In this document: positions 1 to 45,003 of the stretch, piece after piece
How the letters are laid out: the number at the start of each line of letters is the position of its first letter
Position numbering within the stretch: position 1 is the stretch's first letter
Source: a virus
DNA: 45,003 nt
Reading direction: 5' to 3' (one strand)
IMG/VR virus record: IMGVR_UViG_3300047321_000229
Location: 1-45,003 of that record
Program-made: the position numbers and the translations under genes
Notes under the pieces: generated by a model
Databases searched by the model: none
What the model saw: the letters and a program-made list of their open reading frames with translations, nothing else
What the model was told of the DNA's origin: nothing

Positions 1-127
1 CGGCCCCCGTAACCGTGGGACGTCTGGACCAGTCCCGCGCGGTGCGTGTGACCACACACAACGTTCTGGTCATACCGGACGGATGCGTTATAGGCCGTGC
101 CTCCGGCCGTTTGCGTCATCTTAATTT
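1..127. repeat. Terminal direct repeat, left copy (assembly overlap)
   Basis: Identical base for base to 44877-45003. It falls inside a gene whose reading frame continues only if the ends are joined. Confidence 0.95.
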
Positions 128-587
128 CCCGGTTGTCGCCATGGGTGGTAACCCAACCTGGAGCGACCTTGTGGATACTGTCCCGTACCTCAATGCCGTA
201 ATCGTCCAGAGACAACAGGCGGTCATACTGCCATTCCGGCATGCCCGCTACGGCAGGCGCATACTTCTGTAGATATGCGCTAATGCGGATGTCATGGTTA
301 CCGAGGTGGAGGCCAAAGTAACCGTCATGCTTACTGCGCCAAAACTCTAGGACACGCTTACCCTTTTCGCGTTCCTCGTGTACGCCCCCCGCAAACTCAT
401 TAATGGTTCCCTTAGACCAGCGGGAGGGAGCGTCGAGATTCAGGAAGTCACCGGTATGGACAACACCCTTAGGCTTGACCTCTTCCAGGAGGGCGCCAAT
501 ATTGGCAACTGCGCCCGTATGGTGCTCGGGAACGTGCGTATCGGGGATAAGGACTACGGTATACGGGCTAGTGGCATCGTGCTTCAA
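1..587 (-). CDS. Calcineurin-like metallophosphoesterase, N-terminal part (gene cut by contig ends)
   Basis: Metal-dependent phosphoesterase, probably acting on a phosphodiester in nucleic acid metabolism; the substrate is unknown. On the closed circle the gene runs from a TTG at 587 leftward through base 1 and on to 44660, giving about 267 aa. Metal-binding motifs are visible in order: PDTHVPEHH, HTGDFLN, LGNHDIR and TTHGDN here, then CGHTHRAG in the other part. These are the five signatures of the calcineurin-like fold. The TTG directly follows the stop of the upstream gene, and GGAG lies 6 bases before it inside that gene, so translation is probably coupled. Phosphoesterases of this kind are common in actinophage replication operons. 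Confidence 0.85.
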   Translation of the reverse strand, partial: MKHDATSPYTVVLIPDTHVPEHHTGAVANIGALLEEVKPKGVVHTGDFLNLDAPSRWSKGTINEFAGGVHEEREKGKRVLEFWRSKHDGYFGLHLGNHDIRISAYLQKYAPAVAGMPEWQYDRLLSLDDYGIEVRDSIHKVAPGWVTTHGDNREIKMTQTAGGTAYNASVRYDQNVVCGHTHRAGLVQTSHGYGG

Positions 588-761
588 TTACGCTCCTTCA
601 AAAAAGTCGACCAAACCGGCGGCCTCATAGTAGGTGATTTCGTCATAGGCGATTTCCTCGCCATGCTCATTGAGGATGGATACCGACTGGCTATCGCCAG
701 AGCGGATAAAGCACAACTGGTAACGTCCGACTGTAAGCGTTTCCTGGCATTCGTTAGCCAT
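588..761 (-). CDS. Hypothetical 57-aa protein
   Basis: The start is the ATG at 761 (reading MANECQETL), with AGGAG eight bases upstream. An in-frame extension to 848 exists but lies inside the preceding gene, so it is rejected. The start overlaps the stop of the preceding gene and the stop touches the TTG of the phosphoesterase, as expected of an operon. The protein is small and acidic, with no motif I recognise. Function unknown. Confidence 0.65.
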   Translation of the reverse strand: MANECQETLTVGRYQLCFIRSGDSQSVSILNEHGEEIAYDEITYYEAAGLVDFFEGA

Positions 762-990
762 TAGCTTCACTCCTAACCTTGACAAGTCCCTCACGGGCCA
801 ACCGGAGGCCCAGGGCGACGGCATCCCGTGGGGTGAGGAAAAACCCAATGTGGTGGGTCATGACCCCGGCGCCGTTGTGCTCGGAGGCCGTGACGTAAAC
901 GGCCTCTGTGTCGTAGTTGCTTTCAGCCACCGTAAGGTAATCGCTTCCGTCGCTTTCCTCGCAAGCGAACTCTTGCTTAGGGAAGTGCAT
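754..990 (-). CDS. Hypothetical 78-aa protein
   Basis: Starts at the ATG at 990 (MHFPKQEF) and overlaps the next gene by 8 bases. The first half is acidic; the second half (TPRDAVALGLRLAREGLVKV) looks like an amphipathic helix. It sits tightly packed between the DUF6378-like gene and a 57-aa gene in the leftward early operon. No family recognised. Confidence 0.65.
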   Translation of the reverse strand: MHFPKQEFACEESDGSDYLTVAESNYDTEAVYVTASEHNGAGVMTHHIGFFLTPRDAVALGLRLAREGLVKVRSEANG

Positions 991-1412
991 TAGCTGTCCT
1001 CCTTAAGGATCCGGGCACAGTAAACGTAACCTTCAATATCGTCTAGGTTGTCCGCCTTATGGTTGCTCTTTTCGCGAGACACTTTCATTAGGATCATCAT
1101 TAGGGCAACGTCCCGCTTAGTGACCTCCGTCCCGAGGTGGGCGGTCCACAGCTTTGCGATTCGGTTAAAGGACACGTCAGGGTCCCCGTAAGCGTTCTGC
1201 CGCTCACCCTTTACCAGGGCCTCCCCCGCCGTTCGTGCTGCCTGCTTGACAGGTAGTCCGAGGTAAGAGGCCGAAACCCAACGGCCGGACAGTCCAGGCT
1301 GACCAGGGAAGGTGATGTAATAGCGACTAGCGAAATTCGGTGGGCGCATATCCGTAATCTGCGCCGTTTCCCCCGTGGGAATGTAATTCACGTCATCGAA
1401 AAGACTAAACAC
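990..1412 (-). CDS. DUF6378-like phage protein
   Basis: 140 aa, GTG start at 1412 with AAGGAG nine bases upstream. The C-terminal half reads GERQNAYGDP, then F-N-R-I-A-K-L-W, then DVALMMILMKVSRE and DNLDDIEGYVYCA. This spaced pattern is what I know from DUF6378, a widespread actinophage family of unknown biochemical role, often found among replication and nucleotide genes. It overlaps the primase gene by 8 bases, so the two are probably translated together. Family assignment is from memory of the motif, not from a search. Confidence 0.7.
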   Translation of the reverse strand: MFSLFDDVNYIPTGETAQITDMRPPNFASRYYITFPGQPGLSGRWVSASYLGLPVKQAARTAGEALVKGERQNAYGDPDVSFNRIAKLWTAHLGTEVTKRDVALMMILMKVSREKSNHKADNLDDIEGYVYCARILKEDS

Positions 1413-2061
1413 CTATTAGCTCCTTAAGTGCGTCGTAGCCGTTTTCCTGAACAAACGAGTTAACGTCGTGTCCCTCGGGCAAAAGAATTACGCGAGCGTT
1501 TTGGATTAGAGCCGCTAGAGGCTCCGCGAACTTGTCCAAACCCGTTCCGCCATCATCGTTATCCGCGTACACGTAAACCGCCTTATAGCCTCTGATCATG
1601 CGGGTAAATTCAGGCTTCCAACTAGTCGCCCCGGGGGCGCCTACCGTAGGAATACCTGCGAGATGCGAGGTAACCGCATCTATTTCACCCTCGGATATTG
1701 CTAGATATTCTTCGTTACGGAATAGGTCCGCCGTATTGAAGAGCCTTAGCTCATTACCGGCAGGGTTAAGATACCGGGTCTTATGGACTGTCTTACAGTC
1801 GTGGTCCTGGAGGCAACGGAATTTCATTCCCACAACCCCATAAGGGGCCTCATAGGGAATGGCTAGCATTCCTCGGTATTGCTCATGACCCGGCAACGGG
1901 TCGTCGACGACGCCCAGTCGAAAGAATCGAGCGCTGTCCTGCCACAGGGGCCCGAACCTCTTCTTCAAGAACGCTTCGGCGACGGCGTTTCCCTTTACCG
2001 CCTTGTTGTATCCCGCCGTAGCTTCCTCCAAGAATTCCTTGACAGAACTCGATGGAACCAC
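1405..2061 (-). CDS. DNA primase, TOPRIM portion (second frame of a split primase)
   Basis: About 218 aa if it starts at the GTG at 2061. It carries the TOPRIM signature of DnaG-type primases: the acidic motif LAISEGEIDAVTSH near residue 120 and the D-x-D motif YVYADNDDGG near residue 165. Before these lies a region that in DnaG belongs to the catalytic core. The zinc finger is encoded in a different, overlapping frame (1883-2287); this frame is +1 to it. The GTG has a purine-rich GGAGGGAGGGG about 13 bases upstream, rather far for a Shine-Dalgarno. Either two subunits are made, or a +1 ribosomal frameshift fuses them. It would synthesise RNA primers for phage replication. Confidence 0.8.
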   Translation of the reverse strand: MVPSSSVKEFLEEATAGYNKAVKGNAVAEAFLKKRFGPLWQDSARFFRLGVVDDPLPGHEQYRGMLAIPYEAPYGVVGMKFRCLQDHDCKTVHKTRYLNPAGNELRLFNTADLFRNEEYLAISEGEIDAVTSHLAGIPTVGAPGATSWKPEFTRMIRGYKAVYVYADNDDGGTGLDKFAEPLAALIQNARVILLPEGHDVNSFVQENGYDALKELIGV

Positions 2062-2287
2062 GGAAATCTGTAATCCCCTCCCTCCACATAACGAGGGCGA
2101 AACTGTCGCCCCCGAAATCGCATGTATGACATTTGAAAGTGTTTAGGCCCGTATTTACGGACGCGCTAGCGCTACGGTCCTCGTGAAAGGGACACTTAAC
2201 CGGGGCCCATGAGCCCCGGTCAATGACGTGTTCTGCGTCGTAGTGCTCTAGCAATTCCTTAATGGACGGCTTATCTACCGGATCCAT
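1883..2287 (-). CDS. DNA primase, CHC2 zinc-finger portion (first frame of a split primase)
   Basis: 134 aa from the ATG at 2287. Residues 33-60 form a DnaG-type zinc finger: CPFHED, then FKCHTCDFGGDSFALV, giving C-x2-H...C-x2-C. Homology-like sequence continues to about GSIEFCQGIL (residue 85). The last 40 residues turn into a basic, low-complexity tail typical of an out-of-frame reading. The TOPRIM half lies in the +1 frame and overlaps by about 180 bases. So the meaningful protein probably switches frame within 1950-2061, or ends here as a separate zinc-finger subunit. Confidence 0.75.
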   Translation of the reverse strand: MDPVDKPSIKELLEHYDAEHVIDRGSWAPVKCPFHEDRSASASVNTGLNTFKCHTCDFGGDSFALVMWREGITDFRGSIEFCQGILGGSYGGIQQGGKGKRRRRSVLEEEVRAPVAGQRSILSTGRRRRPVAGS

Positions 2288-2481
2288 TAGTCCCCCATGT
2301 AGCGGCCCTCCTGGGCCGTCTCACTCGTCCAGGAGGAGGAGTAGTCCTCCGGGTAGTCACGCATCATCTGACGCGTGTAACGCTCCCACTCCTCGGGATC
2401 GTTAGTCGTGCCGAATCGGGCACGGTCGATACGCGCCTGCCGCTTACTGGCCTTAGTCGTGTTGCCGTTGTGTCGGGGCAT
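2287..2481 (-). CDS. Hypothetical 64-aa protein
   Basis: Start at 2481 (MPRHNGNTTKASKRQ). The N-terminus is strongly basic and the C-terminus acidic (DYPEDYSSSWTSE). The last base of its stop is the first base of the primase ATG, so translation is coupled. No domain recognised; the charge pattern would suit a nucleic-acid- or protein-binding adaptor, but that is speculation. Confidence 0.6.
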   Translation of the reverse strand: MPRHNGNTTKASKRQARIDRARFGTTNDPEEWERYTRQMMRDYPEDYSSSWTSETAQEGRYMGD

Positions 2482-2483
2482 GC

Positions 2484-2672
2484 TTAGTTCTCCTCGTACG
2501 AGTAGGTGAGGGAGTCCCAGTCAAGTCGGATAAACGGGTCGTCGTCGGTACCGATAGAGTCCTGTACCTCATAGATGAAAGCCTTAAGGGCGTCCAGGGA
2601 GATAACGTTCGCTCCCGTTTCCTCGTTAAGCTTTCCCTTAAGTGAAATGCCGTACGTGATTCCCTTAGCCAT
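2484..2672 (-). CDS. Hypothetical 62-aa protein
   Basis: Start ATG at 2672 (MAKGITYGIS). The start lies within the last codons of the endonuclease VII gene, with AGGAGGATAA just upstream, a good Shine-Dalgarno. The protein is acidic towards the C-terminus (SIGTDDDPFIRLDWDS). Operon packing supports that it is real. Function unknown. Confidence 0.6.
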   Translation of the reverse strand: MAKGITYGISLKGKLNEETGANVISLDALKAFIYEVQDSIGTDDDPFIRLDWDSLTYSYEEN

Positions 2673-3108
2673 TCTCGTTATCCTCCTGTTTATCGAATGT
2701 GTACCGGCGCCCTAGCGCCTTATCGGCCGGATAATTCTCTAGATAGTCCGCAGCACGCCTAAGCACTTCCGGCCTATCTCTCGCCCCACGGGCTAGTAGG
2801 TGACCATTGCAGCGTTGACACAAGAGGCCTCTAATAGCCTCTGTCTTATGGCAGTGGTCAACGGCTAGGTTGGTTTTGCGCGGCTCTAGGCATATCGCGC
2901 ACACCCCACCCTGGTAGTCAAAGAGCGTTCGGTAATCCTCGCTCGTTAGGCCGTACGTCGCCCTTAGCCGCGCATCGCGGCTGGAGGCACGCTGCCTGCC
3001 CTTTCGGCAGGCAGCGCACACCTTTCCCTTAGTGCTCGTGTAGAACCGTTCAGCGCGGTTCCTGTGGCACTTGACGCACTCCCTGTAGCCCCTACGGGGG
3101 GCCGTCAG
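2665..3108 (-). CDS. Endonuclease VII-like HNH nuclease, probable CTG start
   Basis: Recombination endonuclease VII family, which resolves branched DNA during packaging and replication. The beta-beta-alpha-metal core is clear: GGVCAICLEP, then LAVDHCHKT, then IRGLLCQRCNGHL. An N-terminal zinc knuckle reads ECVKCHRNRAERFY and VCAACRKGR. The only standard in-frame start (GTG at 3021) falls between the knuckle's two cysteine pairs, so it would destroy the knuckle. The frame is open upstream to a TAA with no ATG, GTG or TTG, but has a CTG at 3108 that overlaps the previous gene's TGA as CTGA, mimicking the usual ATGA coupling. Predicted 147 aa from the CTG. The function is confident, the start is inferred. 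Confidence 0.75.
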   Translation of the reverse strand: MTAPRRGYRECVKCHRNRAERFYTSTKGKVCAACRKGRQRASSRDARLRATYGLTSEDYRTLFDYQGGVCAICLEPRKTNLAVDHCHKTEAIRGLLCQRCNGHLLARGARDRPEVLRRAADYLENYPADKALGRRYTFDKQEDNENG

Positions 3109-3344
3109 AACTTACCCCCGCCGAGGAGGTCAGAGAGGCCGTTACCGGGCTTCCCTCGCCCGCCACGCTGGGACGCCAGCCCCTCAAGGAGGGAGGTCAG
3201 GAGCAGGCGCGTAAGCGTTGCGGCCGTAGCCTGCTGCATGTTCCACGTAACCGTGCCGTCGCCGTTATCGATAACCCGGGGAGTCTCGACACCCTTAACC
3301 ATGATGTTCTTAACCGGGTCAATAACCTGCGTGTTCTCAGTCAT
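3105..3344 (-). CDS. Hypothetical 79-aa protein with Gly/Arg-rich tail
   Basis: ATG at 3344 preceded by AAGGAGAAAAC. Sequence MTENTQVIDPVKN, a helical middle, then a glycine- and arginine-rich end (QRGGRGKPGNG, LLGGGKF). It lies between the helicase-like ATPase and endonuclease VII and its stop overlaps the proposed CTG of the latter. The position suggests a replication accessory protein; no family recognised. Confidence 0.6.
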   Translation of the reverse strand: MTENTQVIDPVKNIMVKGVETPRVIDNGDGTVTWNMQQATAATLTRLLLTSLLEGLASQRGGRGKPGNGLSDLLGGGKF

Positions 3345-3354
3345 GTTTTCTCCT

Positions 3355-4143
3355 TTATCCGATCTGCATGTATTCGAGATTTGCGGGAAGGGTAATGAAC
3401 CATTGCCCAGAAGGGTCGGCTTTTCCGCCGCGATTCTTTACCACTGACACGTTAAGTTTCAGATTCTCGAAATCCGAACTCCCCTCTTTATGGAGGGTTA
3501 GGATCATTGCCGGAATCTTGGAGACCTTGCCCAGGAGGGAAGACATAGGCGCCGGTTTAATGCCGTCGTCGTATTCGCCGGTAAGGTGGTGGAGGGCGAC
3601 TACCGCCGCGCCCGTTTTACGCGCTAGTTCGTGCAGGTAATCGATAATCTCACTGTAGCGGTTGTTTTCGTTTTCGGATTCCGTCCAGACGTTTTTGATA
3701 TTGTCCACGATTACCATTTGTGGCCAGCATCCGTACGTGTATCCGAATGCCCGGATGTCCATATCCAACGTGTCAAGCGTTGGTGCTGCGTCAAATTCCC
3801 AGCGTAGGTAATCCAGGTTATTTATTTGTGTATCGTAGTGAACCGATTTGCCTGCGTCCATATCTTTCTCAACCGCCCAAACGGGGGTTTCTGTAAGCAT
3901 GGCACCCAATCGCGTGTATTGGGTGAAGGCGTCGGAGTCTGCGGAAAAATATAGGGTGGGTACCTCTGCCCGGCTGGCAACGGTTAGCGTGAATGCTGAT
4001 TTACCGGTGCCGGATCCTGCCGCGATTAGTGTTAGCTGTCCGCGTCGGATATGCACCCCCGCCTTTTCAAGGGCGGGGAATGCAGTAGGTAGAGGCTCAC
4101 CCGCTTTGCCTGCCAATTGGCGGGCCCGTACGAGGGTAAGCAA
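3355..4143 (-). CDS. RecA/DnaB-like P-loop ATPase, probable replicative helicase or recombinase
   Basis: 262 aa from a TTG at 4143 with AAGGA close upstream. Walker A GSGTGKS at residues 43-49 and Walker B MVIVDN at about 143-148 are both present, followed by VVALHHLTGEY, typical of the DnaB/RecA ATPase core. The protein is only the ATPase domain; a DnaB N-terminal domain is absent. It probably unwinds DNA or loads at the phage fork together with the primase and SSB-like protein of the same operon. A 21-bp operator-like palindrome (4159-4179) lies just upstream, and the SSB-like gene ends in its own terminator, so this gene may be separately controlled. Confidence 0.8.
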   Translation of the reverse strand: MLTLVRARQLAGKAGEPLPTAFPALEKAGVHIRRGQLTLIAAGSGTGKSAFTLTVASRAEVPTLYFSADSDAFTQYTRLGAMLTETPVWAVEKDMDAGKSVHYDTQINNLDYLRWEFDAAPTLDTLDMDIRAFGYTYGCWPQMVIVDNIKNVWTESENENNRYSEIIDYLHELARKTGAAVVALHHLTGEYDDGIKPAPMSSLLGKVSKIPAMILTLHKEGSSDFENLKLNVSVVKNRGGKADPSGQWFITLPANLEYMQIG

Positions 4144-4158
4144 TCATCCTTCTTCCGT

Positions 4159-4179
4159 GCACACACCCTAGGGGTGTGC
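4159..4179. promoter_or_regulatory. Operator-like palindrome without recognisable promoter
   Basis: A 21-bp copy of the genome-wide palindrome (GCACACACCC...GGGTGTGC). It lies between the SSB-like terminator and the ATPase start. Unlike the other copies it is not followed by a -10-like hexamer in either direction (ACGGAA or ATTCTT). It may act as a roadblock inside the early operon, as L5 stoperators do. Confidence 0.6.
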
Positions 4180-4189
4180 ATTCTTGGGT

Positions 4190-4213
4190 AAAAAAAAGAC
4201 CGGTTACCCGGCC
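4190..4213 (-). terminator. Intrinsic terminator of the SSB-like gene
   Basis: On the minus strand a 6-bp stem GGCCGG/CCGGTC with loop GTAA is followed by eight T. The stop codon of the SSB-like gene lies within the hairpin, so terminating ribosomes would compete with folding. Confidence 0.65.
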
Positions 4214-4719
4214 TTAGCGAACCTAGCACATTCACCCTGCTTATAGTTCTGAGGGCAGTCGAAGCCAAACCACGGCTTGTTAGTCTTCTGGGAAATGCCG
4301 CTCACGTAATTCTTTTCACCGTGACGGCATTCGGTCGCAAGGTCATGGTTAGGCGGGGGGCCGCTAGGGGCCTGCTGTCCACCTCCACCACCTCCGGCAC
4401 TGTTACCGCCTCCACCGCCGTTGTAGGGCCGACTACCGCCGTTCCCGCCGTTCGACGACCCGTACGCTCGACCGTTGCCCTTAACCTCCGTAGCCCCCAG
4501 CTCCCGCTTAATCAACTCGATGGCAGCAAATTCGTTATGGAGGTTACCGACACTTTCCGTGAGGCGTACACGCTGCGCCTCCTGGATCATCGCGTCTGCA
4601 TGGTCCGCGTCCGTGGCGTGAATGACGATCCACGGGGCATCGTAGCCGGGGCCAGCCTTTACCGTAACCGTGATACCGCTATTAAAGGCTACCTCGGGAC
4701 GCCCGTTTTCGTTATCCAA
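4204..4719 (-). CDS. Single-stranded DNA-binding-like protein with Gly-rich linker and C-terminal zinc ribbon
   Basis: 171 aa from a TTG at 4719, chosen because AAGGAAAGGAA precedes it and because it touches the stop of the nuclease gene; a longer reading to 4785 lies inside that gene. Residues 1-85 could form a beta-rich domain (VAFNSGITVTVKAG, APWIVIHATD). A long Gly/Ser/Asn-rich linker follows, then a Cys/His cluster ECRHGEKNYVSG...FDCPQ...GECARF. This layout is what phage SSB-like proteins with a zinc-ribbon tail show. It would coat ssDNA in replication and recombination next to the RecB/Cas4-like nuclease. Family is inferred from layout. Confidence 0.6.
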   Translation of the reverse strand: MDNENGRPEVAFNSGITVTVKAGPGYDAPWIVIHATDADHADAMIQEAQRVRLTESVGNLHNEFAAIELIKRELGATEVKGNGRAYGSSNGGNGGSRPYNGGGGGNSAGGGGGGQQAPSGPPPNHDLATECRHGEKNYVSGISQKTNKPWFGFDCPQNYKQGECARFAKAG

Positions 4720-4720
4720 T

Positions 4721-5506
4721 TTAGTTCCTTTCCTTGGCTGAACAGTACTTCCATACACTACATATTCGGCAATGGTCACCGACATTAGGGATGAACGTTT
4801 CGGACTCTACACCACGGTTTAGGCCTTCAAACCAGACCGTTAGACGCTCGTGCGTATACCGTGTGAGATCAGTTGGACCAACTTCTTTGTCATCCTTAAG
4901 CATAAGGAATGAACCTTCGTTGATTTCAACTCCGTAAGATTCTAGGACCGCTAGGCGGTAAACGCCTAGCTGAAAGTCCCAAGAGGGAATCTTAGTCCCT
5001 GACTTTAGGTCGACGATTCTTAGACTGCCGTCCGGGTATTCTCTGATTTGGTCAATGTACCCGACTACCTCAATAGTACCGAGGAAGATTTTAAAGGGCA
5101 ACTCTATTGCGGGCTCATAGTCGGGGGTTTCCCAAATGGTCCACCCATCGTTTAGAGCGTTAGCAATGTATCGCTCTAGTTGCTCGACCCCTCGGCCGAA
5201 TCTACGGCTAAGGTCCACACTACCCTTAGTGCGGGGATTACCGGTCATCCATTTATCAGTGTCCGGCTCATCCTTTAGCATGCGGGAAAGGTGAAGGCGC
5301 CATGCCGACTCGTAAACGTCGGTGGCGCCCGCCATGTCCATTGTTCTGTTAGAGCGTTCCCAGGCTTCTATAGCCTCATGTACTGCCAAACCCTGTAGCG
5401 TCCAACCGGCGGGAGTTTGGGGTTTCTTGTCCAGTCGCTCTAGCCGGTAACGCTCCGAGCAATTGGAATAGGTCGTGAATTGGGAAACGCTTCTATGCGC
5501 TACGAT
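4721..5506 (-). CDS. RecB/Cas4-like PD-(D/E)XK exonuclease, probable ATC start
   Basis: About 261 aa. The N-terminal part TTYSNCSERYRLERL and then GLAVHEAIEAW match the opening motifs of RecB-family nucleases. The core GYIDQIREYPDGSLRIVDLKSG supplies D and the D-x-K triad; QLGVYRLAV follows. C-terminal cysteines (CRICSVWKYC) together with the early C suggest an Fe-S cluster as in Cas4 and AddB. The first ordinary in-frame start is a TTG at 5389, after the N-terminal motifs. Between that and the upstream in-frame TGA there is no ATG, GTG or TTG. An ATC at 5506 sits six bases after AAAGGAGG. The enzyme would resect DNA ends for recombination. Confidence 0.82.
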   Translation of the reverse strand: MVAHRSVSQFTTYSNCSERYRLERLDKKPQTPAGWTLQGLAVHEAIEAWERSNRTMDMAGATDVYESAWRLHLSRMLKDEPDTDKWMTGNPRTKGSVDLSRRFGRGVEQLERYIANALNDGWTIWETPDYEPAIELPFKIFLGTIEVVGYIDQIREYPDGSLRIVDLKSGTKIPSWDFQLGVYRLAVLESYGVEINEGSFLMLKDDKEVGPTDLTRYTHERLTVWFEGLNRGVESETFIPNVGDHCRICSVWKYCSAKERN

Positions 5507-5886
5507 ATATGGCCTCCTTTTTCACTTGCGGCCCCGGGGAGGCCGTAGAAATCGGGGATAGCGTGCTCGTGCGGCACGTCCTCTTTATCCCGCACGTGGG
5601 GGAAGTACTGGGCTATGTATTCTTCCGAGACATTCCATTCGTACCACAACCTGTCACCCCGAACATCCTCAATAACCGGTTCCCCAAAAAGGGCCTCATT
5701 ACCCTTTATGGTTTGGCCTGCAAGGGACCAGTCACAATCCTCCCCCAGGGCGACGTAAAGGCGCTTATGGTCTGTATCGAAGCCAACTTCTACTTTGGCT
5801 TCAAAGTCAACCTTTATAGCCCGGTACCGGACCCCTCCGCTAGGGTCTTTTTCCATGGCAGAGCATGCGCCGACAGCGTGCGACAC
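5500..5886 (-). CDS. Hypothetical 128-aa protein, first gene of the early operon
   Basis: GTG start at 5886 with AGGA upstream; an internal ATG (MEKDPSGG) is an alternative. The protein is acidic, with alternating hydrophobic beta-like stretches (VDFEAKVEVGF, KRLYVALGED) and an Asp/His-rich C-terminus (DKEDVPHEHAIPDFYG). It is the first gene behind the early promoter at about 6.0 kb. Its last codons carry the Shine-Dalgarno of the nuclease gene. No family recognised. Confidence 0.6.
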   Translation of the reverse strand: MSHAVGACSAMEKDPSGGVRYRAIKVDFEAKVEVGFDTDHKRLYVALGEDCDWSLAGQTIKGNEALFGEPVIEDVRGDRLWYEWNVSEEYIAQYFPHVRDKEDVPHEHAIPDFYGLPGAASEKGGHIS

Positions 5887-5981
5887 TTTGCATTTTTCCT
5901 GTCTGTAGGGGCCCTAAAAACCCTCTGATGTAAAACGCTTACCGGGGGTTAACCCCCCTCTTACCTCCGGCGCGTATAGAA

Positions 5982-6010
5982 AGCGTATGCCTCGCGTACC
6001 CGCAGGTCAA
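5982..6010 (-). promoter_or_regulatory. Early leftward promoter
   Basis: Reading leftward: TTGACC, 17 bases, TACGCT. This fits the vegetative sigma70/HrdB consensus of actinobacteria. It has no copy of the CACAC palindrome, so the replication operon is not obviously under the same operator. A GGGGGTTAACCCCC dyad lies in the leader at 5943-5957. Confidence 0.6.
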
Positions 6011-6107
6011 GCGCTATTTTTACACACATCCTTCACATGGGTTAACGGTATGGTAACGCGTTCAACTACTGTTCGGCATTGTCGACCAACTTGTCTCTAG
6101 GGTAAAA

Positions 6108-6143
6108 GAAAGGGGCCGCACCGGCCGGTTTGCCGGGGACCCC
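6108..6143 (-). terminator. Terminator of the HTH (repressor-candidate) gene
   Basis: Minus-strand hairpin of GGGG/CCCC enclosing CCGGC/GCCGG, followed by TTTCTTTT. It lies about 20 bases after the stop at 6166 and separates this gene from the early promoter. Confidence 0.6.
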
Positions 6144-6165
6144 GTTAAGCAGTGTTGATCGTCAA

Positions 6166-6594
6166 CTAGTCCTCTTGGGTGAGCCAGGAATCCTCCCCCT
6201 TTCGACGCTTACGCCAATAAAACCCGAACTCTGGGTCATACACGACGATGAGCGGACCAGACTTAGCCCTAAAGCGCTCAAGCTCCCTTTCACGCTTTTT
6301 ACTAAGATGCATACCCGCCGCCTCTTCCGCAAGGGTGCGGAGCATGACGTTTTCTCGGTCGTGGAAATGTTCCTGGTCTAGGTTGCCGGGACTGTAGTCC
6401 TCGTAAGGCACCGCGCTAAGGGCTGAAAGGTCAGCCCTCCGCAAACGGGAAGCAATGGTGTTCTTGCTTACTCCCAGGTATTCGGCGGCCTCCGAATATG
6501 TACGAATCTGCGTAAGATTTTCATCGTACACGGCCTTAATCGTGTCCTCAATATCCGGGTTAGGGTGAGGCTTACGGCCGATTGGGGAAGACAT
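6166..6594 (-). CDS. Helix-turn-helix DNA-binding protein, best candidate for the immunity repressor
   Basis: 142 aa, ATG at 6594. Residues 31-53 (TYSEAAEYLGVSKNTIASRLRRA) are a clear helix-turn-helix. The rest is charged, with a basic helix KKRERELERFRAK and a C-terminal domain FGFYWRKRRKGEDSW that could dimerise. It is a single-gene unit with its own terminator and is preceded by a copy of the 21-bp operator between GCGCAC and TACGGT, which suggests autoregulation. It is separated from integrase by the putative attP, a usual place for a phage repressor. That it binds the palindromes is inference; the winged HTH at 9159-9377 is an alternative. Confidence 0.65.
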   Translation of the reverse strand: MSSPIGRKPHPNPDIEDTIKAVYDENLTQIRTYSEAAEYLGVSKNTIASRLRRADLSALSAVPYEDYSPGNLDQEHFHDRENVMLRTLAEEAAGMHLSKKRERELERFRAKSGPLIVVYDPEFGFYWRKRRKGEDSWLTQED

Positions 6595-6672
6595 GAAATT
6601 ATCCTAAGTCTCTAACTGTGCGGTGAGTTTCGGTGACATTTCGTCGTTGTGCTCCTCCGGTGTTGTGTTCAC

Positions 6673-6701
6673 ACCGTAGCACACACCGTGGGTGTGTGCG
6701 C
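6673..6701 (-). promoter_or_regulatory. Operator-promoter of the HTH gene
   Basis: GCGCAC, 17-base spacer, TACGGT reading leftward. The palindrome 6679-6699 fills the spacer. It is followed by the HTH gene about 80 bases downstream, hence probable autoregulation. Confidence 0.6.
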
Positions 6702-7073
6702 ACCCCTTTCCTGTGTGGCGTGGATCACGCGTTAGGGAGCACAACCTTTCGGGGATCATCGCTCTGTTACGGACACAGTAGGGGGTGTTCGGTGGCCTGG
6801 CAAATAGTGAAAAAGTTTCATCTTTGGCTCAAGTTTCAAGCGGCGTAAGGCCTCAACTCGCGTAGACCCATGAGGCAACCCTCGGTAACAGATGCGCCAT
6901 CCCCTAGGGGAGCGGGCACCCGCCCGGAAGCGTTACACCCTGCCCTCCTGGACCCGTCGCGGCCCCTAGACGTAGCGGAGGGCCCCGGGGCCCTCTACGG
7001 GTCTCCCAGGGCCCTCTACGGCCTCTGTGCTGCCTACGGGTCACCCCTCGCGGGGTGCGGCGCGGTCGTCGAC
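6702..7073. other. Non-coding stretch between repressor promoter and attP region
   Basis: No convincing gene on either strand. It contains a direct repeat AAGTTTCA at 6813 and 6831 (period 18), and two copies of GGGCCCTCTACGG near 6988 and 7010. Short open frames here are GC-rich and have no Shine-Dalgarno. No divergent cro-like gene is seen. Confidence 0.5.
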
Positions 7074-7308
7074 GGTCCGCACAAGGTCCGCACGGGTACC
7101 GGTGGTGTCCGGTATGTATCGGTATTCAGCGGGGTCTAGCTTTGGAGCCATACCGCCTCTGACCTGGGAAAACGCAGGTGGGGTGATTCTGTTCTGTGAA
7201 CTTCCAGTAAAACGACTGGACAGCAAAACAGCCCCCTGACCTGGGGGTTTCCCAAGCCAAGGGGCCGAAAGTCCGCACCAAACCCGCACGGCTCCCAACG
7301 GTCCGCAC
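7074..7308. other. Putative phage attachment site (attP) with integrase arm-type repeats
   Basis: GGTCCGCAC occurs at 7074 and 7085 (11 bp apart, one helical turn). On the other side AGTCCGCAC (7270), AACCCGCAC (7281, again 11 bp) and GGTCCGCAC (7300) follow. Between the two clusters lie an imperfect palindrome (CTGTT 7189, CCAGT 7204, ACTGG 7215, AACAG 7227) and a direct repeat CTGACCTGGG at 7159 and 7236. Paired arm sites flanking a core next to int is the lambda-type attP architecture. The crossover core cannot be fixed without the bacterial attB. Confidence 0.6.
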
Positions 7309-7316
7309 GGGACCAA

Positions 7317-8558
7317 CTAGGCTGCCTCTTCCTCGCCTCCATCCAGGGCCACCAGCTCAAGGGGCGGAGTGACCCCCTGGAGGGCCGACAGGCCCCCGAT
7401 GAGTCGGTCCCCCACGGCGTCGCCTCCACGGCTGTAAGAACGGCTCACAAGGTGCCCGTAGACCTGTTCTGTAGTCCGAGTGTCCCGATGCCCAACCCAC
7501 TGCGCGATTTCGAACGGCGGGATGTTCGCATGCAGACACTGCGACACGAAATAGTGCCTAAGGCTCTTAGGTGTCAGATGGGGCACCCCTGCCCGGGCGG
7601 ACGCATCGTTGAACTGACGCAACAACCAGTCATAAGAGGGGTGCCGTCCCTCTTGGCGGGGAGACTCGAAATACCATCCCTCATCGCCCCAAATGTTAAA
7701 CGATTCGGCGTGCCCGTCCAAGGCTTCCATTACAACATCCGGGATAACCGTTTTTCTTGACTGGCTAATCTTCCTGTGCTTAGTTCCCTTTTTGATTCCC
7801 CTACGGCTACCCGTAATCTGGCAGATACCGTAAGCGCTAACCTGGTGATTGACTATCAGGATCCCAGGGTCGCGGGTAATGGAGTTTTCGCTAACCGCCA
7901 AAGACTCCCCAGGGCGGAGGCCGCTACCGGCCATAAGCCATGCGCTAAGGCGCAGCATTTTAGGCAATTCGGCGATAACGCCTAGAACCTGTTCAGTCTC
8001 GGGAATGTCCTCTTCCGACACGGGCTCATAGGCACTCCCCCCGGACGTTTTACGAGGGTTGGCATTCTTGCACGGGTTACGCCCGATGATCTCGGCGTTA
8101 ACCGCATACAGGAAAACGGAGGACAAAAGGTTATGGCGCGTTTTGATGCCGTACTCTTTATACCCTCGCGACGACTGGTCCTGCTCCCAATCCGCAATCA
8201 TGCTTTTGGTAATACTGGCAATAGGCAGATTACCGAACATGGGTCCGAAATGGTTTCGGTAAACGGACTCATAGTTTTTATACGTCGAAAGTTCAACGGT
8301 TCCGGTATTTAGCCACTGCTCCCACACGTTCTCAAACGTGCGCTTACCTTCCTTAGGGTCAATATACGTCCCCAGGTCCTTATCACGTTCCATTTTGATG
8401 CCGTGCGCCTTAGCGTCCTCCAAGAGTTTGAAGGACTTTTGCGCTTCACTACCCGCACGGCCCCCGGGGGTGCGCCACGAGACGCGGTAAGGCTTGTGCC
8501 TGCATGTAGCCTTTTTGGCCTTAGGGCACGCACATGGTTCGTGCTTAATAGTCGCCAC
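7317..8558 (-). CDS. int: Tyrosine integrase
   Basis: 413 aa, ATG at 8558. Site-specific recombinase for integration into and excision from the host chromosome. The catalytic residues are visible: Arg215 in GSGLRPGESL, Arg334 in PKSLRHYF (the first His of the H-x-x-R box is Lys331 here), His357 in WVGHRD, and the nucleophile Tyr367 in EQVYGHL. The N-terminus has a Cys/His-rich patch (CACPKAKKATCRH) that may be the arm-binding domain, followed by a SAM-like core-binding domain (about residues 70-160). Its own operator-promoter lies 40 bases upstream, so integrase is probably repressed in the lysogen. The gene ends nine bases from the last arm-type repeat. Confidence 0.95.
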   Translation of the reverse strand: MATIKHEPCACPKAKKATCRHKPYRVSWRTPGGRAGSEAQKSFKLLEDAKAHGIKMERDKDLGTYIDPKEGKRTFENVWEQWLNTGTVELSTYKNYESVYRNHFGPMFGNLPIASITKSMIADWEQDQSSRGYKEYGIKTRHNLLSSVFLYAVNAEIIGRNPCKNANPRKTSGGSAYEPVSEEDIPETEQVLGVIAELPKMLRLSAWLMAGSGLRPGESLAVSENSITRDPGILIVNHQVSAYGICQITGSRRGIKKGTKHRKISQSRKTVIPDVVMEALDGHAESFNIWGDEGWYFESPRQEGRHPSYDWLLRQFNDASARAGVPHLTPKSLRHYFVSQCLHANIPPFEIAQWVGHRDTRTTEQVYGHLVSRSYSRGGDAVGDRLIGGLSALQGVTPPLELVALDGGEEEAA

Positions 8559-8599
8559 GGATTCCCATCCTTCACATGTCTACCGACTGGGACAGGAGG

Positions 8600-8628
8600 A
8601 ACGTAGCACACCCCGGGGACGTGTGCGC
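8600..8628 (-). promoter_or_regulatory. Operator-promoter of integrase
   Basis: GCGCAC, 17-base spacer, TACGTT reading leftward. The palindrome 8606-8626 has an imperfect right half (CCCCGGGGAC centre). It sits about 40 bases before the int ATG. Confidence 0.65.
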
Positions 8629-8634
8629 AAGAGG

Positions 8635-8823
8635 CTAACCGTTAACGGTGTTTTCCTCCAACCATGCCTCAATATGTCGCTCACGAAACATTACGCGCCT
8701 TCCGACCTTTATATACGTTAGCCCCCATTTGATATAACTGTCCTGTAGTGTCCGTTTCCTTATCCCAAGATATTCGGCCGTAGTCTCAACGTCCATGAGC
8801 CGGTTGGATCCGCCACTTGCCAC
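8635..8823 (-). CDS. Excisionase-like MerR-type HTH protein
   Basis: 62 aa from GTG at 8823 (GGAAGG nine bases upstream) or from the ATG at 8796. The core MDVETTAEYLGIRKRTLQD, then YIKVGRRVMFRERHIEAWLEEN, is the HTH_17/excisionase fold: helix-turn-helix, a wing with G-R-R-V-x-F, and a final helix E-A-W-L. Its place directly before int points to Xis, the directionality factor that bends attL/attR. It is read as the last gene of the leftward operon starting at 11.4 kb, so it may be made only when the repressor is off. A role as a regulator cannot be excluded. Confidence 0.75.
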   Translation of the reverse strand: MASGGSNRLMDVETTAEYLGIRKRTLQDSYIKWGLTYIKVGRRVMFRERHIEAWLEENTVNG

Positions 8824-8970
8824 GGGGTCAAGCCTTCCAATCTTGCCATCGGCCCAGGTGGGCCGTACCCTGTTCGCACGTCCTTTAGGTGGGCCTCCGG
8901 CCCCCTTTCCGCTGGGGCGTAACGGCCCCCCAGGGGCCCTAACCTCTTCGGAGGCCCTGGGGGGCCTTAC

Positions 8971-9132
8971 TCATGCCTCCGTGCGCCATGCGCGTAGCCA
9001 CGCGCGCTCTTCCGCCCTCCTGACACGCTTCCGCCATCTGCGCCGATCACGTGCCGTGCCGTCCTGGTCATGTCCGGGGCAACATGGGTAGTGGCTCAAG
9101 AGCCCTCCCCTAGTCCGTAGAGACAGCATCAT
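8971..9132 (-). CDS. Possible small basic protein
   Basis: 53 aa from ATG at 9132 (MMLSLRTRGG). It has CCPGHD, then an Arg-rich helix (RDRRRWRKRVRRAEERAWLRAW). Small basic proteins of this look occur in actinophages, but the Shine-Dalgarno is weak and the GC-rich region can give such frames by chance. It lies between the winged HTH and the Xis-like gene. Confidence 0.35.
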   Translation of the reverse strand: MMLSLRTRGGLLSHYPCCPGHDQDGTARDRRRWRKRVRRAEERAWLRAWRTEA

Positions 9133-9158
9133 CCCGCCGCTACGTCCCTTACCGCGTC

Positions 9159-9377
9159 TCAAAAAATGACCTCCTCCTGTTGAGGCTGAATGAGGCTGTA
9201 CTCCCAATCGGTCGTATTGGCCTTATGACGCTTAACGATCGGGTAGCCCAATTCCCTAAGTTCCCGCACCCTACGGGTGCCGTTATTAGCCCCACCCTGG
9301 GGCGAACAAAGTTCAGTGGTCGAAACCCATTTCTTTGTACGCAGTAGGGCCAATACGCGTAGCTGCGTCTTATTCAA
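9159..9377 (-). CDS. Winged helix-turn-helix DNA-binding protein
   Basis: 72 aa, TTG at 9377. MNKTQLRVLALLRTKKWVSTTEL, then RRVRELRELGYPIVKRH and a final beta hairpin DWEYSLIQ, form a complete winged HTH of the kind actinophages carry for gene control. The TTG overlaps the stop of a 19-aa membrane peptide frame as TTGA, so translation is coupled. It could be the lytic regulator or a second repressor. The target sites are unknown. Confidence 0.7.
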   Translation of the reverse strand: MNKTQLRVLALLRTKKWVSTTELCSPQGGANNGTRRVRELRELGYPIVKRHKANTTDWEYSLIQPQQEEVIF

Positions 9378-9433
9378 CGTCGCCCCCTAAGGGCAAGGAC
9401 CACGATAAAGGCTACGAACATAGTGAGAATCAC
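9374..9433 (-). CDS. Possible 19-aa membrane micro-peptide
   Basis: GTG at 9433 overlaps the preceding stop as GTGA, and its own stop overlaps the next start as TTGA. The product MILTMFVAFIVVLALRGRR is one hydrophobic segment ending in positive residues. The perfect chain of 4-base overlaps on both sides is the main evidence; the length is so short that chance remains possible. Confidence 0.4.
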   Translation of the reverse strand: MILTMFVAFIVVLALRGRR

Positions 9434-9519
9434 TTACGCCTCACTTCCATGAGGATCCATGCCAGGGATCCGATGACAAACCAGAAAAGGGCATCCGCGA
9501 TAAGGTCGCTAGTGGACAT
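9430..9519 (-). CDS. Possible 29-aa single-pass membrane peptide
   Basis: ATG at 9519, with AGGGGG seven bases upstream. The product has an acidic start (MSTSDLIAD), a hydrophobic helix ALFWFVIGSLAWILM and a basic end EVRRK, which is a typical N-out/C-in small membrane protein. It fills a gap between the endonuclease VII gene and the winged HTH. Function unknown. Confidence 0.5.
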   Translation of the reverse strand: MSTSDLIADALFWFVIGSLAWILMEVRRK

Positions 9520-9522
9520 GAG

Positions 9523-9999
9523 TTAACCCCCTAGATAGTCGATGGCGTTACGGAGGGTGGCGCGGTTATCCTTGAACATGCCTAGGCCAACATTGCACGT
9601 GGAACACAAGAGGCCTCTAACGCACTTCCCGCAAGACTTCCTTGCCTCCGGACAGCATGCGTGATCATGGTCAATATGCCATCCGTTTTCCCCGCTGAAA
9701 TGGGTTGCGCATATCCCACACTTGCCATCTTGCGCCTCTATTAGTTTCTCTAGGTCCGACTCCCTAAGCCTGTAGTTAGCCCACAGGGAATGCCGCCTTT
9801 TTTGCCCTCTGGGCCGAACTTTTTCCCGTTCCCGGTAATATTCGCGAGACTTGTCTATGTCTGAGTGATACCTCTTTTTCCGGTACGCCTTTTGACACTC
9901 AGCGCATGCAGACTGTTTCCCGTGCAGCCCCTTAGGGTGCGCGTAAAAAGCGTCTAGCGGTTTCACTTCCCTACACTTAGTGCACTCCTTGTCTACCAA
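9523..9999 (-). CDS. Endonuclease VII-like HNH nuclease (second copy)
   Basis: 158 aa. N-terminal zinc knuckle ECTKCREVKPLDAFY and SACAECQKAYRKK, then a basic coiled stretch, then the nuclease core GKCGICATHF, WHIDHDHACC and VRGLLCSTCNVGLGMF. This is the recombination endonuclease VII pattern, with an extra Cys-rich insertion (CCPEARKSCGKC) in the loop. It is distinct from the copy at 2665-3108. The family cuts branched DNA. It overlaps the clamp-like gene by 7 bases, so the two are probably co-translated. Confidence 0.85.
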   Translation of the reverse strand: MVDKECTKCREVKPLDAFYAHPKGLHGKQSACAECQKAYRKKRYHSDIDKSREYYREREKVRPRGQKRRHSLWANYRLRESDLEKLIEAQDGKCGICATHFSGENGWHIDHDHACCPEARKSCGKCVRGLLCSTCNVGLGMFKDNRATLRNAIDYLGG

Positions 10000-10703
10000 A
10001 GACCCTCCGGGGCCATGTGCTCATGCTCCTTTGCTACGTCACGATTGATCGCCATCACCGCTCCGCGAAACCTAGAACCGATTTTCACTAGAACAACGTT
10101 GCTTGCGTCACCGAAATGCATGTCCATATGCGTTAGCTCTTTGCCCGGAGTCTTGACCTTTGAAAACCTCGCGAGTAGAGAGGGATCCATCATCGCCACG
10201 TTGGGCAAGTACGGGTCACGCTCCTCCAGGGCCTCCAAGAGGTCCTCAGACGCCCCCCAAAGGGCGTCCGGGGTTACCACACCTGCGGCTGTGGGTGTAG
10301 CGGGGAAAGTGCCCGTGTGGTCACGTCCAGAGGCGGGGTCTCCCGCAAGCTGCGGAGAGAAATGGAGAGCATCACCGGGATGATAGGTGAATAGCCCTCT
10401 ACCTTTGCCGTCCGAACCGTTCGGCGCGCGTGATTTGGGTAGGAGGTCTTTGCGTGCCGCGCTTTCGATCTCTTTTGCTGCATTCTGATCTATCCAAACC
10501 TCAACGGGCCTCTTAGGGCCCGATTCCATTACTGCCCAGTCTTGCCCGATGGTGTAACAGTCGGTTGCAAGGAAAGTAACCCGGTTAGCCTCAAAAGTGC
10601 ACCGCACAAGAGGGGGGTTAGTACGTGCTGGAAGGAAAGCCAAAGCGTTAAATAGAGCCCTGGCTATTTCCTCACTGTCCCCAGTAGCTGTAAAACCCGT
10701 CAC
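9993..10703 (-). CDS. DNA polymerase III beta-clamp-like protein
   Basis: 236 aa. The N-terminal motif LVRCTFEANRVTFLATDCYTIGQ resembles the first clamp domain of DnaN (vtLvATDgyRla), and the C-terminal half FGDASNVVLVKIGSRFRGAVMAI resembles the last domain. It is shorter than a full three-domain clamp (about 370 aa). It could tether a polymerase or nuclease to DNA, or interfere with the host clamp. No polymerase gene is seen in this genome. The assignment is by remembered pattern only. Confidence 0.55.
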   Translation of the reverse strand: MTGFTATGDSEEIARALFNALAFLPARTNPPLVRCTFEANRVTFLATDCYTIGQDWAVMESGPKRPVEVWIDQNAAKEIESAARKDLLPKSRAPNGSDGKGRGLFTYHPGDALHFSPQLAGDPASGRDHTGTFPATPTAAGVVTPDALWGASEDLLEALEERDPYLPNVAMMDPSLLARFSKVKTPGKELTHMDMHFGDASNVVLVKIGSRFRGAVMAINRDVAKEHEHMAPEGLW

Positions 10704-11077
10704 TCAGAATGCCACCGCGCGTTTTCCTCGCGGATGTCCTCGGCACACTCACGCAACAGACGCTGCGCATCCTCGGAGGTAGTGTCGTCGTCGTCATTCC
10801 ACACGTGGACGAAACTCCAGCCGTTACGGCCCTCCCAATCCTTGAAAAACTCCCCCAGGTATTCGCCGTAATTCATGAGGTCAAGGGAAAAGTGTTCCGG
10901 GTGCGGATTAGGGTCAAAAGACTTATGGACAAACTTGACCCCCAGGGTTACCCCCAATGCTCCCAGGGTGCACACGCACCCCTCAGAGTCCACATAGACG
11001 CCCTTAGCGTGGCCACGCTCCTTAATGAGGTCCGCAGCCTTTTCGAAAACTTCCGGGTTAAGCATTGCAGTACCCAT
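10700..11077 (-). CDS. DUF6197-like phage protein
   Basis: 125 aa, ATG at 11077 with GGAGG upstream. The motif FEKAADLIKERGHAKGVYV, then EGCVCTLGALGVTLG, fits DUF6197, an actinophage family of unknown role in which a helix is followed by CxxGAL. The C-terminus (HVWNDDDDTTSEDAQRLLRE) is acidic and helical. It overlaps the clamp-like gene by 4 bases. Confidence 0.65.
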   Translation of the reverse strand: MGTAMLNPEVFEKAADLIKERGHAKGVYVDSEGCVCTLGALGVTLGVKFVHKSFDPNPHPEHFSLDLMNYGEYLGEFFKDWEGRNGWSFVHVWNDDDDTTSEDAQRLLRECAEDIREENARWHSE

Positions 11078-11079
11078 TA

Positions 11080-11352
11080 TCAGAACCTCCGGTAATCGTT
11101 CTTCGTAAGCTTACGGGCATTCTTTCCCTTAAGGGAATTAGCCCATTCGTAACCCTGCTTAGACTCTTCCATAGAGAACCAAACAGCGGCCCTAAATACG
11201 GCCTTACTGACGTCCTCTACCGATTCCGCCTCATGGGCGATTCTCACGATAGCCCTAAGGGCTACACGGTATTCCTGCATTCCCCGATAAGGCTTAAGGA
11301 CAGTCTTAGCCTTACGTACTTCAACTTCCCGCATAAAGTCAAGATCGGCCAT
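11080..11352 (-). CDS. Hypothetical 90-aa helical protein
   Basis: ATG at 11352, first gene of the operon behind the operator-promoter at 11.41-11.44 kb. Mostly helical, basic at the C-terminus (SLKGKNARKLTKNDYRRF). No family recognised. It is followed two bases later by the DUF6197-like gene. Confidence 0.6.
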   Translation of the reverse strand: MADLDFMREVEVRKAKTVLKPYRGMQEYRVALRAIVRIAHEAESVEDVSKAVFRAAVWFSMEESKQGYEWANSLKGKNARKLTKNDYRRF

Positions 11353-11409
11353 GATTCCCGCCCCTTAGTTCTTCCCGCTGGGTTTCTCGCCGCCCCTTGG
11401 CGATGTCTT

Positions 11410-11438
11410 AACTATGCACACCCCTGGGGCGTGTGCGC
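11410..11438 (-). promoter_or_regulatory. Operator-promoter of the clamp/endonuclease VII/Xis operon
   Basis: GCGCAC, 17-base spacer, ATAGTT (TAGTTA with 18) reading leftward. The palindrome is 11416-11436. It drives the leftward genes 11352 to 8635. A second palindrome sits 50 bp upstream. Confidence 0.6.
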
Positions 11439-11465
11439 AAGCCTGTTTCGTGTGACCTGGGTCAT

Positions 11466-11486
11466 GCACACCCCTAGGGTGTGTCC
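11466..11486. promoter_or_regulatory. Upstream (auxiliary) operator copy
   Basis: GCACACCCC and GGGTGTG with one mismatch in the outermost pairs. Centre-to-centre distance to the promoter copy is 50 bp, close to five helical turns, which would permit cooperative binding or looping. It has no -10 box of its own. Confidence 0.55.
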
Positions 11487-11504
11487 ATCGGAGGGCATGA
11501 GAAA

Positions 11505-11526
11505 GGCCCCGGCCGAAACCGGGGCC
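11505..11526 (-). terminator. Terminator after the 64-aa zinc-protein gene
   Basis: Perfect 8-bp stem GGCCCCGG/CCGGGGCC with a 6-base loop, followed leftward by TTTCTC. Confidence 0.6.
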
Positions 11527-11538
11527 CTCTGTCTAGCC

Positions 11539-11733
11539 TTACTTCCTGTACTGCGCCCCTAGGCGGTCCTCCAGGGACGAGATACCCAGGGCCACCCTAC
11601 AGCGGGGACACGAGGGGTCCCCCAGGCCCGCAGGGAAGGAAACACCCACCCCACACAAGGTGGTGCGCTCACGCGCTGCATGCGTCTCTGCCAGGCCCTC
11701 AACTTCAGCAAGGAACCAATCCTTATCTGTCAT
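11539..11733 (-). CDS. Hypothetical 64-aa protein with CxxC
   Basis: ATG at 11733 (MTDKDWFLAEVEGLAE). A longer reading to 11814 runs into the promoter and is rejected. It has a single CPRC pair near the C-terminus plus one Cys upstream, so zinc binding is possible. It is a monocistronic unit: operator-promoter, leader with a GGGCCC hairpin, gene, terminator. Confidence 0.5.
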   Translation of the reverse strand: MTDKDWFLAEVEGLAETHAARERTTLCGVGVSFPAGLGDPSCPRCRVALGISSLEDRLGAQYRK

Positions 11734-11804
11734 GGGCTGCACCCTACCGGGCCCCTCACGGGCCCTCTGTGGGCCCTCTACGGGGCCTTGCTGGTACGGT
11801 CTAC

Positions 11805-11833
11805 AACCTAGCACACACCCCTAGCGTGTGCGC
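11805..11833 (-). promoter_or_regulatory. Operator-promoter of the 64-aa gene
   Basis: GCGCAC, 17-base spacer, TAGGTT reading leftward; palindrome 11811-11831. Confidence 0.55.
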
Positions 11834-11836
11834 CAT

Positions 11837-11857
11837 GAACACCCCTACAGGGTGTGC
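11837..11857. promoter_or_regulatory. Second tandem operator copy
   Basis: GAACACCCC and GGGTGTGC, 21 bp, centred 26 bp upstream of the promoter copy. One base of the left half deviates. No -10 box follows in either direction. Confidence 0.5.
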
Positions 11858-11913
11858 GTGACGTAGATCACGCATCGGTGGGTGTTAAGGATTCCAGTCA
11901 AGACAGTACTATA

Positions 11914-11942
11914 TATAATGAGAGAGTCTTTAAGACTCTCTC
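11914..11942 (+). promoter_or_regulatory. Probable rightward promoter with overlapping dyad
   Basis: A perfect TATAAT at 11914-11919 lies in an AT-rich run (ACTATATATAATG). No good -35 is seen at 17-18 bases. Directly after it is a perfect 11-bp inverted repeat (11920-11930 and 11932-11942, GAGAGAGTCTT), placed where an operator over the start site or a 5' RNA hairpin would be. It is the first promoter-like signal before the late genes. Confidence 0.45.
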
Positions 11943-11961
11943 TAATAACTACTTACTTAAT

Positions 11962-12067
11962 AGGGCCCCCTACGGGGCCCTTACTTATAGGCCCTCCTAA
12001 GAGGGCCTTACTTATGGGGGCCTCCCATAGGCCCCCTATTACAGGGCCCCCCATGAAAGGGGGCCCT
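11962..12067. repeat. Array of four GC hairpins separated by TTACTTA spacers
   Basis: Stem-loops AGGGCCCC/GGGGCCCT (11962-11981), AGGCCCTC/GAGGGCCT (11989-12008), GGGGGCCT/AGGCCCCC (12016-12036) and AGGGCCCCC/GGGGGCCCT (12043-12067) follow each other. Spacers are TTACTTAT, TTACTTAT and TATTACA. Together with the dyad at 11920 there are five hairpins in 150 bases, before the HNH gene. Confidence 0.8.
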
Positions 12068-12072
12068 TAGTT

Positions 12073-12402
12073 ATGCCCAGCAATATGTGTAAGAAGTGTT
12101 ACCGACTCATCCCCCTAAGCGCTACTACATGTAGCGCATGCAGACAAAGCGCGCCAACAAAGGCGCGTGTATATAAGAACAAAGACAGAAAGGCCAGAGG
12201 TTACGATAACCAATGGCTAAGGAATGTAAAGGCTGCCATCATGAGGCAGCCCTATTGCTCCTTCTGCATGACAAAGGGAGATAAGAGTAACCCACTAACA
12301 GGGGATCACAAGATCCCCATTAGTAAAGGTGGCAACAACACCATGGGTAACATACGTGTCCTGTGTCGTCGCTGTAACAGCGCACGAGGTAACAGGGACT
12401 AG
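12073..12402 (+). CDS. HNH endonuclease (packaging-associated)
   Basis: 109 aa. Zinc-binding CKKCYRLI and CSACRQS open the protein. The HNH core is YCSFCMTKGD, TGDHKIPISKGG, NNTMGNIRVLCRRCN, complete with its metal-binding D-H and N. HNH proteins placed directly before the cos site and TerS assist terminase cleavage in HK97-type phages. Base composition is more AT-rich than its neighbours, which hints at separate acquisition. The first rightward gene behind the hairpin array. Confidence 0.85.
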   Translation: MPSNMCKKCYRLIPLSATTCSACRQSAPTKARVYKNKDRKARGYDNQWLRNVKAAIMRQPYCSFCMTKGDKSNPLTGDHKIPISKGGNNTMGNIRVLCRRCNSARGNRD

Positions 12403-12732
12403 TTATCCACCCAACGCATAAACCCTACCCGGGCTATGCATAGCCCTGCATACCGCATAACCATGCACTGAGTATGCATGCATAATATGCTGTCCCCAAT
12501 GTCCGAATTGGGGGATAAGGGGGGTAAAAACTTATTTGTCTCCTTACAGAACCCCCCCGTTCCTACCCCCCGTGAACGCCTGCAAAAGTCGGACGTTTGT
12601 GCACAAGCTGACCAAAACGGACATTAGCGGCATTCGGCCGCTGTATATGCGCATATTCATGCATGCATATCCATGCATCGAATATACATTATGCATGCTC
12701 GTTAATCCCCTGAACTAGGAAGAGGTGAATTA
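12403..12732. other. Non-coding region, probable cos/pac and TerS recognition site
   Basis: 330 bases without a gene, between HNH and TerS. ATGCAT hexamers cluster on the left (12436, and overlapping at 12474-12483) and the right (overlapping at 12659-12668, 12673, 12691). Between them is a G-run/C-run dyad (GGGGGATAAGGGGGGT near 12509 and ACCCCCCC...CCCCCC near 12551-12572). GGACATTAGCGGCAT at 12619 recurs at 36.54 kb. The layout resembles a cleavage site flanked by terminase binding repeats. The physical ends of the virion DNA may lie here. Confidence 0.5.
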
Positions 12733-13215
12733 GTGGGGACTGGCATTATGGGCAGGCCCCCTAAGCCTGCCTCCATCAAAGAGCTGTCCGGTAACCCGGG
12801 ACAAAGGGCAATACAAAATGAGCCTAAGCCTGTCTCGGGTATTCCCCCTGCGCCTAAGTGGCTTAAGGGTGATGCGCTAAAGCAGTGGAAAAAGGTTATG
12901 CCTATTCTTGACGGCATGGGGGTTATCACCATGGCGGATGAGGACGCGGTGGCAGCCTATTGTGTGGCCTACGCTCAATTCGTTAAGGCCACTGAAGACA
13001 TTGAGGCTAATGGAATCGTCGTTGACTCTTACCGTGGCGGGGTCGCGAGAAACCCCGCTATTCAGGTCCAGACCGGGGCCCTTGACCAAATGAACAAGTG
13101 GGGATCAAAGCTTGGCTTGTCCCCCGTGGACCGGGCGCGCCTGTCTGTGGCCCCGGAGGGGGACCAGGACGGCCCAGGGGCGGACGTGCTCTCACTGCTT
13201 ACAGGCGGAGCCTAG
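12733..13215 (+). CDS. Terminase small subunit, P27 family
   Basis: 160 aa from GTG at 12733 (GAGGTG upstream); the ATG at 12751 (MGRPPKP) is the alternative. The opening MGRPPKPASIKELSGNPGQR and PPAPKWL...DALKQWKKVMPIL are the hallmark of P27-like small terminases. It recognises the packaging site and recruits TerL. TerL lies 3.1 kb away, behind an accessory island, which is unusual. A hairpin follows the stop. Confidence 0.9.
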   Translation: MGTGIMGRPPKPASIKELSGNPGQRAIQNEPKPVSGIPPAPKWLKGDALKQWKKVMPILDGMGVITMADEDAVAAYCVAYAQFVKATEDIEANGIVVDSYRGGVARNPAIQVQTGALDQMNKWGSKLGLSPVDRARLSVAPEGDQDGPGADVLSLLTGGA

Positions 13216-13218
13216 AAA

Positions 13219-13242
13219 CCCCTCCACAGGATCGTGGAGGGG
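13219..13242 (+). terminator. Hairpin after TerS
   Basis: CCCCTCCAC/GTGGAGGGG, 9 bp, loop of 6. No T-run follows, so it may protect the 3' end or only attenuate. A second dyad (CCCCCGG/CCGGGGG) follows at 13261-13286. Confidence 0.45.
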
Positions 13243-13292
13243 CTAGGGTGGGACCTAGGTCCCCCGGTCGCTATGGACGTCCGGGGGGCTCT

Positions 13293-13592
13293 TTACTGTC
13301 CGAATCGGCTGTCCCATACGGGAGTCATCCAGTTACCCCACGGGGAACCGATCGTCTTTTCTACGTACCGTCGGGTGAGCCATAGCGATTGGGGCGGAGG
13401 TTCCTCCCCTACGGCGGGGTTAGTCCCCCAATAGTGATAGCACCGGTTTAGCCACGCTTCCGCGCCGTGGCGTGTTTCCCATTTGAGGACGGTTTTGCCG
13501 TCCAGGGAGCAGAAAGCGCGCATTTGCATATCCCGGATTACGAACCGGTTTACGAGGGGCCTAACCTCGTACCTGTCTTGCATGTCTAACAT
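13293..13592 (-). CDS. Hypothetical 99-aa protein, paralogue of its neighbour
   Basis: ATG at 13592 shares one base with the upstream gene's stop (TAATG). The N-terminal half RYEVRPLVNRFVIRD, then GAEAWLNRCYHYW, aligns with the neighbouring gene product (RYRIGWNSLAERFMIADD, GAREWLDACQKIW). So the pair arose by tandem duplication. The C-terminal extension (TRRYVEKTIGSPWGNW) is unique. Function unknown. It lies leftward in the island between TerS and TerL. Confidence 0.6.
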   Translation of the reverse strand: MLDMQDRYEVRPLVNRFVIRDMQMRAFCSLDGKTVLKWETRHGAEAWLNRCYHYWGTNPAVGEEPPPQSLWLTRRYVEKTIGSPWGNWMTPVWDSRFGQ

Positions 13593-13813
13593 TACGCTTC
13601 CTCCCAAATCTTTTGGCAGGCATCCAGCCATTCCCGTGCGCCTTTAGCGTTGCGGAAAGAAAGCTGTTTGAGGTAACCGCATTGGTCGGGGAGGGCGCAC
13701 CATTCCCCGCCCAAAAGGTCATCCGCGATCATGAATCGCTCTGCGAGTGAATTCCAGCCGATCCGGTACCGGGCCGAAGAGTCGACCCGAACCGTGTCTA
13801 GTACCTGGCTCAT
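13592..13813 (-). CDS. Hypothetical 73-aa protein, paralogue of its neighbour
   Basis: ATG at 13813 (MSQVLDTVRVDSS). Same motif as the downstream gene: R-Y, then R-F-x-I, a Cys, and G-A-x-x-W-L-x-x-C ending in W. A small soluble alpha/beta protein of unknown function. No promoter with the operator is seen in front of it. Confidence 0.6.
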   Translation of the reverse strand: MSQVLDTVRVDSSARYRIGWNSLAERFMIADDLLGGEWCALPDQCGYLKQLSFRNAKGAREWLDACQKIWEEA

Positions 13814-13836
13814 GGGTCAACCGTACCTGTGTTACG

Positions 13837-14109
13837 TCACGTTGGGGAGACCGTAACGAAAATCCCCCCGATGGTGGCAGACCACTCGTCACCACGTTCG
13901 ATGGCTGTTGCCACCTCTGTCACGATTCGTTGGCGGAGGCCCATAACGGGCCCTAGGACGCTCACGAGCGCGTCCGTGGGGAGATCCTCGTACAGGCTCC
14001 TGATAGCGGCTGTGAGGGCCGTTGCAGCCTCCTCGGGAGTGTCTACCGTGGCATGGCTCCCGCCCTTGCCCTCTACCGTCCAACTGATTCTCATACGCCC
14101 AACGTACAT
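13837..14109 (-). CDS. Hypothetical 90-aa protein
   Basis: ATG at 14109, or at 14094 (MRISWTVEGKGG). The upstream end abuts the first tRNA gene on the other strand, and no clear Shine-Dalgarno is seen. The fold looks alpha/beta: RISWTVEG, a helix TPEEAATALTAAIRSLYEDL, and a C-terminal strand GGIFVTVSP. No family recognised. Confidence 0.5.
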   Translation of the reverse strand: MYVGRMRISWTVEGKGGSHATVDTPEEAATALTAAIRSLYEDLPTDALVSVLGPVMGLRQRIVTEVATAIERGDEWSATIGGIFVTVSPT

Positions 14110-14184
14110 GCCCTAATAGCCCAACTGGAAGAGGCCTACGGCTTAGACCCGTAGTAGGTGAGGGTTCGAATCCCTTTTAGGGTA
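14110..14184 (+). tRNA. tRNA with anticodon UAG (codon CUA), class I shape
   Basis: Acceptor GCCCTAA/TTAGGGT (7 bp with one G-U), 3-4 bp D-stem, anticodon stem TACGG/CCGTA with loop CTTAGAC (anticodon TAG at 14144-14146), T-arm GAGGG-TTCGAAT-CCCTT, discriminator A, no encoded CCA. The anticodon predicts Leu, but the variable region is only 6 bases, while bacterial tRNA-Leu normally has a long variable arm. CUA is rare in high-GC actinobacteria but common in this phage's genes. Confidence 0.8.
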
Positions 14185-14239
14185 CGCATGAGGCGGAAGC
14201 CAAGAAAGGCTGTCAGCCTTTCAGCGGTCACGCCCGCAA

Positions 14240-14312
14240 TGACACGTAGCTTAATCGGCAAAGCGTCCGGCTGTTACCCGGATGAGTGTAGGTTCGAATC
14301 CTACCGTGTCAG
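14240..14312 (+). tRNA. tRNA-Asn (anticodon GUU)
   Basis: Acceptor TGACACG/CGTGTCA perfect, D-stem GCTT/AAGC, anticodon stem TCCGG/CCGGA with loop CTGTTAC (GTT at 14273-14275), T-arm GTAGG-TTCGAAT-CCTAC, discriminator G. CCA is not encoded. Confidence 0.88.
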
Positions 14313-14322
14313 CAAATAAAAT

Positions 14323-14398
14323 GGGTCGCTAACTCAATTGGAAGAGTACCGGCGTGAAATGCCGGATGTTAATGGTTCGAATCCATTGCTTCCCACCA
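14323..14398 (+). tRNA. tRNA-Phe (anticodon GAA)
   Basis: Anticodon stem CCGGC/GCCGG with loop GTGAAAT (GAA at 14356-14358), D-stem ACTC/GAGT, T-arm AATGG-TTCGAAT-CCATT, CCA encoded. The acceptor GGGTCGC/GCTTCCC has two mismatches at pairs 4 and 5, so it may be degenerating or need editing. Confidence 0.75.
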
Positions 14399-14405
14399 AA
14401 AAGAA

Positions 14406-14425
14406 AGGGCCCCTTTCGGGGCCCT
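14406..14425 (-). terminator. Terminator of the DUF6011-like gene
   Basis: 8-bp stem AGGGCCCC/GGGGCCCT with tetraloop. Leftward it is followed by TTCTTTTT. It also closes the tRNA cluster from the other side. Confidence 0.65.
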
Positions 14426-14430
14426 CTGTC

Positions 14431-14970
14431 TTAGAATCCGTATTTCTCGGCGCAGATAGGGCCGATGCCTCGCTCTTGCGAATCCTTACGGTCAAGGTCC
14501 CTGCCGCAGCAAAGGCACCAAAGTTGGTCCAGGCCGTGAGCGGCAATCGTGTCGACGTCGAGCCGGTGTTCCGGCCGAAGCTTATAGATGATGCCCTTAG
14601 CGTAAGAGTACTTACGCGTTTCCATGTCGAGTCGGTGAGCAGCAAACCGGCCGGTGCGGGGGTTGTCCGTCACCTTGTAAATCTCGCCGTTAAGGCGGTA
14701 CATGCCGCGCCCCTGAATCTCCGGGGCCGTGGCGGTAAAGGTGCGAGGCTGCGCCTTAGGGGCCGGAACCTCTACGGGGGCCGGTGCGTAACCGTCCCTA
14801 ACCGGGAACGTCTGGAGACGCGCTATCAGGCGCGCCGCCATCTTGCCACCACAGGGGAAGCCCCAAAGGCCGTGCTTAGCGTAAAACGAGGTTTCGATCA
14901 CGTTGAAGCTACCGGGGAGCATGCGCTCCTCCATAAGGCGGATGATCTGCGCGCCGTCCGTGGTGATCAT
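14431..14970 (-). CDS. DUF6011-like zinc protein
   Basis: 179 aa, ATG at 14970. The C-terminus reads LWCLCCGRDLDRKDSQERGIGPICAEKYGF, i.e. CxxC...S...RGIGPxC, the signature of DUF6011, a small zinc domain frequent in actinophage proteins of unknown role. The middle is Pro-rich (APAPVEVPAPKAQ), with a beta-rich part around GMYRLNGEIYKVT. It is a monocistronic leftward unit with operator-promoter and terminator, placed inside the late region. So it should be expressed early or in derepression, not with the head genes. Confidence 0.7.
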   Translation of the reverse strand: MITTDGAQIIRLMEERMLPGSFNVIETSFYAKHGLWGFPCGGKMAARLIARLQTFPVRDGYAPAPVEVPAPKAQPRTFTATAPEIQGRGMYRLNGEIYKVTDNPRTGRFAAHRLDMETRKYSYAKGIIYKLRPEHRLDVDTIAAHGLDQLWCLCCGRDLDRKDSQERGIGPICAEKYGF

Positions 14971-15022
14971 GTCCTAATCCCTTTCCGCTTTGGCGGGGGC
15001 CCTACTCCCTGCCGTTGGAACT

Positions 15023-15051
15023 ATTAAAGCACACCCTGGGGGTGTGTGCAA
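15023..15051 (-). promoter_or_regulatory. Operator-promoter of the DUF6011-like gene
   Basis: TTGCAC, 17-base spacer, TTTAAT reading leftward; palindrome 15029-15049. Confidence 0.7.
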
Positions 15052-15099
15052 CGCGCTCCGCGCGTTGGTTTGCGCTGCCCGCTAAGGAACGGAGGAACC

Positions 15100-16338
15100 T
15101 TGACACTGCCCGCTGGTCTAAACCTGGTCACCATCACTGGTCACTTTTATGGCCCCGACGGATCGCCCCTTAGGGGAAGCATTTCGTTTAGTCCGGCCCC
15201 TGCCGTCCTAACCTCCGGCCTTTACGGGTCCATTATTACGGGTGGCGCTTCCGTCACCCTGGACGACACGGGCTCGTTTAGCGAGACTCTTCTAGCGACT
15301 AATGACCCTAACGTTTCCCCGGTCGACTGGACTTATACGGTAACTGAGAGCATTAACGGTTCTACCCGTTCATATTCTCTCGCCCTCCCTAAGGAGGCGC
15401 CTAACGTCATCCTGTCGCAGATAGCCCCCGCATCCGCTAGTGGCGGAAACTATGTGGTTATCACGGGCCCTCCGGGCCCCCAGGGTGTTAAGGGTGACAC
15501 TGGATACTCCGTTTACAGCGGATCCGCTAACCCGGATCCCTCGCTAGGCAATAACGGTGACGTTTACATCCAATACACATCTTTGACGTTCCTGTCTGTC
15601 GGCTCGACGACGGTAACGCTATGGGCTAAGGCCTCTGGCACGTGGACGGCTAACCCGAACCTAATTCGTGGTGCAGCTTGGTATGTGAACAACGCGGGTA
15701 CTGCGTCCGCTGGCACCCAGGTTGGCGATATGCTCTTTAGGACCGATACCGGCGACATTTACCAGCGTAACTCTGGCGGTTGGGGCACTCCGGTTGGCAA
15801 CCTAAACCCGAGTGAGCCGCAGCCTAGCGACCACGGCCTAACGGCATGGACCTTTGACCCAGCGGCGGCGAATACGTCCGCTGTAAGCCTTTCTACGGGC
15901 GCCCTAGCCCTAGCTAAGGTCTATATCCGGTCCACTAAGACGATCACTAACCTTTGGTACGGCGTAACTACGGCCGGTTCCGGCCTAACCGCTAGCCAGA
16001 ACCTATTGGGTATCTACGACTCTACGGGGACCCTACTGCGGTCCACGGTCGATCAGTCAACGGCAATGACCAGCACGGGCGTAAAGCAGGCTGCGCTAAC
16101 GTCGTCGGTTTCTCTCGCCCCTGGCTCTTACTGGGTCGCTTTCCTCGTTAACGGGACCACACCACCTCAGGTAGTGCGGGCAACAAACGTTCTTTCCGGT
16201 ATCGGAAACGTTAACTTGTCTGCCGCTAACTTCCGGTTTGGCGCCTATGGCGCGAGTCTTACGGCCCTACCGGGCACGATTACCCCCGCGAGCATTACTA
16301 ACGTTCAGAATGGCACTGTGTGGGCCGCTATTAACTAA
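15100..16338 (+). CDS. Collagen-like tail fibre / receptor-binding candidate
   Basis: 412 aa from TTG at 15100, chosen because GGAGG lies 4 bases before it; an earlier in-frame ATG at 15046 lies in the neighbouring promoter. N-terminal beta domain (LNLVTITGHFYGPDGSPLRG, similar to tail-tip adaptor domains), then a short collagen-like GPPGPQGVKGDTG, then domains rich in Ser/Thr/Gly strands with jelly-roll character (GDVYIQY, MLFRTDTGDIYQR, FDPAAANTSAVSL). This is the usual make-up of a host-recognition fibre in actinophages. Its place between TerS and TerL rather than with the tail genes is unusual. Confidence 0.7.
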   Translation: MTLPAGLNLVTITGHFYGPDGSPLRGSISFSPAPAVLTSGLYGSIITGGASVTLDDTGSFSETLLATNDPNVSPVDWTYTVTESINGSTRSYSLALPKEAPNVILSQIAPASASGGNYVVITGPPGPQGVKGDTGYSVYSGSANPDPSLGNNGDVYIQYTSLTFLSVGSTTVTLWAKASGTWTANPNLIRGAAWYVNNAGTASAGTQVGDMLFRTDTGDIYQRNSGGWGTPVGNLNPSEPQPSDHGLTAWTFDPAAANTSAVSLSTGALALAKVYIRSTKTITNLWYGVTTAGSGLTASQNLLGIYDSTGTLLRSTVDQSTAMTSTGVKQAALTSSVSLAPGSYWVAFLVNGTTPPQVVRATNVLSGIGNVNLSAANFRFGAYGASLTALPGTITPASITNVQNGTVWAAIN

Positions 16339-16352
16339 AGATTGGAGGATCG

Positions 16353-18104
16353 TTGAGTTTCCCTATTGCGCCTCAAGCGCCGGACAACCCCGATCCTCTT
16401 TGGTGGAGGTACGACAAGGTTAGGGCCGAACGCTCGGTTGCTTTTGTCGAGAAATTGCTCGTCCACACGAAGGGCCGCACTGCGCGGCATCCGTTCATTC
16501 TGTCTGATTGGCAAAAGGACGGAATCTTTAGGCCCCTATTCGGCACTATTCGTTATGACGATCAGTTTAACGAATGGACACGTCAGTATCGTATGGGCTG
16601 GATTGAGCTAGGGCGCAAGAATGGCAAGTCTGAGATAGCGTCCGCTATCGCCCTCTTGGGTTTGGTTGGCGATGATGAGGAATCGGCCGAGGTTTATTCG
16701 GTCGCGGCTGACCGCGATCAGGCAGCCCTAGTCTTCAATACCGCTAAACGAATGGTCGAGCTATCCCCCATTCTGTCTAAGCGGCTCGTAATCGTGGATA
16801 GCCGCAAGCGCATCATTGACCCTAAGACTAACTCCGTTTATTCGGTCCTCCCTGGTGATGCTGCGGGAGCCCTGGGTGTTAACGCCTCTATGGTCCTCAT
16901 GGATGAGGTTCTAACGCAGAGGGACCGGCACCTATTCGATGCCATGAGGCAGTCATTCGGTACCCGTCGACAGCCTCTCATGTTGTGCATTACGACTGCC
17001 GCCTATACGTCGGCGCGTTTCGCACTGGAAGAACACGAGTTTTCCGAACGCGTGGAAAAGGACAACAACCTTGACCCCTCGCGTTTCGTTTATCTCCGCA
17101 ACCTGCCTAAGGATGCGGATTGGTCCGTTGAGGGATCCCCCGGGGATCCCGCTAAGGGCATTAAGCCTACGGGCTGGTATTGGGCTAACCCCGCATTGGG
17201 GGACTTCCTGAATATCAACACGCTGAGAGATGAGTTCCGAGACGCTAAGGAAAAGCCTAGCGCCGAGAATGCCTTTCGCGTGTTCCGCCTTAATCAATGG
17301 GTTGCCCAGGCTACCCGTTGGATTGGTATGGATGCTTGGAAGGCTACGGCCGGTGACCCGGTTAGCCGTGAAAAGCTTAAGGGTCGTCCCTGCTATGCCG
17401 GGTTGGACCTTGCCTCTACCGCTGACTTTACGGCCTGGGTTTTGCTTTTCCCGGGGTCTATGGATGACCCTACGGCCCCCGGGTTTACTGTCCTCCCCCG
17501 TTTCTTTGTTCCGCGCGCAAGTATTGAGCGGCGGCAGGAAATGCGGGATGAGTTCGACGTATGGGAGCGTCAAGGCTATCTAACGGTAACCGACGGAGAA
17601 ACCGTCGACTATGACCGCATCTATGCAGACATTACTAAAGATGCCGAGGATTTCAATATTCAGCATTTGGGTTATGACCCGTGGAACTCTCTACAGATTG
17701 TGCAGCGCCTAGAAGATGGTGGGCTATCTGTCGTAAAGGTTCCCCAGTCTGCGACACGGCTTAATGAGCCGTGCAAGATGCTCGAATCGCAGATAGCGGA
17801 AAAGACTCTAAGGCACGGGAATAATCCCGTGCTGTCTTGGATGGCTAACAACGTTGAACTTGAGTTTAAGGCGGATGGCCTTATGAAACCGAAGCGCGCT
17901 AAGGATTCCGAAAAAATTGATGGTATCGCGGCGACGCTTAACGCTCTTGCGGTTTCTTTGGTTCCTGCCGAACCAATACCTGATGTGGAGTTCATTAGCT
18001 TTAACGGCGATATTCCCGCCTCCGAGATCCAGGATCACGGGCCGGACGGGCTAGATGACTTTCTCGCACAGTGGCGGGGGATTGGAGAGGATGAGGAATG
18101 GTAA
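16353..18104 (+). CDS. terL: Terminase large subunit
   Basis: 583 aa, TTG at 16353 with GGAGG four bases upstream. It is the motor ATPase and nuclease that packages DNA. Walker A-like ELGRKNGKS at residues 85-93 and Walker B VLMDE at 181-185 are visible. The nuclease domain opens with YAGLDLASTADFTAW (about residue 350) and continues with acidic motifs (YDPWNS, KRAKDSEKIDGIAA). The length is normal for the family. It follows the fibre gene by 14 bases, so it is co-transcribed with the fibre gene. Confidence 0.95.
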   Translation: MSFPIAPQAPDNPDPLWWRYDKVRAERSVAFVEKLLVHTKGRTARHPFILSDWQKDGIFRPLFGTIRYDDQFNEWTRQYRMGWIELGRKNGKSEIASAIALLGLVGDDEESAEVYSVAADRDQAALVFNTAKRMVELSPILSKRLVIVDSRKRIIDPKTNSVYSVLPGDAAGALGVNASMVLMDEVLTQRDRHLFDAMRQSFGTRRQPLMLCITTAAYTSARFALEEHEFSERVEKDNNLDPSRFVYLRNLPKDADWSVEGSPGDPAKGIKPTGWYWANPALGDFLNINTLRDEFRDAKEKPSAENAFRVFRLNQWVAQATRWIGMDAWKATAGDPVSREKLKGRPCYAGLDLASTADFTAWVLLFPGSMDDPTAPGFTVLPRFFVPRASIERRQEMRDEFDVWERQGYLTVTDGETVDYDRIYADITKDAEDFNIQHLGYDPWNSLQIVQRLEDGGLSVVKVPQSATRLNEPCKMLESQIAEKTLRHGNNPVLSWMANNVELEFKADGLMKPKRAKDSEKIDGIAATLNALAVSLVPAEPIPDVEFISFNGDIPASEIQDHGPDGLDDFLAQWRGIGEDEEW

Positions 18105-18265
18105 AGCTGCGACTCCCCGCCATTCGGCCGTATGTGGCCCTACAGGGTGCGGGGGGTTTTCTGTTGTCTGTCGCCGGATTCACGGTTAACGCTGGTTTGG
18201 GTTTCGGTATTGCCGGGGGCCTATCCCTTCTGGCCGGTATTGCGGCCGAAAGGAGTAAGGATTAA
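18098..18265 (+). CDS. Small two-helix membrane protein
   Basis: 55 aa, ATG at 18098 inside the last codons of TerL, with GAGAGGATGAGG upstream. Its stop shares a base with the portal ATG (TAATG). It has a basic N-terminus (MVKLRLPAIR), two hydrophobic helices (about 12-29 and 32-50) separated by a short turn, and ends ERSKD. The overlap on both sides makes it convincing. It has the shape of a holin-like or head-associated membrane protein. Function unknown. Confidence 0.65.
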   Translation: MVKLRLPAIRPYVALQGAGGFLLSVAGFTVNAGLGFGIAGGLSLLAGIAAERSKD

Positions 18266-19590
18266 TGGGCCTAGGTAATCTGTTTGAGCGCCGGAGCAAT
18301 ATTCAGCTAACGGATGCGCCATCGTGGGAAGACAAGGATTTCTGGTCCGATAGAGGGCTAAAGACCTATTCCGGTAAGGAAGTATCGCATCGGGGTGCCC
18401 TAGCGTTCCCTGCTGTCCTTTATTGCGTTTCCCTCATCGCGGACTCTGTGGCCGCGCTCCCTCTGGATACATTCATTGCGGGCAAGACTCATAAGGCTGT
18501 CAATAACCCTAAGTGGCTAGAAACACCGAATCCCTTTATGACGCGGTTTGATTTCTGGCATCGGGTTATGACCAGTCTCCTTATGGACGGTAACGCGTTC
18601 ATCTATACCCAGAGGGACGATACAGGCTCGGTAATCGCCCTGTATCCGCTTGACCCTAGGTCGGTCGCTATTGAGCCGCTCAATAATGGGCAAGAGGTTA
18701 GGTTCGTCGTTAACGGGGAGCGTTTCGACCGCTCCATAATCCTTTGGATTCCGGCCTTTACGATCGCTGGCCATGCCCGAGGTATTAGCCCCTTGGAGAA
18801 CGCTAGACAGGCCGTAGGCCTAGGCCTCACGGCAGAAGAGTTCGGCGCACGGTTCTTTGGTCAAGGTACGGCGATGACTGGCATTATCCAGCATCCCGGT
18901 AACCCTACCCGTGATCAGGCCCTCATGCTGCGGGATATGTTCCGTAAGCAGCATTCCGGCCTAAACAATTCTCACTCCCTGGGAATTCTTACGGGTGGCG
19001 CCTCTTGGCAGAACATCACTATTACTCCGGAACAGTCACAGTTTCTCGATACCCGACGTTTCCAAAAGACTGAGGTTGCACTCATTTACCGAGTGCCTCC
19101 TAACCAGGTTGATCCCACGGTTTCTAGTTCTTGGGGTTCTGGTGTCGAGGAACAGAACCGATGGTTTATCGACCAAACGCTAAGCCCTTGGCTTATTCGG
19201 ATTGAGCAAGCCGTTTCAACGTATCTGTTGCCCGGTAATCGCTATATCAAGTTTAACCTTGACGCGCGACTACGCGCTAAGACTGCTGAACGCTATCAGG
19301 CTTATGCAACCGGTATTCAGTACGGCTTTATTAATGCGGACCGCATTGCGGAACTTGAGAATTGGGATCCGCTGCCTGATGCGTTGGGCGAAACGTATTA
19401 CCGTCCGGCGAATCTTACGCCTGTCACTAAGGACACGGTTAAGCCTGCTCCGGTGCCGGATCCTCTTAAGGCTTTTGCCGGAAATAACAACGACCCGAAC
19501 GCTTCCGATTCGGGCAATCCAAATGACCCGAATAACGGAAAGGGGGTTGACGGAAATTCAGGACCAGGAAACGCGGACAACCAACAGTAA
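18265..19590 (+). CDS. Portal protein, HK97 family
   Basis: 441 aa. It forms the dodecameric ring at the packaging vertex. Recognisable features: SHRGALAFPAVLYCVSLIADSVAALPL near residue 42, NPFMTRFDFWHRVMTSLLMDGNAFIY, then HARGISPLENARQAVGLGL and FFGQG, all typical of HK97-type portals. The C-terminus is a low-complexity Asn/Asp/Gly/Pro tail. It follows TerL through a 55-aa membrane protein gene and overlaps the protease gene by 44 bases. Confidence 0.93.
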   Translation: MGLGNLFERRSNIQLTDAPSWEDKDFWSDRGLKTYSGKEVSHRGALAFPAVLYCVSLIADSVAALPLDTFIAGKTHKAVNNPKWLETPNPFMTRFDFWHRVMTSLLMDGNAFIYTQRDDTGSVIALYPLDPRSVAIEPLNNGQEVRFVVNGERFDRSIILWIPAFTIAGHARGISPLENARQAVGLGLTAEEFGARFFGQGTAMTGIIQHPGNPTRDQALMLRDMFRKQHSGLNNSHSLGILTGGASWQNITITPEQSQFLDTRRFQKTEVALIYRVPPNQVDPTVSSSWGSGVEEQNRWFIDQTLSPWLIRIEQAVSTYLLPGNRYIKFNLDARLRAKTAERYQAYATGIQYGFINADRIAELENWDPLPDALGETYYRPANLTPVTKDTVKPAPVPDPLKAFAGNNNDPNASDSGNPNDPNNGKGVDGNSGPGNADNQQ

Positions 19591-20170
19591 GTTTGAAGTT
19601 CGCAGTAATGATGACGGGTCGGTAACCATGGTTGGTTATGCGGCTAAGTTCAATACGAGGTCTCAAGACCTGGGTGGTTTCGTTGAGACTATCGCCCCGG
19701 GATCCTTTACCCGTTCCCTGGAAAACGGCGCGGACGTTAAGGCCCTGTTTAACCATGATCCGAATATTGTTCTAGGCCGTTCCACGGCAGGAACTCTACG
19801 GCTCTTCCAGGATGACACAGGCCTTAGGTACGAGGTGGATCTACCTAATACGTCTGCCGGTAGGGACCTTGCGGTTTCTCTTCAGCGTGGCGATATCTCG
19901 CAGTCCTCTTTTGCTTTCCGGACCATTTCGGATGACTGGTCCTTTGATACGGACGGGCGCGAATTGCGCACGCTGCACGACCTAGAGCTTAGGGACGTTT
20001 CGCCGGTTACTTATCCGGCTTATCTAGATACCGATTCTGGTATTGCCCAGCGTTCCCTAGAGGCTGCACGCGAAAAGCGTGTACCTAAGCCAAATCTACG
20101 GGCCATGGAAGTTGAGGGCATGGCCCTTTCTAATGCCCTTGACGCTATCGAACTGAAGGAGGACATTTAA
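19547..20170 (+). CDS. Prohead serine protease, HK97 family
   Basis: 207 aa from TTG at 19547, right after GGAAAGGGGG, within the portal tail. It matures the capsid by removing the scaffold part of the major capsid protein. Core motifs: VGYAAKFNTRSQDLGGFVETI, the active-site region LFNHDPNIVLGRS (His), and GDISQSSFAFRT (Ser). The stop shares a base with the capsid ATG. The long open frame to 19202 in the same phase is only a shadow of the portal gene. Confidence 0.9.
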   Translation: MTEIQDQETRTTNSKFEVRSNDDGSVTMVGYAAKFNTRSQDLGGFVETIAPGSFTRSLENGADVKALFNHDPNIVLGRSTAGTLRLFQDDTGLRYEVDLPNTSAGRDLAVSLQRGDISQSSFAFRTISDDWSFDTDGRELRTLHDLELRDVSPVTYPAYLDTDSGIAQRSLEAAREKRVPKPNLRAMEVEGMALSNALDAIELKEDI

Positions 20171-21423
20171 TGTCTTTTGTTAATCTGGCCCGTAAGTCCC
20201 TTGAGGCGCGAGGCCGCCTCTTTGAGGAATATAAGTCTGTTCTTAATGACACTAAGCTGGGTGAGGGTGAGCGTTCGGCTCACCTTGCTCGACTGGATAA
20301 GGCCATTGAGGAGAAGTCGGAGGAAATCCGCGATTTCACCTCTAAGGCGGAGGCCGAGTCGGAGGCCCGTAACCTTGACGGGAAGCTAGGTAAGCTTTTC
20401 GCTCCGGGTACCCCGGAGGATGAGCGTACGGCCCCGGTTGCGGACGCTCGCTCCATTCTCCTTGCCGTGGCTAATGGTGAGCTGCGAGAGGGTGTCATTA
20501 CCCCCGATATGGCTATGCGTGCCCAGGGTGCGAACGTGTCCGCTAACGCGGGTACCGTGGCCTCTGCCGCGTTTGCCGGTAACACCACCTCGGTCCAGTT
20601 CATCGCACAGGTCCAGGAGGTTATGCGCGAGCATTCCCCGTTCCTTAACCTGGTTTCGACGTTTACCACGTCGCACGGTGAGACTATCCGTTACCCGGTT
20701 AAGAATGCGTGGCTTTCTGCGACCACGGACGTTGCCGTCCTTGCGGAAGGTGACAAGTATTCGTTCGGTAAGGGCGGTTTCACGACTAAGGACCTTACCG
20801 TTCAGAAGTACGGTACCGGTGTTCAGCTTTCGGCCGAGCTACTTACCGACTCTGAGGTTGATATTGCCGGTATTGCTGCGGATGACGCGGGTACCGCGCT
20901 TTCGGACCGTATTACGGCCGATATGCTCGCTAAGCTACAGGCTGCGGTCCCGGCTGGTAAGAAGACTGTCATGGTTGGTACTGCGGCCACGACCCCGGTT
21001 AGCTATGACAACCTTATTGATGTCCAGCACTCGCTACGGACCGGTTACCGCAAGAATGCGGCATGGCTCTTTGGTGATGGTCAGCTTGCGTACCTTCGCA
21101 AGATTAAGGATTCGCAGGGTAACCCGATTTGGAACCCCTCTTACCTTGTTGGCCAGCCTGACACCCTTCTAGGTAAGTCGTACGTCACCGACGCAACGAT
21201 TACCGCTAAGGCGGTCGCTTCCGGTAACACCATTAACACGGATGTTCTGTGGTACGGCGACTTCAGCAAGTTTAAGCTCCGTCAGGTTAAGGGCATTACC
21301 GTTGCCCGTTCGGATGAGTACGCCTGGGATTCCGACATGGTTTCCTGGAAGCTTACTTTCCGGGGTGGCGGAGACCTTATGGACCTTGAGGCGGTTGCCG
21401 CGCTGCGTACTGCCGCCGCGTAA
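20170..21423 (+). CDS. Major capsid protein, HK97 fold
   Basis: 417 aa. The N-terminal 110 residues are highly charged and helical (LEARGRLFEEYKSVLNDTKLGEGER...), matching the delta/scaffold domain that the upstream protease removes. The rest has HK97 features: VMREHSPFLNLVSTFTTSHGETIRYPV, SAELLTDSEVDIAGI, AAWLFGDGQLAYLRKIKD and a C-terminal SDMVSWKLTFRGGGDL. Codon choice is markedly biased to highly used codons (GGT, GCT, AAG), in line with strong expression. A strong terminator follows. Confidence 0.95.
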   Translation: MSFVNLARKSLEARGRLFEEYKSVLNDTKLGEGERSAHLARLDKAIEEKSEEIRDFTSKAEAESEARNLDGKLGKLFAPGTPEDERTAPVADARSILLAVANGELREGVITPDMAMRAQGANVSANAGTVASAAFAGNTTSVQFIAQVQEVMREHSPFLNLVSTFTTSHGETIRYPVKNAWLSATTDVAVLAEGDKYSFGKGGFTTKDLTVQKYGTGVQLSAELLTDSEVDIAGIAADDAGTALSDRITADMLAKLQAAVPAGKKTVMVGTAATTPVSYDNLIDVQHSLRTGYRKNAAWLFGDGQLAYLRKIKDSQGNPIWNPSYLVGQPDTLLGKSYVTDATITAKAVASGNTINTDVLWYGDFSKFKLRQVKGITVARSDEYAWDSDMVSWKLTFRGGGDLMDLEAVAALRTAAA

Positions 21424-21429
21424 TGCTTA

Positions 21430-21469
21430 GGGCCCCTCTCCTACCTACTCCGGGGAGGGGCCCTTTTAT
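21430..21469 (+). terminator. Strong terminator after the capsid gene
   Basis: Stem GGGCCCCTCTCC/GGGGAGGGGCCC with a 10-base loop and then TTTTAT. It probably lowers expression of connector genes relative to capsid. Confidence 0.75.
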
Positions 21470-21490
21470 CCCCCTGAAAGGAGAGTAGTT

Positions 21491-21715
21491 TTGCAGATCC
21501 GACTACAGGGACAGCTAATCGGCATTGTTGGCGATAAGTGGAATCCCGGTCCTGGTGATGTTCTTAAGGTCACCCCTGAAATTGGTAACCGGCATATTGA
21601 GCTAGGTAATGCGGTCCTCCATACAGAGGCCGCGTCTCGTGTGATCCCCCTGGGTGAGGAATCGACCCAGGTAAACAAGCCTGGCCCTAAGCGCGGTCGA
21701 CCCCGTAAGCAGTAG
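21491..21715 (+). CDS. Hypothetical 74-aa protein with AT-hook-like tail
   Basis: TTG at 21491, with AAAGGAGAG upstream. N-terminal MQIRLQGQLIGIVGDKWNPGPGDVL looks beta-rich; the end GPKRGRPRKQ contains a GRP core like an AT-hook. It sits between capsid and connector, where capsid-decoration or head-completion proteins often lie. Function not established. The stop is the first of six stop codons tiled every 4 bases (21713-21735). Confidence 0.6.
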   Translation: MQIRLQGQLIGIVGDKWNPGPGDVLKVTPEIGNRHIELGNAVLHTEAASRVIPLGEESTQVNKPGPKRGRPRKQ

Positions 21716-21735
21716 GTAAGTAACTAAGTAAGTAA
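21713..21735 (+). other. Stop codons tiled every four bases
   Basis: TAG, TAA, TAA, TAA, TAA, TAA at 21713, 21717, 21721, 21725, 21729 and 21733. The period of 4 closes all three frames within 12 bases. A Shine-Dalgarno (AAGGAGG) follows at once. Confidence 0.8.
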
Positions 21736-21748
21736 GGAGGCCGCACGC

Positions 21749-22582
21749 GTGCGCCTACGCCTAGGACGGGCCGTAAGCCTGTCTGTCGATTTCGCAGATG
21801 ATGAGGACGGCGGCATGGCCACTAACGTGCGCCTAAAGGTGTTCCACGGCCGCACTGCGGCCCCTGGGGACCCTGGGCCGGTAGTGGATACCCCCGCCAC
21901 GGGGAACGGCCCTCTATGGGGCGCACAGTGGACCCCTACGGCCCTGGGTGAGTACACAGGCTACTGGGCCCACGACACGGGCTATCGCCGGTTTGTGTTT
22001 GAGGTGACAGAGTCCCCCATTGTTTCCGTCAAGGACGTTAGAGCGTCCGAGGATGTTCTAGCTAATGCCTCTAAGTTTTCTGCGGCCCTAATCGTGGCCG
22101 CACGTGATGCGACAGAAGAAGAGTTCGAGCGTATTACCGGGCGATCCTTTGTGCTAAGGAGTAAGTCATTTACTGACACTCTAAGCCATGATTCAGACTT
22201 TATCCCGTTCCCCGATTGGGACGTAACGAAGGTTACGGCTCTTACGGTTAATGGGTTGGACGTGTCTACGGCAGGCCTTACCGATACCGTGATTCCCGGT
22301 ATCCAGTTTGCGCGGCCTCTCGCCGCCGGAACGGTTATTTCAGTGTCGTACGAATACGGCATTTCTCCGCCTCCGGCAGACGTTAAGCGCGCAGCCCTAT
22401 TGCGCGTTAGAGATTTGCTCGTGTCTGTCAGTTCAGGCATCCCCGATCGTGCCGTGTCTTTCCAGGTTAACGACATGGGCACCTATCAACTTGCCACGGC
22501 CGGACGTGCCGGTTTCGAGACTGGCCTCCCCGAGGTGGACGCTATTCTGTCGCGTTATGACGCGGAAAGGTGGCTACTCTAG
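21749..22582 (+). CDS. Head-to-tail connector (adaptor) protein
   Basis: 277 aa, GTG at 21749 with AAGGAGG upstream. The first 90 residues form a beta-rich domain (LRLGRAVSLSVDFAD, GPLWGAQWTPTALGEYTGYW). The second part matches the gp6/gp15-type connector: helix EEEFERITGRSFVLRSKS, strands, then PPPADVKRAALLRVRDLLV, and a C-terminal TGLPEVDAILSRYD. It would attach to the portal and seat the tail. Position after capsid agrees. It overlaps the next start (TAGTG). Confidence 0.75.
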   Translation: MRLRLGRAVSLSVDFADDEDGGMATNVRLKVFHGRTAAPGDPGPVVDTPATGNGPLWGAQWTPTALGEYTGYWAHDTGYRRFVFEVTESPIVSVKDVRASEDVLANASKFSAALIVAARDATEEEFERITGRSFVLRSKSFTDTLSHDSDFIPFPDWDVTKVTALTVNGLDVSTAGLTDTVIPGIQFARPLAAGTVISVSYEYGISPPPADVKRAALLRVRDLLVSVSSGIPDRAVSFQVNDMGTYQLATAGRAGFETGLPEVDAILSRYDAERWLL

Positions 22583-23001
22583 TGTCGAATGCTCTTGACG
22601 TTAAGGCAGCCCTTTTGGCGCGTATTGGCGCCATTCCGGAACTCAACGGTTATCAAATCACGTGGTCCATTCCCCGTAACACTGAGAAAAAGTGGGTAAT
22701 GGTCGGCAAAGTCGATTGGTCGTCTTCTGTTTGGAAGACTAACCGGCAGGTGGAAACGGATTACTCCGTGCACTTTGTGATCACTACGGCTATTCCCGCT
22801 TCTACGGCCCAGGATGTTGAAACGGCAGCCCTACAGGCTGCCGAGTATTGCCGTAAGGCGGTCGAGAGTGAGCCAACCCTTAACGGGGTTGTGATCAGTT
22901 CCGTTATGGCCCCGGAGCGTCTCATTTCATGGCCTACGACAGAGGGGTTTGAGGCCCAATGGGAAGGGTCATTCGAGATTAAGGCCCGAGAGAACCGCTA
23001 G
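22582..23001 (+). CDS. Tail terminator / head-tail joining protein
   Basis: 139 aa, GTG at 22582 sharing a base with the previous TAG; AAAGGTGG precedes it. Pattern: N-terminal helix SNALDVKAALLARIGAIPEL, strand YQITWSIP, long middle strands (VETDYSVHFVITTA) and a final EAQWEGSFEIKAR. This resembles tail terminator proteins (gpU-like fold), which cap the tail tube. The position before the tail tube gene supports it. Exact role is inferred. Confidence 0.6.
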   Translation: MSNALDVKAALLARIGAIPELNGYQITWSIPRNTEKKWVMVGKVDWSSSVWKTNRQVETDYSVHFVITTAIPASTAQDVETAALQAAEYCRKAVESEPTLNGVVISSVMAPERLISWPTTEGFEAQWEGSFEIKARENR

Positions 23002-23042
23002 GCGCCCCCTGGAGGGCCGAACAGAGAAAGGAGGCACCCCAC

Positions 23043-23213
23043 ATGCAGGTGACCTATTCCGGCCCGTTCAGGGCCGTTGACGTGCCGTCGCTGAGTCTCA
23101 CGGTACAGGCGGGCGAAACCGTTTCAGTGCCCGACGATATCGGCGCAGACCTAATTACCCGAGACGATTGGGCCCCGGCCCGCATTACTACTGATAAGAA
23201 GAGTGAGGGCTAA
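23043..23213 (+). CDS. Hypothetical 56-aa protein before the tail tube gene
   Basis: ATG at 23043 with AAAGGAGG upstream. Sequence MQVTYSGPFRAVDVPSLSLTV, then GETVSVPDDIGADLITRDDW. The stop shares a base with the tail tube ATG. Small proteins with 'GPFRAVDVP...G..v.Vpddvae.Li.r.dW' are common in actinophage head-tail modules and are thought to be structural; the role is not known. Confidence 0.65.
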   Translation: MQVTYSGPFRAVDVPSLSLTVQAGETVSVPDDIGADLITRDDWAPARITTDKKSEG

Positions 23214-24199
23214 TGTCCAGCGTATTTGATTCTTACGTTGGTGCCGTTGACGAGGTCACGTACGGCACTGCGGTTTCTGTTTCAAGGTTCTTTGAACTAT
23301 CCAAGGAATCCATTGCCGGTAAGTATGAGCGGGTTGAATCCTCCGCTATGCAGGTTGGCCAGCGCGTTATGCGCGCCGATAGATTCGCGCCTAACCCTAA
23401 GGGTGCGGACGGCTCCCTAGAGCTGGAAGTCCTAGATAAGGGTTACGCCTTTTGGCTTAAGCATATGCTAGGCAATGTGGCTAAGGGTACTGTGGACCCT
23501 GACGGTTTCAGCATTTTTACCGGCACGATTGCCGATCTGGCCGGTAAGTCTTTTACCACGGAAGTTGGTCGCGTTGACGCGTCCGGCGCCCTATCCCAGT
23601 TTAACTATACGGGCGGAAAGGTTAACACCTGGGAAATCTCTAACCAGATTGACGGGGTTCTAAGCCTAAATCTGGATGTCGTTTACGCTAAGGAAACGGT
23701 TCGTGTTGGTGCGCCGGTTACGCCGACTTACCCGGCTAGCGCAAACCTTTTCACTTACCTGGGTGGTGCGTTCACTATCGACGCAACCACGGTTGCCGTT
23801 TCCGAGGTCACCATTAAGGGTGACAACGGCCTTAAGGATGACCGTTGGGCTATTGGTGTTGGTCGGCGGGAGCCGCGAGAGGAAAAGGCTCGTGACATTT
23901 CGTTTGACCTTAAGGGCGACTTTGACAGCATGACCGCTTACAACAAGGTGATTGCTGCACAGGCCTCCGGCGCTCTAGGCGCCCTCTCGTTTTCGTGGGG
24001 CGGTGTTCCTCCGGTCCCTGCTGCGCCGACTAAGTACCCGATCATTACCGTGACTATCCCCAACGCTCGATTTGATGAGGCTACGCCTAACGTTGAGGCT
24101 GGAAAGCTTCCGGATATTCAGATTAGCGGTAAGGCCCTAAACCTTACCGGTAACGATGCCATCACCATTACCTATAAGTCGCTAGATACGGCTGTCTAA
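23213..24199 (+). CDS. Major tail (tube) protein
   Basis: 328 aa. N-terminus VGAVDEVTYGTAVSVSRFFELSKESI is the typical opening of actinophage tail tube subunits. Beta-rich throughout (GSLELEVLDKGYAFWLKHMLG, GKVNTWEISNQIDGVLSLNLDV), with a C-terminal YPIITVTIPNARFDEATPNVEAGKL. Codon bias is like the capsid gene, in line with many copies per virion. It precedes the chaperone frameshift pair as expected. Confidence 0.9.
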   Translation: MSSVFDSYVGAVDEVTYGTAVSVSRFFELSKESIAGKYERVESSAMQVGQRVMRADRFAPNPKGADGSLELEVLDKGYAFWLKHMLGNVAKGTVDPDGFSIFTGTIADLAGKSFTTEVGRVDASGALSQFNYTGGKVNTWEISNQIDGVLSLNLDVVYAKETVRVGAPVTPTYPASANLFTYLGGAFTIDATTVAVSEVTIKGDNGLKDDRWAIGVGRREPREEKARDISFDLKGDFDSMTAYNKVIAAQASGALGALSFSWGGVPPVPAAPTKYPIITVTIPNARFDEATPNVEAGKLPDIQISGKALNLTGNDAITITYKSLDTAV

Positions 24200-24201
24200 C
24201 G

Positions 24202-24678
24202 ATGGCTAGAGCGCCACGGCGCACGCGGGGGCCCCGACGCGGTACGGGCCCCCGTGGCGGTTGGGGTAAGAACAGTACAGGCTTTACGCCTCAAGGCTTC
24301 GACGAATTTAAGGCAGCGCTTAAAGAGATAGCTTCCGAAATGCCGTCCGTTGTTTCACGCACGGATATGGAGCTAGGCGAGGAAGCCATTAGGCGCGCAA
24401 AGAGGCGCGCTGAACAAATGGGCGGAGTGGCCCCTAAGGCTATGGGATCCGCACGCGTTGAACGCAAGTACGGAAACGTGCGCGTTAAATACGGTGGTCC
24501 GGAATGGCCTTACGCCATGGGTGCCGAATTTGGCTCCCACCACTATCACCAGTTCAAATCTTACCGCCGTGCCGGTTACTTCTTTTTCCAGTCTCGTTAC
24601 GAGGTTGAACATTACGACCTTGAACGCACTTATTACGAAGCACTAACTAGGGCAATGCATCACGCATTCCCTGATTAA
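24202..24678 (+). CDS. HK97 gp10-like / tail completion protein
   Basis: 158 aa. Basic N-terminus (RAPRRTRGPRRG), then GFDEFKAALKEIASEMPSV, a conserved block ARVERKYGNVRVKYGGPEWPYAMGAEFGS and a C-terminal helix. 'RYGGPEWPYAMGAEFGS' is what HK97 gp10-type joining proteins show (the p-y-A...E-f-G motif). These are normally encoded before the tail tube gene; here it follows. Role is inferred. Confidence 0.6.
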   Translation: MARAPRRTRGPRRGTGPRGGWGKNSTGFTPQGFDEFKAALKEIASEMPSVVSRTDMELGEEAIRRAKRRAEQMGGVAPKAMGSARVERKYGNVRVKYGGPEWPYAMGAEFGSHHYHQFKSYRRAGYFFFQSRYEVEHYDLERTYYEALTRAMHHAFPD

Positions 24679-24701
24679 TCAGAAATGGAGTAGGAACCAT
24701 T

Positions 24702-25007
24702 ATGAAGGTTATTTTTGATCCCAAGAGTCTGACGCTCGGTGACATGTTCCTTTTCAAGGACAAGACTGGCGTTAGCGTCCAGGATGCTTTTACCGCGCGC
24801 GTCAAGAAGGATCCCGAAACGGGCGAGGTGGTTAAGGATTCCCGGGGCCGTCCGGTCAAGAGTACGGACGTTGACCCCGGTCACCTTATCGCGCTCGTTT
24901 GGCTCCTTAAGCGTAAGGAGGATTCCGCCTTTACGTATGAGGATGCTTTCAATATTCCTGCGGTTGAGCTTGAGGTTGAGTCCCCGGAGGACGACCCAAA
25001 AGACTAA
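24702..25007 (+). CDS. Tail assembly chaperone, short form
   Basis: 101 aa, ATG at 24702 preceded by AATGGAGTAGGA. MKVIFDPKSLTLGDMFLFKD, then PGHLIALVWLLKRKEDSAFTYEDAFNIPAVELEVE, is the siphovirus gpG pattern. It coats the tape measure protein during tail assembly. The last codons carry a slippery CCCAAAA; most ribosomes stop at the TAA 25005-25007. Confidence 0.88.
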   Translation: MKVIFDPKSLTLGDMFLFKDKTGVSVQDAFTARVKKDPETGEVVKDSRGRPVKSTDVDPGHLIALVWLLKRKEDSAFTYEDAFNIPAVELEVESPEDDPKD

Positions 25008-25135
25008 ATATCCTTAAGGGCTATGCATCTTTTTGCAAGTTCTACGGGATTTCCTTTGAAGAGCTAATGCGTATGCCGCTGGACGTGTTCAACGCTTTTG
25101 AAGAACACCGGCAGGAGGTTAACAGGAGGGCATAA
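24702..25135 (+). CDS. Tail assembly chaperone, -1 frameshift extension
   Basis: A -1 shift at C-CCA-AAA (24995-25001) joins the short form to a downstream frame that has no start of its own and reads RLNILKGYASFCKFYGISFEE, then MRMPLDVFNAFEEHRQEVNRRA, to the stop at 25135: 144 aa in total. Shift position, heptamer and gene order match the lambda gpG/gpGT system. The tape measure GTG follows after two bases, with AGGAGG inside the extension. Confidence 0.85.
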
Positions 25136-25137
25136 AC

Positions 25138-28100
25138 GTGTCGGGCAGTAATCAGAACCTATCTATAACAATTACGGGTGACGCGTCCGACGCGATGAAT
25201 GCCCTACAGCAATTGGGGCAGTCTGTAGGGCAGTCTGCGGACAGCATGGCCCAGGCCGGACAGCAGGCAGGGCAGGGGGGCGGTGGGGGCCTTGTATCGG
25301 GGTTCCTGTCTAAGGGCCCCGCCCTCCTCGCGGGGGTGGCTGGCATAGCCACGGCCGCCGGTGCGGCCCTCATGGCTGGCATCAATCAGGCCATGGACCA
25401 GGACAAGGCCACCGATAAGCTACAGGCCCAATTGGGGGCCTCCGATAAGGTCGCTGCACAGGCCGGACATGTCGCCGGTAGCCTTTACGCTAACGGCATT
25501 TCTGACACGTTTGAGGACGCTACAGAGGCCATTAAGGCAACGATGCAAGCGGGTATTCTTCCGCCCGACGCATCGGAGGAGCAACTACAGCGCATTTCCA
25601 CTAAGGCCCAGGATGTTTCTAAGGTTTTTGACCAGGATCTAGGCGGAGTCACTAACGCCGTTTCTCAGATGATGAGGACTGGCCTAGCTAAAAATGCCGA
25701 TGAGGCTTTTGATGTTATTACCCGTGGTTTTCAAACCGGCGCAGATAAGGCCGGTGACCTTATGGACACGTATAACGAATATGGTGTCCAGTTTAAGAAG
25801 TTGGGCCTAGATGGCGCAACCTCTATGGGTCTCATGTCGCAGGCCATTAAGGGCGGTGCGCGTAGCTCCGACCTAGCCGCAGATGCCCTAAAGGAATTCT
25901 CCATTAGGTCGGTTGACGGCAGTAAGCTAACTTCCCAGGGGTTTAAGGCTCTAGGCCTTGACGGTAAGAAGATGTCCGAGCAAATCGCTAAGGGTGGCAA
26001 AAAGGCATCCGATGGACTAGCTCTAACCCTGGAAAAGCTAAAGAAGATTAAGGATCCTGTTAAGCGGTCCCAAACGGCCGTTGCCCTATTCGGTACCCAG
26101 GCGGAGGATCTAGGCGACGCGCTTTACGCCATGGATCCGAGTAAGGCCGTTGACACTTTGGGTAAGGTTGGTGGAGCCGCTAAAAAGATGGGCGACACCG
26201 TACGGGATAACGCCTCTACCCGTATTGACGTGTTCAAGCGGAAGATTACGGAGGGGTTCGTTCAGGGCCTGGGGACTTATGCCATTCCGGCAATCACTAA
26301 GGCTACCAGTTACATTAGTCAGCAATTCGGCCCCGCGATGCATACCGCTACCGGCTACCTCGGTGGGCTGTTTGATAAGGCCAAGAGCGGACAGGGGGCT
26401 ATGGCCCCTTTGAAGACTGGTTTCAGTAACGCTATGAGCGGCATTAAAACCGCTATGGGTAGCGCGGTGGGTTTCGTTAAAACCCAATTCATGCCGTGGT
26501 TTAGGGATCAAATTCCGAAGATTAAGCCTGTAATCACCCAGGTCTCTAAGACCGTGGGCACGATTATGACCGCCATTGGTGATTACATTAAGACGCTAGT
26601 GAAGGTTGCTGGATATCTTTGGTCGAAATTCGGTGGGACGATAAAGCGTGTAGCCTCTAGCGATTTCGGCATGGCCATGAAAATCATTAAGGGTGTCTTT
26701 AAGGTTATACAGGGTGTCTTTGAGATTTTCTCTGGAATCCTAACGCTTAACTGGAAAAAGACGTGGCAGGGAATAAAGGACGTCATTTCCGGCCTTAAGG
26801 ACACTATTGTCGCTGCCGCTAAGGGTGTCTTTGATGGCATTACCACTGCCGCAAAGGGAATTGTTTCGGGCATGTATAGTATCGGCGGCGATATCGTGCG
26901 TGGTCTAGCCAACGGTATTACTGATCTCGGCGGCTGGATCGCCGGTAAGGTAACGGGGTTCGTTAAGGACCACATTCCGAAAACCATTCAAAAGGTCCTC
27001 GGAATTAACTCGCCCTCCAGGGTCACTAAGGCTCTCGGTAGGTGGGCCGGTATCGGTCTAGTCGTCGGTCTGACTGGCACCTATGCAAAGGTTTCGTCCA
27101 CGGCTAAGAAGTTGGCCGATGCTATCCATAAGGCTATGAAAGGCTCGACGGGCAAGACTAAGGCACGTTTGCAAAAGCTGAGTGACCTTGTCTCTAAGGA
27201 CAATAAAAAGCTTTTGGGTCTGGCTAAGGCGCGCGACAAAATCGCGGCACGCCTTAAGGCGGCAGAGACTAAGCTCTCTGATCTCAAAAAGGCTAAGTCT
27301 GACTATGCGGCGAATGTCAAGAGTAACATTCTTGGCTCCGCCGGTTTCTTGTCCAACGATGATGGCTCGGTGGTTTCTACCGGTTCCATTTTCGATAAGC
27401 TAAAGGATGCTGCCGCTAAGGCTAAGAAGTTTGCTAGCGATATTGCGAAGCTAAAGGCTAAGGGTGTTTCCACTTCCCTTATTGACCAAATCGTCCAACA
27501 GGGTGTTGACGGTGGGGCGGAGGCTGCGGCTGCGCTTGCCTCCGGAACCCCGGAGCAGATTAAGGCCATTAATGACCAGCAAAAGCAGCTAGCCGCTGCC
27601 GCCACTAAGGCGGGGGATGTTGCTTCTAAGGCCATGTACGACAACGGCATTAACGCCGCTAAGGGTCTGATTGCTGGCATTAAGAAGCAAAAGAAGAGCA
27701 TTGAAAAAGTGATGCTCGACATTGCTAAGGCTATGGAAAAGGCCATTCGTAAGGCCCTGGGCATTAAGTCGCCTAGCCGTGTCATGGCAAAGATTGGTGA
27801 CTTTACGGCCGATGGCTTCCTAGGGGCCGTACAACGGCGTATCCGCGAGGCTGGCCTAGTCGGTGGATCGTTCGCTCGCGCGGTCGCTGCGGGGGCCCTG
27901 CATGAGGCGCGAGGGGTCGCTAAGGCTGCCGACAAGGCTCACGCCCTGGAGAACGCTACAGCGGCCGCTAACGCGTCTGGATCCGATGGCGCCTATGTTC
28001 GCCACAACCAATGGCAGGCAGCGCAACCTATTGTGCATGTCCACGTTGCCGGACACGTCACGGCAGAAAGGGACCTAGCTAAGGCTATTGCCACCAATGT

Positions 28101-28155
28101 GCGTGACGAGATTATCCGTATCGGTAAGAGAAATGGAGGAAAGACCGGCCTTTAG
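25138..28155 (+). CDS. Tape measure protein
   Basis: 1005 aa, GTG at 25138 with AGGAGG. It sets tail length. The N-terminus is helical with a hydrophobic run (LLAGVAGIATAAGAALMAG, about 60-80). Repeated Ala/Lys-rich coiled stretches follow, with membrane-like segments near FKVIQGVFEIFSGIL. Two copies of the block 'INSPSRVTKALG' / 'IKSPSRVMAKIG' (about residues 623 and 878) mark the repeated C-terminal motif of many actinophage tape measures. At about 1.5 angstrom per residue the tail would be near 150 nm. Confidence 0.93.
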   Translation: MSGSNQNLSITITGDASDAMNALQQLGQSVGQSADSMAQAGQQAGQGGGGGLVSGFLSKGPALLAGVAGIATAAGAALMAGINQAMDQDKATDKLQAQLGASDKVAAQAGHVAGSLYANGISDTFEDATEAIKATMQAGILPPDASEEQLQRISTKAQDVSKVFDQDLGGVTNAVSQMMRTGLAKNADEAFDVITRGFQTGADKAGDLMDTYNEYGVQFKKLGLDGATSMGLMSQAIKGGARSSDLAADALKEFSIRSVDGSKLTSQGFKALGLDGKKMSEQIAKGGKKASDGLALTLEKLKKIKDPVKRSQTAVALFGTQAEDLGDALYAMDPSKAVDTLGKVGGAAKKMGDTVRDNASTRIDVFKRKITEGFVQGLGTYAIPAITKATSYISQQFGPAMHTATGYLGGLFDKAKSGQGAMAPLKTGFSNAMSGIKTAMGSAVGFVKTQFMPWFRDQIPKIKPVITQVSKTVGTIMTAIGDYIKTLVKVAGYLWSKFGGTIKRVASSDFGMAMKIIKGVFKVIQGVFEIFSGILTLNWKKTWQGIKDVISGLKDTIVAAAKGVFDGITTAAKGIVSGMYSIGGDIVRGLANGITDLGGWIAGKVTGFVKDHIPKTIQKVLGINSPSRVTKALGRWAGIGLVVGLTGTYAKVSSTAKKLADAIHKAMKGSTGKTKARLQKLSDLVSKDNKKLLGLAKARDKIAARLKAAETKLSDLKKAKSDYAANVKSNILGSAGFLSNDDGSVVSTGSIFDKLKDAAAKAKKFASDIAKLKAKGVSTSLIDQIVQQGVDGGAEAAAALASGTPEQIKAINDQQKQLAAAATKAGDVASKAMYDNGINAAKGLIAGIKKQKKSIEKVMLDIAKAMEKAIRKALGIKSPSRVMAKIGDFTADGFLGAVQRRIREAGLVGGSFARAVAAGALHEARGVAKAADKAHALENATAAANASGSDGAYVRHNQWQAAQPIVHVHVAGHVTAERDLAKAIATNVRDEIIRIGKRNGGKTGL

Positions 28156-28177
28156 CCCCTTTGGGGCGGGGCCGGTC
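28143..28177. other. Strong intergenic hairpin
   Basis: GACCGGCC/GGCCGGTC encloses GCCCC/GGGGC. It covers the end of the tape measure gene. No T-run follows, so it is more likely a translation or RNA-stability element than a terminator. Confidence 0.5.
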
Positions 28178-28187
28178 CCCTAACCCT

Positions 28188-31100
28188 ATGGCAAGTAATG
28201 TAAGGCTTTCCCTAGATGCTGCGGTCGCTTTCGAGTCGGAGATTAGCGACACTCCCGCATATTCCGACGTGACCCCGTGGGTTAAGTCTTTCAATACTAA
28301 CCGGGGCCGTTCGTCTCAGCTAGATCAGTTCGAAACGGGCACCATCTCTATGACAATGGATAATACGGATGGACGTTTTACCCCCGACCGTATTAACGCG
28401 GCGGGGTTTGAGCTATACGCCTCTAACGTCGTTAACCCCTCCGTCACTAGTGCGTTTACCGCGTCTAATGGTGTGACTCTCGCGAATTACGTTCTCCCCT
28501 CAACGGGTAAGTCAACCCTTAAGGTTACGATGCCCACCATGGGAGGAACGAGTCTTTCCCTCGTGACCATGCCGACTATCACGGTAAGTCCCACTACTCG
28601 CCTAGTGGGTACTTTCAAGTTTAGGAAGTTTTCTTCCGGCGATGCGAGTCTAACTATTCGCCCGTATCTCGATTTCTACAACGCTAACAACAGTCTCAAT
28701 CATTCCATACCTATTTTCGCCTATGCGGACGTTAATAGCGATACCACGGCGACTAGCTATACTTTCACTACAGAGGTTCCGGCTGACTCCTATTCGGTGA
28801 AGGTGCGTTTCACTAACCGTACCGGGACCACGGCGACTAACTTCCTTATTGAGGAATGTCACCTTAACAACAATGACCCTTACGTCATTTATGACTCGTA
28901 TTACGCGGCATACAAGAATAAGGTTGCGCCGAATAGGCGGGTAACAGTTCACTCCGTCATGGGCGGTAACATCCTTCCCCGTTGGATAGCTTCCCCCGTC
29001 ATGGGGGAAGAGGCCTACGCGCCTAACGGACGCTATGAGCGGACGCTAGGGCCCTCCGGGGAACTCTGGTGGACGTACTCTTACCAGAACGTAGTTAGCC
29101 CCCCTACGGCCGATGCTGGGAATACCTCGTTTCGCATTAAGATGAATAAGGCAACCGCTAATGCGGTTACCGGAACCGAGGTAGGTCAAAATTACCTGTA
29201 TGCCCAAACCCCCATTTATGGTGGTCGCGCATACCGTGTCAGGTATTGGGTTAGGGCGGATACCACGGTTGGCATTCCCCCTGCCGGAGTCATGAGGGCG
29301 GAAGCAATGGACCGCACTACCGGTAGTGGATGGGTTGCGGGTAACGTTAACTGGACTCCCACGGATGGTACGTGGTTTAGGGTTGACCAAACCCACGTCG
29401 TCCCTGCCGATTACAGCTCCTATGACTTCCGTATTGCATTCTTTTTCGGGGAACATGTTCTATCGCAGAATGTTTCTAACGATTTCGCTTTTGAGCTAAT
29501 GGGTCTCCAAATACAGGATGTCACCTACAACACTAATCCGCTGGATTATGCTTACGGTGATGGTGCCGAGCCCGTGTTTAACGGGTATGCGGAAAAGTGG
29601 TCCTCGGCCACTTATTCCCCTTACGGAAATCAGGAGGTGGAGGTTTACGCCTCCGATGACTTCCGAATATTCTCGGACACCGTTTACCCTAACCCGGTTA
29701 AGGCCGGTGTTTTGGCGGATCCCAACCTAGTTTCTTATATGCCGTTCGATGATCCGGCCGGATCCACTAGAGCCAATGACGGCTGGAATTCCAGCCTAGG
29801 GGGTGGAGGAACCTTTAGTTCCTCCGACGGAGGATCCACCATCACGTTTGGCGTGACCGGTTTTGTTGGTGGCGTTAATGACGGTACGTGTGTCCAGTTC
29901 GGCGCGCCTGCGGTCTCTACTAACGGAACGCGATTCCAAATGTCTGGGCAACCCAATGTGGTGACTAACCCGAACGTTAAAAGCGGTTTGGGGCAGTCGG
30001 ATACAGGCTTTCAGTTGTCATTCTGGTTTAACATTCCCTCCGCATCACGTCCGGCTAACAATGGCCATTACGCCGTATTCGCTGCTTCCCGTTTCTCTGA
30101 CGGGGCCAGCACTCACCTTGTGTCATGCTTTGGCGACGCTAACGGCGACTACATTTACACGCGTTGGGGTCATATCAGTACCGGCTATCTAGTCAACAAG
30201 ACGAGAGGCACTCTCTTTGATGGCAATGCGCATCACGTCATCATTAACGGCGGTGCGGTATCGAACGCCTTCAATGGTGCTCGACCTATTTCCGTTTACG
30301 TGGACGGTGTTCTAGCGGGATCCACTACGACTCCCACGGGCACTATTCCTATCCCTGACGATCATTACGTTGGCGGATCCCCGGATACGGCTTTTAACCT
30401 TGCCCGTTGGCAATTTGTTGGAAAGCTATCTCACGTCTCGCTATCGTCGAGTAACCAGACGAACGTTACCGATAAGTGGAATGCGCGTTTCTGGGAAAAG
30501 TCGCCCTCTAAGACTGGTGGATTTACCCTCGGGTATATCGCCCGTGGTGTTAACGCTACCCGTTACGGATCCTACGATGGCGACACGGGGCCCGTTACGG
30601 GCTACAACCTTTACCCTGCGTCGTTTACGAATGCTTCCGCCCTTAGTGTCCTCCAGGACACTGCAAGGGACCTGAGAGGCTTTGTGTACGCCAATAGGGA
30701 CGGCCGTATTACCTGGTATAACCGTACGACCGTTGACGGCCTCCTGAACGCTACTCCCAAGGTTGGCAATAGCGCGACCGTGGATCTTACCCTAGGGGAG
30801 GGGCCGGAACCTGGGTGGACTTATGAATCCGATATTACTCGGATTTACAACTATATTGAGGGGACTCACGTCAATACTGGTAACACCTATACCAACATTG
30901 ACACCGTATCCATTAAGCGTTACGGCAAGAGGCCTTACACGTTTGAAAGCAACCTGTCTAATACGTCGAATGTTGAGCTACAGGTTAACGATTTGCTGAA
31001 TGGTGACGACGGTTACAACCGTCCTAAGGTCCAACTAAGTGACCTAAACTTTAGCCTCACACCTAATTACGCCATGGCTGCAAAGATTCTCCGCATGGAT

Positions 31101-31289
31101 CTATTGGGGATTTTGACGCTAAAGAATCTCCCCGATTACGCCCCATGGCTAACGGCTTATCTCCAGGTTGAAAGAATTGCACACACTGTAAATGTCACTG
31201 GTGGAACTTGCGAATGGAACACGACTATTTCCGTGTTCAACGTCGGTACCCCCGTGCCGCATTCGTTCGGCACTAAGACACCTTACTAG
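28188..31289 (+). CDS. Large minor tail protein with LamG-like domain
   Basis: 1033 aa from ATG at 28188 (MASNVRLSLDA); an in-frame TTG at 28161 lies in the hairpin. The first part is Dit/baseplate-like: SDVTPWVKSFNTNRGRS, then FETGTISMTMDNTDGRFTP, typical of actinophage tail-tip hub proteins. The middle includes carbohydrate-binding-like beta domains (WWTYSYQNVV, YRVRYWVRADT). Around residues 605-760 a concanavalin/LamG-like domain is likely (TGFQLSFWFNIPS, HHVIINGG, VYVDGVLAGST, ARWQFVGKLSHVSL). The C-terminus (YNYIEGTHVNTGNTYTN, YAPWLTAYLQVERI) is the usual tail-hub end. Confidence 0.85.
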   Translation: MASNVRLSLDAAVAFESEISDTPAYSDVTPWVKSFNTNRGRSSQLDQFETGTISMTMDNTDGRFTPDRINAAGFELYASNVVNPSVTSAFTASNGVTLANYVLPSTGKSTLKVTMPTMGGTSLSLVTMPTITVSPTTRLVGTFKFRKFSSGDASLTIRPYLDFYNANNSLNHSIPIFAYADVNSDTTATSYTFTTEVPADSYSVKVRFTNRTGTTATNFLIEECHLNNNDPYVIYDSYYAAYKNKVAPNRRVTVHSVMGGNILPRWIASPVMGEEAYAPNGRYERTLGPSGELWWTYSYQNVVSPPTADAGNTSFRIKMNKATANAVTGTEVGQNYLYAQTPIYGGRAYRVRYWVRADTTVGIPPAGVMRAEAMDRTTGSGWVAGNVNWTPTDGTWFRVDQTHVVPADYSSYDFRIAFFFGEHVLSQNVSNDFAFELMGLQIQDVTYNTNPLDYAYGDGAEPVFNGYAEKWSSATYSPYGNQEVEVYASDDFRIFSDTVYPNPVKAGVLADPNLVSYMPFDDPAGSTRANDGWNSSLGGGGTFSSSDGGSTITFGVTGFVGGVNDGTCVQFGAPAVSTNGTRFQMSGQPNVVTNPNVKSGLGQSDTGFQLSFWFNIPSASRPANNGHYAVFAASRFSDGASTHLVSCFGDANGDYIYTRWGHISTGYLVNKTRGTLFDGNAHHVIINGGAVSNAFNGARPISVYVDGVLAGSTTTPTGTIPIPDDHYVGGSPDTAFNLARWQFVGKLSHVSLSSSNQTNVTDKWNARFWEKSPSKTGGFTLGYIARGVNATRYGSYDGDTGPVTGYNLYPASFTNASALSVLQDTARDLRGFVYANRDGRITWYNRTTVDGLLNATPKVGNSATVDLTLGEGPEPGWTYESDITRIYNYIEGTHVNTGNTYTNIDTVSIKRYGKRPYTFESNLSNTSNVELQVNDLLNGDDGYNRPKVQLSDLNFSLTPNYAMAAKILRMDLLGILTLKNLPDYAPWLTAYLQVERIAHTVNVTGGTCEWNTTISVFNVGTPVPHSFGTKTPY

Positions 31290-31309
31290 AATTAGGGGGG
31301 ATATCGACA

Positions 31310-31687
31310 ATGGATTATGTGGGCCTTGTATTGGGTGCATGCGGAGGCCTAATAGGAGTCGGAACCGCATTTGTACGGCTCAGGTCGGAAACGGATACGG
31401 AATCGGCGCGCCTCTGGAAGGAGAACGCAGAGGCGGAAAAGACTAGAGCCGACAGGCTAGAGGCGACGGTTAGGGACCTAACCGCGCGCGTGGAAAGGCT
31501 AGAGGTGGAAAACGGGATGCTCCGCTCCCTCGTGACGGGTGAACGGGCCCTAGATGACCTCTCCAGCCTGATCACCTCGCAGCATGCGCAAGTAATGGAG
31601 GCCCTGAGAGGGCCTAGCGGCCCCGTACGGGCCGTGGAGACACGGGGTGACACATCGGCCCCGGACAAGGATTCCAGGGCCTCCTAG
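31310..31687 (+). CDS. Membrane-anchored coiled-coil protein (possible holin or spanin-like)
   Basis: 125 aa, ATG at 31310 with AGGGGGGAT upstream. One hydrophobic segment at residues 3-22 (YVGLVLGACGGLIGVGTAFV), then a heptad-like coiled coil (about 33-70, EAEKTRADRLEATVRDLTARVERLE), then a hydrophilic tail. It stands directly before the endolysin. Single-anchor coiled-coil proteins in this position are often lysis accessory factors; a tail-associated role is the alternative. Confidence 0.6.
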   Translation: MDYVGLVLGACGGLIGVGTAFVRLRSETDTESARLWKENAEAEKTRADRLEATVRDLTARVERLEVENGMLRSLVTGERALDDLSSLITSQHAQVMEALRGPSGPVRAVETRGDTSAPDKDSRAS

Positions 31688-31704
31688 GCCCCCTCAAAGC
31701 TTTC

Positions 31705-31733
31705 AGGCCCCTGCCGGGTTGGCGGGGGCCTTT
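31705..31733 (+). terminator. Terminator before the endolysin gene
   Basis: 11-bp stem AGGCCCCTGCC/GGCGGGGGCCT with a 5-base loop, followed by TTCCC. A weak or leaky terminator is likely, because no strong new promoter is obvious before the lysin. Confidence 0.5.
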
Positions 31734-31759
31734 CCCATGCCCAAAGAAAGGAGTAGGTA

Positions 31760-32500
31760 ATGTCTGGCGTTAAGGCAATGCTGGCAGAGTGCAAGACCTG
31801 GGTTGATAAGGCCTATAAGGAGGGCTCGAATAACAACACCGTATTCGGTAAGTGGTACGGGCTGAATTATCAGCCGTGGTGCGACATGTACATTTCGTAT
31901 TGCGCTAACAAGTCGGGTAACGCTACGGCGGTCGGCAAGTTTGCTTACACTCCCGCGCACGTGAATTGGTTTAAGGCGCAGAAGCGTTGGGGCGAGACTC
32001 CCCGAATTGGCGCTATCGTCTTTTACGACTGGGACGTTGACGGTATGGCCGATCACGTCGGTATCGTAAAGTCGTTTACCGATTCGACGATTACCACCTA
32101 TGAGGGTAATACCTCTAGCGGTAATGGCGGTTCTCAGTCTAATGGTGATGGCGCCTATGAGCGCACGCGTCCCCGCAAGGTCGCTACGGTTCTAGGTTAC
32201 GGTTATCCCGCTTATGCAGCGGATCCCGTTAAGGCTCCCCCGGTTGTAAAGACTCCCGCTTTTCCGGGATTCGATAAGCTCTATCCCGGTAAGGCTTCCC
32301 CGTATGTGACGCTCCTGGATAAGCGGCTGATTGCCCTAGGGTATAAGCGCTATTACAAGAGTGGTCCTGGGCCGATGTACGGCACGGGCACCCAGGCTGC
32401 GGTTAAGGCCTATCAGGTTGCGCATCCTGCGTTTCAGGCTCATGGTCGACCGGATACCGTTTGCGGTAAGGCCCAGTGGGCTGCAATCTTTAAGGGCTAA
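31760..32500 (+). CDS. Endolysin: CHAP amidase/endopeptidase plus peptidoglycan-binding domain
   Basis: 246 aa, ATG at 31760 with AAAGGAG. N-terminal CHAP domain: catalytic Cys41 in QPWCDMYISYC, His99 in MADHVGIV, and Glu115/Asn117 in TYEGNTS. A Pro-rich linker (PVKAPPVVKTPAFPG) leads to a C-terminal peptidoglycan-binding domain (VTLLDKRLIALGY, MYGTGTQAAVKAYQVAH). It cuts cell-wall peptide cross-links at the end of infection. No signal peptide is seen, so a holin is needed for release. Confidence 0.9.
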   Translation: MSGVKAMLAECKTWVDKAYKEGSNNNTVFGKWYGLNYQPWCDMYISYCANKSGNATAVGKFAYTPAHVNWFKAQKRWGETPRIGAIVFYDWDVDGMADHVGIVKSFTDSTITTYEGNTSSGNGGSQSNGDGAYERTRPRKVATVLGYGYPAYAADPVKAPPVVKTPAFPGFDKLYPGKASPYVTLLDKRLIALGYKRYYKSGPGPMYGTGTQAAVKAYQVAHPAFQAHGRPDTVCGKAQWAAIFKG

Positions 32501-32508
32501 AAGGAAAA

Positions 32509-32528
32509 GGGCCCCCTTTCGGGGGCCC
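32509..32528 (-). terminator. Bidirectional terminator between endolysin and cassette region
   Basis: 8-bp stem GGGCCCCC/GGGGGCCC with tetraloop. Leftward it is followed by TTTTCCTTTT, so it ends the 32535-32804 gene. Rightward it closes the late operon. Confidence 0.7.
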
Positions 32529-32534
32529 TAACCT

Positions 32535-32804
32535 TTACTCGTAATGCGGCCAGACTTCCGGGTAAACCTTCCCCGGCTCATCCTCTACCCGGACGATAAA
32601 GTCTCTGCCTCGCGGGACGACACTGTGACGGTAGCCCCTATCGGGGAACTTAACTTCCAGTCGCTCCCGACGAACGTAGGCCCACCCTTCGGTGAAACAA
32701 ACCTCCGTTTCGACCGGTTCCCCAGTCTCAAAGGACCAGCCGCCCTCTTCCGGCCCGCCCATTTCCCGGTCAACGGCATAGACGTTAACGAAGAACTTAG
32801 GCAT
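32535..32804 (-). CDS. Conserved phage hypothetical protein (GGPEEGGW family)
   Basis: 89 aa, ATG at 32804. KFFVNVYAVDREMGGPEEGGWSFETGEP is a pattern I recall from many actinophage small proteins of unknown function. The rest is acidic with a beta strand LEVKFPDRGY. It is a monocistronic leftward cassette: operator-promoter, leader, gene, terminator. Confidence 0.65.
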   Translation of the reverse strand: MPKFFVNVYAVDREMGGPEEGGWSFETGEPVETEVCFTEGWAYVRRERLEVKFPDRGYRHSVVPRGRDFIVRVEDEPGKVYPEVWPHYE

Positions 32805-32877
32805 TTGGTGTCCCCTCTTGAGTTTTCAAAACCCGCCCTAATCGGGCTTTGGCGCGTCCCGTTGTGGCGACAACCTC

Positions 32878-32906
32878 AGTATTGCACACACCCACGGGGT
32901 GTGCAA
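32878..32906 (-). promoter_or_regulatory. Operator-promoter of the 89-aa gene
   Basis: TTGCAC, 17-base spacer, AATACT reading leftward; palindrome 32884-32904. Confidence 0.7.
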
Positions 32907-32929
32907 CCCCCTTAGGGGGAAAGCCTAAA

Positions 32930-32947
32930 GGCCCCCTTTCGGGGGCC
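32930..32947 (-). terminator. Terminator of the 80-aa gene
   Basis: 7-bp stem GGCCCCC/GGGGGCC with tetraloop, 8 bases after the stop, directly followed leftward by the -35 of the next cassette. Confidence 0.55.
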
Positions 32948-32954
32948 CTTAGGG

Positions 32955-33197
32955 TTAGCCAAACTCCGCTATCCGGCAATCTGTCGACACGCCATCCCGG
33001 TAAAGGTACATGGTAACCAGGTCGGTTTCCCCGCACACTCCCAGCTCCTCCGCCCCATCCTCGCGGTACATGCGGGTAAGTTCCGCGCGAGCCTCCTCCG
33101 GGGTGTCAAACTCCCGGAACATCCGCTGTACTTCCTCACCCTTCGCAGTGTGGATAATGTCCACCCTGTGCAGTGCGTTCGAGACTCCGTAAGGCAT
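32955..33197 (-). CDS. Hypothetical 80-aa protein
   Basis: ATG at 33197 (MPYGVSNALHRVDIIHT). Predicted strand-helix-strand: VDIIHTAKGEEVQRMFREF, helix DTPEEARAELTRMYRED, strand LVTMYLYRDGV. No family recognised. Monocistronic leftward cassette. Confidence 0.6.
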   Translation of the reverse strand: MPYGVSNALHRVDIIHTAKGEEVQRMFREFDTPEEARAELTRMYREDGAEELGVCGETDLVTMYLYRDGVSTDCRIAEFG

Positions 33198-33248
33198 TTC
33201 CTTAACCCCTCCGCTGGTCCGGGGCCCTAATCCCCGGCCGATGCGCTA

Positions 33249-33278
33249 ATTAAAGCACACCCTTAGGGGATTAGGCAA
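33249..33278 (-). promoter_or_regulatory. Operator-promoter with degenerate operator
   Basis: TTGCCT, 18-base spacer, TTTAAT reading leftward. One half (GCACACCC) is intact; the other (GGGGATTAGGC) is mutated and one base longer. The 80-aa gene may therefore be less tightly repressed. Confidence 0.6.
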
Positions 33279-33320
33279 CCCCCCGCCCTTAGCGGGGGGA
33301 TTGCCCTTAGCGGCCAGCCC

Positions 33321-33656
33321 TTAGGCCGGAATGTCGTACGCGCTAGGGTCGATGGGCGGGGCCACCATGCCCCGTGACCTAATGGCGGTTGCCTGTCGCT
33401 CCGCACACGTGAGACATAGCGGCTTTCGGTTAGCCCTTGCCTCCGCCATTTCCTCTTGGGTGAATTCCCGGATGGCAAAACCGCCCGGGGTTCGCTTAAC
33501 GTCCGGGGGAAGGTTAGTGGACGGGAGAACCGGGATCCCCATAATTCGATCCTTGTTAGCGAGCATGAACGTAACCGGATTTTCGCAGTTGTAGCACGGA
33601 GCTACGATCAGTTCTTGACCCGTAATGCTAATCGGCTCCGTGTCGTCGTATTCCAT
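33321..33656 (-). CDS. Hypothetical 111-aa zinc-ribbon-like protein
   Basis: ATG at 33656. Two Cys pairs, PCYNCENP (residue 20) and LCLTCAERQ (about 81), could bind one zinc. Between them are beta-like stretches and EEMAEARANRK. The C-terminus is Pro-rich (GMVAPPIDPSAYDIPA). Function unknown; small zinc proteins of this type often modulate host machinery, but nothing here shows that. Confidence 0.6.
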   Translation of the reverse strand: MEYDDTEPISITGQELIVAPCYNCENPVTFMLANKDRIMGIPVLPSTNLPPDVKRTPGGFAIREFTQEEMAEARANRKPLCLTCAERQATAIRSRGMVAPPIDPSAYDIPA

Positions 33657-33707
33657 TCCCTAATCCTTTTCCGCTGGGCTAGTCGCCCCCCTTAGGGCGA
33701 CACGTCG

Positions 33708-33737
33708 ATTAAAACATGCGGGATCTCTCCCGCGCAA
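33708..33737 (-). promoter_or_regulatory. Cassette promoter with a different palindrome
   Basis: TTGCGC, 18-base spacer, TTTAAT reading leftward. The spacer holds a palindrome with half-site GCGGGA/TCCCGC (33715-33735) in place of the common GCACACCC. Same architecture, different sequence. Confidence 0.6.
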
Positions 33738-33758
33738 CCCTTAAGGAGCAAAACGCTA

Positions 33759-33977
33759 ATGACCTTTCTAGACCGTAACCGTGCACGACTGTACGCCGCT
33801 GTAGCGGCCCTACTCCCCCTAGTCGCGTTCTACCTCCACAACCTCCCCACGGGGCTCGTCCTGGGGGCCGTGGCGGGCGTCCTAGGGGTCAACGTGGACT
33901 CTCGGACCGTGCCGCTTACCGAGCATGACTCTAAGGTCCTGGAGGCCCTTTACACGGACGTCCCCGAGGGGGAGTAA
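33759..33977 (+). CDS. Small two-helix membrane protein, holin candidate
   Basis: 72 aa, ATG at 33759 with AAGGAGC ten bases upstream. Residues 10-28 (LYAAVAALLPLVAFYLHNL) and 30-46 (GLVLGAVAGVLGVNV) are hydrophobic; the C-terminus is acidic and soluble. This topology suits a class II holin, and it is one of the few rightward genes near the endolysin. It ends in stop codons tiled every 4 bases (33975-33993). Confidence 0.55.
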   Translation: MTFLDRNRARLYAAVAALLPLVAFYLHNLPTGLVLGAVAGVLGVNVDSRTVPLTEHDSKVLEALYTDVPEGE

Positions 33978-33993
33978 GTAGGTAGGTAACTAA
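33975..33993 (+). other. Stop codons tiled every four bases, second site
   Basis: TAA, TAG, TAG, TAA, TAA at 33975, 33979, 33983, 33987 and 33991, after the holin-candidate gene. Confidence 0.8.
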
Positions 33994-34010
33994 CCCCTAG
34001 ATACAGATAA

Positions 34011-34041
34011 GGCCCCCGCCGTAATGGCGGGGGCCCTTTCT
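34011..34041 (+). terminator. Terminator of the holin-candidate gene
   Basis: Perfect 10-bp stem GGCCCCCGCC/GGCGGGGGCC, loop GTAAT, then CTTTCTTC. It may also act leftward for the Lsr2-like gene. Confidence 0.75.
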
Positions 34042-34058
34042 TCGTTTCCGGTCTAGCT

Positions 34059-34478
34059 TTAGCCCTTTACGGGCATAAGGTCTTCAACCTCCACTCCGTG
34101 CGCCTTAGCGTAGGCCTCCTTAACCTGGAGGGGGACGCGTCCCCGGTCCCCTACCTCGTAACCCTCACCCAGGGCCCACGAGCGGACCATGACCAGGTTG
34201 TGACCCGTGTTGCGGCGCGGCCCCGTAGCCGTGCGCGTCCGGACAGGGGCGGCAGCAGGCTTGCGGACGAGCGTAAGGGCCGCGTCCTCATCGACGGTCG
34301 CGCAAGCGATGTACTTAGCGAGCATTTCGCGGAATCCGTTAGCCTGCTCCTTACCGGTTTCCAGCTTAAACGCCACACCGTCCAGGGAGAAACGGACAAT
34401 GTCCGAGTCTTCCTCCGGGATGATCTCGCCGGTAAGGTCATCCGTGATTTCGACCAGTTCAATAATCTTGCGCGCCAT
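34059..34478 (-). CDS. Phage-encoded Lsr2-like nucleoid protein
   Basis: 139 aa, ATG at 34478. Lsr2 bridges AT-rich DNA and silences foreign genes in actinobacteria. N-terminal dimerisation domain: VEITDDLTGEI, then IVRFSLDGVAFKLETGKEQANGFREMLAKYI, as in host Lsr2. C-terminal DNA-binding domain: VRSWALGEGYEVGDRGRVPLQVKEAYAKAH, with the minor-groove Arg-Gly-Arg at residues 112-114. A Pro/Arg/Thr-rich linker of about 25 residues joins the two. Its promoter at 34556-34585 lacks the common operator, so it may be made in the prophage. It could silence phage genes, mimic host Lsr2 or disrupt host silencing. Confidence 0.88.
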   Translation of the reverse strand: MARKIIELVEITDDLTGEIIPEEDSDIVRFSLDGVAFKLETGKEQANGFREMLAKYIACATVDEDAALTLVRKPAAAPVRTRTATGPRRNTGHNLVMVRSWALGEGYEVGDRGRVPLQVKEAYAKAHGVEVEDLMPVKG

Positions 34479-34555
34479 TTTTGGGGTTCCTTTTCCCTGA
34501 TATCCGCTGGGGGTTAGGAGGGGGGCCCTTAGGCCCCCGCTCCCTTCTGCTTACG

Positions 34556-34585
34556 ATTATGCCCTAAGGGGCGGGGTTAGCGCAA
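34556..34585 (-). promoter_or_regulatory. Promoter of the Lsr2-like gene (no CACAC operator)
   Basis: TTGCGC, 18-base spacer, CATAAT reading leftward. The spacer is C/G-rich without the palindrome. The leader contains a GGGGGCC/GGCCCCC hairpin (34520-34539) that could attenuate. Confidence 0.55.
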
Positions 34586-34599
34586 CCCCCTTAGGGGTT

Positions 34600-35823
34600 C
34601 TACTCGGCTCCGAGAATCTCGCCAATCCGGGTTACCCGGTCGTCCCAATACTGGTAAGCGTTTTCGCCCCCCGGGCGGTTCTTGCTGGCCTTAGCGATAG
34701 CTCCCCAGTTTTCCCATGCCTTCCAGGGGTCAGCCACGCCGAACTCACGGGAGGCCCGTGCCTCCGGGGCCTCCTCCTCCTCCGTGTCGTCGTCGTCCTC
34801 CTCCGGGGCCTCGTCCTCCGGCTTGTTCGCCTCCATAGAGGCGGAGTACTCCGCATGCCCTCCATCGGGGGCGTCCCTGTCCTCTACGGCCTCCGGCGCG
34901 TCCTCCTGGGGCGCCTCCACCTCCGGGTCGGGGGTGGTGTCCGTAGGGGCCTCCAGGGCCTCCGCCATGATGATCAACTCCGCTTCAACCTCGGTGACGC
35001 AATTGGCGCACGGCTTAATGTCGCCCGCCTCTTCCAGGGAGAGGATGGGGAAACCGTTGTACTCACGTGCCGCAGCACGCTTAACGGTGTTGCACTTTTC
35101 GGCATCGTCCTTGTGGTGGACGGCTTGCCGGTTAGCCGCACTGAAAAGCTTAGACTCAGACACCTTGTGTCCCTTTCCGCTGGCTTGTGATTCAGACTTT
35201 AGCGGGTTAGTGGCGTTGGGGTCAACCCACCCAACCGTTTCCCGGAACCATTCCAGGGCAACGCTGTAATCCGCGTTGTCGATTTCTTTCCCGGTCAATT
35301 CCGTTTGGTCACCCAGCCACTTACGGGCGCCCTTCGCGTACTCTTCCACGGATCCCATTTGGAACCGTTCCCCGGCCTGAACGTGCATGTCGGTTTCGGT
35401 TCCCAGGGCCCGCATTACCGCGCGGGTTTCCGGGGTCTCACCGGTAATACGCTCAATGTCGTTGTCGTCCATTCCGTTTCCCTCCGTCGGGGTGGACGCT
35501 ACAGGGTTAGCGGCCTCCGTGTCTACGTCCCCCATAAGCTCGGCCATAATCGCTTTATGGGTTATCGCTACCGCTTCCGTGATGCGCTCGCGGTGCTCGT
35601 GGTCCTCCGGGCGGTAACCGTCCCCCAGGTTCTCAAACGCGTTAGCCAGCATCACGTTTTCCTTTTTGTTGTCGCCGTAGTAGTTGAGGGCGACAGGCTT
35701 AAGGTCCTTGAAGATGCGGATACGCCAATTATCCTTGTGGCACTCAACGTAGTAAGAGTGAGTTTCCCCGTAAGCGTGATACTGACCCGATTCAACCCGC
35801 GTCCACTTGAGCACCGTTGCCAC
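34600..35823 (-). CDS. Large acidic hypothetical protein
   Basis: 407 aa, ATG at 35823. Residues 1-75 form a beta-rich domain (VESGQYHAYGETHSYYVECHKDNWRI). A middle domain contains EEYAKGARKWLGDQ, then FRETVGWVDPN. A Cys pair in IKPCANCVTEVE (about 255) follows HHKDDAEKCNT. The last third is extremely acidic (EDEAPEEDDDDTEEEEAPE), then a short helical end. A long polyanionic region can mimic DNA, as in several anti-restriction and anti-repressor proteins, but no family is recognised. It has the operator-promoter of the cassette set. Confidence 0.65.
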   Translation of the reverse strand: MATVLKWTRVESGQYHAYGETHSYYVECHKDNWRIRIFKDLKPVALNYYGDNKKENVMLANAFENLGDGYRPEDHEHRERITEAVAITHKAIMAELMGDVDTEAANPVASTPTEGNGMDDNDIERITGETPETRAVMRALGTETDMHVQAGERFQMGSVEEYAKGARKWLGDQTELTGKEIDNADYSVALEWFRETVGWVDPNATNPLKSESQASGKGHKVSESKLFSAANRQAVHHKDDAEKCNTVKRAAAREYNGFPILSLEEAGDIKPCANCVTEVEAELIIMAEALEAPTDTTPDPEVEAPQEDAPEAVEDRDAPDGGHAEYSASMEANKPEDEAPEEDDDDTEEEEAPEARASREFGVADPWKAWENWGAIAKASKNRPGGENAYQYWDDRVTRIGEILGAE

Positions 35824-35853
35824 GGTTAGCCCCTCCCCTTTGTCGTTGCCCTA

Positions 35854-35882
35854 AGTAAAGCACACCCGTAAGGGGTGTGCAA
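35854..35882 (-). promoter_or_regulatory. Operator-promoter of the acidic 407-aa gene
   Basis: TTGCAC, 17-base spacer, TTTACT reading leftward; palindrome 35860-35880. Confidence 0.7.
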
Positions 35883-35890
35883 CCCCTTAA

Positions 35891-35913
35891 GGGGCCCCCT
35901 TTTCGGGGGCCCC
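35891..35913 (-). terminator. Terminator of the Cys-rich 119-aa gene
   Basis: 9-bp stem GGGGCCCCC/GGGGGCCCC, loop TTTTC. Leftward the next promoter starts only 8 bases later. Confidence 0.65.
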
Positions 35914-35920
35914 GGGGCCG

Positions 35921-36280
35921 TTAGGCCCAACGGTTACCGTGATTCTTCCCGCCGCACTGGCAGTCGCACGCGGCGCTCTTAGCGTTTGTGCAACGGCCGT
36001 CACAAACCTTTTCCGGGTTGTACGTCCCCTTAAGGTGCTTACCGGCCATAGGGCCGTGCGCCTCACAAGAGGCGCCGTTAGCGGCGTACAGGAGGCGCAT
36101 TGCCTCCTTTACCTCCGGGGTGCCACCGAAGATCCAGGCGTGAATGTCGTGGAACTTGCCCCAGAGGGGCGCGTATTCGCCGGTAAGGACCGGCCCACCG
36201 CGCTGGGCCTCAAGGTCGGTAACCGCGTGAGACTTGCAACCCTTAGTCGTGCACTTCCAGAACACGCGGACCGTTTCCAT
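35921..36280 (-). CDS. Cys-rich zinc protein with CxCGGxNHG tail
   Basis: 119 aa from ATG at 36280 (METVRVFWKCTTKGC), chosen because GGAGGT lies 8 bases upstream; the longer frame to 36349 runs through the promoter. One zinc cluster is likely from FWKCTTKGCKSH and ASCEAHG. The C-terminus reads VCDGRCTNAKSAACDCQCGGKNHG, a motif seen at the end of many actinophage small proteins. No function is established. Confidence 0.68.
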   Translation of the reverse strand: METVRVFWKCTTKGCKSHAVTDLEAQRGGPVLTGEYAPLWGKFHDIHAWIFGGTPEVKEAMRLLYAANGASCEAHGPMAGKHLKGTYNPEKVCDGRCTNAKSAACDCQCGGKNHGNRWA

Positions 36281-36320
36281 TGCCTTACCTCCGCTAACCC
36301 GTTGCCCTTGCGATGTCTCT

Positions 36321-36349
36321 ATTAAAGCACACCCTAGCGGGGTGTGCAA
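36321..36349 (-). promoter_or_regulatory. Operator-promoter of the 119-aa gene
   Basis: TTGCAC, 17-base spacer, TTTAAT reading leftward; palindrome 36327-36347. Confidence 0.7.
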
Positions 36350-36364
36350 CTCCCCTTAGAGGCC

Positions 36365-36386
36365 TTAGCTATTACGCCGTAATAAT
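36365..36386. repeat. 22-bp dispersed repeat with inner palindrome, copy 1
   Basis: TTAGCTATTACGCCGTAATAAT; copy 2 at 38352-38373 differs at one base. The inner ATTACGCCGTAAT is a near-perfect dyad. Both copies lie in leftward intergenic DNA. Confidence 0.7.
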
Positions 36387-36449
36387 CCACCACCCCCTTA
36401 GGGGTTGTCCTTTAGGTGTTAGCCTCTAATATCCGGCAGGCTAGACAAA

Positions 36450-36573
36450 AGGGACATTTCGGACTTAACGGACATTTCCGACATTTCGGGTATGCCCATT
36501 TTATGATGATTTATTGCCATAAGTCCGCCCATAGTGGACATTAGCGACATGTCCGATTAAGGGCAAAAGGAAA
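36450..36573. repeat. AT-richer non-coding block with iterons (origin candidate, part 1)
   Basis: GACATTTC occurs at 36453, 36471 and 36480. GGACATTAGCGACAT at 36536 recurs as GGACATTAGCGGCAT at 12619. GACATGTC (36546-36553) is a palindrome. TTATGATGATTTAT lies at 36501-36514. No gene is seen here. Confidence 0.55.
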
Positions 36574-36591
36574 GGGGCCCTTTCGGGCCCC
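36574..36591 (-). terminator. Terminator of the 88-aa gene
   Basis: 7-bp stem GGGGCCC/GGGCCCC with tetraloop, followed leftward by TTTCCTTTTG. Confidence 0.6.
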
Positions 36592-36596
36592 CCTGG

Positions 36597-36863
36597 TTAG
36601 GCGTTGCAGCTCTCGCACGTGTTCGCAAAGTCCCCGGTTCCGTGTCCACCGTGGGTGTGACCCTTAGGCTTGGCCTCCTCCGCTGCCATCCAGGCCTCCG
36701 CGTCCTGCTCCATCTTCAGGTACTCCGCGCCCTGTACACGGGCCCCCCAGGGGGTTACAGCCTGGGTCCGGCTCCAGGGGCCCTTAGCGCCGTATCCGTC
36801 CGACGCGATAACCTTGAAGGAGTAGGTTCCGTCATTCTCGCGGCGAGTCTTCAGCGTGGCCAT
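36597..36863 (-). CDS. Hypothetical 88-aa protein
   Basis: ATG at 36863 (MATLKTRRENDGTYSFKVI). Beta-like first half, helix around EYLKMEQDAEAWMAAEEA, then a His/Gly-rich segment (HTHGGHGTGDF) and CESCNA at the end, so metal binding is possible. Monocistronic leftward cassette. No family recognised. Confidence 0.6.
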   Translation of the reverse strand: MATLKTRRENDGTYSFKVIASDGYGAKGPWSRTQAVTPWGARVQGAEYLKMEQDAEAWMAAEEAKPKGHTHGGHGTGDFANTCESCNA

Positions 36864-36908
36864 TTCGTTTCCCTTTCCCCGGGGCCCCTTGCCCCTTTCG
36901 ATGTCTTA

Positions 36909-36937
36909 ATTATGGCACACCCTAAGGGTGTGTGCAA
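36909..36937 (-). promoter_or_regulatory. Operator-promoter of the 88-aa gene
   Basis: TTGCAC, 17-base spacer, CATAAT reading leftward; palindrome 36915-36935. One of the best -10 matches of the set. Confidence 0.72.
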
Positions 36938-37130
36938 CCCCTTAGGGAAAATATTTTCCCGGTTAGGCATGTCTAATATTTCGCCCAATGGGCGCCATGA
37001 GATGATAAATACCCCGTCGTCCACCATATGATGATAAAACCCCCTAATCGGACATTAGGGACTTTAGGGACTAGTCCGATTTGTGGCTTTTGTCCCTTTT
37101 GTGGCTTTTGTCTGTTCCGGCCTAAAGGAA
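36938..37130. repeat. Non-coding block with direct repeats (origin candidate, part 2)
   Basis: GATGATAAA at 37001 and 37030; GGACATTAG at 37050; a perfect 15-bp direct repeat TTTGTGGCTTTTGTC at 37080 and 37098 (period 18). The block is AT-richer than its surroundings. No gene on either strand. Confidence 0.55.
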
Positions 37131-37150
37131 AGGGCCCCCGTAGGGGCCCT
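37131..37150 (-). terminator. Terminator of the 64-aa gene
   Basis: 8-bp stem AGGGCCCC/GGGGCCCT, followed leftward by TTCCTTT. Confidence 0.6.
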
Positions 37151-37164
37151 CGTGGTTCACGCTC

Positions 37165-37359
37165 CTAGTCGCCCTGGGGGCCGTAATCGTTCACGAGATA
37201 GTTAGAGGCCTCCTCGGCCCAGTAGGCCGCCGCGTCGTAGCAGTCCTGGCACGGAACCTCTACCGTGCACGTGTAATGCCCTCCAGGCGCCTTTTCAAGG
37301 CAGTGCACACACCGTGCAACCGGGGTGCCTGCGTCGTGCCAAAGAACCGTGTCCATCAT
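37165..37359 (-). CDS. Hypothetical 64-aa zinc-finger-like protein
   Basis: ATG at 37359. Two Cys pairs, ARCVHCLEK (16) and VPCQDCYDA (36), with a HYTC between, suit a small zinc-binding domain, followed by a helix AAAYWAEEASNYL. Monocistronic leftward cassette; GGAAAGGG precedes the start. Function unknown. Confidence 0.6.
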   Translation of the reverse strand: MMDTVLWHDAGTPVARCVHCLEKAPGGHYTCTVEVPCQDCYDAAAYWAEEASNYLVNDYGPQGD

Positions 37360-37411
37360 AGCTAAAGCCCTTTCCGCTGAAGGCGGGGCCCTAATCCCGC
37401 CCGTTGGGTTA

Positions 37412-37440
37412 ATTAAAGCACACCCCTAAGGGGTGTGCAA
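37412..37440 (-). promoter_or_regulatory. Operator-promoter of the 64-aa zinc protein
   Basis: TTGCAC, 17-base spacer, TTTAAT reading leftward; palindrome 37418-37438 is perfect in all ten pairs. Confidence 0.75.
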
Positions 37441-37463
37441 CCCCCTAATCCCGGAAACGCCAA

Positions 37464-37483
37464 AGGGCCCCCGGAGGGGCCCT
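37464..37483 (-). terminator. Terminator of the 99-aa gene
   Basis: Stem AGGGCCCC/GGGGCCCT, followed leftward by TTGGCG; the next operator-promoter begins 24 bases on. Confidence 0.5.
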
Positions 37484-37499
37484 AAAGGGGTGGGCGCCC

Positions 37500-37799
37500 T
37501 TAGCAGGCGTAAGCCATTTCGCGCCACCCGTCGATCGCTTCCCGGGTCTGCGGCGCCGCATAGAAGGGGACGCGCCGCGCCTCTTCCTCGCTGGTGTAGT
37601 AGTAGGTGACGTGCTCAACGGTGATGGCGTAAAAGCAGTCAGATACGTACATGTCCCAGGCCGTGTCCATCCCCTCGTACACGTCGCTAAAGCGGCGCGA
37701 AAAGGCCCCATCCTCACTGTAGACAGTGAACGCACCCTCGCCCGACATGCCGTGCTCCGTGGCAGTGGTGGTGATCTCGATGTAGGAGAGGACGAACAT
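37500..37799 (-). CDS. Hypothetical 99-aa protein
   Basis: ATG at 37799 (MFVLSYIEITTTATEHGM). Beta-rich N-terminus, acidic middle with aromatic residues (FSDVYEGMDTAWDMYVSDCFYAITVEHVTYYYTSEEEARRV). No metal or catalytic motif. Monocistronic leftward cassette. Function unknown. Confidence 0.6.
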   Translation of the reverse strand: MFVLSYIEITTTATEHGMSGEGAFTVYSEDGAFSRRFSDVYEGMDTAWDMYVSDCFYAITVEHVTYYYTSEEEARRVPFYAAPQTREAIDGWREMAYAC

Positions 37800-37856
37800 T
37801 TGGGGACCCCTTAAGGGTTAGTGGAGGGCCGCCCTATCGGCCCCGCCGTTAGGACT

Positions 37857-37885
37857 ATTAGAGCACACACCCTAGGGGTGTGCAA
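37857..37885 (-). promoter_or_regulatory. Operator-promoter of the 99-aa gene
   Basis: TTGCAC, 17-base spacer, TCTAAT reading leftward; palindrome 37863-37883. A divergent promoter without operator starts 15 bases away. Confidence 0.7.
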
Positions 37886-37899
37886 CCCCCGATTAGGGG

Positions 37900-37928
37900 T
37901 TGCGCCTAAAGCGCTAAGGGGCTAAAGT
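37900..37928 (+). promoter_or_regulatory. Rightward promoter of the 83-aa gene
   Basis: TTGCGC, 17-base spacer, TAAAGT. No CACAC palindrome in the spacer, so this gene could escape the repressor while its divergent neighbour is shut. Confidence 0.55.
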
Positions 37929-37990
37929 TCTGTCTGTCGGGAGGGAAACCTAACCGGCGCTAAGGGTTAACTCAATAGGGAGCGCTAACA

Positions 37991-38242
37991 ATGGCTAAGA
38001 TCCTCGCCTTTGTCACCATGTGGGCCGGAAACCAGAACCTTTCCACGGAGGGGTTCCCCGGGTTTAACCGGATGGAGGTTACTCCGGAGGATGCGGAGAT
38101 CCTGGGAATGGACACCATGGTCAAGGCCCACCGGTTCGATAACGTGGACCGGGTTACGGTTGAAACTCCGGAATGGACGGAGATTTGGACGCGGGTTACC
38201 GCCCCTCTTCCGGGGTGGACGATGGACCGGCAGGAGCGCTAA
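37991..38242 (+). CDS. Hypothetical 83-aa protein
   Basis: ATG at 37991, with AGGGAG upstream. MAKILAFVTMWAGNQNLSTEG, FNRMEVTPEDAEILGMD, then VDRVTVETPEWTEIWTRVT. A compact alpha/beta protein with no known motif. Single-gene rightward unit with its own promoter and a clear terminator. Its promoter lacks the operator, so it is a candidate for expression in the lysogen. Confidence 0.6.
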   Translation: MAKILAFVTMWAGNQNLSTEGFPGFNRMEVTPEDAEILGMDTMVKAHRFDNVDRVTVETPEWTEIWTRVTAPLPGWTMDRQER

Positions 38243-38247
38243 AGATT

Positions 38248-38275
38248 AGGGCCCCCAAAAGGGGGCCCTTTCTTT
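38248..38275 (+). terminator. Terminator of the 83-aa gene
   Basis: 9-bp stem AGGGCCCCC/GGGGGCCCT, loop AAAA, then TTCTTT. Confidence 0.75.
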
Positions 38276-38332
38276 ATGTCCGTTTAGGGTTGCCTTATGA
38301 TCATAAATCGTCATAAATCCTGACATAGGCTT

Positions 38333-38352
38333 AGGGCCCCCGGAGGGGCCCT
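38333..38352 (-). terminator. Hairpin after the DUF3987-like gene
   Basis: 8-bp stem AGGGCCCC/GGGGCCCT with tetraloop, about 20 bases after the stop. Copy 2 of the 22-bp dispersed repeat lies between. Confidence 0.5.
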
Positions 38353-38373
38353 TAGCTATTACGGCGTAATAAT
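38352..38373. repeat. 22-bp dispersed repeat, copy 2
   Basis: TTAGCTATTACGGCGTAATAAT, one base different from the copy at 36365-36386. The inner 13 bases are a dyad. Confidence 0.7.
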
Positions 38374-39668
38374 TAGACGTACCCGTCCGCGCCATCCTCC
38401 CCAATCCAATAGAACACCTGCGAAGGTCGGCCCGTAGGGTTACGCCTTAGCTTAGAGTCCACGGGTAGACTGGCCAGCATTTCGTTAATTTCCGGACGAG
38501 TCTTACCGCCCACAATCCCCCTAATCTCTTGAATGGCTAGCCCATCATCCCCAGCGTCATACAGGGCCCTTGCAAGAGGATTGGTGACCGGAGGGGCCTC
38601 CGTGCGGCTGTAAGCCTGCTTAAGGGTGTACTCCGCACTCTCCATCGAATACTTGAAGAGCGCGTTAGCTGCCTTAAGGTCCCTCACCCCGATGTGCTGC
38701 CGCCCATCGGCCATAGCGTAAAGGCCAGCCAGCCTAAGCGTGTACGGCGCCCTACGGGCCGTAAACTGGGCTAGCGTCTCATCCTCCGGGTTTTCCTTAT
38801 CGATCGCCGCATAAAGGTAGTCGGTCCAGTACTCTGCCGCGTCCTTAGTGCGAGTGATGAGAATATCTCCACCCGAACGGATCTTGTCCGCGTTATCGGC
38901 AAGTTCCTTAGCGCACGACTTAAGGTCCTTTTCGTCCACGGTGCCGCCGTCGGGCAAAAGTTGTGACTGGTGAACGTGAAGGATGAGATACCGGTTATAG
39001 CTACCTCCGGCAAGTTCCTTAGCGCGCATCATGTCCCGGAACTCCCCCGGGCTAATGTGGCCCAAAACCGCAATGTGTGGACGGGTAGCTGTCATGCTGC
39101 CTTTTTTGGTCCGAGTCTTAAGGTCGTCGCCGTCCCATGCTTGACGGAGGACACCAGAAAGGGAACCGCTTTTAGCGGAACGATTCATGAGGTTAGCGTA
39201 TTCCGTTTCGATGACGAAACGTCGCTGGTCCCCAATTAGGTCGGGATCAATGGCCGTTGGCCTACCCGAAAGGGCCAACATTTCTTGCATTTCTTCCAAC
39301 TCTTCCGGGGTGGGATCCTCCACTTCCTTAATGAGTCCCTCGCCCGATGAGATGCCGCTAACGGTGCACTCTTTGAAAAAGTCCCCAACGGCCATATTTA
39401 GGAGGTACTTAGCGGCCGAGGTTGCGGAGCCTTTACGGCCGTCCGAGGTACGCCCCAAAAGGAGTGCCCAAACAAGTGCGGGATGATTGTCAAGGGCCGA
39501 GATTTTGATACGGGCCTGCGGACCGACTAGGGCCGAGAAACCGACTAGGAGGCTCCCTAGGACCCCTACGGGGTCAGCCTCCGTGCCTGTCTTCAACGCG
39601 TGCACGGTACGCCCCATAAGTCCGGTATAAACCGTTTCGTCCGGCATGGGCCGTTCGGTGACGATCAT
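38373..39668 (-). CDS. DUF3987-like (RepA/helicase-type) replication protein
   Basis: 431 aa, ATG at 39668. The block WALLLGRTSDGRKGSATSAAKYLL, then VSGISSGEGLIKEVED, matches DUF3987, proteins with a P-loop-like helicase core found in phages and integrative plasmids, often with primase or Rep functions. Further family-like blocks: RFVIETEYANLM, RPHIAVLGHISPGEF. The C-terminus (IRGIVGGKTRPEINEMLASLP) resembles a winged helix. The Walker A is atypical. It may initiate phage replication, and lies next to the repeat-rich gaps. Assignment is by pattern. Confidence 0.65.
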   Translation of the reverse strand: MIVTERPMPDETVYTGLMGRTVHALKTGTEADPVGVLGSLLVGFSALVGPQARIKISALDNHPALVWALLLGRTSDGRKGSATSAAKYLLNMAVGDFFKECTVSGISSGEGLIKEVEDPTPEELEEMQEMLALSGRPTAIDPDLIGDQRRFVIETEYANLMNRSAKSGSLSGVLRQAWDGDDLKTRTKKGSMTATRPHIAVLGHISPGEFRDMMRAKELAGGSYNRYLILHVHQSQLLPDGGTVDEKDLKSCAKELADNADKIRSGGDILITRTKDAAEYWTDYLYAAIDKENPEDETLAQFTARRAPYTLRLAGLYAMADGRQHIGVRDLKAANALFKYSMESAEYTLKQAYSRTEAPPVTNPLARALYDAGDDGLAIQEIRGIVGGKTRPEINEMLASLPVDSKLRRNPTGRPSQVFYWIGEDGADGYV

Positions 39669-39689
39669 TGGCGGGATCCCCCCAGGTCA

Positions 39690-39750
39690 GTAAGTAAGTA
39701 TGTAGGTTAGTGATGACCCCGTTCCCCGGGGTTGATAGATACTTACTTAC
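39690..39750. repeat. Nested inverted repeat in the leader of the DUF3987-like gene
   Basis: GTAAGTAAGTAT (39690-39701) is perfectly complementary to ATACTTACTTAC (39739-39750), 37 bases apart; inside is a second dyad around ACCCCGTTCCCCGGGGT. It could form a long hairpin in the mRNA leader, or be a protein site. Confidence 0.65.
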
Positions 39751-39768
39751 TTACCTCCCGCCTGTCAA
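39740..39768 (-). promoter_or_regulatory. Promoter of the DUF3987-like gene
   Basis: A perfect TTGACA (39763-39768) reading leftward, 17 bases, TAAGTA. The -10 falls in the right arm of the inverted repeat, so hairpin or protein binding there would affect initiation. Confidence 0.5.
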
Positions 39769-39823
39769 GTCGCTTCCCTTTATGGGGAGTTGAGGCTCCC
39801 CGCAGTGAGTCTTAGGGCAGTGC

Positions 39824-39852
39824 TTGCACACCCCTTACGTGTGTGCTTCAAT
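39824..39852 (+). promoter_or_regulatory. Operator-promoter, rightward, of the 78-aa gene
   Basis: TTGCAC, 17-base spacer, TTCAAT on the plus strand; palindrome 39826-39846. It is the only copy pointing right, and the gene behind it is the only rightward one in this set, so orientation follows the gene. Confidence 0.7.
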
Positions 39853-39921
39853 GAGGTTGTTGGAAGGGGCGGGGCCAATTAGGGGGCCCTAAACCCAGCC
39901 ACGCACTTAGGAAGTGACTTT

Positions 39922-40158
39922 ATGGGTGACTCTCGCATTGCACGCACATCTAAGCGTGCAAAGGCTAGCCGTAACGAGTATGTGGAGACCGTTACAGGCG
40001 AGGATAAAGCCTGGGAACGCGTCCACTACTGGGCTAAGTTTTTTACTAGTCACGGTTTCGGTGACCGGTTCGGCTTTTACCACGAACACGTGGGCTACGG
40101 CGCTTACAAGATTTACCAGGTAGACCGTTCCATCGAGAGTAAGACGCTCGCGGCATAA
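39922..40158 (+). CDS. Hypothetical 78-aa protein
   Basis: ATG at 39922 (MGDSRIARTSKRAKASRNEY). Basic N-terminus, aromatic C-terminal half (HYWAKFFTSHGFGDRFGFYHEHVGYGAYKIY). No family recognised. Single-gene rightward cassette with operator-promoter and terminator. Confidence 0.62.
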   Translation: MGDSRIARTSKRAKASRNEYVETVTGEDKAWERVHYWAKFFTSHGFGDRFGFYHEHVGYGAYKIYQVDRSIESKTLAA

Positions 40159-40171
40159 CTCGACATGACGA

Positions 40172-40200
40172 AAACCCCCAGGCATTTAGCCTGGGGGTTT
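40172..40200. terminator. Bidirectional terminator at the end of the long early operon
   Basis: 12-bp stem AAACCCCCAGGC/GCCTGGGGGTTT, loop ATTTA. The A/T-rich outer pairs serve as a T-run in both directions: it ends the 78-aa gene rightward and the dCMP deaminase gene leftward. Confidence 0.8.
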
Positions 40201-40202
40201 CT

Positions 40203-40616
40203 TTACGTTAGGGACATGATTCCTTCTGGGCTATCCCACACAATACGGGTAACGCCAGACTTCCAAATCGCTGCCTCGCATTCGTCACACGCGGCCCTGG
40301 TGACGTACAGGGTTGCCTTAATGGTTCCTCGCCTGCCTGCCTCCTCCAACGCGTTTCGCTCCGCATGAACGGCTATACAGTCGCCATATGCGCCCCCTGG
40401 AGGCCGCTCCGAGTAGGTGAGCCTCCCCCTAGGGCATGCGCCCGCAGTGAGGCACCCAGGGGCCCCTGAGGGGGCCCCGTTGTAGCCGGTAGCCATGATG
40501 CGATTGTCCTTGACCAGGACCGCACCAACCTGTGATCTAGTGCAGTCGGCTCTAGCCGCTACAGCCTTTGCTACGCCTATAAAGTATGCGTCCCAACTTA
40601 TGCGGCTAATGGTCAC
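40203..40616 (-). CDS. dCMP (deoxycytidylate) deaminase
   Basis: 137 aa, GTG at 40616 overlapping the previous stop as GTGA. It deaminates dCMP to dUMP, feeding ThyX. Zinc and catalytic residues: His84-Ala-Glu86 in VHAERNAL and Cys110/Cys113 in CDEC. The substrate loop ATGYNGAPSGAPGC is typical of the dCMP deaminase/ComEB family. Last gene of the long leftward operon. Confidence 0.92.
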   Translation of the reverse strand: MTISRISWDAYFIGVAKAVAARADCTRSQVGAVLVKDNRIMATGYNGAPSGAPGCLTAGACPRGRLTYSERPPGGAYGDCIAVHAERNALEEAGRRGTIKATLYVTRAACDECEAAIWKSGVTRIVWDSPEGIMSLT

Positions 40617-40759
40617 CCCTCGCCCTCAACGCCACCCCCACCGCCTCCGGCCTGGTGTTGAGCGTCGGTAGAATTCATACAGGATTCAATGGGCCACGAA
40701 TATTGCATGCCGCAAATCGTGCACTCGTAATAGGTGGAAACCTTTTCCACGATAGCCAT
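40613..40759 (-). CDS. Small zinc-ribbon-like protein
   Basis: 48 aa, ATG at 40759 with GGAGG four bases upstream. ECTICGMQYSW provides a CxxC, with another Cys at residue 27; the C-terminus is Gly/Glu-rich. The start follows ThyX at once and the stop overlaps the deaminase start (GTGA), so coupling supports it. Function unknown. Confidence 0.6.
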   Translation of the reverse strand: MAIVEKVSTYYECTICGMQYSWPIESCMNSTDAQHQAGGGGGGVEGEG

Positions 40760-41488
40760 TTAACCTCCAATTGGATTGAGTGTGTCAAAATCCTGGAAAC
40801 ACCCAGGGGCGATATCGTTAAGCTGTCCGAGGATGTTTCCGGCGAACTCTCTAATTTCTGCGTCTGCCGCCACATGCCAACGCTTATTCAGGAAATCGCG
40901 CCATGCACGCATGTTGCCGGTAACGACAATCCGGGTTTCCGTCCCTCCGGGGAGGACCGCCCTAGCGGCCTCCCGCGCTTCCTTACGCTTAAGGCCGGAA
41001 GCCTTGAGCCGGTTTACCGTCGCCTCATAGTCCCTTAGAGGGGCCCACGGTAGGGGGGCTGTTGCTGCTCCCCCGTGCTCCTCCTGAAGGGCGGGAGGGA
41101 TAACCATTCGGGAGTGTTCCATGTCCACGTAACGCTGTGACATTTCCGAATAGGACAAGTGCCTATGGCGAATCAGTTCGTGCGTCATGTTCCGGCTAAC
41201 GCCTGTCACATAGAATGTGGCGGAGGAATGCTCTAGAACACTGTAATGACCCTGGTCAAGAATGTTCTTTAGGTACCCCATTTCGGTTGCGGTACCCGGA
41301 TTAGGCTTATGCCAAGACTGATAACAGGCACGGCCCCCGAATACGGGGACCGAATCGCAACCGTTAGTTACGTCGTCGGCGCCAACGCCGTTTTCCTTTA
41401 CGTACCCTTCCGGGTCGTACAGTCCATCGGTAGCGTCCTCCATTGCATAGTAATTGGTTTCAGTCTTTGCGATTAGCGTTACACGCAA
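40760..41488 (-). CDS. thyX: Flavin-dependent thymidylate synthase
   Basis: About 242 aa from TTG at 41488 (RVTLIAKTETNYYAME); AAAGGAAA lies upstream. It makes dTMP from dUMP with FAD, NADPH and methylene-THF. The signature RHRHLSYSEMS (RHR-x7-S, residues 107-117) is intact; HYSVLEHSSATF and RMVIPPAL are further ThyX blocks. A longer frame to 41596 overlaps the upstream zinc protein and is not needed. It works with NrdJ and dCMP deaminase in the same operon. Confidence 0.95.
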   Translation of the reverse strand: MRVTLIAKTETNYYAMEDATDGLYDPEGYVKENGVGADDVTNGCDSVPVFGGRACYQSWHKPNPGTATEMGYLKNILDQGHYSVLEHSSATFYVTGVSRNMTHELIRHRHLSYSEMSQRYVDMEHSRMVIPPALQEEHGGAATAPLPWAPLRDYEATVNRLKASGLKRKEAREAARAVLPGGTETRIVVTGNMRAWRDFLNKRWHVAADAEIREFAGNILGQLNDIAPGCFQDFDTLNPIGG

Positions 41489-41675
41489 GATCGTATGTTT
41501 CCTTTCCAAAGCAACCGTTAGGGCATTCTTCGTACCATTCGGCAGAGAAAGAATCCCCCGACAGAACGAGGTCCATTTCCGTCCATCCGCAGACACAACA
41601 GAAACGGACCCCGTAATGCGAGAGATACTTAACCCGCCGATCCTTTACCGGATCGGACACGCTCCCGTTGCACAC
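41460..41675 (-). CDS. Hypothetical 71-aa Cys-rich protein
   Basis: GTG at 41675 or 41660; both overlap the end of nrdJ. FCCVCGWTEMD and ECPNGCFGKETYD supply two Cys pairs, as in a zinc ribbon. The gene overlaps ThyX by 29 bases. The start is uncertain, but the frame is well supported by the Cys motifs. Function unknown. Confidence 0.55.
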   Translation of the reverse strand: MCNGSVSDPVKDRRVKYLSHYGVRFCCVCGWTEMDLVLSGDSFSAEWYEECPNGCFGKETYDLACNANRKD

Positions 41676-43684
41676 TCCAAATCGATGGCGTCAGAGACAC
41701 TCTTAACCTTTGCAGCCTCATACTCTTCACGCGTAATGCGCTCATAGGGAGACTGTGGGCGGGAGGAATCAACCATAATGGTTGTCCCCTTAAGCTTGGG
41801 CAGATACTTAATCAGTACCGCCTTAAGCTCATCTGCGGTAACACTCCCCTCCGGGATGTTCACCGTATGGGAAATAGCGTTATCCGCGTAATAGGTCTGA
41901 TACATAGCCTGAAAGGCTATGGACTCTTCCAGACTGATTTGGTCCTGCGACTCGACAATATCGGGGTCTAGACCCCGTGCCTCCATTTCCGCAATCAAAG
42001 TATCCTTAGTGGGAATGGTGACTACCTTAGTGTTAGCCGCGTAAATGCAGTCCTCTACCTGGTATCCCTGGGCCTCATAGTCTGCGACTTGTGCCATTTG
42101 TTCAGGGTCAACCGCTGAAAAGCGGATGCGCCGTAGAAAGTATCGGCCGTAAATGGCCTGATCGCCCTCCGGCACCCCGGGAAGCTTGGCAATGCTCCCC
42201 GTGGGCGCCACAGTCGTTACCTTAATAGGCTCTGGGATGCGGAGCTTAAAGGCGTACTCTCGCGCCTCATCCCTTACCGTGTCGTAAAGCTCTTCTAGGT
42301 CGTAATGGTAACGCCAATCGTGAGGAGCGTCGGAATACCGGATCCCTCTAAGGTTTAGGTGACCCTGTACGCCAAAATGCCCAACCCCGATACGCCGTTC
42401 CCGTCGCATTACGGCCAACTGTTCGGCGTCGGTGAAATCGCCGAACGTGGCACGGATAAGGAACCTGGTTACGAGCCGGTGAGCCTTAATGAGGCCCTCG
42501 TAATCCGGCTTGCCATTGTCCTTAACAAAGGCTTGCATATTCACGTGCCCAAGGCAACATGCCATCATCTGTGGCCCTGGAATCTCGCCACACGGGTTAG
42601 TGGCCTCTATCGGATCCACCTCGCCCACCTGGGCTAGCGTCTGATTGAAGAAACCAGGTTCACCGTTAACCAGCATGCCGTTTACGGTTTCGTCCATAAC
42701 GCGGGTAGCGTTCATCTGCCATTCTAGGCCCAGGTCACCGTTAAGGGCATCCATGAATTCCTGATCCACAATGACGCTAATGTTCGTCGTCCAGTGACTC
42801 CCGCTGTCCTCCTTACAGCGGATAAAGTCGATAACATCCGCATCCTTCCAATGTTTCATTGCCATACGGGCGGAACGCCTTACGCCACCACTAACGACAC
42901 ATTCCGCAATGGCATGGTCAATTTCCATAGCATCCATACCCGTTAGGGTTCCGTGGTACTTCCCCCGACTGTTGAGGATGCCAGAAACGCTCTTAAGCAT
43001 TTGAGCCAACGGCAGGGGGCCGGAGGCCCTACCGCCAAAGGCCTTGAGGCGCGCCCCAGAGGGCCGCACGCGGGATACGTCAAAGACTCGCGCACGGTGC
43101 ATGAGATTCCAGTTGTGAGCGTCTGTAATCAGATGCTCCAAGGATGTGCACCAACCCTCGCGGGAATCCTCCACCTCATAGGCCCCGACCCAATCGGGGG
43201 TGTAGGTGGTGGACAGTAGGCCAGCGTCCTTAAGGGCCGCATAGTCCTGGTGTTCAGGGTCGCACACAATGTGAACGTCTAGAACGTTAGCCACTTCCGG
43301 ATAGCCGTTAAGGCGGTCGTCTGAATAGTTGGCCCCTACGCCTCCACCTTCCATGAGGCGGAGGAACACAAAGGAGAAATGTCGTTCGGGACGCTTAACG
43401 TCCCAGGGGGCTATGTGACAGTTGAAAAGATACTGACGTCCCTTAACGCCAGAGGCCCAAAGGTGCCGTCCGGCGGGAAGGATCTTGAAATCCTGCATAA
43501 AGGAAATTAGATCCTCCCGCTCCCCCGGCTCGATAGCGTCCGGGGGGACAAGCCCTAGGTTACCGTCAACGACACGGGTAACCGTTTCGGGCCACGTTTC
43601 CTTACTGCCGTCCGCCTTAGGGCGGGAATAAGTCCTTTCATAGACAGTCTGGCCGGTAGGTCCCCAGTTAATCTCAGTAGTTAT
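41645..43684 (-). CDS. nrdJ: Adenosylcobalamin-dependent (class II) ribonucleotide reductase, probable ATA start
   Basis: 679 aa if started at ATA 43684. It reduces ribonucleotides using B12, so needs host cobalamin but no oxygen. Motifs: VSGGVRRSARMAM (first active Cys), TNPCGEIPGPQMMACC (thiyl-radical Cys and Glu), TVAPTGSIAKLPG (phosphate binding), and the C-terminal CATGACPIR redox pair. It resembles the monomeric RTPR type. The N-terminus TYSRPKADGSKETWPETVTRVV is conserved in the family but lies before the first ordinary start (ATG 43498). The frame upstream has none, only ATT 43690 and ATA 43684; GGAG ends 7 bases before the ATA. Confidence 0.92.
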   Translation of the reverse strand: MTTEINWGPTGQTVYERTYSRPKADGSKETWPETVTRVVDGNLGLVPPDAIEPGEREDLISFMQDFKILPAGRHLWASGVKGRQYLFNCHIAPWDVKRPERHFSFVFLRLMEGGGVGANYSDDRLNGYPEVANVLDVHIVCDPEHQDYAALKDAGLLSTTYTPDWVGAYEVEDSREGWCTSLEHLITDAHNWNLMHRARVFDVSRVRPSGARLKAFGGRASGPLPLAQMLKSVSGILNSRGKYHGTLTGMDAMEIDHAIAECVVSGGVRRSARMAMKHWKDADVIDFIRCKEDSGSHWTTNISVIVDQEFMDALNGDLGLEWQMNATRVMDETVNGMLVNGEPGFFNQTLAQVGEVDPIEATNPCGEIPGPQMMACCLGHVNMQAFVKDNGKPDYEGLIKAHRLVTRFLIRATFGDFTDAEQLAVMRRERRIGVGHFGVQGHLNLRGIRYSDAPHDWRYHYDLEELYDTVRDEAREYAFKLRIPEPIKVTTVAPTGSIAKLPGVPEGDQAIYGRYFLRRIRFSAVDPEQMAQVADYEAQGYQVEDCIYAANTKVVTIPTKDTLIAEMEARGLDPDIVESQDQISLEESIAFQAMYQTYYADNAISHTVNIPEGSVTADELKAVLIKYLPKLKGTTIMVDSSRPQSPYERITREEYEAAKVKSVSDAIDLECATGACPIR

Positions 43685-43695
43685 TGTAATGCTCC

Positions 43696-44004
43696 TTACT
43701 TAGTCTTCTTATTGCTTGCAGTGGTGACAAGAACCATGTTGAAAAGCACTCCAGCCGCATAGGCCTTAAGGAATGGGAGGGCGAATACCATCATGATGAG
43801 GACTGCGAGGAATCCCAGCCACACAAACGCTAGGGCCGTCATGAGGATAAAGACGATCGTGTACGCGATGGCGTTAGCAACCTTCCCCGGCTTTTCCGGC
43901 TCCTTAGCCTTAATCGTCGGGCCGATAATGGTCGGGTCGAAAAACGCGTCGCTAAAACTCTGCTCATACTTCTTACGGTAAAAGTCTGCCTTAGAATCGC
44001 TCAC
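43696..44004 (-). CDS. Hypothetical integral membrane protein
   Basis: 102 aa, ATG at 44004 with GGAGAGAA upstream. A soluble, charged N-terminus of about 40 residues is followed by two to three hydrophobic segments (about 43-62, 62-80, 82-95) and ends SNKKTK. It lies between the sigma-like gene and nrdJ. Function unknown; such proteins may alter the host membrane during early infection. Confidence 0.65.
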   Translation of the reverse strand: MSDSKADFYRKKYEQSFSDAFFDPTIIGPTIKAKEPEKPGKVANAIAYTIVFILMTALAFVWLGFLAVLIMMVFALPFLKAYAAGVLFNMVLVTTASNKKTK

Positions 44005-44015
44005 AGGTTCTCTCC

Positions 44016-44660
44016 TTATCGGTTAGTGATTGCTTGGGCTGAACTGTTACTCATGCGCTTACGGGCCCCGGGGCCGTCGTGTTCGTCGATAGCGATAAGC
44101 CGTTCATTGTTCATGAGGTCACGCAAACGGGTTACCGCGCGGGAGTGAGCCCTAGACCACGTGGCAAGGGACTTGCCGTTACGGTTGGCGGCCTCCCCGG
44201 GGCCGTACTCCCAGTCATCCCGGAGTGTGCTCGCTTGCGCCTCTGTGAGCCCCTGATAGGCCTTATCAACGTCAACCAGGGCCGTCACCATGGATCGCCC
44301 GTCGCGAACCTTTTCGCGGCCGTACGTGGCCGTAGGGCTAGCCTCTGCCCACGCGTCCCGGGGGAGGTAGTAGACCTCCAGGAGGACCGCTACCTCATCG
44401 GTCCCGTACATGTAATGGGGGGTGCCGTAAACGGCACGGTAACGCTCCTTAGCGCAATACTCGGTTGCATACTTTCGGAGATAGGCGCCAACCGCGCCGT
44501 TAAGGTTACCGGTCGTCTTTTCGAAAAAGTGCCGCTTTTCGACCAGCTTTAGGCTCAACTCGCCGTGCAAGTCGTCGGCGTCAATGCCGGGCCAGTCACG
44601 CGCAAAGCTGCGCGCAACCGACCGAGCGAGGCTAACAAAGTCTTCCGGATTGTAACTCAT
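44016..44660 (-). CDS. Sigma-factor-like DNA-binding protein
   Basis: 214 aa, ATG at 44660, sharing one base with the phosphoesterase stop. The N-terminus DFVSLARSVARSFARDWPGIDADDLHGELSLKLVE resembles sigma70 region 2. The C-terminus GLTEAQASTLRDDW, then SLATWSRAHSRAVTRLRDLMN, resembles region 4 with its helix-turn-helix. The middle is not typical. It could redirect host RNA polymerase to phage promoters in middle or late infection. The family call is by pattern and needs a profile search. Confidence 0.5.
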   Translation of the reverse strand: MSYNPEDFVSLARSVARSFARDWPGIDADDLHGELSLKLVEKRHFFEKTTGNLNGAVGAYLRKYATEYCAKERYRAVYGTPHYMYGTDEVAVLLEVYYLPRDAWAEASPTATYGREKVRDGRSMVTALVDVDKAYQGLTEAQASTLRDDWEYGPGEAANRNGKSLATWSRAHSRAVTRLRDLMNNERLIAIDEHDGPGARKRMSNSSAQAITNR

Positions 44661-45003
44661 TATGCAGCCTTCCTAATCTTGCCATTTTCAAACCGCATCC
44701 CGTCATAGATGAACGATCCGTTATTAGCCATGAGAATTACTTGAGGCTGTACCCGATTACCGGAAACGTGCAGCATGCCAAACGCCATTTGCCAATTCGC
44801 GTAACCGGTGCCCAGGTACGTGACCTTAGACATGTCGCTAATGTGGCCAATCTCCATACCGATTTTGGACCGCATGCGGCCCCCGTAACCGTGGGACGTC
44901 TGGACCAGTCCCGCGCGGTGCGTGTGACCACACACAACGTTCTGGTCATACCGGACGGATGCGTTATAGGCCGTGCCTCCGGCCGTTTGCGTCATCTTAA
45001 TTT
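44660..45003 (-). CDS. Metallophosphoesterase, C-terminal part (runs off contig end)
   Basis: This is the rest of the phosphoesterase that starts at 587. The metal-binding CGHTHRAG motif is here, followed by KVTYLGTGYANWQMAFGML and a C-terminal strand pair SFIYDGMRFENG. The stop at 44660-44662 overlaps the start of the sigma-like gene. Bases 44877-45003 duplicate 1-127. Confidence 0.85.
   Translation of the reverse strand, partial: IKMTQTAGGTAYNASVRYDQNVVCGHTHRAGLVQTSHGYGGRMRSKIGMEIGHISDMSKVTYLGTGYANWQMAFGMLHVSGNRVQPQVILMANNGSFIYDGMRFENGKIRKAA
44877..45003. repeat. Terminal direct repeat, right copy (assembly overlap)
   Basis: Identical to bases 1-127. 127 is a k-mer length commonly used as the maximum in short-read assemblers, and circular contigs end with exactly such an overlap. 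Confidence 0.95.

Follow-up and report, generated by a model that had tools for sequence, protein, structure and literature searches.

Actinobacteriophages are already known to carry Lsr2-like genes, and activity of such genes in dormant phages is known as well. Their frequency is about threefold higher in temperate actinophages, and approximately 35% of Streptomyces phages have one (PMC8612146); the gene of mycobacteriophage Ladybird is reported as lysogenically expressed (PMC10066036). The occurrence of an lsr2 gene at positions 34059–34478 (minus strand) of the phage genome analyzed here raises the question of what this gene does in a lysogen, and whether it could be active while most early promoters are repressed.

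The analyzed sequence (the window) is the whole 45,003-nt record IMG/VR IMGVR_UViG_3300047321_000229 of a soil virus. Its first 127 bases are identical to its last 127 bases, so the window most likely represents a whole genome cut open at an arbitrary position. The genome has a GC content of ~56%. Besides replication genes and a structural block that runs rightward, it encodes an integrase and an excisionase-like protein, and with these two on a complete genome the phage is classed as temperate. A comparison of the right-hand 15 kb with 50,697 phage records gave no near DNA match. An actinobacterium is the likely host, and Streptomyces is a plausible one, mainly based on the tyrosine integrase (7317–8558, minus strand), which shares 59% identity with that of Streptomyces phage Success. 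The best tblastn matches of the window Lsr2 are Gordonia phages. A genome scan with the Lsr2 alignment gave a Micromonospora locus with 34% identity as the sole match, and a portal search across 395 genomes from the class to which this Micromonospora belongs returned one 46% relative, whose contig has no Lsr2 match; neither search thus found a lysogen of this phage family. Likewise, no attachment core common to the window and Success was found. Further features of the genome are four putative tRNAs for His (ARAGORN only), Leu, Asn and Phe ahead of the structural block at 13237–14398 (plus strand), as well as GGACAT/GACATTT iteron-like repeats in AT-rich DNA on both sides of gene 36597–36863 (36440–36580 and 36980–37120), a possible replication origin. 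In addition, a CAGCGGAAAGG-like element, recalling start-associated sequences, precedes many ribosome-binding sites (33210, 33670, 34503, 35176, 37373 and others; minus strand). TAAG-type tetranucleotide repeats (TAAGTAAGTAAG), which provide stop codons in all three frames, lie in or close to intergenic stretches and gene ends (33965–33990, 39691, 39740 and in relatives).

The lsr2 gene has an ATG start preceded by an AAAGGAA ribosome-binding site and encodes a protein of 139 amino acids. Here, the dimerization domain (PF11774, residues 1–61; E = 3.8e-11, 42.9 bits versus a cut-off of 29.6) is followed by a charged linker, the DNA-binding domain (PF23359, residues 97–126; E = 6.9e-10, 38.6 bits versus 26.9) and a C-terminal tail extending past the end of host Lsr2; the best PHROG is the Lsr2-like phrog_1223 (3.6e-21). 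The RGR hook (residues 112–114, within DRGRVP) aligns with 2kng and 6qkq, matching TRGRIP in the C-domain structure of M. tuberculosis Lsr2, and it is invariant across the Lsr2 proteins of all relatives. The sequence-only reading had described both domains as intact, including the Arg-Gly-Arg hook, and these data bear it out. An AlphaFold model of moderate confidence (mean pLDDT 63) placed the Lsr2 C-domains 6qkp and 2kng at ranks 1 and 3 of a fold search, in which all matches were weak and none fell below E = 0.001. Related Lsr2 genes were detected by tblastn in 260 phage records from phages of Mycobacterium, Gordonia and Streptomyces, all below 60% identity. With dN/dS values of 0.18–0.29 (ten pairs), lsr2 is an intact gene under purifying selection.

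Next, we considered the regulatory context. The CACAC palindrome gave 19 regular-expression matches in the window, where 0.24 were expected; these correspond to 13 exact GCACACN9GTGTGC sites, all 13 of which have a centre of exactly 9 bp. Sites precede the integrase, helicase and candidate repressor genes, as well as numerous small leftward genes. Most early promoters of this phage carry this dyad of fixed geometry, whose copies lie mostly within TTGCAC-17-TTTAAT promoters, the clearest ones sitting between TTGCAC and TTTAAT at the 17-bp spacing, where a bound protein would block the polymerase. The rightward late genes lack it. A pattern search including the 9-bp centre retrieved eight stretches on seven contigs; among these relatives the dyad occurs 14 times in the 48-kb contig G002 and 6–9 times in four shorter contigs.

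The dyad is plausibly the operator of the lysogenic repressor, as we infer from synteny with cluster A phages. The order exonuclease, hypothetical gene (5500–5886) and 6166–6594 (minus strand) corresponds to the order cas4, hypothetical gene and immunity repressor in the cluster A phage Trixie; by this position, the 142-amino-acid HTH protein encoded at 6166–6594 is likely the phage repressor. It shows a weak PHROG similarity to a transcriptional repressor (0.004). Its orthologues in G002 and G004 are 73–79% identical, and each has an operator upstream, as has the window gene itself (6679–6699), an arrangement that we read as autoregulation. Homology to the Trixie repressor is not claimed: hhalign gave p ~0.009 over the HTH only, and whereas none of five shuffled controls did better than 0.1, the excisionase-like HTH of the same phage reached a better value (0.0017). 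The single-sequence fold of the candidate was too poor to be used (pLDDT 44).

In contrast to most early promoters, the lsr2 promoter (34556–34585, minus strand) is free of this operator. It consists of a -35-like TTGCGC (34585–34580), an 18-bp spacer and a -10-like CATAAT (34561–34556). Within 150 bp upstream of lsr2, no GCACACN9GTGTGC site is present in any of the five distinct lineages, the window included, and the best match departs from the dyad at 4/12 positions in the window and at 5/12 in each relative tested, which is the level of random 150-mers (mostly 4–6). The nearest operator upstream (35860–35880) belongs to the promoter of the preceding gene (34600–35823, minus strand; 407 amino acids, no family). 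Six of the seven operator-bearing contigs encode a close Lsr2; the seventh, only 24 kb long, may be a partial record. Together with the window, this gives seven lsr2 copies representing five distinct proteins, which are 66–80% identical to that of the window. All seven copies are without the operator, although the dyad is present elsewhere in each record, and all share TTGCGC, the 18-bp spacing and CATAAT with nearly invariant flanking bases, keeping TTGCGCTAACCC...TTAGGGCATAATC-TAAGCA. The earlier observation that this promoter has no CACAC palindrome hence extends to every sampled relative: lsr2 has its own conserved promoter without the dyad, and the absence of the operator, combined with retention of the core promoter across lineages, is conserved in the family rather than a loss specific to one genome. 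Only one further promoter recurrently lacks the operator in each of the six records scanned, namely that of the gene next to lsr2 (33321–33656); in the window it lies at 33708–33737 (minus strand; TTGCGC-18-TTTAAT) and has a dyad of its own, GCGGGAGAGATCCCGC. This dyad reads GCGGGA..TCCCGC in some lineages and CACGGG..CCCGTG in others, keeping its symmetry as if a second repressor–operator pair co-evolves.

Exemption from the presumed repressor operator makes expression of lsr2 in the lysogen plausible. Absence of the operator is, however, no proof of it, because the rightward late genes, which are presumably off in the lysogen, are operator-free as well. Three further points count against lysogenic expression. 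The -35 element is poor, matching TTGACA at only 3/6 positions, and a generic sigma-70 scan does not call the promoter. Read-through into lsr2 from the operator-controlled gene 34600–35823 is possible, because only a short hairpin and no U-tract terminator separates the two genes. Finally, a dyad (GGGGTTGCGCTAACCCC, 34573–34589, minus strand) covers the -35 region; it has the form GGGTTN5AACCC in all relatives and could be a different operator.

The last point leads to an alternative which we consider rather unlikely, namely that lsr2 is not constitutive and that another regulator acting at GGGTTN5AACCC over the -35 confines its expression to one stage, for example early infection or induction. 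Across all lsr2 copies, arms and centre of this dyad do not vary; the exempt promoter at 33737 also has a dyad, whose arms change yet stay symmetric. Moreover, the element recurs elsewhere: the orthologue of 35921–36349 bears the lsr2-type element TTGCACTAACCCC (TTGCRCTAACCC) at its promoter in G004 and G005, in place of the CACAC operator found in the window and G002 orthologues. However, many promoters of the phage have runs of G before and runs of C after TTGCAC, so GGGTTN5AACCC may be mere context, and invariance over just five distinct lineages is too little to show selection on symmetry.

The leader of lsr2 forms a 5'-proximal hairpin (34516–34544, minus strand). The sequence-only reading had noted a hairpin there, and we could locate it and fold its G/C stem near the leader 5' end in all five distinct leaders, with stem bases varying between lineages; the window hairpin is not significant taken alone (z -1.34), and those of relatives reach -1.64 to -2.88. 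Several other leaders also have 5'-proximal hairpins, but the lsr2 leader is the most stable of those compared in the window (-28 versus -11 to -18 kcal/mol) and its hairpin the strongest. An attenuator was rejected, as the stem is not followed by a U-tract and is not an intrinsic terminator; for the same reason, the hairpin is better read as an mRNA stabilizer and may stabilize the short lsr2 mRNA. A terminator-like hairpin, scored on the plus strand (34011–34035), lies between lsr2 and the convergent gene 33759–33977.

With regard to possible targets, the most AT-rich 50–80 bp of the genome are found at the head of the rightward gene block (11883–11969, plus strand), contain TATATATAAT and represent a hypothetical Lsr2 nucleation site. 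The AT maximum over 50 bp is 0.74 at 11913 and falls at the same place in G002, but it does not exceed the Markov control. This peak lies ahead of a block that opens with an HNH gene and continues towards the structural genes. Between TATATATAAT and the HNH gene (12073), an uninterrupted row of five strong hairpins, with TTACTTA-like linkers between four of them, occupies 11920–12074 (plus strand; MFE -90.3 kcal/mol, z -7.7); this array is also found in G002 and could be an antitermination or processing element of the late operon. Two observations weaken the sequence-only interpretation: long AT tracts are few in the genome, and GC does not drop at the lsr2 promoter. For clusters A, BD and J, a fall in GC ahead of lsr2 has been reported and read as autoregulation (PMC8612146). 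In contrast, the 150 bp upstream of lsr2 have 60% GC in the window (78th percentile of the window) versus 56% for the genome, and 57–61% in the five lineages; a GC drop, and autoregulation based on it, was therefore rejected for this gene.

The closest functional parallel is CgpS of Corynebacterium glutamicum, which keeps the prophage CGP3 silent (PMC7002338, PMC7074111, PMC7650747). Both are prophage-encoded two-domain Lsr2 proteins with a presumed preference for AT-rich DNA and a plausible part in the upkeep of lysogeny. CGP3 is, however, a cryptic prophage, whereas the window is a complete 45-kb phage with integrase, a separate sequence-specific operator system and few long AT tracts. The protein belongs to the same family as the Lsr2-like proteins of clusters A, BD and J (phrog_1223), and its gene, like theirs, lies near structural or lysis genes, as does gene 71 of Success. 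Success (OP751148) has its lsr2 at the corresponding place, right after the lysis genes and on the opposite strand, but its Lsr2 is only 32.5% identical, and it has one CACAC–GTGTG match and no operator family of this type. The control system resembles that of cluster A (L5, Trixie) in having one repressor (in the window, a candidate) with many sites across the genome, a repressor gene beside a cas4-type exonuclease in the same order as in Trixie, and a DnaB-type helicase 46% identical to those of cluster A mycobacteriophages. Unlike the asymmetric cluster A stoperators, which are 13 bp long and mostly lie in one orientation outside promoters (PMC6550527), the window sites are symmetric 21-bp dyads located mostly inside promoter spacers.

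By analogy with CgpS, support of lysogeny on AT-rich phage DNA would be the most likely role of the gene. In this model, the repressor, probably the product of 6166–6594, would act on the GCACACN9GTGTGC operators, and lsr2, having none, would be transcribed in the lysogen. Its product would dimerize and bridge AT-rich DNA, the first target being the prophage's own DNA, which at ~56% GC is probably lower in GC than that of the host, and Lsr2 would thereby help to hold the prophage silent, in the way CgpS acts on CGP3. Taken as a whole, a functional phage Lsr2 that is expressed in the lysogen and silences AT-rich prophage DNA in a CgpS-like manner has, in our estimate, about an even chance of being correct.

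Phage Lsr2 could instead act on host Lsr2, by mixed oligomers via the N-terminal domain or by competition for AT-rich DNA, and in this way shield incoming phage DNA from silencing or exclude other phages from the lysogen. Compared with the chromosomal Lsr2 of two sampled actinobacterial genomes, identity is 31–42% in the N-terminal and 42–50% in the C-terminal domain; the phage proteins have a net charge of -4 to -6 versus +1 to +7 for these chromosomal copies, a longer acidic loop (an insert) in the N-terminal domain, and the C-terminal tail. Charge, loop insert and tail could alter a mixed oligomer with host Lsr2. Interference with phage competitors and dominant-negative effects have already been proposed for phage Lsr2 (PMC10066036, PMC8612146). 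In infection, a phage lsr2 gene does not take over from host Lsr2 (PMC10066036). On the other hand, the DNA-binding domain is intact, which differs from truncated antagonists of the H-NST type, and overall we regard an action on host Lsr2 as improbable, though worth serious consideration. That lsr2 is a mere passenger without a current function, as an identity of only 30–35% to its nearest named relatives might suggest, is highly improbable in view of its low dN/dS, its invariant key residues and the private promoter kept in seven records.

The CgpS-like reading can be taken one step further, at considerably lower probability, to a two-tier control of lysogeny. Here, the repressor would shut the early promoters via GCACACN9GTGTGC and an always-on Lsr2 would cover the rest, above all the head of the operator-free rightward late block with its AT peak and TATATATAAT. 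If true, repressor and phage Lsr2 would split the prophage between them. Phage lsr2 genes are common in actinophages, and in the family described here the sequence alone separates the operator-bearing promoters cleanly from a pair of neighbouring exempt promoters, one of them that of lsr2. This phage family consequently offers a single system in which the question of whether phage Lsr2 is a lysogeny factor becomes directly testable.
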